Part shown: positions 1 to 64,000 of the stretch, one piece after another
Layout of the letters: each line of letters begins with the position of its first letter
Position numbering within the stretch: the first letter of the stretch is position 1
Assembly: GCA_003279445.1 (NCBI GenBank)
Contig: QCHT01000001.1
Coordinates: 62,001-126,000 of the forward strand
Source: Prochlorococcus sp. AG-402-G10
GTDB lineage: Bacteria > Cyanobacteriota > Cyanobacteriia > PCC-6307 > Cyanobiaceae
Direction of reading: 5' to 3'
Length of the DNA stretch: 64,000 bases
The notes under the pieces: generated by a model
Told to the model about the DNA's origin: nothing
The model's input: the letters and a program-made list of their open reading frames with translations, nothing else
The model's database searches: none
Made by a program: the position numbers and the translations under genes

Positions 1-651
1 CATTTAACTGAACAAGAATTAAAAGAACCGCCTTCCTTTCTTTATGCTATGGACTTTGGTCAGGATTTATTTTTTGTTGAGGAGACTTCACTTGCCTGCT
101 ATCCGCCTGTCTCATGGGATACATTGAAAAATCGTTTAATGGCTAGGCTTTCTAGCCGTGGAATAGCAATAAAAGAAGTCTCTCATGAAGAGTATTGTTT
201 ATTCCCAATGAATTTACCTTTGCCTTATCGAAATCAACCCTTACTTGCTTTTGGAGGTTCAGCAAGCATGGTGCATCCAGCTTCTGGTTATATGGTCGGA
301 GCTCTTTTGAGACGTGCACCTGAACTTGCAAAGAAATTGTCAGAATGTATGTCTGTAGAACCAGCATTGGATTCCGAAAAGTTGGCGAAGAAAGGTTGGA
401 ATGTTTTGTGGACTACTGAACTTGTTCAAAGACATCGTTTGTATCAATTTGGTCTAAAACGCTTAATGAGCTTTGATGAAGCTCTCTTGAGAAGTTTCTT
501 CGCGACATTTTTTAGACTTCCTAAAGATGATTGGTCTAGATTCTTGGCGAACACCCTTCCAATTCATAAGTTGATTTTTGTGATGTTAAGGCTGTTTACT
601 ATTTCACCTTTAAAAGTAAAGTTAGGGATGATTGGAATTGTTATTATTTAA
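1..651 (+). CDS. crtL: Lycopene beta-cyclase, C-terminal part (gene enters from the left edge)
   Basis: Lycopene cyclase closes the ends of lycopene to make beta-carotene, needed for the photosystems and for zeaxanthin. The frame is open from base 1, so the N terminus with the dinucleotide-binding fold lies outside the window. The visible part has the family's C-terminal pattern: a DFGQDLFFVEET stretch, an FGGSASMVHPASGY segment that matches the FAD-contacting region of CrtL-type cyclases, and a hydrophobic tail. An internal ATG at 49 is not the start, because homology-like sequence runs upstream of it. Its stop overlaps by 8 nt the end of the convergent GH57 gene, leaving no room for a terminator. 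A CrtL-e (epsilon) paralogue is possible but less likely. Confidence 0.85.
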   Translation, partial: HLTEQELKEPPSFLYAMDFGQDLFFVEETSLACYPPVSWDTLKNRLMARLSSRGIAIKEVSHEEYCLFPMNLPLPYRNQPLLAFGGSASMVHPASGYMVGALLRRAPELAKKLSECMSVEPALDSEKLAKKGWNVLWTTELVQRHRLYQFGLKRLMSFDEALLRSFFATFFRLPKDDWSRFLANTLPIHKLIFVMLRLFTISPLKVKLGMIGIVII

Positions 652-2227
652 TTCTTAGATCGTTTTGGTCTTTCTTCCAATCATTAGCATGTATCAGAGG
701 GAAAATACAATCTTCTTTTTCAAGCTCTATTAATTTTGATTGAGGTAATTCTTGTTCATTATCTAATGAATTGATCAAAAGCCAGAATCTTTTTAAATGT
801 CTATGTATTCTTTCCTTAGCAAGTTCTGTTGTTGTTCCGGCCTTTAGAATAAAACTCCAATCTGAAGATTGTGATAGAAGTAATTCTCTGCCAGCTTGTT
901 GAAGAACTCTTAACTCTAATTCATTTTTAACGCCATTTTTGCATCTTTCAACCATTGACTTTCCTGCATTACTCCATTCTGGGATAAGCCAGGAATTACT
1001 CTCGTTAAGCCAGTATTTGTGGAAGCCCCCTTGCCCCCAGCTAGATGGACATGGTTCACACAATTGTATTCTAGAGCTTTCTTTTAATACATCATTTAAT
1101 TTGGTGAATTCAATATTCTGTTCTCCAGATTGCTTAAAAAGCTCGGATAAAAATCTAGGTCCCTCAAACCACCAGTGGCCAAAAAGTTCTGCATCAAATG
1201 GTGCAACTAACAGAGGTTCCTGATTAATAGCTTTATAAAGATTATTAAATTGACGTTTTCTTCCTAACAAGTATTCCTTGGCATGCTCTTTCACTTGTAT
1301 TGCTGCTTTTTCAGCTTGGTAAAAACCTTTATCTTTAAGAGGGATGTTTTGACCTGTAACTTTGTTAAGTTTTAAACCTAATGGTCTAGGCTCTTCAATC
1401 CCTATTCTTCTTAAAGCTTCTACTGGAAGATCCCAGCCGAGATCACGATGGAATTCTCTATATTTTGAATCTCCTGGGTAGCCCTGCTTTGAAGACCATA
1501 CAGGCAGAGTTGAATCACTATCCCTCCCAAAAAAAGCAACTCCATTTTTGGTGCAAATTGGAGCATATATACCGTATTTAGGCCTAGGTTTAGAGTGAAG
1601 GACCCCATGCCCATCAAGTATGGAATAGCGAAGACCATTGGCTACCATTAGTTTGTCTAAACCTTCGAAGTATGCACACTCAGGCAGCCAAATTCCTTGA
1701 GGATTAACTCCAAAAAAACGTATATGTTCTTTAACTGCAGTGGATAGTTGAGCAAAAACACATTCAGTGTTTTCTCTTAATAGAGGGAGATATCCATGAG
1801 TTGCAGCGCATGTAAGAATATCAATAACATCAGCCTCCATTAAATTTGAGAATCTCTTAATTAGATTGCCTTCACATGCGTACCAATCAGATAGCTGAAT
1901 GTTTATATTGTCTGACAAGTAATTGGCAGAATCTAATTGATCCTTGTTAACTTCTTTTAGGATATTTAACCTTGTTTTTAACCATTCAGGGAATCTATTT
2001 TTTAGGTCTTGATCATTAAGAAGAGAAAGCAGTGTTGGCGAAAGAGAAATAGTTAGCTTTGGGTTTTGATTATTTGCGCTAGAAGAATCTTCAAGGACCC
2101 TAAGGAGAGGTAGATAACATTCCATAAGAGCCTGGAAAAACCAGTCTTCTTCTAAAGAGCCAGGCTTGTTTGACCTCACGTATGGGAGGTGAGCATGGAG
2201 TACTATTGCCAGTTTGCCTTTTCTCAA
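644..2227 (-). CDS. GH57 family 1,4-alpha-glucan branching enzyme-like protein
   Basis: Cytoplasmic glycoside hydrolase of family 57, DUF1957 branching-enzyme type, acting on storage glucan. The N terminus LHAHLPYVR is the family's first conserved region. The nucleophile region is WLPE with Glu183, and the acid/base region is FDAELFGHWWFEGP with Asp345; both are intact in 527 residues, the normal size for the subgroup. The start is TTG at 2227: an in-frame stop lies only two codons upstream, and the LHAHLPYVR region already begins at residue 10, so no longer start is possible. It is divergent from leuA across 85 bp that must hold both promoters. Alpha-amylase or amylopullulanase activity cannot be excluded from sequence. 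It complements malQ at 21.7 kb. Confidence 0.88.
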   Translation of the reverse strand: MRKGKLAIVLHAHLPYVRSNKPGSLEEDWFFQALMECYLPLLRVLEDSSSANNQNPKLTISLSPTLLSLLNDQDLKNRFPEWLKTRLNILKEVNKDQLDSANYLSDNINIQLSDWYACEGNLIKRFSNLMEADVIDILTCAATHGYLPLLRENTECVFAQLSTAVKEHIRFFGVNPQGIWLPECAYFEGLDKLMVANGLRYSILDGHGVLHSKPRPKYGIYAPICTKNGVAFFGRDSDSTLPVWSSKQGYPGDSKYREFHRDLGWDLPVEALRRIGIEEPRPLGLKLNKVTGQNIPLKDKGFYQAEKAAIQVKEHAKEYLLGRKRQFNNLYKAINQEPLLVAPFDAELFGHWWFEGPRFLSELFKQSGEQNIEFTKLNDVLKESSRIQLCEPCPSSWGQGGFHKYWLNESNSWLIPEWSNAGKSMVERCKNGVKNELELRVLQQAGRELLLSQSSDWSFILKAGTTTELAKERIHRHLKRFWLLINSLDNEQELPQSKLIELEKEDCIFPLIHANDWKKDQNDLRIK

Positions 2228-2312
2228 GTTCTAAAAATAGGTTTGTTGAATTTAGGATCTTATAGAAATCTAGTTAGAATAAAAACATTATTGAATTAAA
2301 AAGGAAATTTCA

Positions 2313-3923
2313 ATGGCCAAGGATCCAGGCCGAGTTCTTATATTTGATACAACACTAAGGGATGGTGAGCAATCTCCAGGAGCGAGCTTAAACTTGGAAG
2401 AGAAATTGGCTATTGCTCAGCAGCTTGCAAGATTGGGGGTGGACATCATTGAGGCTGGATTTCCTTTTGCAAGTCAAGGGGACTTTAAAGCTGTTCAGAA
2501 AATTGCTGAGCAAGTAGGCGGAGTAGATGGACCTATAATTTGTGGTCTTGCTAGAGCATCATCGGCGGATATTAAAGCTTGTGCCGAGGCGATTTCGCCA
2601 GCACCTTGTAAACGTATTCATACTTTTATTGCTACAAGTGATATTCATTTAGAACACAAGCTTAGAAAGACACGAGGAGATGTTCTCAAGATTGTTCCAG
2701 AAATGGTTCATTATGCAAAATCCCTCTGCGATGATGTTGAGTTTTCTTGTGAAGATGCTGCAAGAAGTGAACCTGAGTTTTTGTATCAAGTAATAGAAAG
2801 TGCAATTAAAGCAGGAGCTGGAACTATAAATATTCCTGATACTGTTGGCTATACAACTCCAGCTGAATTTGGAGAGTTGATTCTTTGCATTAATAAGAAT
2901 GTTCCTAATATTGATGAAGCAATTTTGTCAGTTCATGGTCATAACGATCTAGGACTTGCTGTAGCAAATTTTCTCGAAGCAGTAAAAAATGGTGCGAGAC
3001 AACTTGAATGCACTATCAATGGTATTGGAGAAAGAGCCGGAAATGCTGCTTTAGAGGAGTTGGTAATGGCACTTCATGTAAGGAGAAGATATTTCAACCC
3101 TTACTTTGGTAAGAAATCAGAGAGCCCTACTCCTTTGACTGCTATACGAACAGAAGAAATCACGAAGACATCAAGGTTAGTCTCCAATCTTACTGGCATG
3201 ATTGTTCAGCCTAATAAGGCAATTGTCGGAGCTAATGCTTTTGCTCATGAGTCTGGAATTCATCAAGATGGAGTCTTAAAAAATCGCTTGACTTACGAAA
3301 TTGTAGATGCAAAAACTGTTGGACTTAGTGACAACAGAATATCTCTTGGGAAATTGAGTGGAAGGAGTGCTGTTCGAGCAAGGCTTGAGGATCTTGGTTA
3401 TGACCTTACGAGAGAAGACCTAAACGATGCTTTCGCAAGATTTAAGGATTTAGCTGATCGTAAAAGAGAAATTACCGATAGAGATCTTGAAGCAATAGTT
3501 AGTGAACAGGCGATGCAACCAGACTCGCGCTTTCAGCTTCATTTAGTACAGGTTAGTTGTGGAACTGCATTAAAACCAACTGCCACAGTAACTATTGCTG
3601 ATCAGGACGGATGTGAGAAGACAGCTGTTGCTTTAGGCACTGGACCAGTAGATGCGGTTTGCAAGGCTTTAAGAGATTTAACTTGTGAGCCTAATGATTT
3701 AATTGAATTCTCAGTTAAATCGGTAACAGAAGGAATCGATGCTCTTGGAGAAGTTACAATTCGGCTTAGACGTGATGCGAAGATTTTTTCAGGACACTCA
3801 GCCGATACTGATGTTGTTGTAGCTGCTGCTCAGGCTTACATAAATGCCCTTAACCGACTTGTTTCGTCTGTGAAGAACTCTTCTATTCATCCACAACATG
3901 ATGTTGTAGAGGCAAATCTTTAA
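2313..3923 (+). CDS. leuA: 2-isopropylmalate synthase
   Basis: First committed step of leucine biosynthesis: acetyl-CoA plus 2-oxoisovalerate to 2-isopropylmalate. The TIM-barrel domain (about residues 1-280) opens with [12 protein letters not shown], the catalytic and metal-binding motif, and carries the [12 protein letters not shown] metal-ligand motif. A linker follows, then the C-terminal LeuA dimer/regulatory domain (about 390-520), which mediates leucine feedback in characterised enzymes. The length of 536 is typical. The ATG at 2313 is preceded by an A-rich AAAAAGGAAA ribosome site. It appears to be transcribed alone; the next + gene starts 94 nt later with its own strong ribosome site. 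Confidence 0.97.
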
Positions 3924-3968
3924 AATTATTTGATCTCGAATTAGGTAATTCTTGTCTAGGCACTTAAT

Positions 3969-3978
3969 CCCTATAGGG
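3969..3978. repeat. 10-bp perfect palindrome CCCTATAGGG
   Basis: A perfect palindrome midway between leuA and the 71-residue ORF. Its TATAGG core could be part of a -10 element for the small gene, or it could be an operator half-pair. No T-run follows, so it is not an intrinsic terminator. Function is inferred only from position. Confidence 0.35.
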
Positions 3979-4006
3979 TTATAGTTCTTTTTGGTGTTAG
4001 TTCCTT

Positions 4007-4013
4007 AGGAGGT
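4007..4013 (+). promoter_or_regulatory. Strong ribosome binding site AGGAGGT
   Basis: A seven-base match to the anti-Shine-Dalgarno end of 16S rRNA, four bases before the TTG at 4018. Ribosome sites this strong are rare in this window, where most genes show little more than an A-rich leader. It is the main reason for choosing the TTG start and for believing the small gene is translated. Confidence 0.7.
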
Positions 4014-4017
4014 CATA

Positions 4018-4233
4018 TTGACAATAAAAGCTAGTGTTTATAGGTTGGTTGGCCATGATGGATTGCCCCATCCAGTGCTAGATACACCTTATGATTCAAT
4101 GGACGCTGCCGTTAAAGCAGCAAACAGTTGGTCTGCTAATAAAAACAACCTTGGTCATTTGCTAAGTGATACTTCTCTAGGTATTGAAGTGTTGACTTCT
4201 AATGGTTCTTGGAGAACGGTTCAGTATTCATAA
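4018..4233 (+). CDS. Small conserved-type hypothetical protein, 71 aa
   Basis: I do not recognise a named family. The product is a compact soluble protein with no signal peptide or membrane segment. It begins TIKASVYRLVGHDG, looks like a small alpha/beta fold, and includes a helix-like stretch DSMDAAVKAANSWS. The start is TTG, supported by an AGGAGGT ribosome site four bases upstream. It is monocistronic by position: 94 nt after leuA and about 230 nt before the next gene. The ribosome site, ordinary amino-acid composition and lack of a competing frame make it a likely real and perhaps abundant protein. No function is proposed. Confidence 0.75.
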   Translation: MTIKASVYRLVGHDGLPHPVLDTPYDSMDAAVKAANSWSANKNNLGHLLSDTSLGIEVLTSNGSWRTVQYS

Positions 4234-4465
4234 TCAAGCCTTTAAATTAAATTTTTATGATTTATAAGAACATCTATAATTAAAACCACTAATAGGAATC
4301 GGAACATTTTCTTATTTAACTTCCTAAATTGCTCTTAGCTTAAAGCTTTTGAATCTTAAATTTGTTTATTTGCTTTGTAGTTTTTACGATAGTTTCAATC
4401 ACTTATTCTAATATGATCAAAGTAGCTTTTTTAGTTATTTTTAGTTGATATTACCTGCAATTTTT

Positions 4466-4858
4466 ATGAGTACAGGTTTTCGTGGCTATTGGTCACTTTC
4501 ATGGCTAGGCCTTCTCTCAAATGTAATAGCACTGCCATCGATTGCTTATGTTTTAAGCTCAGAAGCCTCATTGCAAATAGCTAATTTAAGTCTTGCCATT
4601 AGCCTTGCTTGGCCTTCAGCAATTGTTGGGATAGTTGCTTCTGCTGGACTCTTAGCAGAAAGAAGATGGGGGATAATAATGTCTATAGTCTCAACATCAA
4701 TGGTTATTGCTGCTGCTTTACCATATGGAATTATTCGTTTGCTATTAGAGGACGATCTTTTTGGCCTAAGTGGAATTTGCTTAATAATTGCGATTCTTAA
4801 TTTACTTGGTTTAATTTATTGGGTGCTGCCAGTACATAGAAGAAATATAAGGCTTTAA
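4466..4858 (+). CDS. Hypothetical integral membrane protein, four predicted helices
   Basis: About 130 residues, nearly all hydrophobic, with four likely membrane helices: around LSWLGLLSNVIALPSIAYVL, the segment after SLAISLAWPSAIVG, IIMSIVSTSMVIAAALPYG, and a C-terminal GICLIIAILNLLGLIYWVLPV. A charged AERRWG loop separates helices two and three. I do not recognise the family. The start is uncertain: ATG at 4466 is preferred, but an in-frame TTG at 4445 would add seven residues, and neither has a clear ribosome site. The roughly 230 nt upstream of it (4234-4465) is AT-rich and shows no other gene. Confidence 0.65.
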   Translation: MSTGFRGYWSLSWLGLLSNVIALPSIAYVLSSEASLQIANLSLAISLAWPSAIVGIVASAGLLAERRWGIIMSIVSTSMVIAAALPYGIIRLLLEDDLFGLSGICLIIAILNLLGLIYWVLPVHRRNIRL

Positions 4859-4906
4859 TTACTATTTATAAATAAGTATTTTTAGACTTCTATAGTTGAA
4901 TAATAC

Positions 4907-7009
4907 TTAGGCAGGAAAAAAAGATTTTTTTTGGAACACAGGATATTTTATTCTTCTGTGTCGCATCCTTTTCCACACAGAAATAAAAGCATTAATTATT
5001 AGCTCTATTTCTGCTCTTGATAGACAGCTATCAAGAAGTTGGCCATCTAACTGACGAGACTCAACGATTCGTCTGATTGTTAAATTAGCCTTGACCTCAT
5101 CTGTTGATAAATCCAATGACCTAAGTGATGCCTCACATCCATCTGCAAGCATTAAAATAGCTGTTTCTTTTGATTGTGGAATTGGTCCTTTATAGCGGAA
5201 AGAATTTTCAGGAACATTAGGATTTTTCTCCCTAGCCTTATGAAGAAAAAATCCCATTTTTAATGTTCCTTGATGCTCAGGTATGAAATCGGCTATTGGG
5301 GTTGGCAAACGATGTCTTTTCGCAAGCTTTAAGCCTTCGTCAACGTGAGCTTGTAAAATTTTTGCGCTTGAGAAGGGATTATTAAGTTCATCATGAGGAT
5401 TAATTCCATTTTCTTGATTCTCTATGAACCACTCTGGAGCATGAAGCTTTCCAATATCATGATAAAGCCCTCCTGTCCTGATAAGATCTACATCTGCCCC
5501 AATACTTCTAGCACCTTCCTCAGCTAGGCTACATATCATTAGAGTGTGCTCAAAAGTACCTGGTGCTTCTCTTGATAATCTTCTAAGTAAGGGTCTTTCT
5601 TGGTCTGCAAGTTCTAGAAGGCGAGCTCTAGTTAATAAACCAAAGGTATTTTCAAGAATAGGTAAAATTAAAATAGTAATCATTAACATTGCTCCTAGTA
5701 CTAAGGCCTCTGTTATCAATATTTCTGAATTTGGTGCCAGTCTCCCCCAAGCACTGTTAGAAGGAGTTAACTCTGTTTCTAATAAAACCCATTCGAGTAA
5801 AAGAGCACTAAATGGCAGCAAAACTGCTATCTGAAGCAACTGAGCTCTATTCCTCATTCGACCGCCTTGAAATGCAACGATAGAAGCTGTAATAGCAGCA
5901 ATTATTAATCTTCCTTCTCCAATTCCACTTACAGATACTGGCCACAATAAACTTCCAACTGACATCCATGCTAATGCTGATAATGTACCAATTCCCTGTG
6001 AAAGCAACAGTGTTGGCGGAACAAGTATTTGCAAAGGACTAATTGCTGCTCCAAACCAACTTTTAGCACTTTGTGCAAAAAGTAGTAAAACAAGGGCTAA
6101 CAATGCATGTCTAGATTTAAGTGAAGGCTTCTCTCTCCTCATTATTAATATTAAGATTGAGCAACTAACTATTGCTTCACCAAAGCTAAAGAACCACTCC
6201 ATTGGCTTTGGACTTCTACTTATAAGTCCAAAGTAATCAAGAACGTCATATCTTTTTTGTGTAATAGGCTCACCCTTCTGAATTATTAAGTCTCCTTCTT
6301 TTACATCTATATTTGGTATTCCTTGCTTGGTGATTAATTCTTCAAGTAATTGTTGGCTCCGACCAGGATCATGGCGGAGGTTGCTTTTTCCGTAAAAAGT
6401 ATTTGCAATTAACTTACTTCCTATAGTTATAGCAGGATTTTCTGTCTCAGATCTTGATAAATGAAGAGAGGCAGATTCTCTAAGTTGATCATTAGCTAAT
6501 GTTTTTATAATACCTTGACTAAGCATTCTTTCAGCCAAAGAAATAATTTCTTTGTTCCATAGATTTCTTTTTTCTTTTGATTGAATTGTTATCCAATTTC
6601 TTTCTTGAATGGATAAATTTATAGGTCCTATGCGATCGGAGTCATTGCTTTCAGCTACTAGTTCTAACTCTTGAAGCTGTTCTATTAACTCCTGCTTTAG
6701 TTTTAGTGATTGATGCTGATCAATTATTTGTACTGAGGTTCGAGGTATGAGATCAGATCTTTTTTGTTGAAGTGCGGCACTGTCAATTACTTGAGCATCT
6801 TTGGGCGCTATAGCATCAAATGTGGATAAATCCCCTGGCTTTAAGTCAGGAACAGCTAATAGTTTGTAACTAGATATAATTGCTATCAAGAGACAGATAA
6901 TCAATAGAGTCGTCTTGTTAGCAATTGACCAAGGCATTAGAGCCCTTGCTGGTGACTGGCTTATTAACCAGTTTCTCCAAATGCTTTTTAAACTGGGAAT
7001 TTTTGGCAC
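4907..7009 (-). CDS. 7TM-HD family phosphohydrolase (PgpH-like, probable c-di-AMP phosphodiesterase)
   Basis: A 700-residue membrane phosphohydrolase of the 7TMR-HD class; characterised members (Listeria PgpH) hydrolyse cyclic di-AMP. In order: an N-terminal anchor at about 31-52, an extracytoplasmic 7TMR-HDED region at about 55-265, seven membrane helices at about 272-455, and a cytosolic HD domain. In the HD domain the first metal His is in EHT at 487-489, HDIGK is at 517-521, and a further His-Asp pair NPHDE lies near 538. All catalytic HD residues appear intact. It is divergent from folD with 71 bp between the starts. The matching synthase is present at 36.1 kb. Substrate is inferred from the family; no assay is implied. 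Confidence 0.88.
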   Translation of the reverse strand: MPKIPSLKSIWRNWLISQSPARALMPWSIANKTTLLIICLLIAIISSYKLLAVPDLKPGDLSTFDAIAPKDAQVIDSAALQQKRSDLIPRTSVQIIDQHQSLKLKQELIEQLQELELVAESNDSDRIGPINLSIQERNWITIQSKEKRNLWNKEIISLAERMLSQGIIKTLANDQLRESASLHLSRSETENPAITIGSKLIANTFYGKSNLRHDPGRSQQLLEELITKQGIPNIDVKEGDLIIQKGEPITQKRYDVLDYFGLISRSPKPMEWFFSFGEAIVSCSILILIMRREKPSLKSRHALLALVLLLFAQSAKSWFGAAISPLQILVPPTLLLSQGIGTLSALAWMSVGSLLWPVSVSGIGEGRLIIAAITASIVAFQGGRMRNRAQLLQIAVLLPFSALLLEWVLLETELTPSNSAWGRLAPNSEILITEALVLGAMLMITILILPILENTFGLLTRARLLELADQERPLLRRLSREAPGTFEHTLMICSLAEEGARSIGADVDLIRTGGLYHDIGKLHAPEWFIENQENGINPHDELNNPFSSAKILQAHVDEGLKLAKRHRLPTPIADFIPEHQGTLKMGFFLHKAREKNPNVPENSFRYKGPIPQSKETAILMLADGCEASLRSLDLSTDEVKANLTIRRIVESRQLDGQLLDSCLSRAEIELIINAFISVWKRMRHRRIKYPVFQKKSFFPA

Positions 7010-7080
7010 AGGATATTATTAGCCCTTTATAAAGTTAGCGATCTATTGGCAGCATGCTGCATTCAAATTAATTTGTTCTT

Positions 7081-7986
7081 ATGGAAATCATTTTAGATGG
7101 TAAAAAACTTGCAGCAGAGTTGGAAATAAGGCTCAAGCAAGATATTGATCATCTCTCTATTATTGCTGGCAGAAGACCTGGGCTTGCAGTTATTCGAGTT
7201 GGTGAAGACCCAGCTAGTGGTGTTTATGTTTCCAATAAAGAGAAGGCCTGTAAGCGAGTCGGAATAGATAGCTCTATCTTCCATCTAAAAGAGGACTCTT
7301 CTTTTGACGATATTCTTGGAACTGTTGCTTCTTTGAATAATGATTTAAACGTAGATGGCATTTTGTTGCAGTTGCCTTTGCCAAATGGCTTTGACGAAAC
7401 AAGACTTTTGAAAGCAATTGACCCTGAAAAGGATGTTGATGGCCTTCATACTATTAATTTAGGAAGGTTAATAAAAGGTGAAGCGGGGCCCCGCTCTTGT
7501 ACGCCTGCAGGAATCATGGCGTTGCTTCGTTACAACAATATTGATTTAGAAGGTAAAAGGGTTGTAGTAATTGGTCGAAGCATACTTGTTGGGAAGCCTA
7601 TGGCTTTAATGCTTCAAGCTGCTAATGCAACTGTAACTGTTGCTCATTCAAAGACGCTTAATCTTGCCGAGTTAACCAATCAAGCTGATTTGTTAGTAGT
7701 AGCTGCAGGGAAACCTAATCTGATTGGTTGTGAACATGTAAGTCCAGGTTGCATTGTTGTTGATGTTGGTATTCACAGAATTCAAACATCAACAAATCTA
7801 ATAGAATCAAAATTCAAACTTTGTGGTGATGTAAGGGCTAAAGAAGTAGCTTCTAAGGTTAGGGCGATGACTCCTGTCCCAGGGGGCGTTGGCCCTATGA
7901 CAGTGGCGATGTTGCTTGTTAATACTGTAAACAGATGGCAATTCCATTGCGGTTTGTCTTCTACTGTTAGTGATTTGCTCCCATAA
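7081..7986 (+). CDS. folD: Bifunctional methylenetetrahydrofolate dehydrogenase/cyclohydrolase
   Basis: Interconverts 5,10-methylene- and 10-formyl-tetrahydrofolate with NADP, supplying one-carbon units. The substrate-site Tyr/Lys region reads [14 protein letters not shown]. The ILLQLPLP motif and the [11 protein letters not shown] signature are present, followed by a Rossmann segment [13 protein letters not shown] and the C-terminal [15 protein letters not shown] motif. Length 301 is slightly above the usual 285-295. It starts the + strand run folD-crtE-PAP2-like-helicase; crtE begins 56 nt after its stop. Confidence 0.97.
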
Positions 7987-8042
7987 AGCATTAATCCTGA
8001 GAGAATCGAACTAATTATTATTTATTCTTTGCGGAAGCAGTC

Positions 8043-8930
8043 ATGTCTTCTTTTGACTTCACCGCTTATCTAGCTAAAGCTAGAAATAGTGTAGAGGCTG
8101 CTTTAGATGCTGCATTGGGGCCTGAAAGACCCAATCAGCTTCGTGAGGCAATGCGTTATTCCCTTCTTGCTGGTGGTAAGAGACTCCGTCCAATTCTATG
8201 TTTATCGGCATGCGAGATGACAGGAGAAAACCCTGAAAGGGCTATGCCCACAGCAGTAGCAATAGAGATGATCCATACAATGTCATTAATTCATGATGAC
8301 TTGCCAGCTATGGATAATGATGATTTGAGAAGGGGTAGACCAACAAATCACAAGGTTTTTGGTGATGCTATCGCCATACTTGCAGGTGATGCACTTTTGA
8401 CAAGGGCATTCGAAATGGTTTCTTTAAGAAGTCCTAATATTCCTGTTGAGAGATTGTTGAAAGTAATTGCAGAACTTTCATTAGTCGCAGGAGCGCCAGG
8501 CTTAGTCGGAGGTCAGGTTGAAGATTTAGAATGTGAAGGAAAGGATGTTGATCTAGATACTCTTGAATTTATTCATGTGCATAAGACAGGAGCTCTACTT
8601 AAGGCTTCTGTAGTTTGTGGCGCATTAATTGGTGGAGCAGAAGAAAAATTAATAGAATCACTAAGAACTTATGCTAATAGCATAGGATTGGCATTCCAAA
8701 TAATTGATGACATCCTAGATGTAACTTCAAGTAGTGAGGTCTTAGGGAAAACAGCAGGTAAGGATTTAATAGCTGACAAAACTACTTACCCAAAACTGCT
8801 TGGCCTAGATGAATCTCGAAATAAAGCGAAAGATCTTATAGGGAGGGCTAAAGATGCAATTCAACCTTGGAATGAAAAAGCTGCTCCTCTTTTAGCCTTA
8901 GCTGATTATATTATTAATAGAGATAGATGA
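8043..8930 (+). CDS. crtE: Geranylgeranyl diphosphate synthase
   Basis: Short-chain prenyltransferase making the C20 precursor for carotenoids, the phytol tail of chlorophyll, quinones and tocopherols. The first Asp-rich motif is [12 protein letters not shown] and the second is IIDDILDV, with GGKRLRP and the [10 protein letters not shown] region also present. Length 295 is normal. Residues before the first Asp motif suggest a C20 rather than C15 product, but FPP synthase is hard to separate by eye. The last codons overlap the next ATG (ATGA), indicating translational coupling to the membrane protein downstream. Confidence 0.94.
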
Positions 8931-9445
8931 ATTATCTTTCAGATTTGCTTTCAACATCATCTTTCAAAGAATTACTTGACAACTCAGTTCTTGCATGGGG
9001 ATTGTTGGCTTGTGGCTTGGCACAGTTCTCGAAACTATTTGTTGAATTAATATTTTTTCAGCGATGGAAGCCCTCTGTTCTTCTTGAAACTGGTGGGATG
9101 CCTTCGAGCCATTCTGCGCTCGTTACTGGGACTGCTTCAGGAGTTGGCTTAGAGCTTGGTTTTGACCATCCCGCTTTTGCTATTGCCTCTGCCTTGGCTT
9201 TTATTGTTATGTATGACGCTAGTGGAGTAAGAAGATCTGCAGGAATGATCGCATCTCGTGTTAATGAACTTCCCGCTGAAAACTGGCCATCTTTTCCTGA
9301 TTCCCCTTTGAAGGAATCACTTGGACATTCTCGAATAGAGGTTTTGATTGGGAGTTTGATTGGGCCAGCAGTGGCTTTGCCTGGAATTGCTTTAATTGGC
9401 TCTCCTCTTCATGTTCTTAATGACTTTGGATTGATTTTAGGGTGA
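8927..9445 (+). CDS. Divergent PAP2 family (DUF212) membrane protein
   Basis: A 172-residue membrane protein of the divergent PAP2 family found in cyanobacteria and plants. It has an N-terminal hydrophobic segment and then [13 protein letters not shown], which resembles the middle phosphatase motif (PSSH) of acid phosphatases; the usual second catalytic motif is not obvious apart from [16 protein letters not shown] near the C terminus. Phosphatase activity is therefore unproven. Its start overlaps the crtE stop (ATGA), and its own stop overlaps the GTG of the helicase. Coupling to crtE suggests a role with prenyl-phosphate or lipid-phosphate substrates, which is inference. Confidence 0.85.
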
Positions 9446-10896
9446 AGAAGAAATATGTTTTAAGCTCTGATCAAAAAAAAGCGCTTGAGAAATTTGTTAG
9501 CTGGTTAGATAAGAAGGAAACTAGAGAACCCTTCCTGTTAAGTGGCTTTGCAGGAAGTGGAAAGACATATTTATCAACAAAGCTTTTAAAGATTGTTGAA
9601 GATAAGGAAATTTGTTGGACCGTTGCGGCTCCTACGCATAAGGCCGTAGGAGTTTTACGTAAAGCCATTGCTAATGAAGGGCTTAGAGCAACTTGGTATC
9701 CATCAACTATTCATAGACTCCTAAGACTAAGGCTAAAAAGAAAAGGCGATTTGGAAATTTGTGAGAAAACTCGTCAAACAGATAAATCTTTAGATCAGCT
9801 TGGATTAGTTCTTATCGATGAAGCTTCCATGATTGATAGCAGTTTGCTAGAGATTGTTATCAGTTGTGCACATGAATACAAAACTCGTTTGGTTTTTGTT
9901 GGAGATCCTGCTCAGCTGCCTCCAGTTGGCGAAGATAGCAGTGCAGTATTTTTAATGAAACGAGTAGAGAAATCCTGTCTTAGTGAGGTGATTAGGCATC
10001 GAGGTCCTGTGCTTCAGTTAGCTAGTCTGATTAGAAAAGAAACTTTTCCATGTACTCAACCTCCATGTTTCCCAATTATTAGTTCGGAACAAGGCTTGAT
10101 ATGTTCCTTGGACCAGCAAAGTTGGATTGATAAAGCACAAGTTGCTTTGCGAAATGCTGCTGAAATGAATAATCCAGATGCTGCAAGGATTCTTTGCTAT
10201 ACAAATAGATTTGTAGAGCGATTAGTTCCTCATGCAAGGAGAGCGGTTCATGGTGAAATGGCCGACCAAATGTCTGTATTGCCAGGGGAAGTTTTGATTA
10301 GTCGAAGAGCTGTTATGACACCTGCTTCTATTGAAGGTGATGAAGCTGAGGAAGAACCTGGTATCCTGTTTGGTTCTAATACTGAATTTGTTGTAGAAGA
10401 CGTAAGTACAGAGATTTACAATTGCTCTGATTTTGATTTACCAGATCAAAGTATTTCTAATATTCCTGAAATTAAAACATTAATAGCAAAGGTTGTTGTT
10501 GGTAATTCAAGTTACACAATAAGACTTATGCCAGAAGTGGGTTCGGAATCCCGAGCTTTATTGGAACAATTAATGCACAACCTTTCGAATAAGGCAAAAA
10601 CTTTGTCTAAGAAAGAAGCTCGAAATCTTTGGAAATCATTTTTTTTTATTAGAGATTCATTTGCTTCTTTAGGTCCAGCATCTGTTTTAACTGTTCACCG
10701 AAGTCAAGGAAGTACTTTTAAAGAGGTTTTTATTGCTTCTGATATCTTTTATGCTAGAGATCTATCTTTAAGAAGACAACTAGCTTATGTTGCGATATCA
10801 AGAGCAAGTGAAGAAGTATGGTTGGCAGGGTCTAATTCAGCTAATTCTTTAACTAATCATTGGAGTGAAAATATTAGCCTTAACTTTGTTTATTAA
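9442..10896 (+). CDS. SF1B DNA helicase (Dda/RecD2-like ATPase)
   Basis: A 484-residue superfamily 1 helicase. Walker A is GFAGSGKTYL near residue 35, followed by APTHKAVGVLR (motif Ia), VLIDEASMID (Walker B), GDPAQLPPVGE (motif III) and VLTVHRSQGSTF plus AYVAISRASEEVWL (motifs V-VI) at the C terminus. This architecture matches Dda/RecD2-type 5'-3' helicases. It starts with GTG overlapping the previous stop, so it is co-translated with the PAP2-like gene. It is distinct from the true RecD at 46.6 kb. The 3' end overlaps the convergent cbiA by 4 nt. The cellular role is unknown. Confidence 0.88.
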   Translation: MKKKYVLSSDQKKALEKFVSWLDKKETREPFLLSGFAGSGKTYLSTKLLKIVEDKEICWTVAAPTHKAVGVLRKAIANEGLRATWYPSTIHRLLRLRLKRKGDLEICEKTRQTDKSLDQLGLVLIDEASMIDSSLLEIVISCAHEYKTRLVFVGDPAQLPPVGEDSSAVFLMKRVEKSCLSEVIRHRGPVLQLASLIRKETFPCTQPPCFPIISSEQGLICSLDQQSWIDKAQVALRNAAEMNNPDAARILCYTNRFVERLVPHARRAVHGEMADQMSVLPGEVLISRRAVMTPASIEGDEAEEEPGILFGSNTEFVVEDVSTEIYNCSDFDLPDQSISNIPEIKTLIAKVVVGNSSYTIRLMPEVGSESRALLEQLMHNLSNKAKTLSKKEARNLWKSFFFIRDSFASLGPASVLTVHRSQGSTFKEVFIASDIFYARDLSLRRQLAYVAISRASEEVWLAGSNSANSLTNHWSENISLNFVY

Positions 10897-12290
10897 TTAA
10901 CAATTGAATCAATTTTTTTTAGGAAATTATAAATGACAATAGGGGAACTTGGCCAATGAAGGTGAATCCAACTTGCATGTAGTAAATTGTTACCAAAACC
11001 TTCTTTTGAATTAGTTAGTCCCCAGCCTTTCATTTCCCAAAGATATTTAAATTGTGTTGTATGATTGATTATTTTGTTGCTATTTTCATTTCGATATAAA
11101 TCCAATTTCCATCGATGAAACTCATGTCCCATTAATACTTGCCCTTTGTTTAATAAAAGTCCATTAGTTAAAGCCTTAATTTCTCTATAGCCAACAGATA
11201 GAGTTCCTTCCTTTGAATTAAAAGGTAGTAGGTTGGCCATTAGATGTTTATTGCCATTTTTATCATATAAATTATTTCCTAGTATTAACATCCCTCCACA
11301 TTCTGCATATATAGGAAGCTTGCCAAAAGATTCTCTTATTGAATTAAGACTATTTTGGCAATGGCTTATTTCTTCAGCAAACTCTTCGGGGAAGCCCCCT
11401 GGAATTATTAGGCCTTTTGCACCGTTAGGGATTTTTTGATCCTTAAGTATAGACCAATCAGCCAAATGAATTCCAAGCCCCTCAAGATATTCATTAGTCT
11501 CTGAGTATCTAAAATGGAAAGCTTTATCTTTAGCGATTGCAATTTTAGTACCTTCTTTTAGCTTTACTTTATCGATTTGATTAAATATAAGTTTTTCAGG
11601 AGCCTCTGATCTCTTGGGTGCCTTAAGTAATGATATAAAAGAATCCATATCTAGGTATTTGTCTGCAATCTTTGCCCACTGACTTCTTAAATTACTAAGG
11701 CCTTCTATCTGGTTGGCTGGAAGAAGTCCAAGGTTTTTACTTGGAATGGAAAGACATTCTTCTTTAGGAAGACATCCCAGTACTTTGACGTTGATGTTCT
11801 TAAGTGCCTCAGTTAGCAATTCTTTGTGCCGCTGACTGTTTACCTTGTTTAAAACAACCCCAGAAAGAATTATTTCATTGTCGAAATCTCTGAAACCTTT
11901 TATCAATGCTGCTATAGAACCAGCTTGGCTATTGGCATTTACGACGAGCACAATCTGAAGATCTAGGAGCTTAGCTAACTCTGCTGTACTTCCTTTTGTT
12001 GAGGAGCCTATTCCGTCATACAAGCCCATTACTCCCTCTACTAATGCAAAATCTGCAGAGCATCCATAACTATTAAAACTATTAAATACCCAATCTTTTC
12101 CAGTTAGGATTGGATCCAAATTTCTACATGGTCTATTAGAAACTGCACTTAAAAGCTGGGGATCAAGGTAATCAGGACCAGCCTTGAATGTCTGAATGTT
12201 TTTCTCATTCCGCCGTACCCAAGATGTCAGCAGAAGACTTATAAGAGTTTTGCCATTGTTACTTGCAGGTGCTGCAATTACAAATGCCAT
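10893..12290 (-). CDS. cbiA: Cobyrinic acid a,c-diamide synthase
   Basis: ATP- and glutamine-dependent amidation of cobyrinic acid side chains in (pseudo)cobalamin synthesis. The N-terminal P-loop-like motif is APASNNGKTLIS and the nucleotide-binding domain runs to about residue 250. The C-terminal type-1 glutaminase domain has the nucleophile in YAECGGMLILG and the His in ASWIHLHWPSSP. Length 465 is typical. It lies 26 nt behind opcA and probably ends the zwf-opcA-cbiA transcript. A cobyrinic versus hydrogenobyrinic substrate cannot be told from sequence; the oxygen-independent cobyrinic route is usual in cyanobacteria. Confidence 0.93.
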   Translation of the reverse strand: MAFVIAAPASNNGKTLISLLLTSWVRRNEKNIQTFKAGPDYLDPQLLSAVSNRPCRNLDPILTGKDWVFNSFNSYGCSADFALVEGVMGLYDGIGSSTKGSTAELAKLLDLQIVLVVNANSQAGSIAALIKGFRDFDNEIILSGVVLNKVNSQRHKELLTEALKNINVKVLGCLPKEECLSIPSKNLGLLPANQIEGLSNLRSQWAKIADKYLDMDSFISLLKAPKRSEAPEKLIFNQIDKVKLKEGTKIAIAKDKAFHFRYSETNEYLEGLGIHLADWSILKDQKIPNGAKGLIIPGGFPEEFAEEISHCQNSLNSIRESFGKLPIYAECGGMLILGNNLYDKNGNKHLMANLLPFNSKEGTLSVGYREIKALTNGLLLNKGQVLMGHEFHRWKLDLYRNENSNKIINHTTQFKYLWEMKGWGLTNSKEGFGNNLLHASWIHLHWPSSPIVIYNFLKKIDSIVN

Positions 12291-12316
12291 AATGGCTAAT
12301 TTAGATTTCTAAGGAA

Positions 12317-13624
12317 TTATTTTTTTGATTCAATTAGATTAAGCAATTTTCTTGCAATTGGAGTGGCATTGCTAAGTAAGGGACTAGTTGAGCCTCTACT
12401 ACTTTCAAGCAACAATGCTACGTCTCTTTCTACTGGGCTGTTTTGTAAAGGAACAACTTCTTCAAGTAATTCCATGCTTGCGACACCCCCTGCTTCAAGA
12501 CGCATGCATTCGCCTGATTCTGATGCAAGTATTACGCATAAACCAGCTTTCTCGTTTGTTGTTGATTGGCAGATCAAACGTAAGCCAATTATTTGTCCAG
12601 GATTAATGCCTGGATTTCCTAGAGGTAAAGGCATTAAACGAAAATTCACCATTAAGTCATCTGGACGCTTGAATCTAGTTCTATAACTTTGGCCTTCTTT
12701 CTCGATTTCTAAGGTTGATTCCCATCCAAGCTTATCTGCTATCCATGAAGCCAAAAGTAGACCTTGGACAAGATGATCCCCTTGAATATCAATATCTAAA
12801 TTAACGATATTTGATAGTGAATCTCTGCGGTTAGGAGGATCGAAAACCATAGCTAAGGTCTCTCTCCAGGTTCTTAGCCTTAGCCAATTGAGATCATTAA
12901 CTGCTTGACCGCTTTTAATTCTTTCTTGGAGGACATTTAAACAGTGAGATGGTTCCCCTAGAGCACTATCAAGAATGATTCTTCTTGCTGGTAAGGCAAG
13001 TTGGCTTAGAATGTCTGGATCTTCGTCCAAGCTGCCATTCCACCAAAGCCATGATGGAAGATCTTCTGGTATTAGTTCCTCAACAATGCAAAGACCTTCT
13101 TTAAGAGAATTCGTATCGCCTTTAAGGACTATTACATCTCCACAGGCGGAATTGCCACCACCTTCTTCTGGTAAAGGGCAATAAGCTGCAACGAGAGTTT
13201 CCAAATCATGACCTTGCTCTAAATTTGGAGCAAGTGTTATAAGTCTTCTTGGCTGTAATTGGCTTATTGCAGAATCAATATGCTGACCCCTTAGATCCTC
13301 ATGTTGTTTTGAAATGTTAGTTGTTTTAAAGGAGTTGAAAACTTCTTTAGCTAGTGGAGGAGTTGAATGTGGGAGATCTTTTTCTAAAACAATTTTTCTT
13401 GCTTCATCAATTAGATCACTGCGTTGAACTCCAATAACAGGACCATTGATTCTGCCAGTGCTAACTAATTTTTGTTCCATCCAAGCTGGGTGCCAAACCA
13501 GCAAGCAAAATGTATTGGCCCCTTTGTTATCAGATTGATCTTGAGACCATAGTTTTTGGAGGTATCCTGGAATTTCTTGAGGAGGTATTTGGAGAGGAGT
13601 CTGAAGAGTTAATTGTGGTGACAT
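12317..13624 (-). CDS. opcA: OpcA, glucose-6-phosphate dehydrogenase assembly/activator protein
   Basis: Cyanobacterial partner of Zwf that promotes its assembly and redox-dependent activation, so it controls oxidative pentose phosphate flux in the dark. The 435-residue protein has the expected layout: a domain with FCLLVWHPAW, a central region with LITLAPNLEQG and DLPSWLWWNGSL, then NDLNWLRLRTWRE, a well-conserved family segment. It sits 40 nt downstream of zwf in the same orientation, the standard arrangement. The ATG at 13624 has no rival nearby. Antisense ORFs over its 3' end are coding shadows. Confidence 0.95.
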   Translation of the reverse strand: MSPQLTLQTPLQIPPQEIPGYLQKLWSQDQSDNKGANTFCLLVWHPAWMEQKLVSTGRINGPVIGVQRSDLIDEARKIVLEKDLPHSTPPLAKEVFNSFKTTNISKQHEDLRGQHIDSAISQLQPRRLITLAPNLEQGHDLETLVAAYCPLPEEGGGNSACGDVIVLKGDTNSLKEGLCIVEELIPEDLPSWLWWNGSLDEDPDILSQLALPARRIILDSALGEPSHCLNVLQERIKSGQAVNDLNWLRLRTWRETLAMVFDPPNRRDSLSNIVNLDIDIQGDHLVQGLLLASWIADKLGWESTLEIEKEGQSYRTRFKRPDDLMVNFRLMPLPLGNPGINPGQIIGLRLICQSTTNEKAGLCVILASESGECMRLEAGGVASMELLEEVVPLQNSPVERDVALLLESSRGSTSPLLSNATPIARKLLNLIESKK

Positions 13625-13664
13625 TTGTCTTCTTGGGAATTAAAAGCTTTTTAATGATCAGAAA

Positions 13665-15185
13665 TTATGGTCTTCGCCAAAGCAAATGATCTTTAGCTAG
13701 TAATTCATCAGATTGTGTTGGCCCCCAAGTGCGAGATTCATAAGGATAAGTTGGTAGTTGCCATGGACTATCTTCAATCATTTCTAATAAAGGAGTATAT
13801 AAACGCCATGCTGCTTCCACCTCATCACTTCTAGTGAAAAGCGTTGGATCTCCCAACATTGCATCAGCCAATAATCTTACATATCCTTCATCAGAAGGTT
13901 CTCCAAAAGATTCGTCATAGGAGAATTCCATTTCTACAGGTCTGCTTCTCATCCCAGATCCGGGTGATTTGACTTCAAATTTAAATTCAGCTCCTTCATT
14001 AGGTTGGATCCTTAGTATCAATTGATTTGATGTTGGGGTGCCACCTGCGGCATCAAAAAGGTGTACTGGAGCCTCTCTAAAAGTAAGAGCAACTTCACTA
14101 GTTCTCTTGGCTAATCTTTTTCCTGTTCGGATATAAAATGGCACGCCTTGCCATCTCCAATTATTAATAAAAATTTTCATAGCGACATAAGTCTCAGTCG
14201 TGCTATTTGGATCAACCCCAACTTCATCTCTATAGCCAAGCAATGGGTTTGATTTAGAGCCCCCTTTTGAGTATTGACCTCTTACACAACATTTCCATGG
14301 CTCTAATTCATTCGCTAAATGAGCAGCTTGTAGAACCTTTGCTTTTTCATTTCTTATAGCTTCAGGATCAAAGTGCCCAGGTGGTTCCATTGCTGTAATT
14401 GCAAGCATTTGTGTTAAATGGTTTTGAACCATATCTCTTAATGCCCCAGAACTTTCGTAATACCCTGCCCGATCTTCTACTCCAACTGTTTCAGAAGAGG
14501 TTATTTGAATATTTGAAATATAATTCCTATTCCAAATTGGTTCGAAAATTGTATTAGCAAACCTTAGAACTAATATGTTCTGGACAGTTTCTTTGCCAAG
14601 GTAGTGATCAATACGAAACACCTGACTTTCAAGAGCACAATTTTGCACAATGCTATTTAGACTTTGTGCACTTCTATAGTCTCGACCAAAAGGCTTTTCT
14701 ATAACTACTCTGCTTCTTTTGGGATCTTTTAAAAGTCCAGCATCAGCTAAAGATTTGCATCCACTGGCATAGAATTTAGGGGCTACAGACAAATAGAATG
14801 TTCTATTCGCATGAGTGGCTTTTATCTTATCAATTTCTTCTAATCTACTTCTTAGTTTTATAACGTCTTCAGGGTGTTCAAGATTAACTGGCTCATAAAA
14901 AAGACGATTAGAAAACTCTTTCCAATCTTTAGGACTTTGTCGGATTTCTATTGCAAGAGATTTAGACATTTTATTTCTAAATTCTTCATCAGACCAAGGG
15001 CGCCTTGCGCAACCCAGTAAGGCGAACTCACTGGGAAGTCTTCTTTGCTTGAAAAGCTCAAAGAGAGCAGGCACAAGTTTTCTATGTGTTAAGTCTCCAC
15101 TTGCCCCGAAAATCACTAAACATTGAGGGGAAACAACTCTTTCTTGCCTAAGACCAATTCTTAAGGGATTAGTTGCCTGTATCAT
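13665..15185 (-). CDS. zwf: Glucose-6-phosphate 1-dehydrogenase
   Basis: Entry enzyme of the oxidative pentose phosphate pathway, giving NADPH at night. The Rossmann start is CLVIFGASGDLTHRKL, the substrate and catalytic motif is FRIDHYLGKETVQN, and the GASGDL and EKPFG elements are intact; length is about 506. The ATG at 15185 is preferred over an in-frame TTG at 15197 because the family's N terminus begins near here. Upstream, the petH terminator at 15302-15345 isolates this unit, so the zwf-opcA-cbiA promoter should lie in 15198-15300. Confidence 0.96.
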   Translation of the reverse strand: MIQATNPLRIGLRQERVVSPQCLVIFGASGDLTHRKLVPALFELFKQRRLPSEFALLGCARRPWSDEEFRNKMSKSLAIEIRQSPKDWKEFSNRLFYEPVNLEHPEDVIKLRSRLEEIDKIKATHANRTFYLSVAPKFYASGCKSLADAGLLKDPKRSRVVIEKPFGRDYRSAQSLNSIVQNCALESQVFRIDHYLGKETVQNILVLRFANTIFEPIWNRNYISNIQITSSETVGVEDRAGYYESSGALRDMVQNHLTQMLAITAMEPPGHFDPEAIRNEKAKVLQAAHLANELEPWKCCVRGQYSKGGSKSNPLLGYRDEVGVDPNSTTETYVAMKIFINNWRWQGVPFYIRTGKRLAKRTSEVALTFREAPVHLFDAAGGTPTSNQLILRIQPNEGAEFKFEVKSPGSGMRSRPVEMEFSYDESFGEPSDEGYVRLLADAMLGDPTLFTRSDEVEAAWRLYTPLLEMIEDSPWQLPTYPYESRTWGPTQSDELLAKDHLLWRRP

Positions 15186-15301
15186 CTTTAGATTCAATCA
15201 TTTGATTGGAAATATCACTAATAATTAAATTCAAATTGCTCAGTGAGATATGGCTATGATTTGTGCTCAGATCACCAAATTTAGATTTATTTCTGAAATA
15301 G

Positions 15302-15345
15302 AAAAAACTCTTTATCTTCCAAAATAAAATTGAAAGATAAAGAGT
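15302..15345 (-). terminator. Intrinsic terminator of petH
   Basis: A perfect 12-bp inverted repeat (ACTCTTTATCTT at 15307-15318 with AAGATAAAGAGT at 15334-15345), 15-nt loop, followed on the - strand by TTTTTT. It lies 29 nt past the petH stop. A stem plus a T-run in the right place makes this one of the two clearest terminators in the window. Confidence 0.85.
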
Positions 15346-15373
15346 GATTACTCAATTGATAGTGAAATTTAAA

Positions 15374-16522
<1,149 letters not shown>

Positions 16523-16634
16523 TCAAAGTTCACGTTTTGAGATTGGCACAAGTCTGAACATTAGATCAAAGCGCACAATTTGAAATTATTTTGTGTAATG
16601 TTCATGGATCTCTGAAGTCTTAACTAAAGTAAAA

Positions 16635-17219
16635 TTGATTTCCAAGCAAATTAATGCCATCTCTTCTTTTGATAACTCAGCGATTAGCGAGGTTAAGTCC
16701 ACAAGCAGGAAGGATTTTAAAAACGTTACTAACAGGACCATTGAACAGACAATGGAAGTTCTTCCAGCTGGCACAAGGAGACTGGCTGCTCAGTTGACAA
16801 CTGTTTTAGATTTTGATTCTCTATGGAAAATTCTGACTAATTACAATAAGCTAAGCGAATTTATACCAAACCTTTTCTCAAGTGAGGTCATTTCTAGAAC
16901 TGAAAATGAAGTACGTATAAAGCAAGTTGGATCTCAAGAATTTCTAGGATTAAATTTTTCTGCAGAAGTTTTGATTAACCTCATAGAGGATAAACCAAAT
17001 GGGATTTTAACTTTTACTTTAATTAAAGGAGATTTCCGAAGATTTGAGGGCTCTTGGCGAATTTCTCATTCTCCAGTTGAGAATCGCAGATCTCTTACCT
17101 ATGAGTTAATTGTTCAGGGTTGCTTTGGTATGCCTGTGTCTCTTATCGAAAAACACCTGAGAAAAAATTTGAAAACAAACCTATTAGCAGTCGAAAAGGC
17201 TGCTTTTGAATTGAATTGA
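16635..17219 (+). CDS. SRPBCC/START-like (polyketide cyclase/dehydrase type) protein
   Basis: A small hydrophobic-ligand binding fold of the coenzyme Q-binding/polyketide cyclase kind. After a 35-residue variable N terminus, the protein shows VLDFDSLWKILTNYNKLSEFIPNL, the first helix and strand of the fold, then a beta-rich middle, and ends with a long helix (LIEKHLRKNLKTNLLAVEKAAF). Ligand and role are unknown; cyanobacterial members occur beside photosynthesis genes. The start is unclear: TTG at 16635 opens the frame, the next in-frame ATG is 16752 but would trim conserved-looking sequence. The stop lies inside a four-copy TTGAA repeat. Confidence 0.8.
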   Translation: MISKQINAISSFDNSAISEVKSTSRKDFKNVTNRTIEQTMEVLPAGTRRLAAQLTTVLDFDSLWKILTNYNKLSEFIPNLFSSEVISRTENEVRIKQVGSQEFLGLNFSAEVLINLIEDKPNGILTFTLIKGDFRRFEGSWRISHSPVENRRSLTYELIVQGCFGMPVSLIEKHLRKNLKTNLLAVEKAAFELN

Positions 17220-17225
17220 ATTGAA
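17206..17225. repeat. Pentanucleotide tandem repeat (TTGAA)x4 across a stop codon
   Basis: Four exact copies of TTGAA cover the last codons of the START-like gene; its TGA stop is at 17217-17219. Copy-number gain would leave the protein end unchanged because the stop is made by the third unit, but loss of two units would cause read-through. Confidence 0.8.
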
Positions 17226-17249
17226 TTGCAAGACAAGAATCTTGTTTAA

Positions 17250-17322
17250 TAGCCCCAAGGGGATTCGAACCCCTGTCGCCTCCGTGAAAGGGAGGTGTCC
17301 TAGGCCTCTAGACGATGGGGCC
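17250..17322 (-). tRNA. trnE: tRNA-Glu (anticodon UUC)
   Basis: A full 73-nt cloverleaf on the - strand. The acceptor is GGCCCCA paired with TGGGGCT (terminal G1-U72 wobble), the D arm is GTCT...GGAC, the anticodon stem is CCTCC/GGAGG around loop CTTTCAC (anticodon TTC), the T arm is AGGGG-TTCGAAT-CCCCT, and the discriminator is A73. CCA is not encoded. In cyanobacteria this tRNA serves translation and also, charged with glutamate, feeds 5-aminolevulinate and hence chlorophyll synthesis. It stands 57 nt after sasA, with a possible -10 element just upstream. Confidence 0.97.
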
Positions 17323-17330
17323 ACCGCGTG

Positions 17331-17336
17331 ATCATA
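17331..17336 (-). promoter_or_regulatory. Possible -10 element of tRNA-Glu (TATGAT)
   Basis: On the - strand TATGAT ends nine bases before the tRNA 5' end, the right distance for a tRNA promoter. No good -35 match at 16-18 bp is seen, so the assignment rests on one hexamer and position. Confidence 0.4.
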
Positions 17337-17366
17337 CACAAATGTGACAAGAGCCACATTTGAAAA

Positions 17367-17382
17367 CTAGGGTCAACCCTAG
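17367..17382. repeat. Inverted repeat CTAGGGT-CA-ACCCTAG at the sasA stop
   Basis: A perfect 7+7 inverted repeat with a 2-nt centre covering the sasA stop codon (17379-17381), with a second shorter pair AAATGTG/CACATTT at 17340-17361 downstream. Together they could slow or end transcription between sasA and the tRNA, but no T-run follows. Position is certain; function is a guess. Confidence 0.5.
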
Positions 17383-18515
17383 CCCTGCGTCAAGGGTTGC
17401 GAAGACTTGTTTTGGTTATCCCAAACTGGAACTGTGAAATAAAAACATGATCCTTTGCCTGGGTCTGAGACTACCCATATCTTCCCTCCGTGAACTTCTA
17501 CTATTCTCCTACATACTGATAATCCAATACCAAAACCCGATGCTTGGCTGGAAGTCTGAGGTAAACGAACACGGTCGAGGAAAATCCGTTGTTGTTCATC
17601 ATTAGGGATTCCTGGTCCTTTGTCACAAATACTTACTTGTACCCATTGATTAGTTCTATGCAGTATCCCTATCTCAACTGTGTCTCCTGACTTAGAAAAC
17701 TTGAGAGCATTTTCTATTAAGTTTAGTAATACTTGCCTCATTCTTCTCTGATCAGCAAAAACCTTCGGAAGGTCTGTTGGTATATCTGTGTTTATTCCAA
17801 TTCCTCGACTTAACCAATATTTCTCAAGTTCTAATATTACTTCAGCTGCAACGTGCGCTAAATTTGTTTTTTGAGGATTGCATAAAGCTTCCCATCTTGT
17901 TGTTCCAACTTCTAAAAGATCATTAGAAAGAGATTCAATTTCGTTTAACCGCCTTTTAATAACTTCTTGCAATCTACTTATATCAATTTGACCAAGTGAT
18001 TGACTTTGCACTGCTAATTTAGCCGCAGAAAGTGGTGTCCTCAATTCGTGAGCCACCATTCTCAATAGTCTTTCCTGTGATTCAATTTGATCTGCCAAGG
18101 TTTCATTCTCTTGCCTTAAGACAAGATTTTCATCTTCTAGAAGTAATTCTTTTCTTGTTCGAATGGTTTCAACATCACTGTGTCTAACATTTATACCTAA
18201 GCCACTGATTAGCACTTCTTCTTTCTCCCATCTTGGCAGCCAGTTCTGAATTTGCTCAAAGATACTTGTACCAGCAAAAATTTGTTTCGGCTTAGGATCA
18301 ATTTTTATTAGGGCTGGTATAGCAACTAGTTTATGAAGTTCTAGTAGCTCAGGTTGTTCTTTAGGATCTGAGAATTGAAGGCTTACATCAAAACCACAAT
18401 CTTCAGATTCTAAGAATCTAATGAGAGACCTTAAATCACCACGAGACAAATGATTTCTATTTGCTACTAGAAGAAGGTTTAGCTTTGTTTGCTCATTAGC
18501 TGTCTTCTTTTTCAC
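17379..18515 (-). CDS. sasA: Clock output sensor histidine kinase SasA
   Basis: SasA binds KaiC through an N-terminal KaiB-like thioredoxin fold (here about residues 12-98) and passes the clock signal by phosphorylating RpaA. The kinase core follows: a coiled linker at about 120-150, the H box [15 protein letters not shown] with His156, the N box [15 protein letters not shown], and G boxes [11 protein letters not shown] and [11 protein letters not shown]. Length 378 is normal. The start is GTG at 18515. It lies upstream of tRNA-Glu on the same strand. The kaiABC genes and rpaA are not in the window. Confidence 0.95.
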
Positions 18516-18870
18516 AGCTTTGAACTACTTATTGAATCTTACATATATTTTAAGGGACTATGAGTAAAATTAGAGCGAATCTATTAATTAAATAAATACT
18601 CTTTTATGAAATCTGTCACTATTTCTTATGTTCTTTAACAAACTGCCAGAATTAGTAAGCGATTCTAGCGAGGTTTCCCTAAGAAATTAAGCATCTGTAT
18701 TTATATGATTTGGGTGAATGGTTCATTAGAAATATTGGATTTTGGTCTTAAGATAGGCTATAGCTGTTGTACCAAGAAGAATTTTTTAATCCCAAGATGG
18801 TTGATTTTTGTAGAAGTATTGGCCACTTAAAATTAAAAGTGATCTGAGGCGCCTTATTGCTTGCTCTTGT

Positions 18871-18892
18871 TAGAAAATAATTTTATTTTCTA
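18871..18892. repeat. AT-rich hairpin TAGAAAAT/ATTTTCTA
   Basis: A perfect 8-bp inverted repeat with a 6-nt loop (AATTTT) in the gene-poor interval. It is weak thermodynamically and has no adjoining gene end, so it is recorded as structure only. Confidence 0.5.
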
Positions 18893-19170
18893 TAATAGCC
18901 TTCTTTTTCAATTTGAGGAGGTATTGAAGAATCTTTACTGGGAGATTATGGGAAAGAAATAGTAGTTATTAAAATTGATATTTCTGAGTTTCAAATAGAA
19001 GACAGTTTGTATCGTATCTATATAGATTTTTTATAAACGTAGCTGCAGGATTCTTCAAGCATTCTCATTTACTTGACCAAACCCTTATTGCTCTAGCTAT
19101 ATATAAAGCTGGAGGAATCACAAAATGAGAAAATAGTTAAGACTTCCTTGAGATGAGGTTCCCAGCTTAG

Positions 19171-19190
19171 TTCTAAAACCTGTTTTAGAA
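19171..19190. repeat. Inverted repeat TTCTAAAAC-CT-GTTTTAGAA
   Basis: A perfect 9+9 inverted repeat with a 2-nt centre, about 90 bp before the secreted-protein gene at 19281. The near-zero spacer is more like a dimeric regulator's operator than a terminator. The binding protein is unknown. Confidence 0.55.
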
Positions 19191-19280
19191 GACAAGTTAT
19201 AATTACTAATAAATTAAGTAAAATAAGCACATTTGGCTCGGACTCCATAAAGTATGATTTAAATAACTTCCTTCTAAACA

Positions 19281-19763
19281 TTGAATAAATATCTGCATCC
19301 TTTCTCTGGAGTTTCTCTTAGCATCCTTTTCTTTCCTTTAATAGCATTTGCTTCTTTATCAGACTCTGCAATTGCGGATGAGAAAGTCATTACAAAGAAA
19401 GCAGCAACTAATGAAGAAGTTTTTACTTATAAAGTAATCGGTGGGCTAACTATTTGCAATGCTTTAGATCTTGGAGTTGATTTTAAGAAGGCTCAGGAAA
19501 TTGCAGTAAGGACATATATCAATGTATTAGTAGCAAAGCATGATAAGAAAATCACGAATCCACAATTTGAAGAGGAGACTTTGTCAGAAAATAATTTGAT
19601 ATATGGCAGTCAGTTTATGTTGATATCGGATGCTACTAATCGCTGCCCTAAAGATATACCATCCGAAGTTAAGAAAGCTGTTGAGGTCCAGTACAAGAAA
19701 CTTGACAAGGAAATTAAAAAGAACAACAAAAATAATAAGAAGAAAAACAGAAATAAAAGATAG
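19281..19763 (+). CDS. Secreted hypothetical protein with a Lys/Asn-rich tail
   Basis: A 160-residue exported protein. Residues 1-32 form a signal peptide (hydrophobic LSILFFPLIAFASLS, likely cleavage after SAIADE or just before). The mature part has two Cys (GGLTICNALD and DATNRCPKD), probably a disulfide, and a helix-rich body. The last 30 residues are almost all Lys and Asn (KKNNKNNKKKNRNKR), a basic disordered tail. I recognise no family. The start is TTG at 19281; there is no upstream ATG in frame. It stands alone, 14 nt before the convergent prs gene. The perfect inverted repeat at 19171-19190 is the only candidate regulatory site. Confidence 0.72.
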   Translation: MNKYLHPFSGVSLSILFFPLIAFASLSDSAIADEKVITKKAATNEEVFTYKVIGGLTICNALDLGVDFKKAQEIAVRTYINVLVAKHDKKITNPQFEEETLSENNLIYGSQFMLISDATNRCPKDIPSEVKKAVEVQYKKLDKEIKKNNKNNKKKNRNKR

Positions 19764-19777
19764 TTGATTTGGTTAAC

Positions 19778-20773
19778 TTATCTAAACATAGAACTTATTG
19801 AACTTTCTTCGTGAATTCTCCAAATTGCTTCACCTAACATATTTGCAACTGAAAGAACCTTTAATTGTTTGAAACAGTGATTTCTTGGTATAGGAATACT
19901 GTTGGTAACTACAACTTCTTCAAAAAGCCCTTCAGCGGATAATCTTGTGATTGCTGGAGGAGAGAACACTGCATGAGAGGCGCAAGCTATAACACCTTTT
20001 GCTCCTTCTTTCCTTAAAAGCTCAGCGCCAGCGCATATTGTGCCTCCAGTATCAATCATGTCGTCAATTAAAATGGCTGTTTTATTTGATACATCTCCAA
20101 TTACAGTAAGACTTTGAGCGATATTGTGGGCAGCACGGCGTTTATCAATAATTGCTAAAGGTGCATCATTCATTTGCTTAGCAAATGCTCTAGCACGAGC
20201 AACACCCCCAACATCAGGAGATACCACTACAATTTCCTCTAATTCCTTTGTCGATAAATAATCAATTAATACTGGAGAACCATAAATGTGGTCACATGGT
20301 ATATCGAAATAACCTTGAATCTGTGCTGAATGAAGATCCATTGCTAAAACTCTGTCAACTCCTGATGCAACCAAGAGATTGGCAGAGAGTTTTGCGGTTA
20401 TAGATTCTCTCCCAGCGGTTTTTCTATCGGCTCTTGCATAACCGTAATAAGGTATAACAGCTGTTACTTGCCTGGCTGAGGCTCGTTTACATGCGTCAAC
20501 CATTATCATTAGCTCCATAAGACTGTCATTAACAGGAGCACATGTAGGTTGAATTAGGAATACATCACAACCCCTTATAGATTGCTGAATTTGTACGTAA
20601 AGTTCTCCATCAGCAAACCGTTTCGAGACAAGTGGAACATCTTCAATTCCTATGTAAGAGGCAATCTCTTTGGCTAGAATTGGATTAGATGTACCACTTA
20701 TTAGCTTGAGCCTTTGAGTGTTCTGATTTGTCTTTAAATTTTGAGCAGTAGATGCGGTGATAAAACTAGTCAC
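19778..20773 (-). CDS. prs: Ribose-phosphate pyrophosphokinase
   Basis: Makes PRPP from ribose 5-phosphate and ATP for purine, pyrimidine, His, Trp and NAD synthesis. Motifs: the flexible loop PYYGYARADRK, the MDLHSAQIQGYFDIPCDH metal/ribose site, and the PRPP-binding loop ILIDDMIDTGGTI. Length about 331 is typical. The start is uncertain: GTG at 20773 has GGAG a few bases upstream; an in-frame TTG at 20788 would add five residues. The gene is convergent with the secreted protein at 19281 and divergent from the unknown gene at 20860. Confidence 0.95.
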   Translation of the reverse strand: MTSFITASTAQNLKTNQNTQRLKLISGTSNPILAKEIASYIGIEDVPLVSKRFADGELYVQIQQSIRGCDVFLIQPTCAPVNDSLMELMIMVDACKRASARQVTAVIPYYGYARADRKTAGRESITAKLSANLLVASGVDRVLAMDLHSAQIQGYFDIPCDHIYGSPVLIDYLSTKELEEIVVVSPDVGGVARARAFAKQMNDAPLAIIDKRRAAHNIAQSLTVIGDVSNKTAILIDDMIDTGGTICAGAELLRKEGAKGVIACASHAVFSPPAITRLSAEGLFEEVVVTNSIPIPRNHCFKQLKVLSVANMLGEAIWRIHEESSISSMFR

Positions 20774-20859
20774 GGTCTCCGCATTCAATAACCATTATTT
20801 TTAATGGTAAAGCTCATAGCTCATCTTTCCAAATTTTATTTTGTTCTTGTAGTCGTTCG

Positions 20860-21399
20860 ATGATTTGTCATATGCCATTTATTCTTGCAATTGGAGATAT
20901 TCCTAAGCCGTTTGAGGATACGGGATCACTTGCTATATCAAGGTTCTTTAATTCTAAATTGCTTAGGATTTCTTGCGAGGAACATCCCAATAATTTCTTA
21001 AGTGAATTTGAGAATCGAAAGGAAATTGTTCAGCTTATTGGTGATGCAGCTATTAGCAATTCATTAGGAGGGAGTTGGTTGGAATCCTTAGGAGATTGGC
21101 AAAAGCCTGTTATCTTGCTGGCCTCACCAGCATCTTCTGGTAACATCCCTGGGACAGTATCGGCTCATGTCAGTTTATGTAAAAGGTACTCTGTTCCTTT
21201 AGTTGGCATTATTCAACTAGGCGGGGAATGGGATTCCAGAAAAAGATCTGTAGATTGCCTACCATGGTGTGGGTTTATCCCTAGTGAACTTTTAAAAAAG
21301 GATTTCAACTGGGAAAGTGCGAGTTTAGATGAAGTCTTGTTGCTTGAAGATATTTACATGAACTTGAAAAAAACTATTTCTTTTTTAATTTGTAATTAG
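20860..21399 (+). CDS. Conserved-type hypothetical cytosolic protein, 179 aa
   Basis: I do not recognise the family. The protein is soluble, with alternating strands and helices: MPFILAIGDIPKPF at the N terminus, KPVILLASPASSGNIPGTVSAHVSLC in the middle, SVPLVGIIQLGGEW, and then LPWCGFIPSELL. The last part has the general feel of the C-terminal half of P-loop amidases and synthetases such as BioD (a strand ending in Asn/Gly, then Arg, then LPWLGxIP), but no Walker A motif is present, so no enzyme is claimed. The start may be ATG 20860 or ATG 20872. It is divergent from prs across 71 bp. Confidence 0.7.
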   Translation: MICHMPFILAIGDIPKPFEDTGSLAISRFFNSKLLRISCEEHPNNFLSEFENRKEIVQLIGDAAISNSLGGSWLESLGDWQKPVILLASPASSGNIPGTVSAHVSLCKRYSVPLVGIIQLGGEWDSRKRSVDCLPWCGFIPSELLKKDFNWESASLDEVLLLEDIYMNLKKTISFLICN

Positions 21400-21459
21400 A
21401 TATCTATAGACAATTTATTCATTTATATTTTATCTTTTTAGCTTAGATTATCTCTAATA

Positions 21460-21615
21460 TTAATCCCTTATTATTTCAATATCTCTTTTGAAGTTTGAAA
21501 GATTAGACTTTATATTTTCTGGCCATAACGAATTTATAATTGTGCTAAAAAACCATATCCCAGCAATTAAAATGCCAACCATATGTATCATTCTGCCAGG
21601 GTATTTAATTTTCAT
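21460..21615 (-). CDS. Possible 51-residue single-pass membrane protein
   Basis: A short ORF in the gap between the 179-residue gene and malQ, on the opposite strand. It begins MKIKYPGRMIHMVG, has one hydrophobic helix (about residues 12-30, GILIAGIWFFSTIINSLW) and a polar, mostly basic C-terminal tail ending KRDIEIIRD. The shape (basic N terminus, one helix, charged tail) is typical of real small photosynthetic-membrane proteins. There is no strong ribosome site (only AAGG about 10 bases upstream). A chance ORF is possible at this AT content. Confidence 0.45.
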   Translation of the reverse strand: MKIKYPGRMIHMVGILIAGIWFFSTIINSLWPENIKSNLSNFKRDIEIIRD

Positions 21616-21705
21616 CTAGGTACCTTATCTAATAGCTTGATTGGATTTGTCGTGGTTTTCTGATTCTATTGAAAGCTTAGTGCTTTTTTTAGTATTTTTG
21701 TATAA

Positions 21706-23262
21706 ATGGTACATTCTAATCTCTCTAAGCCTAGATTCAGCGGAATTTTGCTGCATCTTTCTTCATTGCCTTTTGGAGGTACTTGTGGGACTTTTGGAGA
21801 ACCTTCCAGGAAATGGATTAGATTATTATCGCAGAATGAAATAAGTGTTTGGCAATTTTTACCTTTAACTCCAACAGATGATACTGGCTCTCCATATAGC
21901 TCACCTTCTAGTTTTGCTTTCAATCCGTGGTTTCTAGACGCTAATGATTTAGCAGAGGAAGGCTTTATTTCCAAGCAGACTGTTAAAGAATTGCCTGACA
22001 CTTTTTGTTCTAGTAACACGTTAAAATTAGATTTCTCTTTAGCAAATCTTCGTAGTAGAAAACTTTCTAGAGCCTTGAGAAATCATTGGGATCAGCAGAG
22101 TCTGGAAAAACATTTGGAGTTTGATGAATGGAGATTGAGTCAATTTTGGCTTGATGATTATGTATGTTTTATGGAACTTAGTCGTCAAAACAATGGTTTG
22201 CCTTGGTGGGAATGGCCTGAAGAATTTTCATTACATGACCTTGATCAATTAGAGGAGTGGAAGAGTAGATATAAAGATTATCTTCTTGAGCAGAAATTGC
22301 TCCAGTGGCATTTAAATAGACAATGGAAAGCTTTAAGAAAAATTGCCCAGGTTAACGGAGTTCTTCTTTTTGGTGATTTACCTTTTTATGTTTCTAGAAA
22401 TAGTGCGGATGTTTGGTCGAATCGATCATTGTTTTCTGTTTTGCCTGGAGGTAATCTTTTAAATCAGAGTGGCGTGCCCCCAGATTATTTCTCAGAAACA
22501 GGTCAACTTTGGGGCACACCTGTTTATAATTGGCAAGTACATAAAAACACTAATTATAAGTGGTGGAGAAGTAGATTAAAACATCAGTGGTTGCAGGTTG
22601 ACTTATTGCGTTTAGATCATTTCAGGGCAATGGATTCATATTGGTCAGTCCCTGGTTCTCACTTAACTGCAGAAAATGGTTGTTGGCTTCCATCGCCAGG
22701 GTTAGAACTTCTTACAATATTGAAGAATGATTTTGGACCATCTCTTCCTTTAGTAGCAGAGGATTTGGGTGTTATTACAGAAGAGGTTGAATGTTTAAGA
22801 GATTATTTTGGTTTTCCGGGTATGAAAATCTTACAATTTGGATTTGATGGTAATTTAAGTAATCCGTATCTACCTGAAAACATTAAAGGTTATAAATGGA
22901 TTGTTTATACAGGTACTCATGATAATGCAACTACTAATGGATGGTGGCGTGAACAAGGTGATGAAATAAAAGAAAGGTTTTCTCAGAGAGATAAAGGTAA
23001 CTTCGAGTCTCCGTCATGGAAGTTAATTGAAATGGGAATGTATACAGATTCAATCTTATTTATTTCCCCTCTTCAGGACATTCTATCGTTAGGTAATGAA
23101 GCTAGGCTAAATACGCCTGGTACAACCGAAGATAATTGGAATTGGAATCTATCTGACTTTGATAATGTTGTATACTTAGCTTTAAAGGAATATAGTACTT
23201 TGTCTAAAACAAGCGGCAGGTCTTTTAAAGAAGTTCATAATATATTTAAGGATTTTTTATAA
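21706..23262 (+). CDS. malQ: 4-alpha-glucanotransferase (amylomaltase/D-enzyme)
   Basis: GH77 disproportionating enzyme that recycles malto-oligosaccharides during glycogen breakdown. The N terminus SGILLHLSSLPFGGTCGTFG is characteristic. The nucleophile lies in LLRLDHFRAM (Asp), the acid/base Glu in LVAEDLGVI, and the third carboxylate in TGTHDNATT; the 250s-loop sequence QLWGTPVYNW is also present. Length 518 is normal, and all catalytic residues are there. The start is ATG 21706. It partners functionally with the GH57 enzyme at 0.6-2.2 kb. Confidence 0.96.
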   Translation: MVHSNLSKPRFSGILLHLSSLPFGGTCGTFGEPSRKWIRLLSQNEISVWQFLPLTPTDDTGSPYSSPSSFAFNPWFLDANDLAEEGFISKQTVKELPDTFCSSNTLKLDFSLANLRSRKLSRALRNHWDQQSLEKHLEFDEWRLSQFWLDDYVCFMELSRQNNGLPWWEWPEEFSLHDLDQLEEWKSRYKDYLLEQKLLQWHLNRQWKALRKIAQVNGVLLFGDLPFYVSRNSADVWSNRSLFSVLPGGNLLNQSGVPPDYFSETGQLWGTPVYNWQVHKNTNYKWWRSRLKHQWLQVDLLRLDHFRAMDSYWSVPGSHLTAENGCWLPSPGLELLTILKNDFGPSLPLVAEDLGVITEEVECLRDYFGFPGMKILQFGFDGNLSNPYLPENIKGYKWIVYTGTHDNATTNGWWREQGDEIKERFSQRDKGNFESPSWKLIEMGMYTDSILFISPLQDILSLGNEARLNTPGTTEDNWNWNLSDFDNVVYLALKEYSTLSKTSGRSFKEVHNIFKDFL

Positions 23263-23305
23263 TTTAAGAATACTCAGACTGATAACATATTTGAATATCT
23301 AAGCT

Positions 23306-23848
23306 TCAGTCCAATTCTTTAGAATCTATAGATTGATTAATTTCTCCATTTTGCTCAGTTGGATTGTATAGAATAGGTGAAATTGTTTGAAGGTTATTTT
23401 TTGACAGAATTAACTGATATTTATTTAACAGAAATATGCTCAAGAGGATAAATATAATGTAAATTGTAATTCCTTGGGACTTAGAAAATAGTTTTGATGA
23501 ATTAGATTCATGATTACTTAGATGGACGTCTTCTTTGGGTTCTTTAGTTTTAATTAGTTTCTTAAGGCTATGGTTTTCTAATTTTAATTCTTTTTCAAGT
23601 ATTTCTAGCATAGGAGAAAGGTACGTTATCTCAGGGAGATTATGCGTCCATCCATTTTCAATGGCTTCTATTACTGCAACTGAGATTCTTGTTTTTCTTG
23701 AAAGATCAGACTTTGTTATGCCAATGCTTATTCTCTGGTTCTTTATTTTTTGAGCTAACTCTAAACATAAACTATCATTAGTTAATATAATTTTTTCACT
23801 AGGACCTATTTCTCTATTGTTTAGGAAACCTTTTAGTTTATTAAGCAT
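23306..23848 (-). CDS. RodZ-like helix-turn-helix membrane protein (short)
   Basis: A cytosolic XRE/HTH_25-type domain (about residues 25-90, with KIKNQRISIGITKSDLSRKTRISVAVIEAIENG split over the helices), a variable charged linker, then one membrane helix near 128-146 (GITIYIIFILLSIFLLN) and only about 30 residues outside. Full RodZ has a C-terminal beta domain of about 100 residues; that part is missing, so this is a minimal form. RodZ links the cytoskeleton to the wall machinery; whether the short form does so here is unknown. It is 21 nt upstream of the pseudouridine synthase on the same strand. Confidence 0.75.
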   Translation of the reverse strand: MLNKLKGFLNNREIGPSEKIILTNDSLCLELAQKIKNQRISIGITKSDLSRKTRISVAVIEAIENGWTHNLPEITYLSPMLEILEKELKLENHSLKKLIKTKEPKEDVHLSNHESNSSKLFSKSQGITIYIIFILLSIFLLNKYQLILSKNNLQTISPILYNPTEQNGEINQSIDSKELD

Positions 23849-23869
23849 AAATATATAGTTATTTGACTT

Positions 23870-24580
23870 TTATTTTAACAGATTTTCCCATTCAGAAATA
23901 TCTAACTCTCTCCATGAACCCTCTTTAAGGCCACCTAGTTTTATAGTAGCTATGGCTACTCTATTTAGATCGATTACTTTGTGACCCAACTCGGCGGCAA
24001 CCCTTCTTATTTGCCTGTTTCGACCTTCTGAAAGAACTATTTTCAAGAGAGTCTTGCCTTCTTCTCTTTTCAAAATATCAACAATAGCTGGTTTTGTTAA
24101 TACCTCATTCACATATAAACCATTCCTCCATCTGCTTATTGATTTATTGCTTGGTGAACCAGAGATCCAAACCTCATATGATTTTTTATGTTTATACTTC
24201 GGATGGCTTAGCTTTAGACATAGTAGACCATTATTTGAAACTAATAATGCTCCTCTGCTGTCCTTATCAAGCCTACCAATAGGGTACAAACCCTTTCTAA
24301 ATTCATTAGGAAGTAGATCTAATACAGTTTTTCTGCCATGAGTATCTTTACAACTACAAATTATTCCTAATGGCTTATTAATTAGTATAACTTTATATGA
24401 AATACCCTTTGAAATAACTTGATTGTCTACTTTTATTGTGTCATTTTCCAGATCGGCTTTTTCTCCGATAAATGCGATATTCCCATTTACATGTATTCGT
24501 TTTTCTCTTAAAAGTGTCTCCGCTTTTCTTCTAGAGCAAACTCCTTTTTTACTAAGAATTTTTTGTATTCTTTCTTTCAT
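23870..24580 (-). CDS. RsuA/RluB-family ribosomal large/small subunit pseudouridine synthase
   Basis: Modifies uridine in rRNA. An N-terminal S4 RNA-binding domain (RIQKILSKKGVCSRRKAETLL) is followed by the catalytic domain, with YPIGRLDKDSRGALLVSNNG carrying the catalytic Asp, and by EGRNRQIRRVAAELGHKV near the end. Length 236 fits RsuA/RluB/RluE. By motif alone the target (16S U516 or 23S U2605) cannot be decided. The gene lies between ubiB and the RodZ-like gene, all on the - strand; the 100 nt upstream (24581-24680) is AT-rich and empty. Confidence 0.92.
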   Translation of the reverse strand: MKERIQKILSKKGVCSRRKAETLLREKRIHVNGNIAFIGEKADLENDTIKVDNQVISKGISYKVILINKPLGIICSCKDTHGRKTVLDLLPNEFRKGLYPIGRLDKDSRGALLVSNNGLLCLKLSHPKYKHKKSYEVWISGSPSNKSISRWRNGLYVNEVLTKPAIVDILKREEGKTLLKIVLSEGRNRQIRRVAAELGHKVIDLNRVAIATIKLGGLKEGSWRELDISEWENLLK

Positions 24581-24680
24581 TTTTTTAGTAAATACTTAAT
24601 TACTTTCTCGTCAAGTGAATAATCTTTATTTATGATCATACTAATATTAGTTATGGTTTAATGATTATAATATTAATTTT

Positions 24681-26351
24681 TCAAACATTTCCATTGTTGT
24701 TTTGGCTTAGGTTAAGAGGAGAGAACTTCCTTGATATTAATTGAAGAAGTCCTTGCATATCTCCAAGATTAAGCTCATCATTCTTTATTAGAGATAAAAG
24801 CAATTTCTTCCTAATTTTAGAACCTTTATTACTTAATAATAACTTTAGACCATTTGTTGCTACTGGAAGTAATTCTCTGCCAGGATTATTTGATGTCTCT
24901 GAAATCACTTCAAGAAGGCCTTCAAGCCTCTCAACTCGAATAGAGTTCATTTCGTCGAAGATGATATCCATAAGTATTTCAATAAGCTCCTCATTCTCTT
25001 CTGTTAATAATCTTTTCGCTACATAGGGATATGCAAATCTAAGTATTTTAAACTGAGGGTCTAGCCTAAGCGCTAGGCCCTCTTGGCTTACAACTGCTCT
25101 TATTATTAAAGCAAAACGTGCTGGTACTCTGAATGGATATTCAAACATTAAGTTTGAAAACTTGTCGGTGACTGTTTTGAAATTTAGGGAATTTACATCC
25201 TTATCAATCACTCCACTTAGGACTTCTTCTAGCACAGGTGAAATATCATTTAAATTCTGCTTATTTGATAAGAACCCTAGTCTCTGAAAATCCTCAGCAA
25301 GCAATTTAAAGTCTTTGTTAATTATGTGAACAATTGCTCCTGTAAGTGTTGTCCTATCTTTGTCACTAATTGAATCCATCATGCCAAAGTCAACATAACC
25401 AATCTTACCTAGACTTCCTGTTTTACCATTTAGTGCAAAGAGATTGCCTGGATGAGGGTCAGCATGAAAATAGCCGAACTCAAGTAGTTGTTGAAGCCCG
25501 CTAATTACAGCAGTTCTTATTATTGAAGTTGGGTCAATTTTTTGCTCTATAAGTGTTTGTCTATCTTTTAATTTTGTACCCTCAACCCAACTTGTAGTAA
25601 TTACTTTTCTAGATGAAATTAGCCTTTCAACTCTAGGAACTTCAATAGCTTTATTTTCTTTAAACAATTGACCGAACCTTTCTGCATTATCAGCCTCTTT
25701 TTCATAGTCGATCTCATTAAATAAGCTTGTCCCAAACTCATCTATAATTTCATCTAAACCAAACCCTAAATTTAAAGGTAAGAATGGTCCGATAAACCAA
25801 CATATTATTCTTATTATGACAAGATCTCTACGAATTATATAATTTAAACTTGGTCTTTGTATCTTTACTGCTACCCAGCATTGAGAATTAATTCTAGCTT
25901 TATAAACTTGGCCGAGGCTTGCTGAAGCAATGGGTTTATTTGGAAAATACTCAAACATATTTTCTACTGAATCACCTATTTCTTCTTTGAAAATATTCAA
26001 AGCTACCTTATGATTAAAAGGAGGTAAATTATCTTGTAACTTTGTTAGCTCTTCTAACCATTCTTGTTTTACTAAGTCTGGTCTTGTGGAAAGTGCTTGT
26101 CCAAGCTTAATAAAACATGGACCTAATTTTGCTATAGTATTTAGTAAATAAACTCCTAATTGTTTTTGAATCTTTTTATCCTTACTGCTACCTTGGAGTA
26201 GGAATCTAATTATTAGGATTAAAGTGCTAGTTAATATATAAATTAATCTTGGAATCAATATCCATGGTCTTAAAATTAGCCATATGAAGTCCCGCCTAGC
26301 TTTAAAAGGCATAGTTTCAACATCTTTATTAATTTTATGAGAGGTTTTCAA
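24681..26351 (-). CDS. ABC1/UbiB atypical kinase-like protein
   Basis: Member of the ADCK/UbiB family, linked to quinone and prenyl-lipid homeostasis in bacteria and plastids. Motifs: the family KxGQ signature in IKLGQALSTRPDL, AVKIQRPS (the ATP-site Lys), FHADPHPGNLF (catalytic loop) and YVDFGMMDS (the DFG equivalent). N-terminal hydrophobic helices near residues 24-52 probably anchor it. Length 556. The start is TTG at 26351, or possibly ATG at 26312 (MPFKARRDF). Divergent from the decarboxylase at 26405, so the 53 bp between holds both promoters. Confidence 0.88.
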   Translation of the reverse strand: MKTSHKINKDVETMPFKARRDFIWLILRPWILIPRLIYILTSTLILIIRFLLQGSSKDKKIQKQLGVYLLNTIAKLGPCFIKLGQALSTRPDLVKQEWLEELTKLQDNLPPFNHKVALNIFKEEIGDSVENMFEYFPNKPIASASLGQVYKARINSQCWVAVKIQRPSLNYIIRRDLVIIRIICWFIGPFLPLNLGFGLDEIIDEFGTSLFNEIDYEKEADNAERFGQLFKENKAIEVPRVERLISSRKVITTSWVEGTKLKDRQTLIEQKIDPTSIIRTAVISGLQQLLEFGYFHADPHPGNLFALNGKTGSLGKIGYVDFGMMDSISDKDRTTLTGAIVHIINKDFKLLAEDFQRLGFLSNKQNLNDISPVLEEVLSGVIDKDVNSLNFKTVTDKFSNLMFEYPFRVPARFALIIRAVVSQEGLALRLDPQFKILRFAYPYVAKRLLTEENEELIEILMDIIFDEMNSIRVERLEGLLEVISETSNNPGRELLPVATNGLKLLLSNKGSKIRKKLLLSLIKNDELNLGDMQGLLQLISRKFSPLNLSQNNNGNV

Positions 26352-26404
26352 TTGTTTAAGGCAAAGAAGAATGAGAATCCTTTTGTAAAATCATTCTTGA
26401 TTTC

Positions 26405-27805
26405 ATGAGGCTTCCTCAGCTGTTAGCCACCAGAAGAGGCAAGAATTTATTTTTGCCTGCACATGGTAGAGGAAATGGTTTGTCGATGGGAATTAGAAGA
26501 TTGTTGAGAAATAAACCTGGTGTATGGGATTTACCAGAATTGCCAGAGATTGGGAGCCCTACTTGCAGTATTGGTGCAGTAAGCAAGAGCCAATGTGAGG
26601 CTGCTGAGGCTTTTGGTGCAAGGAAATGTTGGTATGGAGTTAATGGTGCTACAGGGCTTTTGCAGTCTGCTGTGTTAGCTATTGCCAAGCCTCAACAGGC
26701 CATCTTAATGCCTAGAAATGTGCATCGAAGTATTATCCAGGCTTGCATATTGGGAGATATATCACCAATATTGTTTGACTTGCCTTTCTTGGAGGATCGA
26801 GGACACTTCTTTCCACCATCTTTAGCTTGGTTTAAAAAGGTTCTTAAGAAGCTTAAAGAAGAGAAAATTGTTATAGCAGCTGTTGTTCTAACTAACCCTA
26901 CTTACCAAGGTTACTCAGAAGAAATAGAACCTTTAATTAAAGCAATTCATAAACTTAGAGTGCCAGTTTTAGTTGACGAGGCGCATGGAACATATTTTGC
27001 ATCTTCTTTAGGTGATATTGATTTGCCTAAGTCGGCCTTAAATGCTGGAGCAGATTTAGTTGTTCATTCCTTGCATAAATCAGCTCCAGGCCTTGTTCAA
27101 TCAGCCTCATTATGGTTAAAAGGTGATCTTATAGACCCTGATGTTATAGATAGATCAATTAGTTTATTGCAAACAACTAGCCCTAGTGCTTTGTTGATGG
27201 CTTCTTGTGAATCTGCATTGCATGATTTATGTAGTAGAGAGGGGAGGAGGGATCTAAAAAATAAGATTGACAGTGCTAAGGATATTTCATTTCAACTTCG
27301 CCAAAAAGGACTTCCTTTACTAGAAAATCAAGATCCTTTGAAGTTTATCCTGCATACATCTTCTGTTGGCATTAGTGGTATAGCCGCTGATCATTGGTTA
27401 ATGAATAGGGGCATAATTGCTGAACTACCAGAGCCTGGTACATTAACTTTCTGCTTAGGGTTTGCAAAGCATAAAGGTTTGGTTAATTTTTTAAAACTAA
27501 CTTGGGATAATATTCTTTCTTCTAACCTCGACAGGAACTGTCTCCCCCCATTTACGCGTCCCCCTTCTGCCTTGATTAAAACTTTAAATACTTCATTGCT
27601 TTTAGCATTTAAAGCAGATTCGGAAATTATTCCTTTAAGTTCCGCAGTTGGAAGGATATCTTCTGAGTTAATTTCCCCATATCCTCCTGGTATAGCAATC
27701 CTCCTTCCAGGTGAAAAATTAAATTGTGATTTAGTTAGTTGGATGATTGGCCAAAGAAACTATTGGCCAGAACAAATTCCATCGAAAATAAAAGTGGTAC
27801 TTTGA
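26405..27805 (+). CDS. Orn/Lys/Arg decarboxylase family protein (PLP fold I)
   Basis: A PLP-dependent decarboxylase of the major-domain (fold type I) class, like YaaO. The cofactor Lys225 is in VVHSLHKSAPGL, and the Asp binding the pyridine N is Asp191 in VLVDEAHG. The N terminus FLPAHGRG is the family's start motif. The length of 466 is like the short Gram-positive/cyanobacterial forms and lacks the wing domain of the inducible E. coli enzymes. Substrate (arginine, lysine or ornithine) cannot be read from sequence. The ATG of cdsA begins one base after its stop, so the two form an operon. Confidence 0.9.
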   Translation: MRLPQLLATRRGKNLFLPAHGRGNGLSMGIRRLLRNKPGVWDLPELPEIGSPTCSIGAVSKSQCEAAEAFGARKCWYGVNGATGLLQSAVLAIAKPQQAILMPRNVHRSIIQACILGDISPILFDLPFLEDRGHFFPPSLAWFKKVLKKLKEEKIVIAAVVLTNPTYQGYSEEIEPLIKAIHKLRVPVLVDEAHGTYFASSLGDIDLPKSALNAGADLVVHSLHKSAPGLVQSASLWLKGDLIDPDVIDRSISLLQTTSPSALLMASCESALHDLCSREGRRDLKNKIDSAKDISFQLRQKGLPLLENQDPLKFILHTSSVGISGIAADHWLMNRGIIAELPEPGTLTFCLGFAKHKGLVNFLKLTWDNILSSNLDRNCLPPFTRPPSALIKTLNTSLLLAFKADSEIIPLSSAVGRISSELISPYPPGIAILLPGEKLNCDLVSWMIGQRNYWPEQIPSKIKVVL

Positions 27806-28693
27806 ATGAGTTCTAGTATTTTCAGCAAGAGAATAGTTAGTGGCCTTTTCGCTGGCATGTTTGGCCTAGTAGTTGTAGGAGTTGGTGGTGTTTGGTTTAC
27901 TTTTGCTCTTGGGTTAATAGTTCATTTGGCTCTTCTTGAATACTTTAGAATGACAGAATTTGCAGGTATTAGACCAGCCACTAAAACTACACTTCTGGCT
28001 TGTCAAATTCTTCTTATAACAACTTACTTTGATACTCAAGGCCTTTTCCCAAAGGAACTTGCAAATGCAGTTGTTCCCCTTTCTGGAGCTGCTATTTGTG
28101 GTTGGTTACTCTTACAACCTCTTACAGGATCTATTTCAGATATTGCTACCTCAATATTTGGATTGTTTTATTTAGGATATTTACCAAGCTATTGGATTAG
28201 ATTAAGAAACCTTTCTCAGATCGATTTATTTTCATCATTCCATTTAATTAGTCATTTACCCACAATATTTACAGTAGGCTTTTTTATTACGCTTGTTTCT
28301 TGCTTAATGATAGTCGCTTCAGATATTGGCTCTTATTATTTTGGAAGGATCTTTGGGAAACATCCTCTTACACCTGTATCTCCATCAAAAACAGTTGAAG
28401 GTGCTGTATTTGGAATAGTTTCTTCTGTTGCAATTGGTTTGTTGACGGGATTATTTCTCAAACTAGGACCTATAGGAATTTTATTTGTTGCAATGCTTGG
28501 AGCTCTTGTAGGCTTTTTTTCTATAGTTGGAGATCTAATTGAGTCAATGATGAAAAGAGATGTAGGGCTGAAGGATTCTGGTAATGCCTTGCCTGGACAT
28601 GGTGGAGTTTTGGACCGTATCGACAGTTATATTTTTACTCCAGCAATTGTTTATTTCCTTATAAAATTGATAATGCCATTGTTACCTGGTTAG
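27806..28693 (+). CDS. cdsA: Phosphatidate cytidylyltransferase
   Basis: Makes CDP-diacylglycerol for phospholipid synthesis. It is an integral membrane protein with about seven hydrophobic segments, and near the C terminus carries the CDP-alcohol signature: a P-S-K-T-V-E-G stretch (SPSKTVEGAVFG), then KRDVGLKDSGNALPGHGGVLDRIDS with the conserved Asp, His, Asp and Arg split over the signature. Length 295 is normal. The ATG directly follows the decarboxylase stop. The stop region overlaps by 4 nt the convergent DUF2993 gene. All essential residues appear present. Confidence 0.95.
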   Translation: MSSSIFSKRIVSGLFAGMFGLVVVGVGGVWFTFALGLIVHLALLEYFRMTEFAGIRPATKTTLLACQILLITTYFDTQGLFPKELANAVVPLSGAAICGWLLLQPLTGSISDIATSIFGLFYLGYLPSYWIRLRNLSQIDLFSSFHLISHLPTIFTVGFFITLVSCLMIVASDIGSYYFGRIFGKHPLTPVSPSKTVEGAVFGIVSSVAIGLLTGLFLKLGPIGILFVAMLGALVGFFSIVGDLIESMMKRDVGLKDSGNALPGHGGVLDRIDSYIFTPAIVYFLIKLIMPLLPG

Positions 28694-29334
28694 GCTTTTA
28701 CCGTTGATTCGATTAGAAAATTCACCGTATCACCAGAAAAATAAGTATCCTTTATAAATATTGAATCTTCGATTGGGAAGTCTTTTTCATAGCAGGAATT
28801 AATATCCCTAAATAATAAGTTCCCGCTTTTAGATTGAAGTGAAAAGACTTTTTCCTCTAAATTCTTTTTATTATTATTAGAATCGAAAGCTTTTAATATT
28901 AGTAAATTATTCTTTATTTGGCTATTTACATTTGTTTGCTGAGAAAAAAAACTTGATATGATCCATTCTTTTAACGAAAGCCATGTTAAAGATGAAAGTA
29001 ATAGATTAATATCTTTTGAACTCATTGATAATCTACCCTCTATTTTGAAATCATCTTTTATTGATAAAACTCCATCACTCATATTCATTAGATTTAGTTT
29101 AAATTTGATTAATTCAGCATTTATATTAAGTTGTTCAAAATGGATATCTTTAAAATTAACTTCTTTTGCGATCAGATTTATGTCTGACACCTGATTGTTA
29201 GGGAAGCCTAATGATAGACCTTTAATGATTATTTTTAAGCTGCCAATTGACTTGCATCTACTTCTTACCCAATACGTAAGCCCAGTTTCCAAAAGACGTT
29301 CAAAGGGAGTCTTTTGCTTTTTATCAACACCCAT
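28690..29334 (-). CDS. DUF2993 (LmeA-like) lipid-binding domain protein
   Basis: A 214-residue protein with the DUF2993 pattern: an amphipathic N terminus (PFERLLETGLTYWVRSRCKSIGSL), then SLGFPNNQVSDINLIAKEVNFKDIHFEQLNINAE, and a beta-rich body. The family is related to mycobacterial LmeA and to tubular lipid-binding folds, and cyanobacterial members are uncharacterised. No clear signal peptide. It starts one base from the end of the alpha/beta hydrolase and shares its strand, suggesting one transcript from clpC-side genes: dehydrogenase-hydrolase-DUF2993. Confidence 0.78.
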   Translation of the reverse strand: MGVDKKQKTPFERLLETGLTYWVRSRCKSIGSLKIIIKGLSLGFPNNQVSDINLIAKEVNFKDIHFEQLNINAELIKFKLNLMNMSDGVLSIKDDFKIEGRLSMSSKDINLLLSSLTWLSLKEWIISSFFSQQTNVNSQIKNNLLILKAFDSNNNKKNLEEKVFSLQSKSGNLLFRDINSCYEKDFPIEDSIFIKDTYFSGDTVNFLIESTVKA

Positions 29335-30218
29335 TAATAAGAATTTGATTCCCAGGTACTAGCAACAACATCAGGTCTGTCTAAGTGAGGAAGATGTCCA
29401 CAGTTTTGAATTTCTTGGTTTGGACAGCTTAGAAGATCCATGCAACTTTTTCTAAGGTTGTTATTTAAAATTCTATCGTTGGCTCCCCACAAAATGCTTA
29501 TAGGTTGAACTGGCAGGGGAAGTCCACAATTTGCTACCCCTCCACTTCTTGCAAATGCTGCCAGTGAAGGCCTCCAACCTGGAACATTCAAGTGAATAGA
29601 AGCAATTTGTTTCTCTGCTATTCCTGCGTCCTTAGGATTCGAAAAGGCTTTTTTACATAGATCTTCTCGTACGAAGCGTTGTTTTAAGAAGCAAACACCT
29701 AAGGCATCTAATGGAGAGGGAATTGGAGTTGACTTACCTGTTAAACCAGCTGGAGATAATAGTAAAAGTCTATTTATTTTAGCTTGTTGGGACCTTGCTA
29801 ATTTCATCGCGATGCCACCTCCCATTGATGCGCCCATAAGCCCTATCCCTGAAGATAAGTCTAATGTTTTTAAAACTTGCTCTAAATGCTGAACTATTGA
29901 GTTTGTACCATAGCTTCCATTTTGAGGCCTTGGACAAAAGCCAAAACCAAAAAGATCAGGAATAATTAGTTTGAATTTTTTTTCTAGGTAAGGAACTAGT
30001 CTCCGATACTCCATAAAACAACTATCAAAACCATGTAGAAGTAATATTGGCTTCCCTTCTCCAATAATTGCAACCGGATAAAGATCATTGGCATTACAAG
30101 AGATTCCTTTTAAATATATCCAATTGATTGATTCTGTGATCTGAATGGCTAATGGATCTATCAAGGTCGCTTTAACTTTATTTAATTCTTCTATAGGGTT
30201 AGTAGAAATTTTCTTCAT
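29334..30218 (-). CDS. Alpha/beta-hydrolase fold protein
   Basis: A 294-residue alpha/beta hydrolase. The oxyanion strand is ILLLHGFDSCF, the nucleophile elbow LMGASMGGGIAM (Ser in GASMGG), the acid in ILWGANDRIL and the His in CGHLPHLDRP: a complete triad. The cap is short. No signal sequence, so cytosolic. It lies in a tight string: 10 nt behind the dehydrogenase and abutting DUF2993. Substrate unknown; epoxide hydrolase, esterase, or a chlorophyll or lipid hydrolase are all possible from the fold. Confidence 0.85.
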   Translation of the reverse strand: MKKISTNPIEELNKVKATLIDPLAIQITESINWIYLKGISCNANDLYPVAIIGEGKPILLLHGFDSCFMEYRRLVPYLEKKFKLIIPDLFGFGFCPRPQNGSYGTNSIVQHLEQVLKTLDLSSGIGLMGASMGGGIAMKLARSQQAKINRLLLLSPAGLTGKSTPIPSPLDALGVCFLKQRFVREDLCKKAFSNPKDAGIAEKQIASIHLNVPGWRPSLAAFARSGGVANCGLPLPVQPISILWGANDRILNNNLRKSCMDLLSCPNQEIQNCGHLPHLDRPDVVASTWESNSY

Positions 30219-30228
30219 TAAGATGTTA

Positions 30229-31362
30229 TTATTTTTTACCGATTAGATTTTTTTTATCACTTGATATTAAATCCAACTTATTAGCATCAAGTAAAGCTTC
30301 CATTAGAGTATTTTCATTAACCTTAAAAGGCAGATTATGTATTTCTGAATTTCTGTGGCATGCAAATATACATGCTTTTTCTAATTCTTTTTTTTCATAT
30401 GATTTTAGCCCTAAAGATTGAATATCTATGGGAAGATCTAAATCTATAAGTAACTCTATTAGTTGTTTCTTAGTTTGAAGTGCTAATTGACTTTTACTTA
30501 AAAGCTCCTCAATACGTAGTTGAACAAGTATTCCATATCCAACAAGTTCACCATGGAGTGATTTCTTTATGAAATCCAATTGTGTCAATCCATTGTGAAC
30601 AGCATGTGCTGCAGCTGTTCTACATTTTGCTCCTCCAATTCCTCCAATAAGCCCTGCAGTTAAGGCGCAACCTTCAGCTACTTTTATCCAGGCATCACTA
30701 TTTGGATCTTGCAATGCTGTTTTGCTATCAATTAAAAGTTGATCCCTTAACACTCTTGCCATTTGAACGGCTTGTTGTACAAGGCTATCATTTGAATTAG
30801 CACTACTAATTGAAGCTTCATACCATTTTGCTAGAGCATCTGCAATGCCGCTGGCTAGTGTTCTTTTGGGCGCTTTCCTGACTAGGCTATAGTCAAAAAT
30901 TAATAATTTAGGACATTTCTCTAGGATTTCATCTTTTATAAATGAACCTTTTGGGGAATATATGTTTGCAAGTGCTGTCCAGCCAGCACAGGTTGATGCA
31001 CTTAGAGGAACTGTTATGCAAGGTATGTTTAGTCTATTAGCAATTAGTTTTCCAGCATCTAGAACTTTTCCTCCACCGGATGCAACAATAGCATCACAAA
31101 ATGAATACTTTGCTATAGAAGATATACGCTGTAAATCGATTTCACAGCAATCATAATTTAGTTCTTCATGTACAACATTGAGCCCCATTGAACTTAACTC
31201 AATAGAAAGAGATTTTCGTATCTCATATGTACAATTGCTTCTACCAATTAAAAGTGGCTTATTACATAAAGAGGGGATTAACTCTTTTGCCTCTTCCCAG
31301 GCTTGTTCTCCTCTAACAACCTTTTCAGGAGATATTTTATGCAAATGGTTATTAGCTTGCAT
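30229..31362 (-). CDS. Glycerol dehydrogenase-like (iron-containing ADH superfamily) protein
   Basis: A 377-residue member of the GldA/dehydroquinate-synthase-like fold. NAD-binding: VASGGGKVLDAGKL followed by TVPLSASTCAGWTAL. The metal ligands are Asp in SGIADALAKWYE, His in AAAHAVHNGL and His in SLHGELVGYG, all present. Glycerol dehydrogenase is the closest recognised class, but cyanobacterial versions are untested and a glycerol-1-phosphate or other polyol activity is possible. It lies downstream of clpC (41 nt between) and leads the dehydrogenase-hydrolase-DUF2993 string. Confidence 0.82.
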   Translation of the reverse strand: MQANNHLHKISPEKVVRGEQAWEEAKELIPSLCNKPLLIGRSNCTYEIRKSLSIELSSMGLNVVHEELNYDCCEIDLQRISSIAKYSFCDAIVASGGGKVLDAGKLIANRLNIPCITVPLSASTCAGWTALANIYSPKGSFIKDEILEKCPKLLIFDYSLVRKAPKRTLASGIADALAKWYEASISSANSNDSLVQQAVQMARVLRDQLLIDSKTALQDPNSDAWIKVAEGCALTAGLIGGIGGAKCRTAAAHAVHNGLTQLDFIKKSLHGELVGYGILVQLRIEELLSKSQLALQTKKQLIELLIDLDLPIDIQSLGLKSYEKKELEKACIFACHRNSEIHNLPFKVNENTLMEALLDANKLDLISSDKKNLIGKK

Positions 31363-31403
31363 ATGTAGTTGTGTGATAGTTAGTTTATTCTTTATTGCAG
31401 ATT

Positions 31404-33983
31404 TTATATACCAGCTGTTGCAAGCTCAGGTTTGTTTGTATTTCTATCTATATGTTTGACAATTACATTTTTACTTTCATCTATGTCGACTTCTGCTTTG
31501 TCTCCATCTTTTATTTTCCCGGACAAGAGTTCTTCAGCTAGGCTGTCTTCTAATAGTCTCATGACAGCCCTACGAAGTGGCCTTGCTCCATAAGAAGGAT
31601 TGTATCCTTCTTCAACTAATCTTTCTTTAAAGGCATCAGATACAGATAAAGTTATTCCTTTGTCCTTTATTCTTATAAATACTTCTCTTAACATTATTTC
31701 TGCAATATCTTTTACTTCTTCGCGGGTTAATTGTCTGAATACAATAATTTCATCTAATCTATTCAAAAATTCTGGCCTAAAGTATTGTTTTAGTTCTTCA
31801 TTAACAAGAGATTTAATCCTGTTATATTGACTATCCTCTTGACTCTCACCTGTAAGTTCAAAACCTAAGCCTCCTCCTCCTTTTTCTATAACTTTTGAGC
31901 CAATATTAGAAGTCATGATAATAAGAGTATTCTTAAAATCAACAGTCCTACCTTTTGAATCAGTTAAACGGCCTTCTTCTAGAAGTTGAAGTAGTAGATT
32001 AAATACATCAGGATGTGCCTTTTCAATTTCATCAAATAGTACGACTGTATAAGGGCGTCTTCTAACAGCTTCTGTAAGCTGACCACCTTCATTGAAGCCT
32101 ACGTATCCAGGAGGGGAGCCGATTAATTTGCTAACAGTATGTCTCTCCATAAACTCTGACATGTCAAGGCGAATCATTGCTTCTTCACTTCCAAAGAAAT
32201 ATGCTGCTAGTGCTTTTGTTAGCTCTGTCTTTCCAACTCCAGTTGGTCCTGAGAAAATAAAGCTAGCGATTGGTCTATTCGGATTTTTTAGTCCAACTCT
32301 TGCTCTTCTTATTGCCTTAGATACTGCTTTGACAGCTTCATCCTGTCCAATAAGACGCTGATGTAGGGTTTCTTCCATATTTAGTAGCTTGACTGATTCA
32401 CTTTCTGTGAGCTTTTGTACTGGAACTCCTGTCCAAGAGGCAACTATATGTGCAATATCTTCTTCATTAACTAATGGCAAGTTTTGAGGGCTTTTTTCAG
32501 GAGAAGGATTATCGTTTTCATTTGTTTTTACTTTTGAAGACTGACTTATTTCTTCTTCTTCTTTGACAGTAGAATTTGGAATAGATTGTTTTGCATTATC
32601 TAAAATAGTTCTAATTTGATTTCTTAAATCAACCTCTTTTTCTCTAAGTTCACCAGCTTGAGTGAAATTTTGTTCTCTAACTGCTTCTTCTTTTTCTTTT
32701 TGTATTTTTCTTAATTCTTTGTCAACTTCCTTTGCTTCTGGGGGAAGTTTAGAATTTAGAAGTCTTACTCTACTTCCAGCCTCATCTATTAAATCTATTG
32801 CTTTATCTGGTAAGAATCTATCGGAAATATATCTGTCTCCAAGGTTTGCTGCAGCATTTAGTGCCTCATCTGTAATTTTTAATCTGTGATGTTGCTCATA
32901 TCTCTCTCTCAAGCCTTTGAGTATTTCAATTGTGTCTTCTATAGAAGGTTCTCCAATCATAACCGGTTGGAAGCGCCTTTCTAGGGCTGCATCTCGCTCT
33001 ATATGCTTGCGATATTCGTCAAGTGTAGTCGCTCCAATACATTGAAGTTCTCCTCTGGCCAACGCCGGCTTGAGAATATTGGCAGCATCAATTGCACCTT
33101 CAGCAGCTCCTGCACCAATAAGCGTATGTACTTCATCTATTACTAAAATGACGTTGCCTGCTGATTTGATTTCCTCCATTATTTTCTTTAGTCGTTCTTC
33201 AAATTCTCCTCGATATTTTGTACCCGCTACAAGTAGTCCTATGTCAAGAGTTAGAACCCTTTTCTCTTCAAGAATGTCAGGAATGTCCCCTTGTTGAATG
33301 CGTTGTGCTAAGCCTTCAGCTATAGCAGTTTTGCCTACTCCAGGTTCTCCTATAAGAACAGGATTATTTTTTGTTCTTCTACCCAGAATTTGTATGACTC
33401 TATCGATTTCGTCATGACGGCCAACAACTGGATCTAGTTTTGATTCACTGGCTAATTTCGTAAGATTTGTTCCAAATTCATCAAGTGTGGTTGTTTTGGC
33501 TGAGCTCTTCCCAGGTCCGCCTGATCCACCTCCTGCTGCAACTTCTGCGGTCTCTCCAAGCATTCTTATAACTTGTGTCCTTACTTTTGTAAGATCAACA
33601 CCAAGGTTTTCCATGACCCTTGCAGCTACTCCTTCTCCTTCTCTGATTAGTCCTAGTAATAAATGTTCGGTGCCTATGTAATTGTGACCGAGTTGCCTTG
33701 CTTCCTCAAGAGAAAGTTCTAAAACTCTTTTTGCCCTGGGGGTAAAAGGGATCTCTACTGCAACAAAACCAGAGCCGCGGCCAATTATTTTTTCAACTTC
33801 TACTCTCGAATCTTTTAGATTTACACCCATAGATTTCAGGACTTTTGCTGCAACACCAGTCCCTTCTCCAATTAGGCCTAGAAGAATTTGCTCAGTGCCA
33901 ACAAAATTATGACCAAGGCGTCTCGCCTCCTCTTGGGCCAGCATGATCACCTTGATGGCCTTTTCAGTAAACCTTTCGAACAT
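31404..33983 (-). CDS. clpC: Clp protease ATPase ClpC (Hsp100)
   Basis: Unfoldase that feeds substrates to ClpP/R. Layout: two Clp-N repeats (residues 1-150), AAA1 with [13 protein letters not shown], a UVR/coiled middle domain (about 420-470), and AAA2 with [13 protein letters not shown]. It carries GLGF in AAA2, the ClpP-docking tripeptide loop that ClpB lacks, which decides the name. Length 859 is usual for plants and cyanobacteria (essential in several). The promoter should lie in the 178-bp gap upstream (33984-34161), which holds no other gene. Antisense ORFs over it are shadows. Confidence 0.97.
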
Positions 33984-34161
33984 TTGGGCTAGGCCAGATG
34001 CATTTACATATAATTTATCAGGATTGAGATAGGAATGTGTTAGTAGTTAGCTTTCGTATAAACCGTAATTCCCTTTGAAACGCTAGAGGCCTTTTGAAAA
34101 TTGAGATTCCAAGCTCAGAAAAAGGAATTAATTTAGGATTATCTTATAAATACTTTTTTCA

Positions 34162-34623
34162 TTAATTATAAATATACTGATATATAACTGCATTGCTACC
34201 ATCTTTGTAGAGCTTATTTCGGAATCCAATCTGGTGAAAGTTAAGATTTTCGTAGAGTGACTTTGCGGCTAAGTTATTCTCTTTTACTTCCAGTGTTGCT
34301 ATAGAAATTCCAATTTCCTTAGAACGACTTAATAATGATAAAACCATAAGGGAAGCTATGCCTTGATTTTGAAATAAAGGATGAACACCTACAAAGGTAA
34401 TATTTATTTCATCTTTTGCTAGCCATCCACTGGTAAGGCCTATTAGTTTTGTTTGATGGAGTGCACCAAGACAAATTCTTTTTGCATTGGTCAATTCATC
34501 CTGCCACTGTCTTTTAGTCCAAATCCCATTTAAAGTTTTCTTATCTAATTTTATGCAGTGATCTAAGTATTTGATTCCTAGTTTTTTGATCTTTATCTCT
34601 GGATATAAATTTTTTCCTTTCAT
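34162..34623 (-). CDS. rimI: GNAT acetyltransferase, RimI type
   Basis: N-alpha-acetyltransferase of the RimI class (ribosomal protein S18 in E. coli). The acetyl-CoA loop is VHPLFQNQGIASLMV (Q-x-x-G-x-A), followed by ENNLAAKSLYENLNFHQIGFR, the classic C-terminal GNAT helix-strand. Length 153 is right. The target is an inference. It is divergent from lysA across about 70 bp. Downstream on the same strand lies clpC, 178 bp away. Confidence 0.87.
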   Translation of the reverse strand: MKGKNLYPEIKIKKLGIKYLDHCIKLDKKTLNGIWTKRQWQDELTNAKRICLGALHQTKLIGLTSGWLAKDEINITFVGVHPLFQNQGIASLMVLSLLSRSKEIGISIATLEVKENNLAAKSLYENLNFHQIGFRNKLYKDGSNAVIYQYIYN

Positions 34624-34695
34624 GAAATAAGCTTCACATGATTAAATCTATAAGTAAAGGAGAAAAGCCTTAAAATCCCTCTGTTCCAAAAAATT

Positions 34696-36066
34696 ATGGA
34701 TATTTCTACCCCTTTTGAGGAAAATCAAGACCAGCTTAGTCCTAACAGGAATATTGCCCCACTCACTGCTGCATTGGACAAAGAGAAAAGGCTAGTTGTT
34801 GGTGGATGTAGGCTTAGCAAGCTTGCTGAGGATTATGGTACACCTCTTTATGTAATAGATGAACTTACAGTTAGAGCCTCATGTAGGGAATATAGAGACT
34901 CACTAATTAAATATTATCCTGGTGATTCACTCCCTTTGTATGCCTCTAAGGCAAATAGTTCTTTACTTCTAAGTAGCTTAGTTGCTTCAGAAGGTATGGG
35001 AATAGATGTTGTCTCTGAAGGTGAATTAATTACAGCGTTAAAAGGAGGAATCCCAAATCATAAAATAGTTTTTCATGGTAATAATAAATCAAAAGATGAG
35101 TTGTTACTTGCATATAAAAATGATGTTAAAATAGTTTTAGATAATCAATTTGATATTGACCAGTTAAAAGAAATAGTTGAACCAGATGTGAAGAAAGCAA
35201 GGCTAATATTAAGATTCACACCTGGTATAGAATGTCATACACATGAATATATTAAGACAGGTCATATTGATAGTAAATTTGGTTTCGATCCTGATGCATT
35301 AAACGATATTTTTATACAGTTGAAGGATATTGAATGGGGAGAGCTTGTTGGACTACATGCTCATATTGGCTCTCAAATTTTTGAGGTAGAGCCTCATAGA
35401 GATCTCGCTGAAGTTATGGTGAAGGCTCTTCAGAAAGGAAGGGAGCTTGGCCACTCCTTAGAAATTCTTAATGTAGGTGGAGGCTTGGGCATTAGATATA
35501 CATCTTCAGATGATCCGCCTTCAATTGCTCATTGGGTAGAGGTTATTTCGAATGCTGTTGTAGAAGCATGTAACAAAAGATCATTGAAATTACCCTTCTT
35601 AATGTGTGAGCCTGGCAGGTCCATTGTTGGGACTTCTGGTCTAACGCTTTATAGGATTGGCTCTAGGAAGGAAATCCCTGGACTGAAAACATATGTAGCC
35701 ATAGATGGAGGAATGAGTGACAACCCTCGACCTATTACATATCAGTCTTCATATACAGCTGTTCTTGTTGATAAACCATTGGCCAAAACTAATGAGATTG
35801 TGACTATTGCTGGTAAACATTGTGAATCAGGGGATGTTTTGCTAAATGATTTCCCTCTTCCAATTTGCTCTAGCGGAGATGTGTTAGCTGTATTCTCGAC
35901 AGGCGCATATAATTCTTCAATGAGTTCGAACTACAATCGAATCCCTAAGCCAGCTGCAGTTATTGTTTTAGAAAAGACTTCTGAGGTGATCCAGCGTAGA
36001 GAATTACCTGAAGATCTATTGCGAAATGACATTCTTCCGGATCGCTTTATGGAAAACGTTCGTTAG
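34696..36066 (+). CDS. lysA: Diaminopimelate decarboxylase
   Basis: Final step to lysine, using PLP. The cofactor Lys is in LYASKANSS (near residue 83), the PLP-phosphate loop contains GGGLGIRY and MCEPGRSIVG, and the C-terminal CSSGDVLAVFSTGAYN holds residues that close the dimer active site. Length 456 is normal for the cyanobacterial enzyme. It leads the + operon lysA-dacA-uppS-bioB-trhO-unknown with spacings 27, 13, 16, and overlaps. A promoter should lie upstream of 34696 in the 72-bp gap. Confidence 0.97.
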   Translation: MDISTPFEENQDQLSPNRNIAPLTAALDKEKRLVVGGCRLSKLAEDYGTPLYVIDELTVRASCREYRDSLIKYYPGDSLPLYASKANSSLLLSSLVASEGMGIDVVSEGELITALKGGIPNHKIVFHGNNKSKDELLLAYKNDVKIVLDNQFDIDQLKEIVEPDVKKARLILRFTPGIECHTHEYIKTGHIDSKFGFDPDALNDIFIQLKDIEWGELVGLHAHIGSQIFEVEPHRDLAEVMVKALQKGRELGHSLEILNVGGGLGIRYTSSDDPPSIAHWVEVISNAVVEACNKRSLKLPFLMCEPGRSIVGTSGLTLYRIGSRKEIPGLKTYVAIDGGMSDNPRPITYQSSYTAVLVDKPLAKTNEIVTIAGKHCESGDVLLNDFPLPICSSGDVLAVFSTGAYNSSMSSNYNRIPKPAAVIVLEKTSEVIQRRELPEDLLRNDILPDRFMENVR

Positions 36067-36093
36067 ATTTAAGAAGAAGATTGGGCCTAAGGA

Positions 36094-36996
36094 TTGAACT
36101 TTTGGTGGATAATAAATTTGCCTTTTCTGCTGGATGCATTATTTGCTTCAGCTCTTGGGGTTTTGCTTTTTTCAAGAGTTAAAGAACCTAGAACTCTTTG
36201 GCTACTTCGTGGGTATTTATTTCTTGTATCTCTTGCATGGTTCGTTCAGAGATTCGCAACTCTTCCTGTTACTTCAAAATTAATAGATGCCTTGGTGTTG
36301 GCATGTTCACTTTCATTGGCAATTTTATGGCAAGGGGAATTAAGACGGTTAATGGAATTACTTGGAACTGGAAGGCTGGCTGTTCTTTTAGGTAATACTC
36401 AAAAGGAATTCCAGGCTAATGCAAGCACAGTAACTCAATTATCAGAAGCTGCAGGAATACTTTCTCAAAAAAGAAGAGGGGCTCTCATTGTTCTTGACAT
36501 GGGTAGTGATTTAAGACCTGAAGACTTTCTTTACTCAGGTGTGCCTATTGACGCCAAATTTTCTTCAGAATTATTGCTTAATTTATTTGCTTCTGATACT
36601 CCTTTACATGATGGTGCAGTTGTAATTAAAGGAAATAGGATCATTTCTGCAGGTGTAATCCTGCCTCTTTCAAGGCAGAGTATTAGTCGTTATGGGACAA
36701 GGCATCTAGCAGCTCTTGGTATTACAGAGAGATTTGACAGATGTATTTGTGTAGTGGTTTCCGAAGAGACTGGTACATTGTCTTTGGCTAATCTTGGTCG
36801 TCTTGAAAGGCCAATTACTAGCAGTAGATTATTGGAGCTGCTTAAGGAGTTTATGAGTTCATCTCCAAGTGCAGGGATTGGAAAAACATCCCAAAGTCTC
36901 AACAGTTTATCTCTTTCATCCAATAAATCATCGAATCATGATCCTAACGAAAAAAGAGCCAATCTTAAAACGGATATATTTCCAGATCAAAAGTAA
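36094..36996 (+). CDS. dacA: Membrane-bound diadenylate cyclase (CdaA/DacA)
   Basis: Makes cyclic di-AMP from two ATP. N-terminal membrane helices cover about residues 8-80, then the DAC domain carries the catalytic DGA motif (DTPLHDGAVVI, residues 173-175) and the RHR-equivalent GTRHLAALGI (201-204). Length 300 with a disordered C-terminal tail. The start is TTG at 36094: an in-frame TAA lies two codons upstream, so no longer start exists; ribosome-site matching is poor. Placement between lysA and uppS recalls the cell-wall context of cdaA in Firmicutes (next to glmM). The degrading enzyme is at 4.9-7.0 kb. Confidence 0.93.
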   Translation: MNFWWIINLPFLLDALFASALGVLLFSRVKEPRTLWLLRGYLFLVSLAWFVQRFATLPVTSKLIDALVLACSLSLAILWQGELRRLMELLGTGRLAVLLGNTQKEFQANASTVTQLSEAAGILSQKRRGALIVLDMGSDLRPEDFLYSGVPIDAKFSSELLLNLFASDTPLHDGAVVIKGNRIISAGVILPLSRQSISRYGTRHLAALGITERFDRCICVVVSEETGTLSLANLGRLERPITSSRLLELLKEFMSSSPSAGIGKTSQSLNSLSLSSNKSSNHDPNEKRANLKTDIFPDQK

Positions 36997-37009
36997 GTAT
37001 ATTTTTTAA

Positions 37010-37810
37010 ATGAAAAGTTTTTCTTCTGCAGAAATGGAAGCTCAGTCTTTGGTTGTTCCTTTGCCAAGACCAATTGATCCAGAAAAGATGCCTCAACATA
37101 TAGCCATAATTATGGATGGTAATGGTAGATGGGCGAATGCACAGCAGTTACCTAGAGCTATGGGACATAGAGCAGGTGTAGATGCACTTAAGAGAACTTT
37201 ACGTTTATGTAGTGATTGGAATATAAAGGTTTTGACTGTTTATGCTTTTTCTACCGAGAATTGGACTAGGCCAAAAGAAGAAGTTAGTTTCTTAATGACC
37301 CTATTTGAACGTGTGCTTAAAAATGAAATTGAAGCTTTAAATTTGAAAAAAGTTCGCATTAATTTTCTAGGTGATTTAGATCCACTTCCTTCTCGATTAA
37401 GAGATTTGATTAATGAGTCAATAGAACTTACCGCTTCAAATACTGGAATACAATTTAATGTCTGTACTAACTATGGAGGTAGGCATGAGCTAGTTTTGGC
37501 AGCTCAGAGGCTTGCCAAGCTTGCAGTAGACGGAAAACTTGATCCTACATTGATTGATGAAAAGATATTTGCTGGCGAATTATTTACCTCAAGTTATGTT
37601 GATCCTGATTTACTTATTCGAACAAGTGGAGAAAGGAGAATCAGCAATTTCTTGCTTTGGCAATTGGCATATGCTGAGATTCATGTCACAGATACATTAT
37701 GGCCAGATTTTGATTCAATCTCATTAACAAAAGCACTTATTGATTATCAATCAAGAAGGAGACGTTTTGGTGGTGTAGATTCGCACTTTGACCAGCAATT
37801 CAAGGCTTGA
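37010..37810 (+). CDS. uppS: Isoprenyl transferase (undecaprenyl diphosphate synthase)
   Basis: Cis-prenyltransferase making the C55 lipid carrier for peptidoglycan and O-chains. The diagnostic [11 protein letters not shown] (with the catalytic Asp) and the [13 protein letters not shown] segment are present, as are [13 protein letters not shown] and RRRRFGG. Length 266 is slightly long, with a basic N-terminal tail. It is 13 nt after dacA, a natural pairing of wall precursor and c-di-AMP functions. Its 3' end overlaps the upstream extension of bioB's frame. Confidence 0.95.
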
Positions 37811-37826
37811 CTCTTATTATTTCTTT

Positions 37827-38825
37827 ATGACATTACTTGACTCAGGAATTCAAAAATCTCAGGATGTCTCAATACGTTTTGACTGGTCCTTGGATGAGAT
37901 TCAAGATCTGCTCAAAAAGCCTTTAATGGACCTTGTTTGGGAGGCACAGATTGTGCATCGGTCCGTTAATCCAGAATATAAAGTTCAATTAGCTTCGCTG
38001 TTAAGTGTTAAGACAGGGGGTTGTGAAGAAGATTGTTCTTATTGCTCTCAGTCAATGCATAATTCGAGTGACGTTGCAGGACAATCGGATTTTGATGTCA
38101 AAGGTGTTCTGGAACAAGCTAAAGCAGCTAAAGATGCGGGAGCTGATCGATTCTGCATGGGATGGGCTTGGCGTGAGATTCGTGATGGCAAGCCTTTTGA
38201 GTCAATGTTAGAAATGGTTAGAGGTGTTAAGAGCTTAGGGTTAGAGGCATGTGTAACTGGAGGGATGCTTAGCGATCAACAAGCTGCTCGCTTGGCGGAT
38301 GCTGGCTTAACTGCTTATAACCACAATCTTGATACTAGTCCTGAATTTTATGCTCAGATTATATCTACTCGTACATTTCAGGAACGCTTAGAGACATTAG
38401 ATAGAGTTCGCAATGCTGGTATTACTATTTGCTGTGGAGGCATCATAGGTATGGGTGAGTCGTTAAAAGATAGAGCATCTTTATTGAGGGTCCTTGCGAC
38501 TATGAACCCTCATCCAGAGAGTGTCCCTATTAATGCATTAGTCCCCGTTGAGGGAACACCTTTGGAGGACCTTAATATGGTTGATTCATTAGAGATGGTA
38601 AGAATGGTTGCAACTGCAAGAATCCTTATGCCACAAAGTCGTGTTCGCCTTAGTGCAGGTCGAGAGCAATTAAATAAGGAATCTCAGATCCTCTGCTTAT
38701 TAGCTGGAGCAGACTCTATATTTTATGGAGAATCTTTATTGACTACAAGTAACCCTTCTGTTCAATCAGACAAGGATATGTTGGCGTCTGCAGGCGTTTC
38801 AGTGAATTGGGATCTTTATGAATAA
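37827..38825 (+). CDS. bioB: Biotin synthase
   Basis: Radical SAM enzyme that inserts sulphur into dethiobiotin. The cluster motif reads [13 protein letters not shown] (CxxxCxxC), with the later [2Fe-2S] ligands in CVTGG and [10 protein letters not shown], and the conserved RLSAGREQ. Start chosen at ATG 37827 (332 residues, the normal size); an in-frame TTG at 37788 would add 13 residues inside uppS and is less likely. The stop overlaps trhO by eight bases. Confidence 0.96.
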
Positions 38826-39783
38826 GTCTGTAGAACAAAAAAGTGTCAGCCAGATATTCAAGGTTGCGGCGTTTTATACTTTCTCTCCTATAAAAGCTGA
38901 GCTGATACCTTCTTTGATAAGCGAATTGACAACACTTGCGGAAGAAAGAGAAGTCCGAGGAATGATTCTTTTGGCTTTAGAGGGAATTAATGGCACTGTT
39001 TGCGGTCCCATTGAAGGTGTTAATGCGATCTTTTTAAAATTGGAATCTTTGGAGCTTGATAATCCTTTTGAGGTTAAATTTAGCTTTACCTCTAAGCATG
39101 CATTTAGACGTTTTAAAGCTCGCAGAAAGAAGGAGATTGTTACGATGGGAGTTCCTGACGTTAAGCCTAATGAAATTGTAGGCAATTACGTAGAAGCTAA
39201 AGATTGGAATACTTATGTTGATGACCCCTCGACATTAGTTGTCGATACTCGCAATGAATATGAAGTTTCTGTAGGTAGCTTTGAAGGCGCTATAAATCCT
39301 CACACAAAAACTTTTCGTGAATTTCCTGACTGGGTTCAGAATAAATTAATTCCTCTTATGAAAGGAGGCAAATACAAGAGAATTGCTATGTTCTGCACAG
39401 GGGGTATACGATGTGAAAAATCCACTTCTTTTTTAAAGAGAGAGGGTTTTAACGAGGTCTATCATCTACATGGTGGCATTCTTCAGTACCTTGCTGAAGT
39501 GCCTAAGAATGAAAGTCGTTGGGAAGGGGAGTGTTTTGTTTTTGATCATAGAGTTTCTGTTGACCATAATCTTTTGCCAGGTGTCCATCGACTTTGCTTT
39601 GCGTGTGGCATGCCTCTTTCACCAGAAGATATAAGAAATCAAAGTTATATTTCTGGTATTCAGTGTCACCACTGTATAGATGTATTCAGCGATGATGATA
39701 GAGATCGTTTTATGGAAAGACAGAAACATATCAGGGAGCTAGAAGAACGTCTTCCTGGAAATACACTTTGGCCTAGTGCATGA
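38818..39783 (+). CDS. trhO: tRNA uridine(34) hydroxylase (rhodanese-domain protein)
   Basis: TrhO-type enzyme that adds oxygen to U34 of tRNAs, giving ho5U. The N-terminal ferredoxin-like/acylphosphatase-like domain ([11 protein letters not shown]) precedes a rhodanese domain with the active Cys in [13 protein letters not shown]. The C-terminal Cys pairs (CFACGMP and QCHHC) are typical of this family. Length 321. It overlaps bioB at its start and the next gene at its stop (ATGA), indicating translational coupling. An older name is YceA. Confidence 0.93.
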
Positions 39784-40292
39784 ATAAGGACCTCTTAGCA
39801 ACCTTAGAAAGGGAGGCTGCTACTGCAGGTCTCATGTTAAGGGTTCTGGTAAGACGCCCCTTGAACTTATGGACATTGAGATTAGTAGTAGCTAAGTATG
39901 TGGGTCCTGAAAAGGTCCAACTCTTAGGTGAGATGAAGGGATGGGCTTATAACGCACCTTGTGGTTTACAGCTTGACACTATGCAGGTTTGCAGCAATGC
40001 TCCTGTAGGGGTTGGACCTTTGATTTGGGCATCAACAATGGCTTGGGCTATTGAGTCAACTCCTTGCAGGAGAGCAAGATTATTAGCGATTAATGATGAT
40101 GAGAGTCAACATGAAATATTGATCAGATACTTCCAACAGAAAGGGTTTAAAATAGTAAGAGAAGTCGGCAGTTCTCCCTTGGACTTACCATTTAGAATGG
40201 TATGGGGTGGTGCTGGGAGCCTAATGGTTTCTAATTGTTTAGATGTATACAATTCTAGTTGTCATCTCTGGGAGAAATCACAAAGAAATTAG
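39780..40292 (+). CDS. Hypothetical protein, last gene of the lysA operon
   Basis: A 170-residue soluble protein I cannot assign with confidence. It looks like a diverged GNAT-like or small alpha/beta fold: RPLNLWTLRLVVAKYVG in the first third, a Cys-rich GLQLDTMQVCSNAP patch, SMAW-like helix (LIWASTMAWAIEST), RARLLAINDDESQ, and ILIRYFQQKGFKIVREVGSS, which resembles the C-terminal strand-helix of N-acetyltransferases. No acetyl-CoA loop is clear. The ATG overlaps the trhO stop, so it is the sixth gene of the operon. Convergent with lipA after 7 nt. Confidence 0.75.
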   Translation: MNKDLLATLEREAATAGLMLRVLVRRPLNLWTLRLVVAKYVGPEKVQLLGEMKGWAYNAPCGLQLDTMQVCSNAPVGVGPLIWASTMAWAIESTPCRRARLLAINDDESQHEILIRYFQQKGFKIVREVGSSPLDLPFRMVWGGAGSLMVSNCLDVYNSSCHLWEKSQRN

Positions 40293-40299
40293 ACAATTA

Positions 40300-41220
40300 T
40301 CATTGATCAGCATGATAACTACTTCTTACTAGTGGACCACTATTTACTTTGCTAAAACCTAACTTTAGGCATAGTTTTTTTAAATCATCAAACTCATCTG
40401 GATGCCAATATTTCATTACGGGTAAATGTGATAGTGATGGCCGTAAATATTGCCCAATTGTTATTTGCTGACAGTTTACTGATCGAAGATCCATTAGAGC
40501 TTGAATTACCTCTTCACGTTCCTCTCCAAGACCTAACATAAGGCCTGATTTAGTAGGAATACTTTTATCAATTTCTTGAGCAGCACGAAGCAGGTCAAGT
40601 GATCTTTTATAAGTAGCACCCCTGCGGACCTCTTTTTGTAGACGTTTAACGGTTTCAATATTGTGATTAAAACAAACTGGCCTGGCTTTAAGTACTGTTG
40701 TTAGTCTTTCTCTTTGCTTTTCAGTTGCTTTAGTTTTATCAATGATGCCACCCCAGAAATCAGGAGTGAGTACTTCAATTGATATAGATGGAGAAAGCTT
40801 TCTTATTGCATTAATGGTTTTTGTAAAAAGACTAGCACCATGGTCTGAGAGGTCGTCTCTAGCGACCGATGTTAGAACTACATATTGGAGATTCAAATAG
40901 GAGACTGCTCTGGCTACTCGTTCAGGTTCCAGTGGATCGATATTTGTTGGCGCGATTCCCTTTTCTACTTGGCAAAACGCACAACTTCTTGTACAGATTG
41001 AGCCTCCTAATAGGAAGGTCGCTGTTCCTGATGCATAGCATTCCCCTCGGTTGGGACAACGACCTTCTTCGCATATTGTATGTAACCTATATTCTTTAAC
41101 AAGATTTTGAACACGTTCTAATTGAGATGCTTTGCCTATAGAAGGCTTTATCCATTCTGGCAGCCTTTCCTTCGGCTTGAGTGCGCTGTATTTAGTTTGG
41201 TTTGTGATTTTCTTTGCCAT
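40300..41220 (-). CDS. lipA: Lipoyl synthase
   Basis: Radical SAM enzyme that adds two sulphurs to octanoyl-protein. The auxiliary cluster is [12 protein letters not shown] and the SAM cluster [10 protein letters not shown], with [14 protein letters not shown]-type and GLMLGLGE motifs. Length 306, normal. Convergent with the 170-residue gene, leaving 7 nt; a weak inverted repeat (TTATCAT/ATGATAA, 40297-40318) crosses its stop. Cyanobacteria often keep two lipA copies; only one is in view. recR lies 14 nt upstream on the same strand and probably shares the transcript. Confidence 0.96.
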
Positions 41221-41234
41221 CCTTTCTTGAAATG

Positions 41235-41834
41235 CTATTCAACCTCACGGCGACCTTCTATGGCTCTGCTTAGGGTTACTTCATCAGCATATTCAAGCTC
41301 GCTGCCAACAGGTAAACCATATGCAATTCTTGTTACTTTCACAAAAACCTTGAGAAGCCTAGAAAGATAAAGACTAGTAGTGTCACCTTCAACACTTGGA
41401 GTTAAAGCGAGTATCACTTCTTTTGTATTTTCCCTGTCAACTCTGTTTACTAGATGGGATATGTTGAGTAAATCTGGTCCAATTCCATCCATCGGAGAAA
41501 TTAGACCGCCAAGTATATGGTATAGCCCTTTGTATTCACGGGTTCTTTCCAATGCTATTAAATCTCTAGAGTCTGCAACAACACAAATGACAGATGGGTC
41601 CCTTTGTTGATTTAGGCATATTTCACACTCTTCTCCAGCTGTGAGATGGAAGCATCTTTTACATTGCCCGACTTTGCTTTTAGCATTCAAAAGAGCATTT
41701 GAGAAAACTTGGATTTTTTCCTTAGGTTGCCGAAGTAAATGCAAAGCAAGTCTTTGTGCTGTTCTAGGACCAATCCCAGGGAGTTGTTCGAATTGGTCTA
41801 TTAGATGAGCAAGTGGCCGAGTAAAGCTGCTCAG
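41235..41834 (-). CDS. recR: Recombination mediator RecR, with no standard start codon
   Basis: RecR works with RecO/RecF at gapped DNA. The zinc finger is CKRCFHL...CEICLNQ and the Toprim domain holds [14 protein letters not shown] and [12 protein letters not shown]. The conserved N-terminal helix-hairpin-helix [17 protein letters not shown] extends upstream of the only TTG (41744), so the true start is beyond it. Between the in-frame TAA and this helix there is no ATG, GTG or TTG; CTG at 41834 gives 199 residues, the family length, and the natural N terminus. An assembly error or an unusual CTG/ATA start must be assumed. It is 14 nt upstream of lipA. Confidence 0.85.
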
Positions 41835-41949
41835 AGTTTTGTAGGCAGATATATAGGAATTTAAACACTCTTACGTCTTAAAAGGGAATTTACTAATTCT
41901 TATGTAAGTAAGTACATTAGAAGAAGAGATAGTTTTTCTACAGAAAGCC

Positions 41950-42507
41950 ATGAGAGCTTTTTTAAGATCGTGGACCAAGTTCATTGCATTACTAATACTT
42001 GTTTGCACTCTTGGCTCATGCAGCCCTGCGGGAACCGCTGGACTCGAACCGTTTCAAAGTAATAATGGGCGTTATGGTTTCTTTTATCCAACAGGGTGGA
42101 CACGAATATCAGTTCAAGGAGGACCTGAGGTCGTTTTTCATGACTTGATTAATAGTGATGAGACATTGAGTCTTGTTGTTTCAGATGTTGGAGAGGATGT
42201 TGCTTTGGAAAATATGGGTACAGCATTAGAGGTTGGAGAACGGCTAATGAATGAATTGCTGGCACCTAATGGTGGGGAAAGACAGGCGGAACTTCTTGAA
42301 GCCAATTCAAGGGATATTGATGGACATTCGTTTTATGACATTGAGTATTTAATTCACCTTCCTGACAAAGATCGCCATGAGATTGCAACTGTTGTTCTTG
42401 ATCACGGGTCTTTATTTACATTTGCAGCTGGAACAAATGAAGTTAGGTGGAATAAAGTGGAAGATTTATTTAGGCGGGTAATAAGCTCATTTAGTTTTTT
42501 CGTATAA
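41950..42507 (+). CDS. PsbP-domain lipoprotein (CyanoP-like)
   Basis: A 185-residue thylakoid-lumen lipoprotein of the PsbP family, linked to photosystem II assembly in cyanobacteria. A signal peptide ends in the lipobox LGSC (Cys near residue 24). The PsbP fold follows: NGRYGFFYPTGWTRIS, GGPEVVFHDLINSDETLSLVV, and a C-terminal GSLFTFAAGTNEVRW plus the final helix. Length is right for CyanoP. Divergent from recR; 115 bp separate the start sites. A weak A/T-rich hairpin follows at 42503-42521. Confidence 0.9.
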   Translation: MRAFLRSWTKFIALLILVCTLGSCSPAGTAGLEPFQSNNGRYGFFYPTGWTRISVQGGPEVVFHDLINSDETLSLVVSDVGEDVALENMGTALEVGERLMNELLAPNGGERQAELLEANSRDIDGHSFYDIEYLIHLPDKDRHEIATVVLDHGSLFTFAAGTNEVRWNKVEDLFRRVISSFSFFV

Positions 42508-42544
42508 GAATCAATCTTATATAAATGATTTTTCGTTATCTTAA

Positions 42545-44350
42545 TTAACTCGTAGGATAAATGTTTCTTTCTCCAGCTTGAACATTCCAAAGGTCTGAAT
42601 ATATACCCTTGTTTTTTAATAATGATAAATGAGTCCCAGATTCAACTATTGAACCCTTACTTATAACAATAATTCTATCTGCATTTTTTATAGTGCTTAA
42701 TCTATGTGCAATGACAATGGTGGTTCTGTTTGAGGTTATTTTTGATAAAGATCTCTGAATAGCTGCTTCTGTCTCATTATCTACAGAAGCAGTTGCTTCA
42801 TCCAAAATCAGTATCGGTGCATCTTTAAGAATTGCTCTTGCTAGTGCAATTCGTTGGCATTGGCCCCCAGATAACTTTTGCCCTCGCTCTCCCACAAGGG
42901 TGTCATACCCATATGGGAGTCTTTCGATAAACTCAGAAGCTTCAGCGAGCTTGGCAGCCCACTTGATTTGAGCAGGTGTGGCCTGATTATTACCATATGA
43001 AATATTTTCTTTTATTGTGCCATGAAAAAGATAAAACTCTTGATTAACAAGTGCTATTGCTCTACGAAGATCAACTAGCTCAAACTCTCTTATTGGGACT
43101 CCGTCAAGTTCAATTTCTCCTGAATCTAAAGCATATAGTCTTAGGAGTAACTTAACTAAGCTGCTTTTTCCAGAGCCTGTTGAGCCGACTATGCCTATTG
43201 TGCTCCCTGCCGATATCTCTAAATTAAAATTTTTCAGCAAATCATTTCTTTCATTATATTTGAAGCAAACACTCCTGAAGTTTATAGCTCCTTTTACTTT
43301 TTTGGGATCAAGCCTTAGAGAACCTCCTGAGATTTTTATTTGTGTATCAATTAAATCTAAGACTCTATTTGCAGATGCCATTGACCTTTGATAATCGTCA
43401 AGGATATGTCCAAGTGTTGTTAGGGGCCATAGTAGCCTTTGAGTGATAAAAACAAGGAAACTATAGATACCAATTTCCAAGTTACCTTGCCATGCTTGAA
43501 GTCCTCCTATAAGAAGTATTGCAAGGAATGCAAATAAAATAGCAAAACGGATTAATGGAATAAATGCTGCTGAAAGCCTAATAGCTTCTCGATTGCTCAA
43601 CTGATAGGAACGACTGTCTTGCTTGAGACGTTCAAGTTCCCATGATTCAGTCGCGAAACTTTTAATTGTAAATATTCCACCTAGATTATTACTTAAACGA
43701 GCAGCCATATCTCCTGCCTTCTCCCTTACATTTCTATATTTAGGGGCTAACCTCTTTTGAAAAATTATTGAGCCTAGTAGAATTATAGGAATAGGTATGA
43801 AAGCAAATATGGCAACACCTGGAGCCAACCAAGCCATGGCACCGCCAACAATGACTACAGTGACAAATAGTTGGATTAATTGATTGGCACCATGATCTAA
43901 AAACCTTTCTAATTGATTGATGTCGTCATTTAGTATTGCTAAAAGGCGACCTGAACTGTCATTTTCGAAGAAAGACATTTCAAGTTTCTGCATATGATCA
44001 TAAGCTTGAATTCTTAAATTGTGTTGGGTCCTTTGTGCTAGGTCTCTCCATAGAAATGCGTAAAGATATTCAAAAAATGATTCTGCACTCCATATAAGGA
44101 AAGAAGCTAAAGCAAGTACTGAAAGTTGAGTTGGAACAGAAGCAAATCCATAGCTACTAAGCCATGAGGCTTTTTCCCTTATGACGACATCTATAGATAC
44201 TCCAATTAGAACAGGAGGCGCAAGGTCAAACAGCTTGTTTAGTATTGAGCAAAACGTTGCTAATAGAATTAATTTTTTTTGCTTGGACTGACTACGAGCA
44301 AGTCTTATTATTGGGACACTTTCTAGTTGTATTAAGGAGTTTAATTTCAT
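42545..44350 (-). CDS. ABC exporter, fused membrane and ATPase domains
   Basis: A half-transporter of the MsbA/multidrug-exporter type: six membrane helices (about residues 40-320), then the ATPase with Walker A GSTGSGKSSL, Q-loop, signature LSGGQCQRIALAR, Walker B ILILDEATASVD and the switch His in VIAHRLSTI. About 601 residues from ATG 44350. A TTG at 44404 would add 18 residues but lies within the upstream gene, so the ATG is preferred. Substrate cannot be told; lipid or peptide export are equally possible. No companion half-transporter is nearby, so a homodimer is likely. Confidence 0.9.
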   Translation of the reverse strand: MKLNSLIQLESVPIIRLARSQSKQKKLILLATFCSILNKLFDLAPPVLIGVSIDVVIREKASWLSSYGFASVPTQLSVLALASFLIWSAESFFEYLYAFLWRDLAQRTQHNLRIQAYDHMQKLEMSFFENDSSGRLLAILNDDINQLERFLDHGANQLIQLFVTVVIVGGAMAWLAPGVAIFAFIPIPIILLGSIIFQKRLAPKYRNVREKAGDMAARLSNNLGGIFTIKSFATESWELERLKQDSRSYQLSNREAIRLSAAFIPLIRFAILFAFLAILLIGGLQAWQGNLEIGIYSFLVFITQRLLWPLTTLGHILDDYQRSMASANRVLDLIDTQIKISGGSLRLDPKKVKGAINFRSVCFKYNERNDLLKNFNLEISAGSTIGIVGSTGSGKSSLVKLLLRLYALDSGEIELDGVPIREFELVDLRRAIALVNQEFYLFHGTIKENISYGNNQATPAQIKWAAKLAEASEFIERLPYGYDTLVGERGQKLSGGQCQRIALARAILKDAPILILDEATASVDNETEAAIQRSLSKITSNRTTIVIAHRLSTIKNADRIIVISKGSIVESGTHLSLLKNKGIYSDLWNVQAGERNIYPTS

Positions 44351-44367
44351 ATTTCTGAAGGATTTAA

Positions 44368-44655
44368 TCAAAGGCTGAATTCTATGGAGGTTTCTTTTTT
44401 GCAAATCTCTCTGGTTGTGCTTATCTCCTCACGATTGTTCATTCTCTGGATAAAGCAATTGCATGTGTGCTCGGCGACTTCATTGGGGATGGGATCAGTA
44501 AGAGAAACCATTTCGTTCTTCACACTTTCTAAGCAAAACCTTTTTATAATTTCGTTTATTTCATCAGCATAAGATTGATAATGAAAAGTAGATAAATTAA
44601 CCCCTATAGTAAAAACTACCATCTTTAGAAATATTGATTTAGAGTAACTCTTCAT
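44368..44655 (-). CDS. Small exported protein with four cysteines
   Basis: A 95-residue protein with a cleavable signal peptide (basic MKSYSKSIFLK, hydrophobic MVVFTIGVNLSTFHY, site near SYA-DE). The mature part is helical with Cys in KRFCLES, HTCNCFIQR and EICKK, giving four Cys and two possible disulfides. I do not recognise a family; proteins of this kind occur in picocyanobacteria. Stop lies 17 nt before the ABC exporter's ATG, so they probably share a transcript, and the DEAD-box gene ends 19 nt upstream on the same strand. Confidence 0.72.
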   Translation of the reverse strand: MKSYSKSIFLKMVVFTIGVNLSTFHYQSYADEINEIIKRFCLESVKNEMVSLTDPIPNEVAEHTCNCFIQRMNNREEISTTREICKKETSIEFSL

Positions 44656-44674
44656 TTGGCGTAATTTACTTTAT

Positions 44675-46483
44675 TTACGAGTAATGATTAATGTTTAGCT
44701 CTTTGTTCATAACTTTAACTCTTTTTAGATTTTTAAAAATGTTTGGTGGCATTCCCTTTGGTAAATCAATAAGGCTATAGTTATCAAAAATCTGAATTCT
44801 ACCAATCATTCTGCCATTCAATCCTGACTCATTTGCAATTGCACCTACTATGTTGCCAGGCTTGACTCTGTCGCGATGGCCTACTTCAACTCTAAAGCGT
44901 TCTTTGTCTTTATCAGTTATTCCATGCTCTCGACGATTTCTACCTCTTGAGTCACGTCGATCATTTCCTTTCCTAAATCTTTCAGCTTGATTTATCCAGC
45001 CTTCGTCATTATCTATTAGTAAGGAGTTTTCTCCTATTGAGAGGTTGATTGCAGCCAGTGCTATTTCTTGTGGTGTCAGTTCCAACTCATCTTCAACTTG
45101 CTTGATGACTTCTTGAAGCATCGTACTCTCAGTAGTATTTTTTGTCTCACTAGAGGCAGTCGCCAATAGATCTTTCTTGATTTTCTCTATTCGATGCTTG
45201 TTAATAATTTCATTAGTAGGTATCTCCATTTTCTCAATAGCTTGCCCTACTGCTCTTTCTAAGTTACTGAGATAAGATCTTTCTCTTGGACTGATAAATA
45301 GAATGGCCTCACCATTTCTCCCAGCTCTTCCAGTTCGTCCGATTCTGTGAATATATGCTTCTGAATCAAAAGGCATGTCATAGTTGATGACAAGACCTAT
45401 ACGTTCTACATCTAACCCTCTTGCTGCAACATCAGTAGCGACTAAAACATCTATTCCACCTTGACGAAGCCTCTCAACCGTTCTTTCTCTTAGATTCTGG
45501 GGAACATCGCCGTTAAGAACAGCTACATTATGCTTAGCCGCTTCAAGGCTTTCAGCTAGCTTTATTGTAATTGCTTTTGTCCGAGCAAAAATTATGACAC
45601 CTTCGCCAAAGGAAAGCTCTAGTACGCGTTTAAGAACTTCAAGCTTATAGCTATTTTGGATAGTTATATACCTCTGCTTTATTAATTGAGCTTCTTTCTT
45701 CTTAGATTTTATAGTGATTTCCGCAGGATCCTTCAGGAATCTTTTTGACAATCGTCTAATTTCATTAGGCATTGTTGCAGAAAAGAATACCATCTGACGC
45801 TCATCAGGTAACTGTTCTAGAATCCATTCAATATCATCAATAAAACCCATCCGAAGCATTTCATCTGCTTCGTCAAGAACCAAGCACTGCAGAGCTTCTT
45901 GGACTAATGTACCTTGACGTATGTGATCCATTACTCGGCCAGGTGTACCAACTATAATTTCGACTCCTTTTTTAAGAGAATAAAGTTGTGATCGAAAATC
46001 TGATCCACCGTAAACTGCTAAAATATTGATGTTTGGATGCCCTTCTGAATAAGCCTTGAATGATTCTGCAACTTGCATTGCAAGTTCACGAGTAGGCGTA
46101 AGAACTAGAACTTGTGGATGACGTTCTTTAGCATCTATTCTTTCTAATAGGGGCAAGGCAAACGCAGCTGTTTTACCTGTACCAGTTTGAGCTTGACCAA
46201 GTAAATCTCGTCCAAGCATTAATTCAGGTATTGCTGCTTTTTGTATTGGTGTAGGTTCTTTATAACCTTTTTTGGAAAGAGTATTTATCAAGCCTTCACT
46301 AAAGCCAAATCCAGCAAAACCATCAAGTTCTTTGTCTTCATCATTAGTTTGATTTAATAAAGAAGATTTATCGAGCTGGTTTGATTGATCAACTTTTATA
46401 TTTTTTCCCTTATCTTGAACCTCCATTAATTCATCATTAACGGCGGACATGGGGGACTCATCGGTTGATTTGGCTTTAGTCAT
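44675..46483 (-). CDS. DEAD-box RNA helicase (CsdA/DeaD type)
   Basis: ATP-dependent RNA helicase. Motifs in order: Q motif PTPIQKAAIPELM, Walker A AQTGTGKTAAF, PTRELAMQV, VLDEADEMLRMGF, SAT, then the second RecA fold with ATDVAARGLDVERI and HRIGRTGRAGR. A C-terminal DbpA-like RNA-binding domain follows near 530-590 (VGHRDRVKPGNIVGAIANES). An N-terminal 50-residue acidic extension is extra. Length 602. Such helicases support cold-stage ribosome assembly. The 154 bp upstream carries the CGGCAATTGCCG palindrome and a probable long leader. Confidence 0.95.
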   Translation of the reverse strand: MTKAKSTDESPMSAVNDELMEVQDKGKNIKVDQSNQLDKSSLLNQTNDEDKELDGFAGFGFSEGLINTLSKKGYKEPTPIQKAAIPELMLGRDLLGQAQTGTGKTAAFALPLLERIDAKERHPQVLVLTPTRELAMQVAESFKAYSEGHPNINILAVYGGSDFRSQLYSLKKGVEIIVGTPGRVMDHIRQGTLVQEALQCLVLDEADEMLRMGFIDDIEWILEQLPDERQMVFFSATMPNEIRRLSKRFLKDPAEITIKSKKKEAQLIKQRYITIQNSYKLEVLKRVLELSFGEGVIIFARTKAITIKLAESLEAAKHNVAVLNGDVPQNLRERTVERLRQGGIDVLVATDVAARGLDVERIGLVINYDMPFDSEAYIHRIGRTGRAGRNGEAILFISPRERSYLSNLERAVGQAIEKMEIPTNEIINKHRIEKIKKDLLATASSETKNTTESTMLQEVIKQVEDELELTPQEIALAAINLSIGENSLLIDNDEGWINQAERFRKGNDRRDSRGRNRREHGITDKDKERFRVEVGHRDRVKPGNIVGAIANESGLNGRMIGRIQIFDNYSLIDLPKGMPPNIFKNLKRVKVMNKELNINHYS

Positions 46484-46538
46484 TTAGAAATTGAACACCT
46501 GATAATACCCCTTGAAAATCAGGCAGACAACCTCCAAT

Positions 46539-46550
46539 CGGCAATTGCCG
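46539..46550. repeat. 12-bp perfect palindrome CGGCAATTGCCG
   Basis: A GC-rich perfect palindrome in an AT-rich leader, 56 bp before the DEAD-box helicase start codon (46483). In RNA it could form only a short stem; as DNA it is a plausible operator. Cold-induced helicase genes commonly have regulated leaders, which makes the site worth noting. No binding protein is known. Confidence 0.5.
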
Positions 46551-46637
46551 TGCTTTGTTGACTCGCCTTTTTTAAAGGATCTTTTTAATCTATCATTTAG
46601 TTAGTCCAATTAGATACTTAATTGGCATTTCAGTTCT

Positions 46638-48338
46638 TTATTTGTCCAAGGTTATTGCCAGGTCAAGCTTTGATTTAGCTCTTGTGATAGCTGTATAAAT
46701 CAACTTTCTTTCATATTCTTTGTTATACAAAGGGTTGTTATTTGAAGAATGTATTTGGTTAATTGGCTCTGGCCAAAGGAAAATAACATGTTCAGCCTCA
46801 CTCCCTTGAGCCTTGTGTACAGTTGTGGCAAAAGCAGGACTTAGACTTCTCACTCTGATTGGGTGGATTAAAGTAAAATCACAGCTATTTGTTGTTGATT
46901 GTAGGCGAAATAAAAGATAGTTGCTTACTTCTCCTCCAATGACTATTCCTATATCGCCATTGGCTAGGTTTAGTTCAGGCTGATTCTCACCGCATATAAC
47001 AGGAGTGCCTGGTGGCCAATTCATTACACCTTTATCTAAAGTCTTCTCTAGGATAGTTCTATGAATATGCTCTACGCTCCAAGGCCCATATCGCCTAGGA
47101 GAAAGAACCATTAGCTCCTCAAGGCAATTTAGTAAATCGGTTGCCAACATATGATTAAGTGCTTGAGAAGTAATTTCTTCAGCTGAGTTAGTAAGTGAAG
47201 TTGCTTTGTTTATTAAATTAACTTGATGCTGTGTCAATTTTTTGATGATCTCTACTGGTATTTCTTCTTTGCTTGAAATTATTACTTGTAAGCTCGATGA
47301 CTTCTTTAGATTCTGGACATCTTCGAAAAAATCTCCTAGTTGCTTTGTTCTAAGTTTATTCGATAAATCAACTAAATCACCTCTATTACGATAGACTTTA
47401 TTTAATCGAAATGCACAATTACTAAAGTTTCTTAAAGTAGTCTCTTCATGTAATTTATGCCATACAGCACCATTCCCAACTGGTGGTAATTGATCTGGAT
47501 CACCCACTAAGATCAATTGACTTTCTTTTGGTAATGCTTTTAGAAGCCCTTTCATTAGTGATATGTCTACCATTGACATTTCATCTACTACAAGAATGTC
47601 TAGTTGTATCGGGCTTGCTTCATTCTTCCTAAATTCAATTTCATTTGCTTTTAGCCATTGATGAAGAGTAGTGCATGGAATATCTAATAATCTATTTTTG
47701 GAATGCTCATCTAGATTAATAATTGATTTCTGTATAGTTTCTTCTAACCGCCTAGATGCCTTACCTGTAGGTGCCCCAAGGCCAATCCTTAAGTCTTGCT
47801 TGATTGAGAGAGCTTTAAGCAGCATCTCAACAATTGTGCTTGTTTTACCAGTCCCAGGACCACCACTAAGCAGAATCACATTATGGTTAAGGACTGCTTC
47901 AACTGCATTAATTTGATTTTTATTAAGTGTTGATTGCTTACGACTACTAACTTCCTTCTTTAGTCTTTGGCTATGGTTTGGTTCATAAGATAACCTGTCT
48001 TTTAAATTGATTATTATGTTTTCCATTTCTTCATGCCAGCGCCTCCAACTCAGTAGATTTCCTTCTAAAATTATTGGTGAGTCTTTCCCCTCAAGCCATC
48101 CACTAGATTTTAAAGCTTTTATATGATCTAATGGCCACCCTTGTGCCTTAAGTCCTATGTAAGGGGTGATATTGTTCATCTCAATATATATTTCCCCTTT
48201 ACTTAGTGATTCCATTAGGACATTTATAAGATCCTCAAGGTGTTCTGAATATGTACTTGGGGGAATTCTTTTTTTCAGTGTCTTATGTATGAGATTTCTA
48301 AAATTTGAATCTAGTGTTGTCAGATCATTATCTATCAT
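46638..48338 (-). CDS. recD: Exodeoxyribonuclease V alpha subunit
   Basis: RecD, the 5'-3' SF1B helicase of RecBCD. A variable N terminus with a winged-helix-like segment (about 1-130) precedes SGGPGTGKTSTIVEML (Walker A), VVDEMSMVDISLM (Walker B), GDPDQLPPVGNG (motif III) and FATTVHKAQGSEAEH plus YTAITRAKSKLDL at the end. Length 566 is slightly short but complete. Its ATG overlaps the recB stop, a sign of translational coupling. The DEAD-box gene lies 155 bp downstream. Confidence 0.95.
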   Translation of the reverse strand: MIDNDLTTLDSNFRNLIHKTLKKRIPPSTYSEHLEDLINVLMESLSKGEIYIEMNNITPYIGLKAQGWPLDHIKALKSSGWLEGKDSPIILEGNLLSWRRWHEEMENIIINLKDRLSYEPNHSQRLKKEVSSRKQSTLNKNQINAVEAVLNHNVILLSGGPGTGKTSTIVEMLLKALSIKQDLRIGLGAPTGKASRRLEETIQKSIINLDEHSKNRLLDIPCTTLHQWLKANEIEFRKNEASPIQLDILVVDEMSMVDISLMKGLLKALPKESQLILVGDPDQLPPVGNGAVWHKLHEETTLRNFSNCAFRLNKVYRNRGDLVDLSNKLRTKQLGDFFEDVQNLKKSSSLQVIISSKEEIPVEIIKKLTQHQVNLINKATSLTNSAEEITSQALNHMLATDLLNCLEELMVLSPRRYGPWSVEHIHRTILEKTLDKGVMNWPPGTPVICGENQPELNLANGDIGIVIGGEVSNYLLFRLQSTTNSCDFTLIHPIRVRSLSPAFATTVHKAQGSEAEHVIFLWPEPINQIHSSNNNPLYNKEYERKLIYTAITRAKSKLDLAITLDK

Positions 48339-51300
48339 TAGATACTCCTGTTAATTAATTTATCTAACTCCAATATTCTTTCTACCGGTGCTTCTTCTAT
48401 TAGCAGACCAGGTATGTTTTTGTTTGATCTACTAACTTCTAATTCTTGCTTGGATGGTATGCCTCTAAGAAATAAATAAATGTAACCCCCAAGATGTTTA
48501 GAAGGATCATAATTTTTTAGCCTCCAATTAAGATATCTGTGTAACGCTACTAAGTATAAATGTGCTTGAAGTGGATAGTGATGAGTAATCATTTGATTTT
48601 CCATTGATTTATCTGAATAATAAATAGGACCACACTCCGATGGCTCTTCATTTTTTAAAGACTTGCCAATCCAATTACTTTTCCAATCAGCTACCCACCA
48701 TCGACCATCTGAAGGATTTTCTTTATCTGTGAAAACAAGATCTATAGAACCACTAAGAATTCCTTTGCTTGAGATATCAAGCTCCTTGAGTAATTCCGGA
48801 TAGTTTCTTCCGAAACGATTATCTGGATTATGTAGGAAGACTTTATATAAATCTATTGATTTAATAGGATCACCCTTCCTAGCTAATGACAAATCAAACT
48901 GGAGCTCATTTATCCTTTGTTTTCTAGATAGTTGATTTAATCTCATATTGCCTAGTACTCCTCCTAATGGAATACTTAGTACCCTGTCCAGTCCTTCTTG
49001 GACCTTGTTGACAAATTTTAAGTCTATGCCAAATCGCGATAACTCATTTTTAATTATGCTCTCAGAACTTAATTCAGTTAAGGAAGTTTCGAAATTTACC
49101 TTCTCAAGTATTCTGTGAAGGCAATCTCCTGCAATAGGACCCCGTGGGAAACTTGCTAATGGACTGTTGGAGTATTGATCAAGTAAAGGCACTATTTCAT
49201 TGAGTCTTTCGGGAACTATCTCTTGAGTCAGATTAAGTTGTTCAGTATCTTTGCCTTCTTCTAGAAGCTTTGGATTCCAGTGTGATTCATTCTGATGCCT
49301 TATTGTAGAGATCCAGTTTGAATAGCTATATCTTCCCCAACTTTTATCTAGTAGTCGTTTTGGAATAGGACCAAGTTTAAGAGGAAGTTTTATTTTTGGA
49401 GGAGCCCATGAAACCTTGTTAGTAACGGGTGCTTCAATTTCATAAATTTTAAAATTATTTTGTTGATTATTTAACCAAGCTGCAATTTTTTCGTTAGTAA
49501 AATCATCTTGAATCTCTCCTCTTACTGTATTGCCGAATAATAGATGCTTTAACGGATTGTTGTGTTGCTTATCGGCAAGGCTCCAAATGACTATTAACTT
49601 CTGTTGTGCACGTGTTAATGCGACATAGGCAAGCCTTTCGGACTCCTCTATGGATTCCGTGACGGAACTCTTAATGAATTGTCTCGTAATTCCCCAACCT
49701 GTAGATAGTGAAATATACCACTTGTTAGATTCTTTGAATTTCCATAAGGGTCCTTTAGGTGCAGGAGGAGATTGCCAGAGATATGGACAGATAACAATTT
49801 TATATTGAAGTCCTTTGCTACTGTGAATTGTTATTATATTTATGGCATCTTCAGTTATGTCACTATTTGGGCGTCTAATTTCTGGGGTTGGGTCTATTAT
49901 AAGTTGACGTTGTTGCCGTAACCATTTAGCGGCTCCTTTTGTACTTAGACCATGCATATGAATTGCCTCCTGAACTATTTCTGTACATTGTTGAATATCT
50001 CCAAGTAGCTGACCTTGTCTAGAAAGATTTGCAAGGTTTTTACTTTCTAAAAGCTCTGATAAACAAGACGCTATACCTCTATTTTGTAGCTTTTCAGATA
50101 GATCAAAACATTTTAAGACAAGTAGATCTAACTCACCGTTTTGACTGCAACCCTTAATCTTGCCAATATTCCATTGAAGTAAAGGTGAACATGCTAAGAG
50201 TTTGATCTTTGAGGAGTCTGTAGGCTTTGCTAAGCAATCTAAAAAGATTTGTAGAACATAAGCAGCTTGACTTTGTAGTACATCGCCTTGATTAACGAGC
50301 CGGCTTGGAATATTAGCTTTTATAAGATTCCGTCTAACTTTTTCTGCTTGATCGTGACGATTAACTAGGACACATATGTCATCAGGTTTAACGTTCGTAT
50401 CACTATCCTGAATGAGTTGGATAATTGAATTGGTTACAAGAGAAGGAATAGATTCTTCCACCTGTGTCATAGTGGGCAATTGTCGCTTGGAAGTCTTGTT
50501 AGGGGTAGATTGAACTTTGAAATTAATAATTTCAATTGGTGCATCTTTATTGGGTGCTAAATATGTTTCTTTTTTCATGAAAGAGGCTAATTGAGGTACT
50601 CCTAGCCCAGAATGTTTTAGTCCTGGCTTCATTAAAATATTTAGGGAATTCATTAAGTTAGGAGTTGATCTATAATTTGTTCTTAAGGAGTCGATTCTAG
50701 TTACTTGATTCTTGGCTGTTAAGTATGTTTGAAGGTCTCCTCCACGAAATCTATAAATTGATTGCTTGGGATCCCCTATCATTAAAACAAAATGTCTTGA
50801 ACTTCTGCTAAAAGTTTCATTTAGAATTCTCCATTGCACGGGATCTGTATCTTGAAACTCATCAACCATTACGACTTTGTACCGTTCTCGCAATCTCTTA
50901 ATTACTGTTTTAGATGCCTCTTTAGATAATTCGGTATTCTCTGGATCTAAAGCTTTAATTTGATCGCTATAACTAACTAAACCAATCTTAGCTTTTCTTT
51001 GTTTTAGTATTGAGAGAGAAGAGCTTATGGCATGTTGCCAAGCTAGTTCTGCGGGGGAATCATAAACTTCTGCTATTGATTTTTGTAGTTTTGGTTGAAC
51101 GAGTGAAGTTATTTCTAAGTCATTAGCATCTTCTATATGTGATATACCTCTGGGATGAAAATAGTTCTTTAGTAAGTCATTTTTACGTATGAGATAATAA
51201 CTAGGAATAGTTGCTATTGATCTATCACTATTCAATTTACTTTCCAAGCCTTGAATCCATTCATTTAATTCGTTAACCCTATCTCTTTTGGGTTTTGTGG

Positions 51301-52129
51301 AAAATGGCTTTATTTTGCTTATACCCATTGCCTTCCAAGAGATTGCTTTTTGTATAAGGGCCTCTTCTAATTCTAGGCATTCATTTTCCCAATTCAAAAT
51401 GAATGACTCCCAGAACTCGTTAACCCAGTTGTCAAATTGTTCTGACAGTGATTGTGAATTATTTATTTTATCTTGATCAACATTGAATTTTAAGCAGGGG
51501 TTATTGTCTATTTTTAAAACTGTATTAACAAGACTTTCAAATGATAAACCAGCAGCTTGAAGACCTTTTAACTGCAACTCTGGTAGCTCCAGCATTTGCT
51601 CCTTCCAGTATTTATGTACAATCTCTTTTATAAGTTGCTTGTTATCCGCTTCTGTTATTAAATCTGGATTCATATGACTACCCAGCTCTATTGCTTCCCG
51701 ACGGATAGTCTTGCTACAAAAACCATGAATTGTAGTTATGTCTGCATGGTCAATCTCCTCTAGAGCTTTTAACAGAAGAGTCGTCCAACGAATTCTAATA
51801 GAATCACTTTTAATGTTTAACTTCATCCATTCTTGCAAAACCTGATCAACTAATTCTTTTGATTGGTCGTGTGTTTCCTGTTCAAGCTCTTTAAGTGCTA
51901 AGACAATGCGCTCTGATATTTTTGATTGAATTTCAGAGGAAGTTGCTTTAGTAAAACTGATAATGAGCATCTCACTGATTGAGATCTCTCTCTCTGTAAT
52001 TAATCTAAGAACTAAATGAGCTAAGGAGAAAGTCTTTCCAGTCCCAGCACTTGCTTCTATCAATCTAGTTCCAGGGTCTAGCGGATATTGGTTAGGCTCA
52101 AAGATAAATTCTGTGTTCTTTATTTCCAT
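48338..52129 (-). CDS. recB: Exodeoxyribonuclease V beta subunit (helicase-nuclease)
   Basis: RecB, 3'-5' SF1A helicase plus nuclease, 1263 residues. Walker A is EASAGTGKTFSLAHL at the N terminus, motif II VVMVDEFQDTDPVQW, III GDPKQSIYRFRGGD, V-VI ITIHSSKGLQYKIV and RLAYVALTRAQQKL. The C-terminal RecB-type nuclease motif is complete: SGSIDLVF with the metal Asp, then WWVADWKSNWIG with Asp and Lys. This indicates an active nuclease and argues for true RecBCD, not AddAB. It overlaps recD at its end and follows the membrane methyltransferase after 13 nt. Confidence 0.96.
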   Translation of the reverse strand: MEIKNTEFIFEPNQYPLDPGTRLIEASAGTGKTFSLAHLVLRLITEREISISEMLIISFTKATSSEIQSKISERIVLALKELEQETHDQSKELVDQVLQEWMKLNIKSDSIRIRWTTLLLKALEEIDHADITTIHGFCSKTIRREAIELGSHMNPDLITEADNKQLIKEIVHKYWKEQMLELPELQLKGLQAAGLSFESLVNTVLKIDNNPCLKFNVDQDKINNSQSLSEQFDNWVNEFWESFILNWENECLELEEALIQKAISWKAMGISKIKPFSTKPKRDRVNELNEWIQGLESKLNSDRSIATIPSYYLIRKNDLLKNYFHPRGISHIEDANDLEITSLVQPKLQKSIAEVYDSPAELAWQHAISSSLSILKQRKAKIGLVSYSDQIKALDPENTELSKEASKTVIKRLRERYKVVMVDEFQDTDPVQWRILNETFSRSSRHFVLMIGDPKQSIYRFRGGDLQTYLTAKNQVTRIDSLRTNYRSTPNLMNSLNILMKPGLKHSGLGVPQLASFMKKETYLAPNKDAPIEIINFKVQSTPNKTSKRQLPTMTQVEESIPSLVTNSIIQLIQDSDTNVKPDDICVLVNRHDQAEKVRRNLIKANIPSRLVNQGDVLQSQAAYVLQIFLDCLAKPTDSSKIKLLACSPLLQWNIGKIKGCSQNGELDLLVLKCFDLSEKLQNRGIASCLSELLESKNLANLSRQGQLLGDIQQCTEIVQEAIHMHGLSTKGAAKWLRQQRQLIIDPTPEIRRPNSDITEDAINIITIHSSKGLQYKIVICPYLWQSPPAPKGPLWKFKESNKWYISLSTGWGITRQFIKSSVTESIEESERLAYVALTRAQQKLIVIWSLADKQHNNPLKHLLFGNTVRGEIQDDFTNEKIAAWLNNQQNNFKIYEIEAPVTNKVSWAPPKIKLPLKLGPIPKRLLDKSWGRYSYSNWISTIRHQNESHWNPKLLEEGKDTEQLNLTQEIVPERLNEIVPLLDQYSNSPLASFPRGPIAGDCLHRILEKVNFETSLTELSSESIIKNELSRFGIDLKFVNKVQEGLDRVLSIPLGGVLGNMRLNQLSRKQRINELQFDLSLARKGDPIKSIDLYKVFLHNPDNRFGRNYPELLKELDISSKGILSGSIDLVFTDKENPSDGRWWVADWKSNWIGKSLKNEEPSECGPIYYSDKSMENQMITHHYPLQAHLYLVALHRYLNWRLKNYDPSKHLGGYIYLFLRGIPSKQELEVSRSNKNIPGLLIEEAPVERILELDKLINRSI

Positions 52130-52142
52130 TTAAATTATATAT

Positions 52143-52694
52143 CTAATTACGCCAGTCGAAGAATTTTATGCCTTTAAATATTGCAGGAGTATTAGACATA
52201 TAAGCTTTGTAGTTATAATGTTTACTTTTTAACTTTAATTCCTCTAGCCTTGCTTTTTTAATTAAAATAATACTAAGCAATATTAGTAAGGTTAGGTGAA
52301 TAAGGCTTCCACGAAGACAAGTAAAAGCAAAAGAAAGGTATAAGAGACTTTGATAAAGGGGGTGCCTGCATGATTTATAAACTCCTCTCGTTATTAATAC
52401 TGCTGATTCTTTAGGCTCTGGAAGGGGAGATAGGTTATCCCCTAGAGTAATTAAGGATAAATATGATCGATAGAATCCATAGTAAAATATTATTATTGAT
52501 ATTCCCTTAACGATTAAAGGCCAAGTTGATAATATCGGTGATGACGGGAGAAAATGAGCTGATAAGATTATCAGCTGTGCAAATAACCACCATTCTCCTC
52601 TTCTGTTGTCTTTTAATCCTTCAGTGGTAAATCCCCACTCTATAAATATATTTGAGATTAATTTATTCAATGGTTTATTGGAATGGTTTTTCAT
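52143..52694 (-). CDS. Membrane methyltransferase, isoprenylcysteine-carboxyl-methyltransferase-like
   Basis: An integral membrane protein (183 residues, about four to five helices) with the C-terminal signature of the ICMT/PEMT-like superfamily: GVYKSCRHPLYQSLLYL, the RHPxY SAM-binding motif, followed by a hydrophobic helix and a charged ARLEELKLKSKHYNYKAY tail. Substrate unknown; bacterial homologues methylate small or lipid molecules. Its position is odd: 10 nt after recC and 13 nt before recB on the same strand, i.e. inside the recBCD operon. Start is ATG 52694. Confidence 0.78.
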   Translation of the reverse strand: MKNHSNKPLNKLISNIFIEWGFTTEGLKDNRRGEWWLFAQLIILSAHFLPSSPILSTWPLIVKGISIIIFYYGFYRSYLSLITLGDNLSPLPEPKESAVLITRGVYKSCRHPLYQSLLYLSFAFTCLRGSLIHLTLLILLSIILIKKARLEELKLKSKHYNYKAYMSNTPAIFKGIKFFDWRN

Positions 52695-52704
52695 TTGCTA
52701 ATCA

Positions 52705-55700
52705 TTATTTTATAAGGTTTGTAAGTAATGGTTCATAGAGATCCTTTAAGCATTTTCTAAAAACTTCGCTTTCAAGGAAAATGTTCGTTTCAGCATTATT
52801 TCCAAAAGAAATAGCCATTTCAGGTTTACTTCTTTCTCCTTCTTTTCTATAAGATCCTACCCATGTTCTTTTAAATTCTTCATGCCCTAAGTTCTTCTTA
52901 GAAAAAATTGCTTTAGCTATTTCCCATCCACTTTCAGGTGGAATGGGCCAGCACTGAACTCGTCCTTGATCAACTAGTGAATAAATTGTATCTAGGATTG
53001 ACAGTGAATTTTCTTTCGGGAGCGATTTAAATTCAATTGATAGCTCATATTGGTCTTGCTTTGTATAGGAACTGCTTCTTGATAGGAGAATTGTGTTTCT
53101 TGGGTGATTTCCATATGCACAAGATTGAAGATGCTGTAACCAAGTGTTCATAATAGATTTTCTTTTTAATTTCCCTAGTTCGACTACAACTACCTTCTTC
53201 TTACTCATTAGTATATCGATTGTTTCGCCTTTAATTGTTAATTTCTTTACTTCTAATTTTCCTATACATCTCAATTGTGAGCTCAAGCTTTTCCATCTAG
53301 CATCTAAAATGCCACACTCTATATCTCCTGCGGCTTTCAATGGAAGCATACCTTGCCCTTTGAGTTGTTGGTGCCAATCTCTCTTCTCTGGTAGCTCATC
53401 AGGGTTTAATAGCAATTTCTTATTGTCTAAAAACTGTAGGCTTAATAAACTAAATCTTTGTAGTTCATCTAACTGTAGTGACTCTATATCTTCAAGATGA
53501 TTGCTACTCTCCTTTATTCTGACCTGCATTTGTTCAAGCCAAAAAATTTGTGGTTCCTTAAGCCATGATTGGACCATTTCATTTTTAATCTTGTGCTCAC
53601 TTCTTACAAAACTTCCATTCCACTCTAGTGGAATGGCTAGAGCTAATGATCTTGATGTTGATTGTGAATTTGATAGCAACCATTTTTTTGCACTAAGGTA
53701 CCTTCTATCACAACTAATTGGATGAAGCTTTTCATGACTTAAAAAATTCTTGTTGCTTAAGGGGTTTGCTGGAGCATTTTTGACTAAGCCTACTAATTCT
53801 TCTTCGACTAATTTAGATTTAAGATATTTGATCCATTGATGAATGATCCCTGGTGATTCAAGTGCTTCACCTGTTTTTTCATTCCTACAATTCCAAGCTA
53901 TTAACAATTTCTGTCTACAAGACATTAGGGCTTCCAGTAGGACATACCTGTCTCTATCTGAGCTCTTGGGATCACCTAATAAGCGTTCCTTGTTTATTAA
54001 GTTAAAACTAATCCTTTCTTCGTTCCGAGGAAAAATTGAATGATCTAATCCCATTAGGATAATTACCCTATAAGGGATTGCTCTCATCGGCTCTAATGCA
54101 CTGATTGTAATTTTGCCGCTTCTGTGACCAAACCTCCCACTCTCAAATGCTAGGGAACCTTTTATTATTTCACTTACGATCGAAATCTCCATTTCTAAAT
54201 TACAATTGCCTGCAATCTGTTCCCACTCATCAAGATACTGATTAAGTAATTCAATTTCCCAGGTCCATGATCCTTCGTTAGGGAACAACGTATTGATATT
54301 TTTTTTAAGTATATGAATCCAATCTTTACAAGTTCTTTTTGACCTAAGTTCTTGTAGGAAACAAGATAGTCTTGAAAGTATTTTAGTCCAGTTGTTAATT
54401 TCTTGAATAGAGAATGTCTCTGAGAAAGGAGAGATTCCTTTGGGAGCTATACCCGGCCTACTAGGGAGAATTATGCCTAGAGCCCATCGTTCGAGACACC
54501 AAGAAAGACTATGGGTTTCATCACCATCCCTTTCTTTAGCATCTAGCCCCCATCTAAACCCTGTGCGTTGTAGACAGAGTATCATTGTATCGATACCATC
54601 TTGGTTAATATCAAATTGCTCTTGAATTAGCAAGCTTGAGAGAAGACTCTCAAGCTTGCTTGCTGTGAATCTACTAGAAGCTATATCAATTATCTCTAGT
54701 ATAAATTGAATGACCCCTGGTTTTTGATGTTGACTACGGTCAGTTATTTCCCAAGGTAAGCTGACGCTTGTTGCTGTGATGTCATTAAATATTGATGTGA
54801 TTAATGGTGCATATGTCTCAATCTGAGGAGTCATTATTAAGATATCCTTAGGTTCTAGACTATCGTCCTCTGCTAGCCACTGAATGATCTGATCTCGGAT
54901 AATCTGAACTTGTCTTTTTTTTCCAGGAGCAGAAAGGAACGTTATAGATGTGTCATCAACTGCTCTTCTTAATTTTTTCTCTGGAGCATTTGTTAAGAGA
55001 CTTTCTTGTAATTGCTCCAATAAGTTTGGTGATCTCTCACAATTCTCAGCAATTTTTGCCGGCATAGCAAATAAATCTTTCTCATGCCATTCACCCAGTT
55101 GATATTCACCACTACCCTCAAGTAGTTGTTGGAACTCTGCTCCCATCCTACCAAGGTTTGCTTCAAGTCGAGGTGCATTTTGGAGCCAATAATCATCAAG
55201 ATTTTTGATCCATTGATCACCAAGTTCTTCTCTTCTATTTTTGCAACGTTTCCAAAGCTCCTGACATGGAGTTAGTAGGTAAATCTTTATATCTACAATC
55301 GATGATAAAGCTTGTAAAAGTTCTATTTGAATAGCGGGAAGACTACTTATCCCAAACATGCAAAGTTCCTTTGGGAGAGCCTTTTCGGGGACTATACCCC
55401 TTTTAAGCCTATTCTTTATTTTTTTTATTTGTAGAGGTAATGGTTCCTGTTTTATTTTACTTTTTAAAAGATTTAGTAAAATTGGTTGCCAACGTATTTG
55501 AGGTGGAAGCTCCTTGGTTGACTCGGGAGTCTTATCATTCGACTCCCACCAGCCACAGATTAATTCAGGTCTATATAACATGTACTCATAAAATACAGCA
55601 GCTATGCTGTTTGCTAGCTCCCATTTTCTTTTTGTAAGTTCTTTTGGAGTTGATATCTCTTTATTTATCCAATTTAGAAGATAAATTGATTCTCCTTTTT

Positions 55701-56010
55701 CAAGTAATTGAGGCAATAGGTCGATAATGCTCCATCTTAATCTATTTGTTTGCCATGGATCAGCTAACGTGGGTTCTTCCTCTAGATACAACTGTATAAA
55801 CTTTCTTAGATGCGTCGTGGGGAAAGGAAACTCAACCTGTGCACATATTCCATTTACAGCAGCAATTTGTTCTGCAAGCCATCGACATGTTGGCCATGTG
55901 TTTACCATGACCTCGACTGTTTCGAATGGGGCTGGTGGGTTTAGGCGAAGCTGTTCTGAAAGTAGTTCAGCTAACCATTCGGCTCTGTTGCTTCTGTAGA
56001 CAATTAACAA
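52705..56010 (-). CDS. recC: Exodeoxyribonuclease V gamma subunit
   Basis: RecC, the inactivated helicase-like scaffold that recognises Chi in RecBCD; 1101 residues, typical. The N terminus IVYRSNRAEWLAELLSEQL is characteristic; later segments include FPFPTTHLRKF, MFGISSLPAIQIELLQAL, LIMTPQIETYAPLITSIF and ISALEPMRAIPYRVIILMGLDHSIFPR (split over helices). No Walker motif exists, as expected. The start is TTG 56010, with an in-frame stop five codons upstream, so no ATG is possible. The Chi sequence of picocyanobacteria is unknown. It follows pdxJ after 31 nt. Confidence 0.93.
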   Translation of the reverse strand: MLIVYRSNRAEWLAELLSEQLRLNPPAPFETVEVMVNTWPTCRWLAEQIAAVNGICAQVEFPFPTTHLRKFIQLYLEEEPTLADPWQTNRLRWSIIDLLPQLLEKGESIYLLNWINKEISTPKELTKRKWELANSIAAVFYEYMLYRPELICGWWESNDKTPESTKELPPQIRWQPILLNLLKSKIKQEPLPLQIKKIKNRLKRGIVPEKALPKELCMFGISSLPAIQIELLQALSSIVDIKIYLLTPCQELWKRCKNRREELGDQWIKNLDDYWLQNAPRLEANLGRMGAEFQQLLEGSGEYQLGEWHEKDLFAMPAKIAENCERSPNLLEQLQESLLTNAPEKKLRRAVDDTSITFLSAPGKKRQVQIIRDQIIQWLAEDDSLEPKDILIMTPQIETYAPLITSIFNDITATSVSLPWEITDRSQHQKPGVIQFILEIIDIASSRFTASKLESLLSSLLIQEQFDINQDGIDTMILCLQRTGFRWGLDAKERDGDETHSLSWCLERWALGIILPSRPGIAPKGISPFSETFSIQEINNWTKILSRLSCFLQELRSKRTCKDWIHILKKNINTLFPNEGSWTWEIELLNQYLDEWEQIAGNCNLEMEISIVSEIIKGSLAFESGRFGHRSGKITISALEPMRAIPYRVIILMGLDHSIFPRNEERISFNLINKERLLGDPKSSDRDRYVLLEALMSCRQKLLIAWNCRNEKTGEALESPGIIHQWIKYLKSKLVEEELVGLVKNAPANPLSNKNFLSHEKLHPISCDRRYLSAKKWLLSNSQSTSRSLALAIPLEWNGSFVRSEHKIKNEMVQSWLKEPQIFWLEQMQVRIKESSNHLEDIESLQLDELQRFSLLSLQFLDNKKLLLNPDELPEKRDWHQQLKGQGMLPLKAAGDIECGILDARWKSLSSQLRCIGKLEVKKLTIKGETIDILMSKKKVVVVELGKLKRKSIMNTWLQHLQSCAYGNHPRNTILLSRSSSYTKQDQYELSIEFKSLPKENSLSILDTIYSLVDQGRVQCWPIPPESGWEIAKAIFSKKNLGHEEFKRTWVGSYRKEGERSKPEMAISFGNNAETNIFLESEVFRKCLKDLYEPLLTNLIK

Positions 56011-56041
56011 GACTTTTAGCTTTTAAAGAATGATATTGCTA

Positions 56042-56779
56042 TTAACCAAAGAATGGTTCTTGCCGCGGGTTTCTTATTATCTCCTTCATTTCTTTAACTG
56101 CTTCTTGGAGTCCTATTGCTAAGGCTCTCGATATGATTGTATGGCCAATGTTGAGTTCTTCGATTCCTTGTATTGAAGCAATCGGTTCTACATTTTGATA
56201 AGTAAGCCCATGACCAGCATTGACACGTAGGCCAAGATTCCTTGCTTTAATTACACCTTCTTTGATTTTTGAAAATTCAAGGGCTTGATTTTTCCATGAA
56301 GACAAAGCATATGTTCCGGTGTGTAGTTCTACCCAACGAACTGAAATATCAGATGAAGCTTCCAATTGTGAAAATATTGGATCTACAAAAAGGCTTATTG
56401 GAATTCCCGCAGATTGGATTTTATCAACAAAGATTTTCAATTTTTCTTTATTTGCGACTATGTCTAATCCACCTTCTGTTGTTATTTCTTCCCTTTTCTC
56501 TGGCACAAGTGTAATCATGTCAGGCTTTGTTTTAAGGGCAAGGTCAAGCATTTCTTGGGTTGCTGCCATCTCTAAGTTTAGACGTGTTTTAATGGTCTCC
56601 CTTAGAATTACCAGGTCTCGCTCTTGTATGTGCCTTCTATCTTCTCGGAGATGAATAGTGATGCCATCTGCTCCTCCTAGTTCGGCCAGGGAGGCCATTT
56701 GTACTGGATCTGGCTCATTAGTCATACGAGCTTGACGCACACCTGCGACATGGTCGATATTTACTCCAAGGCTTGTCAT
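56042..56779 (-). CDS. pdxJ: Pyridoxine 5'-phosphate synthase
   Basis: Condenses 3-amino-acetone-phosphate derivative with deoxyxylulose 5-phosphate to make pyridoxine phosphate. The start [15 protein letters not shown] is the defining N-terminal motif, with [16 protein letters not shown] and [11 protein letters not shown] (phosphate site) further on. Length 245 from ATG 56779. A longer in-frame start at 56821 adds 14 non-conserved residues and is rejected. It heads the operon with recC, the methyltransferase, recB and recD. Divergent from plsC over about 155 bp. Confidence 0.96.
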
Positions 56780-56934
56780 TCTTAAGTTCTTATTTCTACT
56801 AATCTTATTCTTATAGATCATTTTTTGTATTCAAATGGTATTGGCCGCTGTCTTAACTGCCCAATACATTCTGATAAAAGATTCTTTTCACCGTTAAGTT
56901 ATTAATAAAGTTTCTGAATTTTTGATTCCCCTTT

Positions 56935-57615
56935 GTGCTAATCGAACGAGAAAAAAATTTTTGTAAGGGAATTAATCCCTTGTGGGGCAAACTTTCAATG
57001 ATTGCTACACAGGATATTGCTTTGAAAACTTATTTTAGGAATAGGATTGTACTAGGACAAGAAAACCTTCCTTATAAAGGAGCTGTTGTTCTTGCCCCAA
57101 CTCATAGGTCTCGTTGGGATGCTCTCATGTTGACTATGGCAGCAGGGAGAAGAATAACAAAAAGGGACTGTCGGTTTATGGTTACGGTATCTGAAATGCA
57201 GGGTTTACAGGGCTGGTTCCTGACTCGATTAGGTTGTTATCCAATAGATAAAAAGAAACCTTCTCTAATATCATTGAGGTATTCGATTGACTTATTGATT
57301 TCAGGACAGCAATTGGTTCTTTTCCCTGAAGGTAGAATTAATAGAAGAAGTAAACCAATAAATCTTGAGAAAGGGCTGATTAGACTTTCTCAGTTGGCGT
57401 ATAGGAATGGTGTTGATGTTCATGTTGTTCCTGTAGGAATTGCATATAGTGAAATTCGCCCAAAGCTTTTTGGTTCAGCTTCTATATGTTTTGAGAAACC
57501 AATTGAAATCTCTAAAACTGGACGTAAAGCAGCGGAACAATTTGATTTAGAACTAATAAATAAAATGCGCTCAGCAGAAGAAGCCGCACAAAAAGCTATT
57601 GGACGAATTTCCTAA
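56935..57615 (+). CDS. plsC: 1-acyl-sn-glycerol-3-phosphate acyltransferase
   Basis: Second acylation of glycerol phosphate to phosphatidate. Motif I is THRSRWDALML (H-x4-D), motif III FPEGRINRRS, with LEKGLIRLSQLA and VHVVPVGIAY; 226 residues. The start is GTG 56935 and the N terminus is not very hydrophobic, so membrane contact is probably peripheral. It feeds CdsA at 27.8 kb in the same pathway. Divergent from pdxJ over about 155 bp. A small family of plsC-like acyltransferases exists in cyanobacteria, so the acceptor is inferred. Confidence 0.9.
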   Translation: MLIEREKNFCKGINPLWGKLSMIATQDIALKTYFRNRIVLGQENLPYKGAVVLAPTHRSRWDALMLTMAAGRRITKRDCRFMVTVSEMQGLQGWFLTRLGCYPIDKKKPSLISLRYSIDLLISGQQLVLFPEGRINRRSKPINLEKGLIRLSQLAYRNGVDVHVVPVGIAYSEIRPKLFGSASICFEKPIEISKTGRKAAEQFDLELINKMRSAEEAAQKAIGRIS

Positions 57616-57649
57616 TCCATATAAAGTCTATGTAAATAACTTTTGATCG

Positions 57650-58171
57650 ATGAGCTGGCGCATTCCTTTTACAGTTTTAGCTCTTAGCACTGGGCTAGCT
57701 CTGTCCTCTTTCCCAGTAGTTGCTCAACCTTCTTCTTCCGAGGAGTACAGAGTCTTAGCGAAGTCGGATATTGGCCTAAGTCTTGATACCGTAGAGAAAT
57801 TTTTAAAAGATGGAGATGAGCTTTTTTTGAAAGGAAACTATTCTCAGGCTCGAAAGAAATATGACAAAGCAAGGGATATGTCAAAACTTCTATTGGGATT
57901 CTATGGGGATTTAAGTAATTCTTTTAAAGGCGTTGATGCTCTAATTCCGCGTGAGATGGATTCAAATAGCAGAAAAGTTATTGCTTTAATCTCAAAGTCA
58001 AATCTTAAGCTTGCTACCCTGTTTAGGAAGAATAATCAATCAGCATTAGCTGTTCCTTTGCTTGTTGAGGTTGTTAGGATATCTGGCCCTGCTAACAAAG
58101 AAGGTAATCAAGCGTATATGGAACTCGTTGAATTAGGTTTTGTTAACACCCCTTTTCGTGGCGGTAGGTAA
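57650..58171 (+). CDS. Secreted TPR-like hypothetical protein
   Basis: A 173-residue exported protein. Signal peptide about residues 1-25 (SWRIPFTVLALSTGLALSSFPVVAQP). The mature part is all-helical: SLDTVEKFLKDGDELFLKGNYSQARKKYDKARD looks like one or two TPR-type hairpins, followed by further helices and a Gly-rich tail (FRGGR). No enzyme motif is seen. I cannot name the family. It starts 34 nt after plsC, so co-transcription is possible. No Cys is present, so no disulfides or lipobox. Confidence 0.75.
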   Translation: MSWRIPFTVLALSTGLALSSFPVVAQPSSSEEYRVLAKSDIGLSLDTVEKFLKDGDELFLKGNYSQARKKYDKARDMSKLLLGFYGDLSNSFKGVDALIPREMDSNSRKVIALISKSNLKLATLFRKNNQSALAVPLLVEVVRISGPANKEGNQAYMELVELGFVNTPFRGGR

Positions 58172-58230
58172 AGACTTTAAATTAAAAATGAACTAGATAA
58201 ATTGATTTCTTAATTTCAATTAAATAGTTG

Positions 58231-58479
58231 ATGTTAAATTCCCTCCCTATGGTTGATTTTGAAGTATTAATCTTATCTATAAAGAAAGTCCTCCCAGATG
58301 CTCAGGTTAAAGTTGAGGATTTGAATGGAGGAGGTGATCATTTGCATGTTGATGTTGTTTCATCAGCATTCGCCGGACTCTCTAGAGTTCAACAACATCA
58401 AATGATTTATAAAGCTCTTCATCAAGAGCTTGCCAGTGAAGCTATTCACGCATTGGCCTTGAAAACTTCCACCCCTTAA
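58231..58479 (+). CDS. BolA/IbaG family protein
   Basis: A small BolA-fold protein (82 residues) that works with monothiol glutaredoxins in Fe-S and stress regulation. Motifs: [38 protein letters not shown], with the conserved His in HLHV, and the helix LALKTSTP at the end. The start ATG 58231 is preferred; a TTG at 58228 and ATG 58249 are alternatives. The grxD gene follows 12 nt later, a common bolA-grx pair. Confidence 0.9.
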
Positions 58480-58491
58480 TATTCTTTAAAT

Positions 58492-58815
58492 ATGGATTCT
58501 GAAACACGATCAAGAATTGATGAATTAATCAACTCTCATTCAATAATGGTCTTTATGAAAGGCACTAAACTGATGCCCCAATGCGGCTTCTCAAATAATG
58601 TTGTTCAGATATTGAATGCTCTTGGTATGAATTTTGACACCTTTGATGTCTTGTCCGATATGGAAGTCAGGCAGGCAATCAAAGAGTATTCAAATTGGCC
58701 TACTATCCCTCAGGTTTATTTAAAGGGTGAGTTCTTAGGAGGATCCGACATATTAGTTGAAATGTACAATTCTGGTGAATTGCGTGAAAAGCTTGAAATT
58801 GCCTTGGCTTCCTAG
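58492..58815 (+). CDS. grxD: Monothiol glutaredoxin (Grx4 type)
   Basis: CGFS-type glutaredoxin, binding a [2Fe-2S] cluster and pairing with BolA. The active motif is PQCGFSNNVVQIL, with TIPQVYLKGEFLGGSDIL (cis-Pro and GG loop). Length 107 is standard. It begins 12 nt after bolA on the same strand. The stop is 2 nt before the end of a convergent small gene. Role in iron signalling is inferred from the pair. Confidence 0.95.
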   Translation: MDSETRSRIDELINSHSIMVFMKGTKLMPQCGFSNNVVQILNALGMNFDTFDVLSDMEVRQAIKEYSNWPTIPQVYLKGEFLGGSDILVEMYNSGELREKLEIALAS

Positions 58816-58817
58816 GA

Positions 58818-59093
58818 CTATTCCCTCTGCTTTTGGAAATACAGATTATTGATATCCCCATCAGGACCAATGAAACTGGAGGGATCAAGAATCCATCGCT
58901 CTACCAGTTTTTCAAGTGTATCTAGGTCTTTTGGAGGAAGAGTTCTGCCCTTTCTTAGAGCATGCAAGTATCCATCAGCATAAATCTTTAATTCTGTTGG
59001 TGTATGAAAACTGTTAATAAGTTCCTGACATGCATCGCAAATTGACTGAAAATGTCTTATAGATGTTGGGTCCTGAAATGATTGTGATGTCAT
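58818..59093 (-). CDS. Small hypothetical protein, 91 aa
   Basis: A soluble, helical protein: SIRHFQSICDACQELINSF, then LKIYADGYLHALRKGRTLPPKDLDTLEKLVERWILDPSSF. Two Cys (CDAC) near the N terminus may bind a metal or form a disulfide. The YADGYLHALR-type helix is typical of a cyanobacterial conserved family that I cannot name securely. Convergent with grxD (2-nt gap) and divergent from the response-regulator gene across about 60 bp. Confidence 0.72.
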   Translation of the reverse strand: MTSQSFQDPTSIRHFQSICDACQELINSFHTPTELKIYADGYLHALRKGRTLPPKDLDTLEKLVERWILDPSSFIGPDGDINNLYFQKQRE

Positions 59094-59154
59094 TTTGCGA
59101 TAATCCTTAGGTATTTCTAACAGTTGGACACTTGATTAGTTATCTTAAAACAAC

Positions 59155-59928
59155 TTGATTTTGCCTGTGACATTAACTCCAGATCTACTTTCTGAAGAAC
59201 AAAGTTCGCAGCCTTCCCTAGCTGGTGGATCTCTGCACCCGACTGCTCAGAGTCCTTCAAGAATACTTGTTGTTGAACCTCATCCAACGTTGAGAACTGT
59301 TCTTGTTCAAAGGTTAAGGCAAGATGGTCACCTCGCTGCTGCTGTTGGATCTGTAATAGAAGCTATTGATCTGTGTCGCGACCAATCACCAGATCTCTTG
59401 GTAAGTGCTGAGCTGCTAGAGCAAAGCTCTGCTTTGAATTTGGGCCAGCAACTTGGATGTCCTGTTATGGTTCTTACTGCTAGAGCTGGAGTTGAAACTA
59501 TAGTTGGTTTACTTGATGATGGAGCAGATGATGTTTTGCGCAAACCTTTTGGGTTGGAAGAATTAGCTGCGCGTTGTCGGACTCTTCTTAAAAGAGGTCG
59601 AATAGGACTTCAAGAGCGAGTCACTGTTGGTCCGTTAGAGGTCCATCTGCTTCTTCGGCAGGTTACTTTGAGAGAGAAACCAGTCGAACTAAGTCCAAGG
59701 GAATTTGCTTTGTTATGTGCCTTGCTTATGCCTCCTGGGATGGTAAGAAGTAGGCACGAACTTCTAAGAATGGCCTGGCCCCCTTTTAGTGGTGGACCAA
59801 GATCAGTTGACACCCAAGTCTTAACCCTTAGAAGGAAGCTTGAACAAGCTGGCTTAGGTGATGGAGGTGGAATTACAACTGTTAGACAGCAGGGATATAG
59901 ATTTAGCCTTGATAGTCTTCCCTCCTAG
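59155..59928 (+). CDS. OmpR-like response regulator with a degenerate receiver
   Basis: A 257-residue transcription regulator: a 33-residue Ser/Pro/Thr-rich lead, a receiver domain at about 36-152, and a winged-helix OmpR-type DNA-binding domain at about 157-255 (LSPREFALLCALL, SVDTQVLTLRRKLEQ, VRQQGYRFSL). The receiver keeps the switch Thr108 and Lys130, but the acidic pocket is E41-P42 instead of D-D, and position 85, normally the phosphorylated Asp, is Ala. It is therefore unlikely to be phosphorylated normally. The first codon is TTG (59155); GTG 59167 is an alternative. It is not RpaA, which keeps its Asp. Confidence 0.88.
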   Translation: MILPVTLTPDLLSEEQSSQPSLAGGSLHPTAQSPSRILVVEPHPTLRTVLVQRLRQDGHLAAAVGSVIEAIDLCRDQSPDLLVSAELLEQSSALNLGQQLGCPVMVLTARAGVETIVGLLDDGADDVLRKPFGLEELAARCRTLLKRGRIGLQERVTVGPLEVHLLLRQVTLREKPVELSPREFALLCALLMPPGMVRSRHELLRMAWPPFSGGPRSVDTQVLTLRRKLEQAGLGDGGGITTVRQQGYRFSLDSLPS

Positions 59929-59959
59929 AGTCTGAAAGTTACAACAATTCAATGATCTT

Positions 59960-62569
59960 CTAAATAAATTTAACTATTAATTCTTCGTTGCATATCTCTA
60001 TCTTTATTCTGTTCTTTTCCTGGAACTCATTCTTTAATATCAATTTGGCTAAGGGAGTTTCAATTTCTTGTTGAATAATACGTTTGATTGGCCTTGCTCC
60101 ATAAGCAGGGTCGTAACCTTTTTTACTTATCCATGCATTAACTTTATCTCCTATCTCAAGAGAAAACTTATTTTTTTCAAGTCTATTAGAAATCCTTTGC
60201 ATTTGGATTCCTGCAATTTTAGTCATTTCTTTTTCTCCTAGGCTTTTGAAAATTATTTTACCGTCCAATCTATTAAGAAATTCAGGCTTAAAAAATCTGC
60301 CTAATTCTTTAATTAGTATCCTTTCAATGTTGTCTAAATCCTTATAACTTTTATCTGAATTATACATTTCTAGTATTGATTCGCTGCCAACATTACTAGT
60401 AAGAATGATTATTGCATTTTTGAAATTAATAGTTTTCCCCTGCCCATCAGTAACTCTTCCTTCATCTAGTATTTGTAGCATTATATTTAATACATCAGAA
60501 TGAGCCTTCTCGACTTCATCAAAAAGGATTACTGAATAAGGTTGTTTCCTAACAGCTTCTGATAATTGCCCACCACTCTCATAACCAACATATCCTGGAG
60601 GTGCCCCTATTAGCCTACTAACAGAATGTTTTTCCATATATTCAGACATATCTATTCTTATAATTGCTTTATTACTATCAAATAGCTCACTTGCTAATGA
60701 TTTGCATAATTCTGTCTTTCCTACTCCTGTAGGTCCAAGAAACAAAAAGCTTGCAATTGGTTTATCAGGGTCTCCCATATCAGTCCTTGAACGTTGGATC
60801 GCGTCAGATACTGCTTTAACCGCATTTTCTTGGCCAATTACTTTTAGATTCAAATTTTTTTCAAGTTCTAAAAGTTTTTCTATTTCTGACTTGGCAAGTC
60901 TCGCTGTTGGTATAGAGGTCCATTTAGCAATTACTTCAGCAATATCATTCTCGGTAACTTCTTCTCTAAGTAATGATTTTTGATGGTTACTTTTCTTCTT
61001 TCCGTGGATTATTTCTTCTTTTTCTGAAAGTCTACTTTGCAGTAATGATAGAGTTCCATATTCTAATTCTGCTGCTGTGTTTAGATCGTAATTTCTTTTA
61101 GCTTGTTCTATTTGTATCTGAACCCTTTCTATATCTTCTTTTATTTCAGAGAGCATATTTATAGATTGTTGCTCACCCTTCCATTGATTTGTGAGAACCT
61201 CTTGCTTTTTATCAAGTTGCTCTAATTCCTGTGTTATCTTATTAATTTTTTCTTTGCTAGAAATATCATCTTCTCTTTTGAGAGAAAGCTGTTCCATTTG
61301 CAATTTAATGATTTTCCTATCTATCTCATCAAGTTCTTGCGGTTTCGATGTGATTTCCATTTTTAATTTGGAAGCTGATTCATCTATTAGATCAATTGCT
61401 TTGTCAGGAAGAAATCGTTCTGCTATATATCGGTGACTAAGAATAGCTGCAGAAATTAAAGCACTGTCAGATATTCTCACCCCGTGATGAACTTCATATC
61501 TTTCCTTAAGACCTCTAAGAATTGAGATGGTATCTTCCACTGAAGGCTCGTTTATGAGAACTTGCTGAAACCTTCTTTCTAGAGCTGGGTCTTTTTCTAT
61601 ATGTTGTCGATGTTCAGAAATTGTTGTTGCCCCAATGCATCTTAGTTCTCCTCTAGCAAGCATAGGTTTTAATAGATTACTTGCATCCATAGCTCCTCCA
61701 GTTGCACCTGCTCCGACCACTGTATGGATTTCATCGATAAATAGAACAATTTGCCCTTGAGACGATGTCACTTCTTTTAAGACTGCCTTTAGCCGTTCTT
61801 CAAATTCACCACGATACTTAGCGCCGGCTATTAGGGCCCCCATATCAAGGGAGATAAGTTGTCGATTTTGAAGGGCAGATGGAACATCGTTATTTATTAT
61901 TCTTTGAGCAAGGGCTTCTACTATTGCTGTTTTGCCTACTCCAGGCTCCCCAATTAGAACAGGGTTGTTTTTGGTTCTCCTGCTAAGTATTTGTATAGTT
62001 CTTCGAATTTCATCATCTCTTCCTATTACTGGGTCAAGTTTTCCTTCTTTGGCTTCATTGGTTAAATCTCTTCCATACCTTTCAAGAGATTCATATTGCC
62101 CTTCAGGATTTTGATCTGTCACCTTTTGTCCTCCTCTAATTTTATTGATAATTTGAGATAGAAGTTCATTATCAATTTTTTCATGCAAAAGAATTCTTTT
62201 GATGGCCCCACCTTCTTCCGATAAGGTAAGAAGTAAGTGTTCCACTGAAATGAAATTGTCTTTAAGAGACTTTTTTATTTGATCTGATCTGTTTATTGTA
62301 GCTTCTACTTCTCTGCTAATAAATAGTTCAGTTGGCTTTTCTTTCAATCTAGGTTTTGATTTTAATAACTCCTCAATTACATCTCTTATTTTTTTGATTG
62401 ACCCATTACTCTTTATTATGATTTTTTCTACTAGCTCACTCTTGTAAAGTAAAGAACTAAAGATATGCTCATTGTCTATATATTGATGGCAATATTTCTT
62501 AGCAGTTTCTTGTGCGTAGATGATTGACGACCATGCTTCTTCTGTAAAGTTTTCTTGTTTGAGTTGCAT
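59960..62569 (-). CDS. clpB: ClpB disaggregase (Hsp100), diverged N domain
   Basis: Rescues aggregated protein together with DnaK. AAA1 has [14 protein letters not shown] and [15 protein letters not shown]; the middle coiled-coil propeller is near 400-520, AAA2 has [16 protein letters not shown] and [25 protein letters not shown]. No ClpP-docking loop is present, as expected for ClpB. The N-terminal domain (1-150) is less conserved than usual ([13 protein letters not shown]). Length 869. Cyanobacteria often have two ClpB proteins; the divergence suggests the second, non-thermotolerance type, which is inference. Confidence 0.9.
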
Positions 62570-62843
62570 AATAATATTCTTTTCTTATTTATTAGATTAT
62601 GTAGGATTACTTTAGTTCTGATTAGTGGGGTTACCGCCTTACTTTTTTCGGTAAGCCCTATTTTGTTCGGTTATTTCTATAAACTGAACTATAATGAAGC
62701 CAAATTAAATTAACTGCAGATAATTGAAGCAGATTCAAAGTCTAATTATTAGTGGCCTTACTAATATTATTAAACAGAATCATGGCTATTAAATCGATTT
62801 AACATTTTTGATTGAGATATCTTTTATAACCTCAAATAGATAA
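62570..62843. other. AT-rich intergenic stretch between petE and clpB
   Basis: About 275 bp with no gene found on either strand beyond scraps under 20 codons. It must hold the clpB promoter on the - strand. A partial inverted repeat (CTTAC/GTAAG near 62639-62656) is the only visible structure. The petE terminator lies at its right edge. Confidence 0.5.
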
Positions 62844-62882
62844 AATAATCTCCCATGTTAGAAGCCCTAACATGGGAGATAT
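62844..62882 (-). terminator. Intrinsic terminator of petE
   Basis: A perfect 14-bp inverted repeat (ATCTCCCATGTTAG at 62848-62861, CTAACATGGGAGAT at 62867-62880) with a 5-nt loop, followed on the - strand by TATTTTAT. It is 56 nt after the petE stop. The best hairpin in the window; it would insulate the highly expressed petE from clpB, which lies downstream on the same strand. Confidence 0.85.
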
Positions 62883-62935
62883 AATCTGAATGGTAATTAA
62901 ACAATCAGATTTTTATAATTCAAGATAATTAAGTT

Positions 62936-63295
62936 CTAATTAACAACAACCTTTCCTACCATGCCAGCGCCTCTATGGGGTTCACAGTAGTAATCATAGG
63001 TGCCTGCTGCAGAGAAGGTCTCTTCCCATGACTCGCCAGGTGCAAAAGCAAGATCGGGATGACTTAATTCATCATGTCCTTCAAAGACTGCATTGTGAGG
63101 TGCCAATTTGTTATTAACAAACTTGACTGTGTCTCCTGTGGAAATGCTGACTGAGCTGGGCTCAAAAGCAAGCATTCCAGCATCTGTGCCGAGTTTTACC
63201 TCAACTGTTTTAGCTTGTACTGTGCTTACTCCAAAGACAAGGACTAGAAGCAGGGCAAAGCTTGCTGTAACTACTGATCGAAGCATTGAAGCCAT
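62936..63295 (-). CDS. petE: Plastocyanin
   Basis: Soluble copper carrier between cytochrome b6f and photosystem I. The precursor has a signal peptide (residues 1-28, hydrophobic [18 protein letters not shown]). The copper ligands are all present: His67 (LAPHNAVF), Cys104, His107 and Met112 ([11 protein letters not shown]). Mature size about 91 residues, slightly short. It has its own terminator and a possible -10 hexamer immediately upstream, and lies 32 nt after the epimerase gene. Confidence 0.97.
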
Positions 63296-63314
63296 TTGTT
63301 TCTTTATTTCTTTA

Positions 63315-63320
63315 ATTATA
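63315..63320 (-). promoter_or_regulatory. Possible petE -10 element (TATAAT)
   Basis: A perfect TATAAT on the - strand, 19 bases before the petE start codon, in the 32-bp gap behind the epimerase stop. A TTGAC-like hexamer lies only 10 bp upstream, too close for a normal -35, so the promoter is proposed on the -10 alone. Confidence 0.4.
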
Positions 63321-63327
63321 TTACCTT

Positions 63328-64000
63328 CTAAGTCAACTTTTTAACTTTTGGTAGCCCCGATCGATTAAGAATTTCATTTAATGACTTCGCATAACTATTT
63401 CCACCAAAGTCTTCAGGGCTTGTGGCTGGTTCATGTGTGAAATGACGTTGCTTAATACTGAGCCTGTCCCAACTGCTAATTTTGATTGGGAGAATTTTCA
63501 CTAGAGCATCTATTAGCCAGCCCCATAAAGGTATTTGAGGAACCTTTCTCATTCCATTCCATTGCAGTAATGCGTTAATTACTTGGTCTATCGATATATA
63601 AGCTTGGCCGAGTACTAACTTCAGAATTTTCCCATCACTTGGTTTTTGGGAAACTGGATATTGATTTGATATCAGTTTCCCACATATGAATGCAATGTCT
63701 TGAGCATGAATGAAATGAAATCTCGAATAACCTTTAAAAAATCTGGCAAGCCAAAGCCATTTGGAGGCTTCTTGAAGACCTTGAGTTAAATAACTAGCTG
63801 GGAATAGTCCAGATTGGTTGTATCTCCCCCCAAATACTAATGTTGGGAAAACAGCTACTATCTTTGGAGCTAAAAAATGTTTTTCAAGTTCTTGAAGACA
63901 TTTAGCCTTAGTTTGAATATATTCAGTTCCTAAATACTCTGCTTGGGGTAATTTATTCAGCTTTTTATCTAAAATACTTGCAGTTGAAAAGTAAATGAAT
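63328..64000 (-). CDS. NAD(P)-dependent epimerase/dehydratase, partial (N terminus off the right edge)
   Basis: The frame is open to base 64000, so at least 223 C-terminal residues are seen and the gene's start is outside the window. The extended SDR core shows FIYFSTAS, then the catalytic YIQTK (Y-x3-K) inside [15 protein letters not shown], then [14 protein letters not shown] and [10 protein letters not shown]. The C-terminal 74 residues are basic. Such atypical SDRs in cyanobacteria include complex I-assembly or lipid/sugar enzymes; the substrate is unknown. petE follows after 32 nt. Confidence 0.85.

Follow-up and report, generated by a model that had tools for sequence, protein, structure and literature searches.

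The OmpR/PhoB-type response regulators NrrA of Anabaena (All4312) and Rre37 of Synechocystis (Sll1330) are induced through NtcA (PMC4295605; PMC3898017), and these relatives of the picocyanobacterial protein bind promoters of genes for glycogen and sugar catabolism (PMC4295605). A second group of described systems comprises the Asp-less or pseudo-receiver regulators ChxR, HP1043, RitR and FrzS (reviewed in PMC12632262, PMC4395418), from which phosphotransfer residues are missing while the fold is kept. Phosphorylation is likewise dispensable for NblR of the cyanobacterium Synechococcus elongatus and for GlnR of actinomycetes, a nitrogen-linked OmpR-type regulator that still has the Asp and dimerises by means of it (PMC12632262). 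Asp-less receivers and NrrA are each already known.

We analysed an atypical response regulator encoded in a 64,000-nucleotide stretch of DNA from Prochlorococcus sp. AG-402-G10, the whole of which we refer to as the window. Picocyanobacteria possess very few regulators; in the window genome (~90% complete) five receiver-domain proteins were found, this regulator among them, in agreement with the preliminary description of the locus. With NrrA/Rre37 it shares (i) the OmpR/PhoB architecture, (ii) a degenerate acidic pair and a similar recognition helix, (iii) a common clade and (iv) the gene neighbourhood in many genomes. Most of the relatives have retained the Asp (48 of 53) and an NtcA box (42 of 52), but both are missing from the picocyanobacterial form, which carries Thr instead of Ser at the T position of the receiver and has an alpha3-beta4 loop that is four residues shorter. 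HP1043 and RitR are found among its structural matches, and the absence of phosphotransfer residues from an intact fold is common to all four Asp-less systems, but the picocyanobacterial regulator arose separately from them, within the NrrA family. NblR and GlnR belong to other families. Our search of the open literature, outside which most subscription papers fell so that novelty is unproven, returned no report that ties NrrA/Rre37 to the picocyanobacterial regulator or describes the loss of Asp and NtcA control. The tie to NrrA/Rre37 gives an uncharacterised regulator a testable regulon, namely glycogen and sugar catabolism and carbon–nitrogen balance.

Domain architecture and the phospho-acceptor position

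The open reading frame at 59155–59928 of the plus strand matches Response_reg (PF00072, 43.9 bits) and Trans_reg_C (PF00486, 57.4 bits). The preliminary description had started the protein at the TTG at 59155, which is probably incorrect: close orthologues conserve a GTG at 59167, compared to which the TTG start adds four residues, and there is no in-frame ATG upstream of the receiver. Counted from the GTG, the residues formerly numbered E41, P42, A85, T108 and K130 become E37, P38, A81, T104 and K126. The gene is organized as follows:

59167..59928, plus strand: atypical OmpR/PhoB-type response regulator, NrrA/Rre37 orthologue, 253 aa from the conserved GTG
59260..59601, plus strand: receiver (pseudo-receiver) domain, residues 32–145, with the beta1-beta5/alpha1-alpha5 topology complete in the AlphaFold2 model
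59275..59280, plus strand: Glu37-Pro38 codons at the acidic-pair position, Pro being the unusual residue
59407..59409, plus strand: Ala81 codon (GCT) at the phospho-acceptor position
59617..59907, plus strand: winged-helix DNA-binding domain, residues 151–247

Pfam, the AlphaFold2 model and structural matches all identify both a receiver and a winged helix of OmpR/PhoB type. With a mean pLDDT of 86.3, the model shows both domains and their fold intact, including the whole winged helix, as had been read from the letters. Structures that match the model are OmpR-type regulators, including active-like KdpE, HP1043 (2hqr) and RitR (5u8m, 5vfa). The statement that no sensor kinase adjoins the gene also held, the sole HATPase domain found on the contig being located ~41 kb away at window positions 17424–17753.

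We aligned the window protein with 35 OmpR-type regulators of several phyla. A scan of genome contigs had yielded only two named cyanobacterial orthologues, from Nostoc and Pelatocladus, and otherwise other OmpR regulators, which served for this alignment. The column of Ala81 holds Asp in all 35 of them, and therefore the site is not misplaced. The column of Pro38 holds Asp in 33 of the 35, and that of Glu37 holds Glu in 23 and Asp in 12. Since the latter column is always Glu or Asp, nothing is unusual about Glu37; what the protein has really lost is the phospho-acceptor and the acidic residue at the second position. The preliminary description was thus exact in placing Ala at the phosphorylation position and right about both residues of the altered acidic pair; Pro is indeed unusual there, but Glu does not represent a loss, and part of the degeneration of the pair is shared throughout the NrrA/Rre37 family in cyanobacteria and is not lineage-specific.

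Within the family of the window genome (f1, Cyanobiaceae-type picocyanobacteria), position 81 is Ala at 40, Ser at 2 and Thr at 1 of 43 loci, and Asp at none. The Thr and Lys of the receiver, which had been noted as kept in the window protein, are invariant over the same loci. Asp-bearing orthologues, named beforehand together with an alignment showing a misplaced site as what would overturn the assignment, occur only among the more distant cyanobacterial proteins, and a misaligned phospho-site was rejected as the source of the pattern by the 35 Asp residues in the column and their absence throughout the family. With P38 and A81, the protein departs from the acidic pair and acceptor Asp of a canonical phospho-activated regulator, and Ala81 places it with the pseudo-receivers, whose acceptor position is without Asp. 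The analysis supports the earlier reading of an atypical OmpR/PhoB regulator that keeps its winged helix and is very probably independent of phosphorylation.

Orthology to NrrA/Rre37, gene order and the NtcA box

In a tree that also took in all other OmpR-type regulators of three genomes (G016, G039 and G046), the window protein and the best matches of other cyanobacterial families form one clade with 100/100 support, outside which all the other regulators fall. Bit scores of the profile search are bimodal, with orthologues at 235 or above and the next paralogue at 200 or below. On sequence evidence, the family regulator and its NrrA-like counterparts in the other families descend from one ancestor. 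Given an identity of just 34–41% to those orthologues and a long family branch (5.3), the function may have shifted.

Rre37 of Synechocystis carries Cys at positions 33, 66 and 116, and the primer used to clone it codes for M-N-P-V-Y-I (PMC4361706). The orthologue at locus L177 has Cys at precisely these three positions and the N-terminus V-S-P-V-Y-L; Cys66 is also present in most other orthologues. The published rre37 primer found no match in 388 genomes of the class or in 38 + 50 family genomes. The link to Rre37 of PCC 6803 and NrrA of PCC 7120 was drawn indirectly, from cysteine positions, NtcA boxes, the N-terminal residues and what has been published on the two proteins.

Gene order was compared over the following neighbours of the regulator:

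57650..58171, plus strand: conserved 173-aa protein without Pfam or NCBIfam match (working label TPR173, putative), conserved neighbourhood, located upstream of BolA in many cyanobacteria
58228..58479, plus strand: BolA-family protein, conserved neighbourhood
58492..58815, plus strand: Grx4-type monothiol glutaredoxin, conserved neighbourhood
58818..59093, minus strand: DUF6761 gene, divergent to the regulator
58917..59166, no strand assigned: 250 bases upstream of the regulator, without a GTAN8TAC NtcA box

The DUF6761 gene is the divergent neighbour of the regulator at all family loci and at 21 of 53 (~40%) more distant orthologous loci. The order BolA, Grx4, DUF6761 (divergent), regulator is common to Pelatocladus and other distant families and is also found at loci L038, L049, L050, L087, L196 and L199. 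The fully supported clade, the common gene order and the three Rre37 cysteine positions make a strong, if indirect, case that the window regulator is the orthologue of Anabaena All4312 and Synechocystis Sll1330. This orthology had been overlooked in the preliminary description, whose interpretation as an atypical regulator stands. Six near-complete genomes of other families (G051, G069, G128, G095, G056 and G038) hold no NrrA orthologue that scores above the paralogue range.

We scored an NtcA box as a perfect GTAN8TAC within 250 bases upstream of the gene. Outside the family, 42 of 52 orthologues have such a box, compared to ~7% for shuffled sequence (~0.07 expected per locus), whereas none of the 43 loci of the picocyanobacterial family has one within the same distance. 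A relaxed box with one mismatch is no commoner upstream of the family genes than in shuffled sequence. Perfect boxes were recovered at 7 of 10 family glnA loci, including that of the window genome, showing that the search works in picocyanobacterial genomes. By this measure, the upstream NtcA box has been lost in the whole picocyanobacterial family, and we therefore term the protein an orthologue by descent and not a nitrogen-regulated NrrA. A consensus scan of the short intergenic stretch detected no promoter resembling the sigma-70 type.

Selection, proposed function and alternative readings

The regulator gene is present in all near-complete family genomes examined, and the genomes without a strong match are incomplete. 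Between loci L006 and L009, the codons of the receiver differ by 49 synonymous and 3 replacement changes, and those of the DNA-binding domain by 53 synonymous and 0 replacement changes. Identity to the G016 orthologue is 88%, equal to that of three other regulators of these genomes, and the winged-helix domain (residues 151–247) has a mean column conservation of 0.96 over the 43 family loci. As judged by the codon changes, both domains of the regulator are under strong purifying selection. The joint loss of the phospho-site and the NtcA box leaves a signalling protein that is severed from both expected inputs and yet strongly selected.

Since both are lost, the switch must work in another way. 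We consider it likely that the protein is an NrrA/Rre37 orthologue functioning as a DNA-binding pseudo-receiver regulator that is uncoupled from the phosphorelay and from NtcA, with targets that would probably lie, by descent, in central carbon and nitrogen metabolism. Kinase-driven phosphorylation of an Asp would be unable to switch such a regulator, which would be a constitutively competent dimer on DNA, probably of the alpha4-beta5-alpha5 type. Its activity would depend on how much of the protein is present, or on a partner or ligand acting at the pseudo-receiver, and it would no longer be under direct control of NtcA. Based on the relatives, the targets would be genes of glycogen and sugar catabolism and of carbon–nitrogen balance. 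The recognition helix reads R-S-V-D-T-Q-V-L-T-L-R-R-K in the family and R-T-V-D-T-H-V-L-S-L-R-K-K in the other orthologues (differences T213S, H217Q, S220T and K223R), and this near identity suggests related, not necessarily identical, DNA sites. We found no published NrrA binding motif in the open-access literature and no binding, expression or regulon data for any picocyanobacterial member.

Two readings that deny the regulator its place or its function fare worst. The protein could in principle be NblR, the atypical regulator of phycobilisome degradation, or a divergent paralogue of RpaA, RpaB or PhoB. NblR is known to act in cyanobacteria without phosphorylation (PMC12632262), and the window protein weakly matches the NblR, PhoB and RpaB profiles. 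The scores stay far below the cut-offs, however (NblR profile NF045914 of NCBIfam, 73.8 bits against 300; RpaB, 92 against 330; PhoB, 115 against 296), the regulator lies in a different clade from every other OmpR regulator of the three genomes in the tree, and the gene order of its locus matches that of NrrA-like loci. We rejected this identification, which is very improbable, on the profile scores and the tree. Very improbable too is the reading of a former regulator in decay and about to disappear. The phospho-acceptor and the promoter site are gone, and the lineage is known for genome streamlining. Against this, the gene persists in every near-complete family genome examined, replacement changes between L006 and L009 are very rare (the three in the receiver) and conservation per column averages 96% in the DNA-binding domain over the family; a pseudogene or decay reading was rejected on this pattern of selection.

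The remaining alternatives concern the signal, for which the preliminary description had suggested redox or a metabolite as possibilities. A ligand- or partner-controlled pseudo-receiver, in which a metabolite or protein at the former active site or at the altered alpha3-beta4 region sets DNA binding, is a more specific form of the explanation we prefer and a tentative one. Such pseudo-receivers are documented (PMC12632262), and the strong purifying selection on a receiver without Asp as well as the family-specific deletion of four residues from the alpha3-beta4 loop are consistent with it; however, neither a ligand nor a partner nor a pocket emerged from the analysis, and a need for constitutive dimerisation equally explains the selection. 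A redox switch, in which invariant cysteines form a disulfide or become oxidised and control dimerisation as in RitR or HP1021-type regulators, appears unlikely. Redox-controlled atypical regulators are known (PMC12632262). All 43 family loci have Cys70 and Cys137, the latter in alpha5 on the face normally used for dimerisation, while Cys184 is present in 42 of 42 and Cys98 in 37 of 43; these four columns are mostly not Cys in orthologues outside the family, and genes for Grx4 and BolA are neighbours of the regulator. This adjacency is not a functional link, however, and Cys184, set in a hydrophobic stretch, may be a mere packing residue. The receiver Cys of column 93 that is discussed for OmpR regulators, present in 51 of 53 other orthologues, is lost in the picocyanobacterial family, and Rre37 of Synechocystis shows no thioredoxin interaction (PMC4361706). 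A broader proposal is that picocyanobacteria turned an ancient regulator of nitrogen starvation into a core one that obeys neither NtcA nor a kinase but another direct signal (e.g. thiol redox via the family cysteines, or a metabolite) and that times glycogen use; it is speculative and rather unlikely.

Lineage-specific changes and their order

Degeneracy of the second acidic residue is seen even in the wider NrrA family, where the pair is mostly E-G; in the picocyanobacterial family the pair is mostly E-P, and the alpha3-beta4 loop has lost four residues. As read from the compared loci, the lineage-specific changes are the loss of the Asp, the shorter alpha3-beta4 loop and the loss of the NtcA box. 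In a 16S tree, family f11 is sister to the picocyanobacterial family (87/97), and both f11 orthologues combine Ala at the phospho-site with a perfect NtcA box. The Asp was probably lost before these two families split, and the NtcA box and the four loop residues afterwards. The same tree places a divergent family member, G021 (joined fragments), outside the family and is therefore a rough guide to the order of events, which the intermediate state of f11 renders testable. In the simplest order, the loss of the Asp came first and that of NtcA control followed, although the Asp may have been lost twice independently. Ser at the phospho-site, with the NtcA box kept, was observed in the NrrA orthologue of three f23 genomes (L045, L198 and L200), apparently a separate loss of the Asp in an unrelated family.
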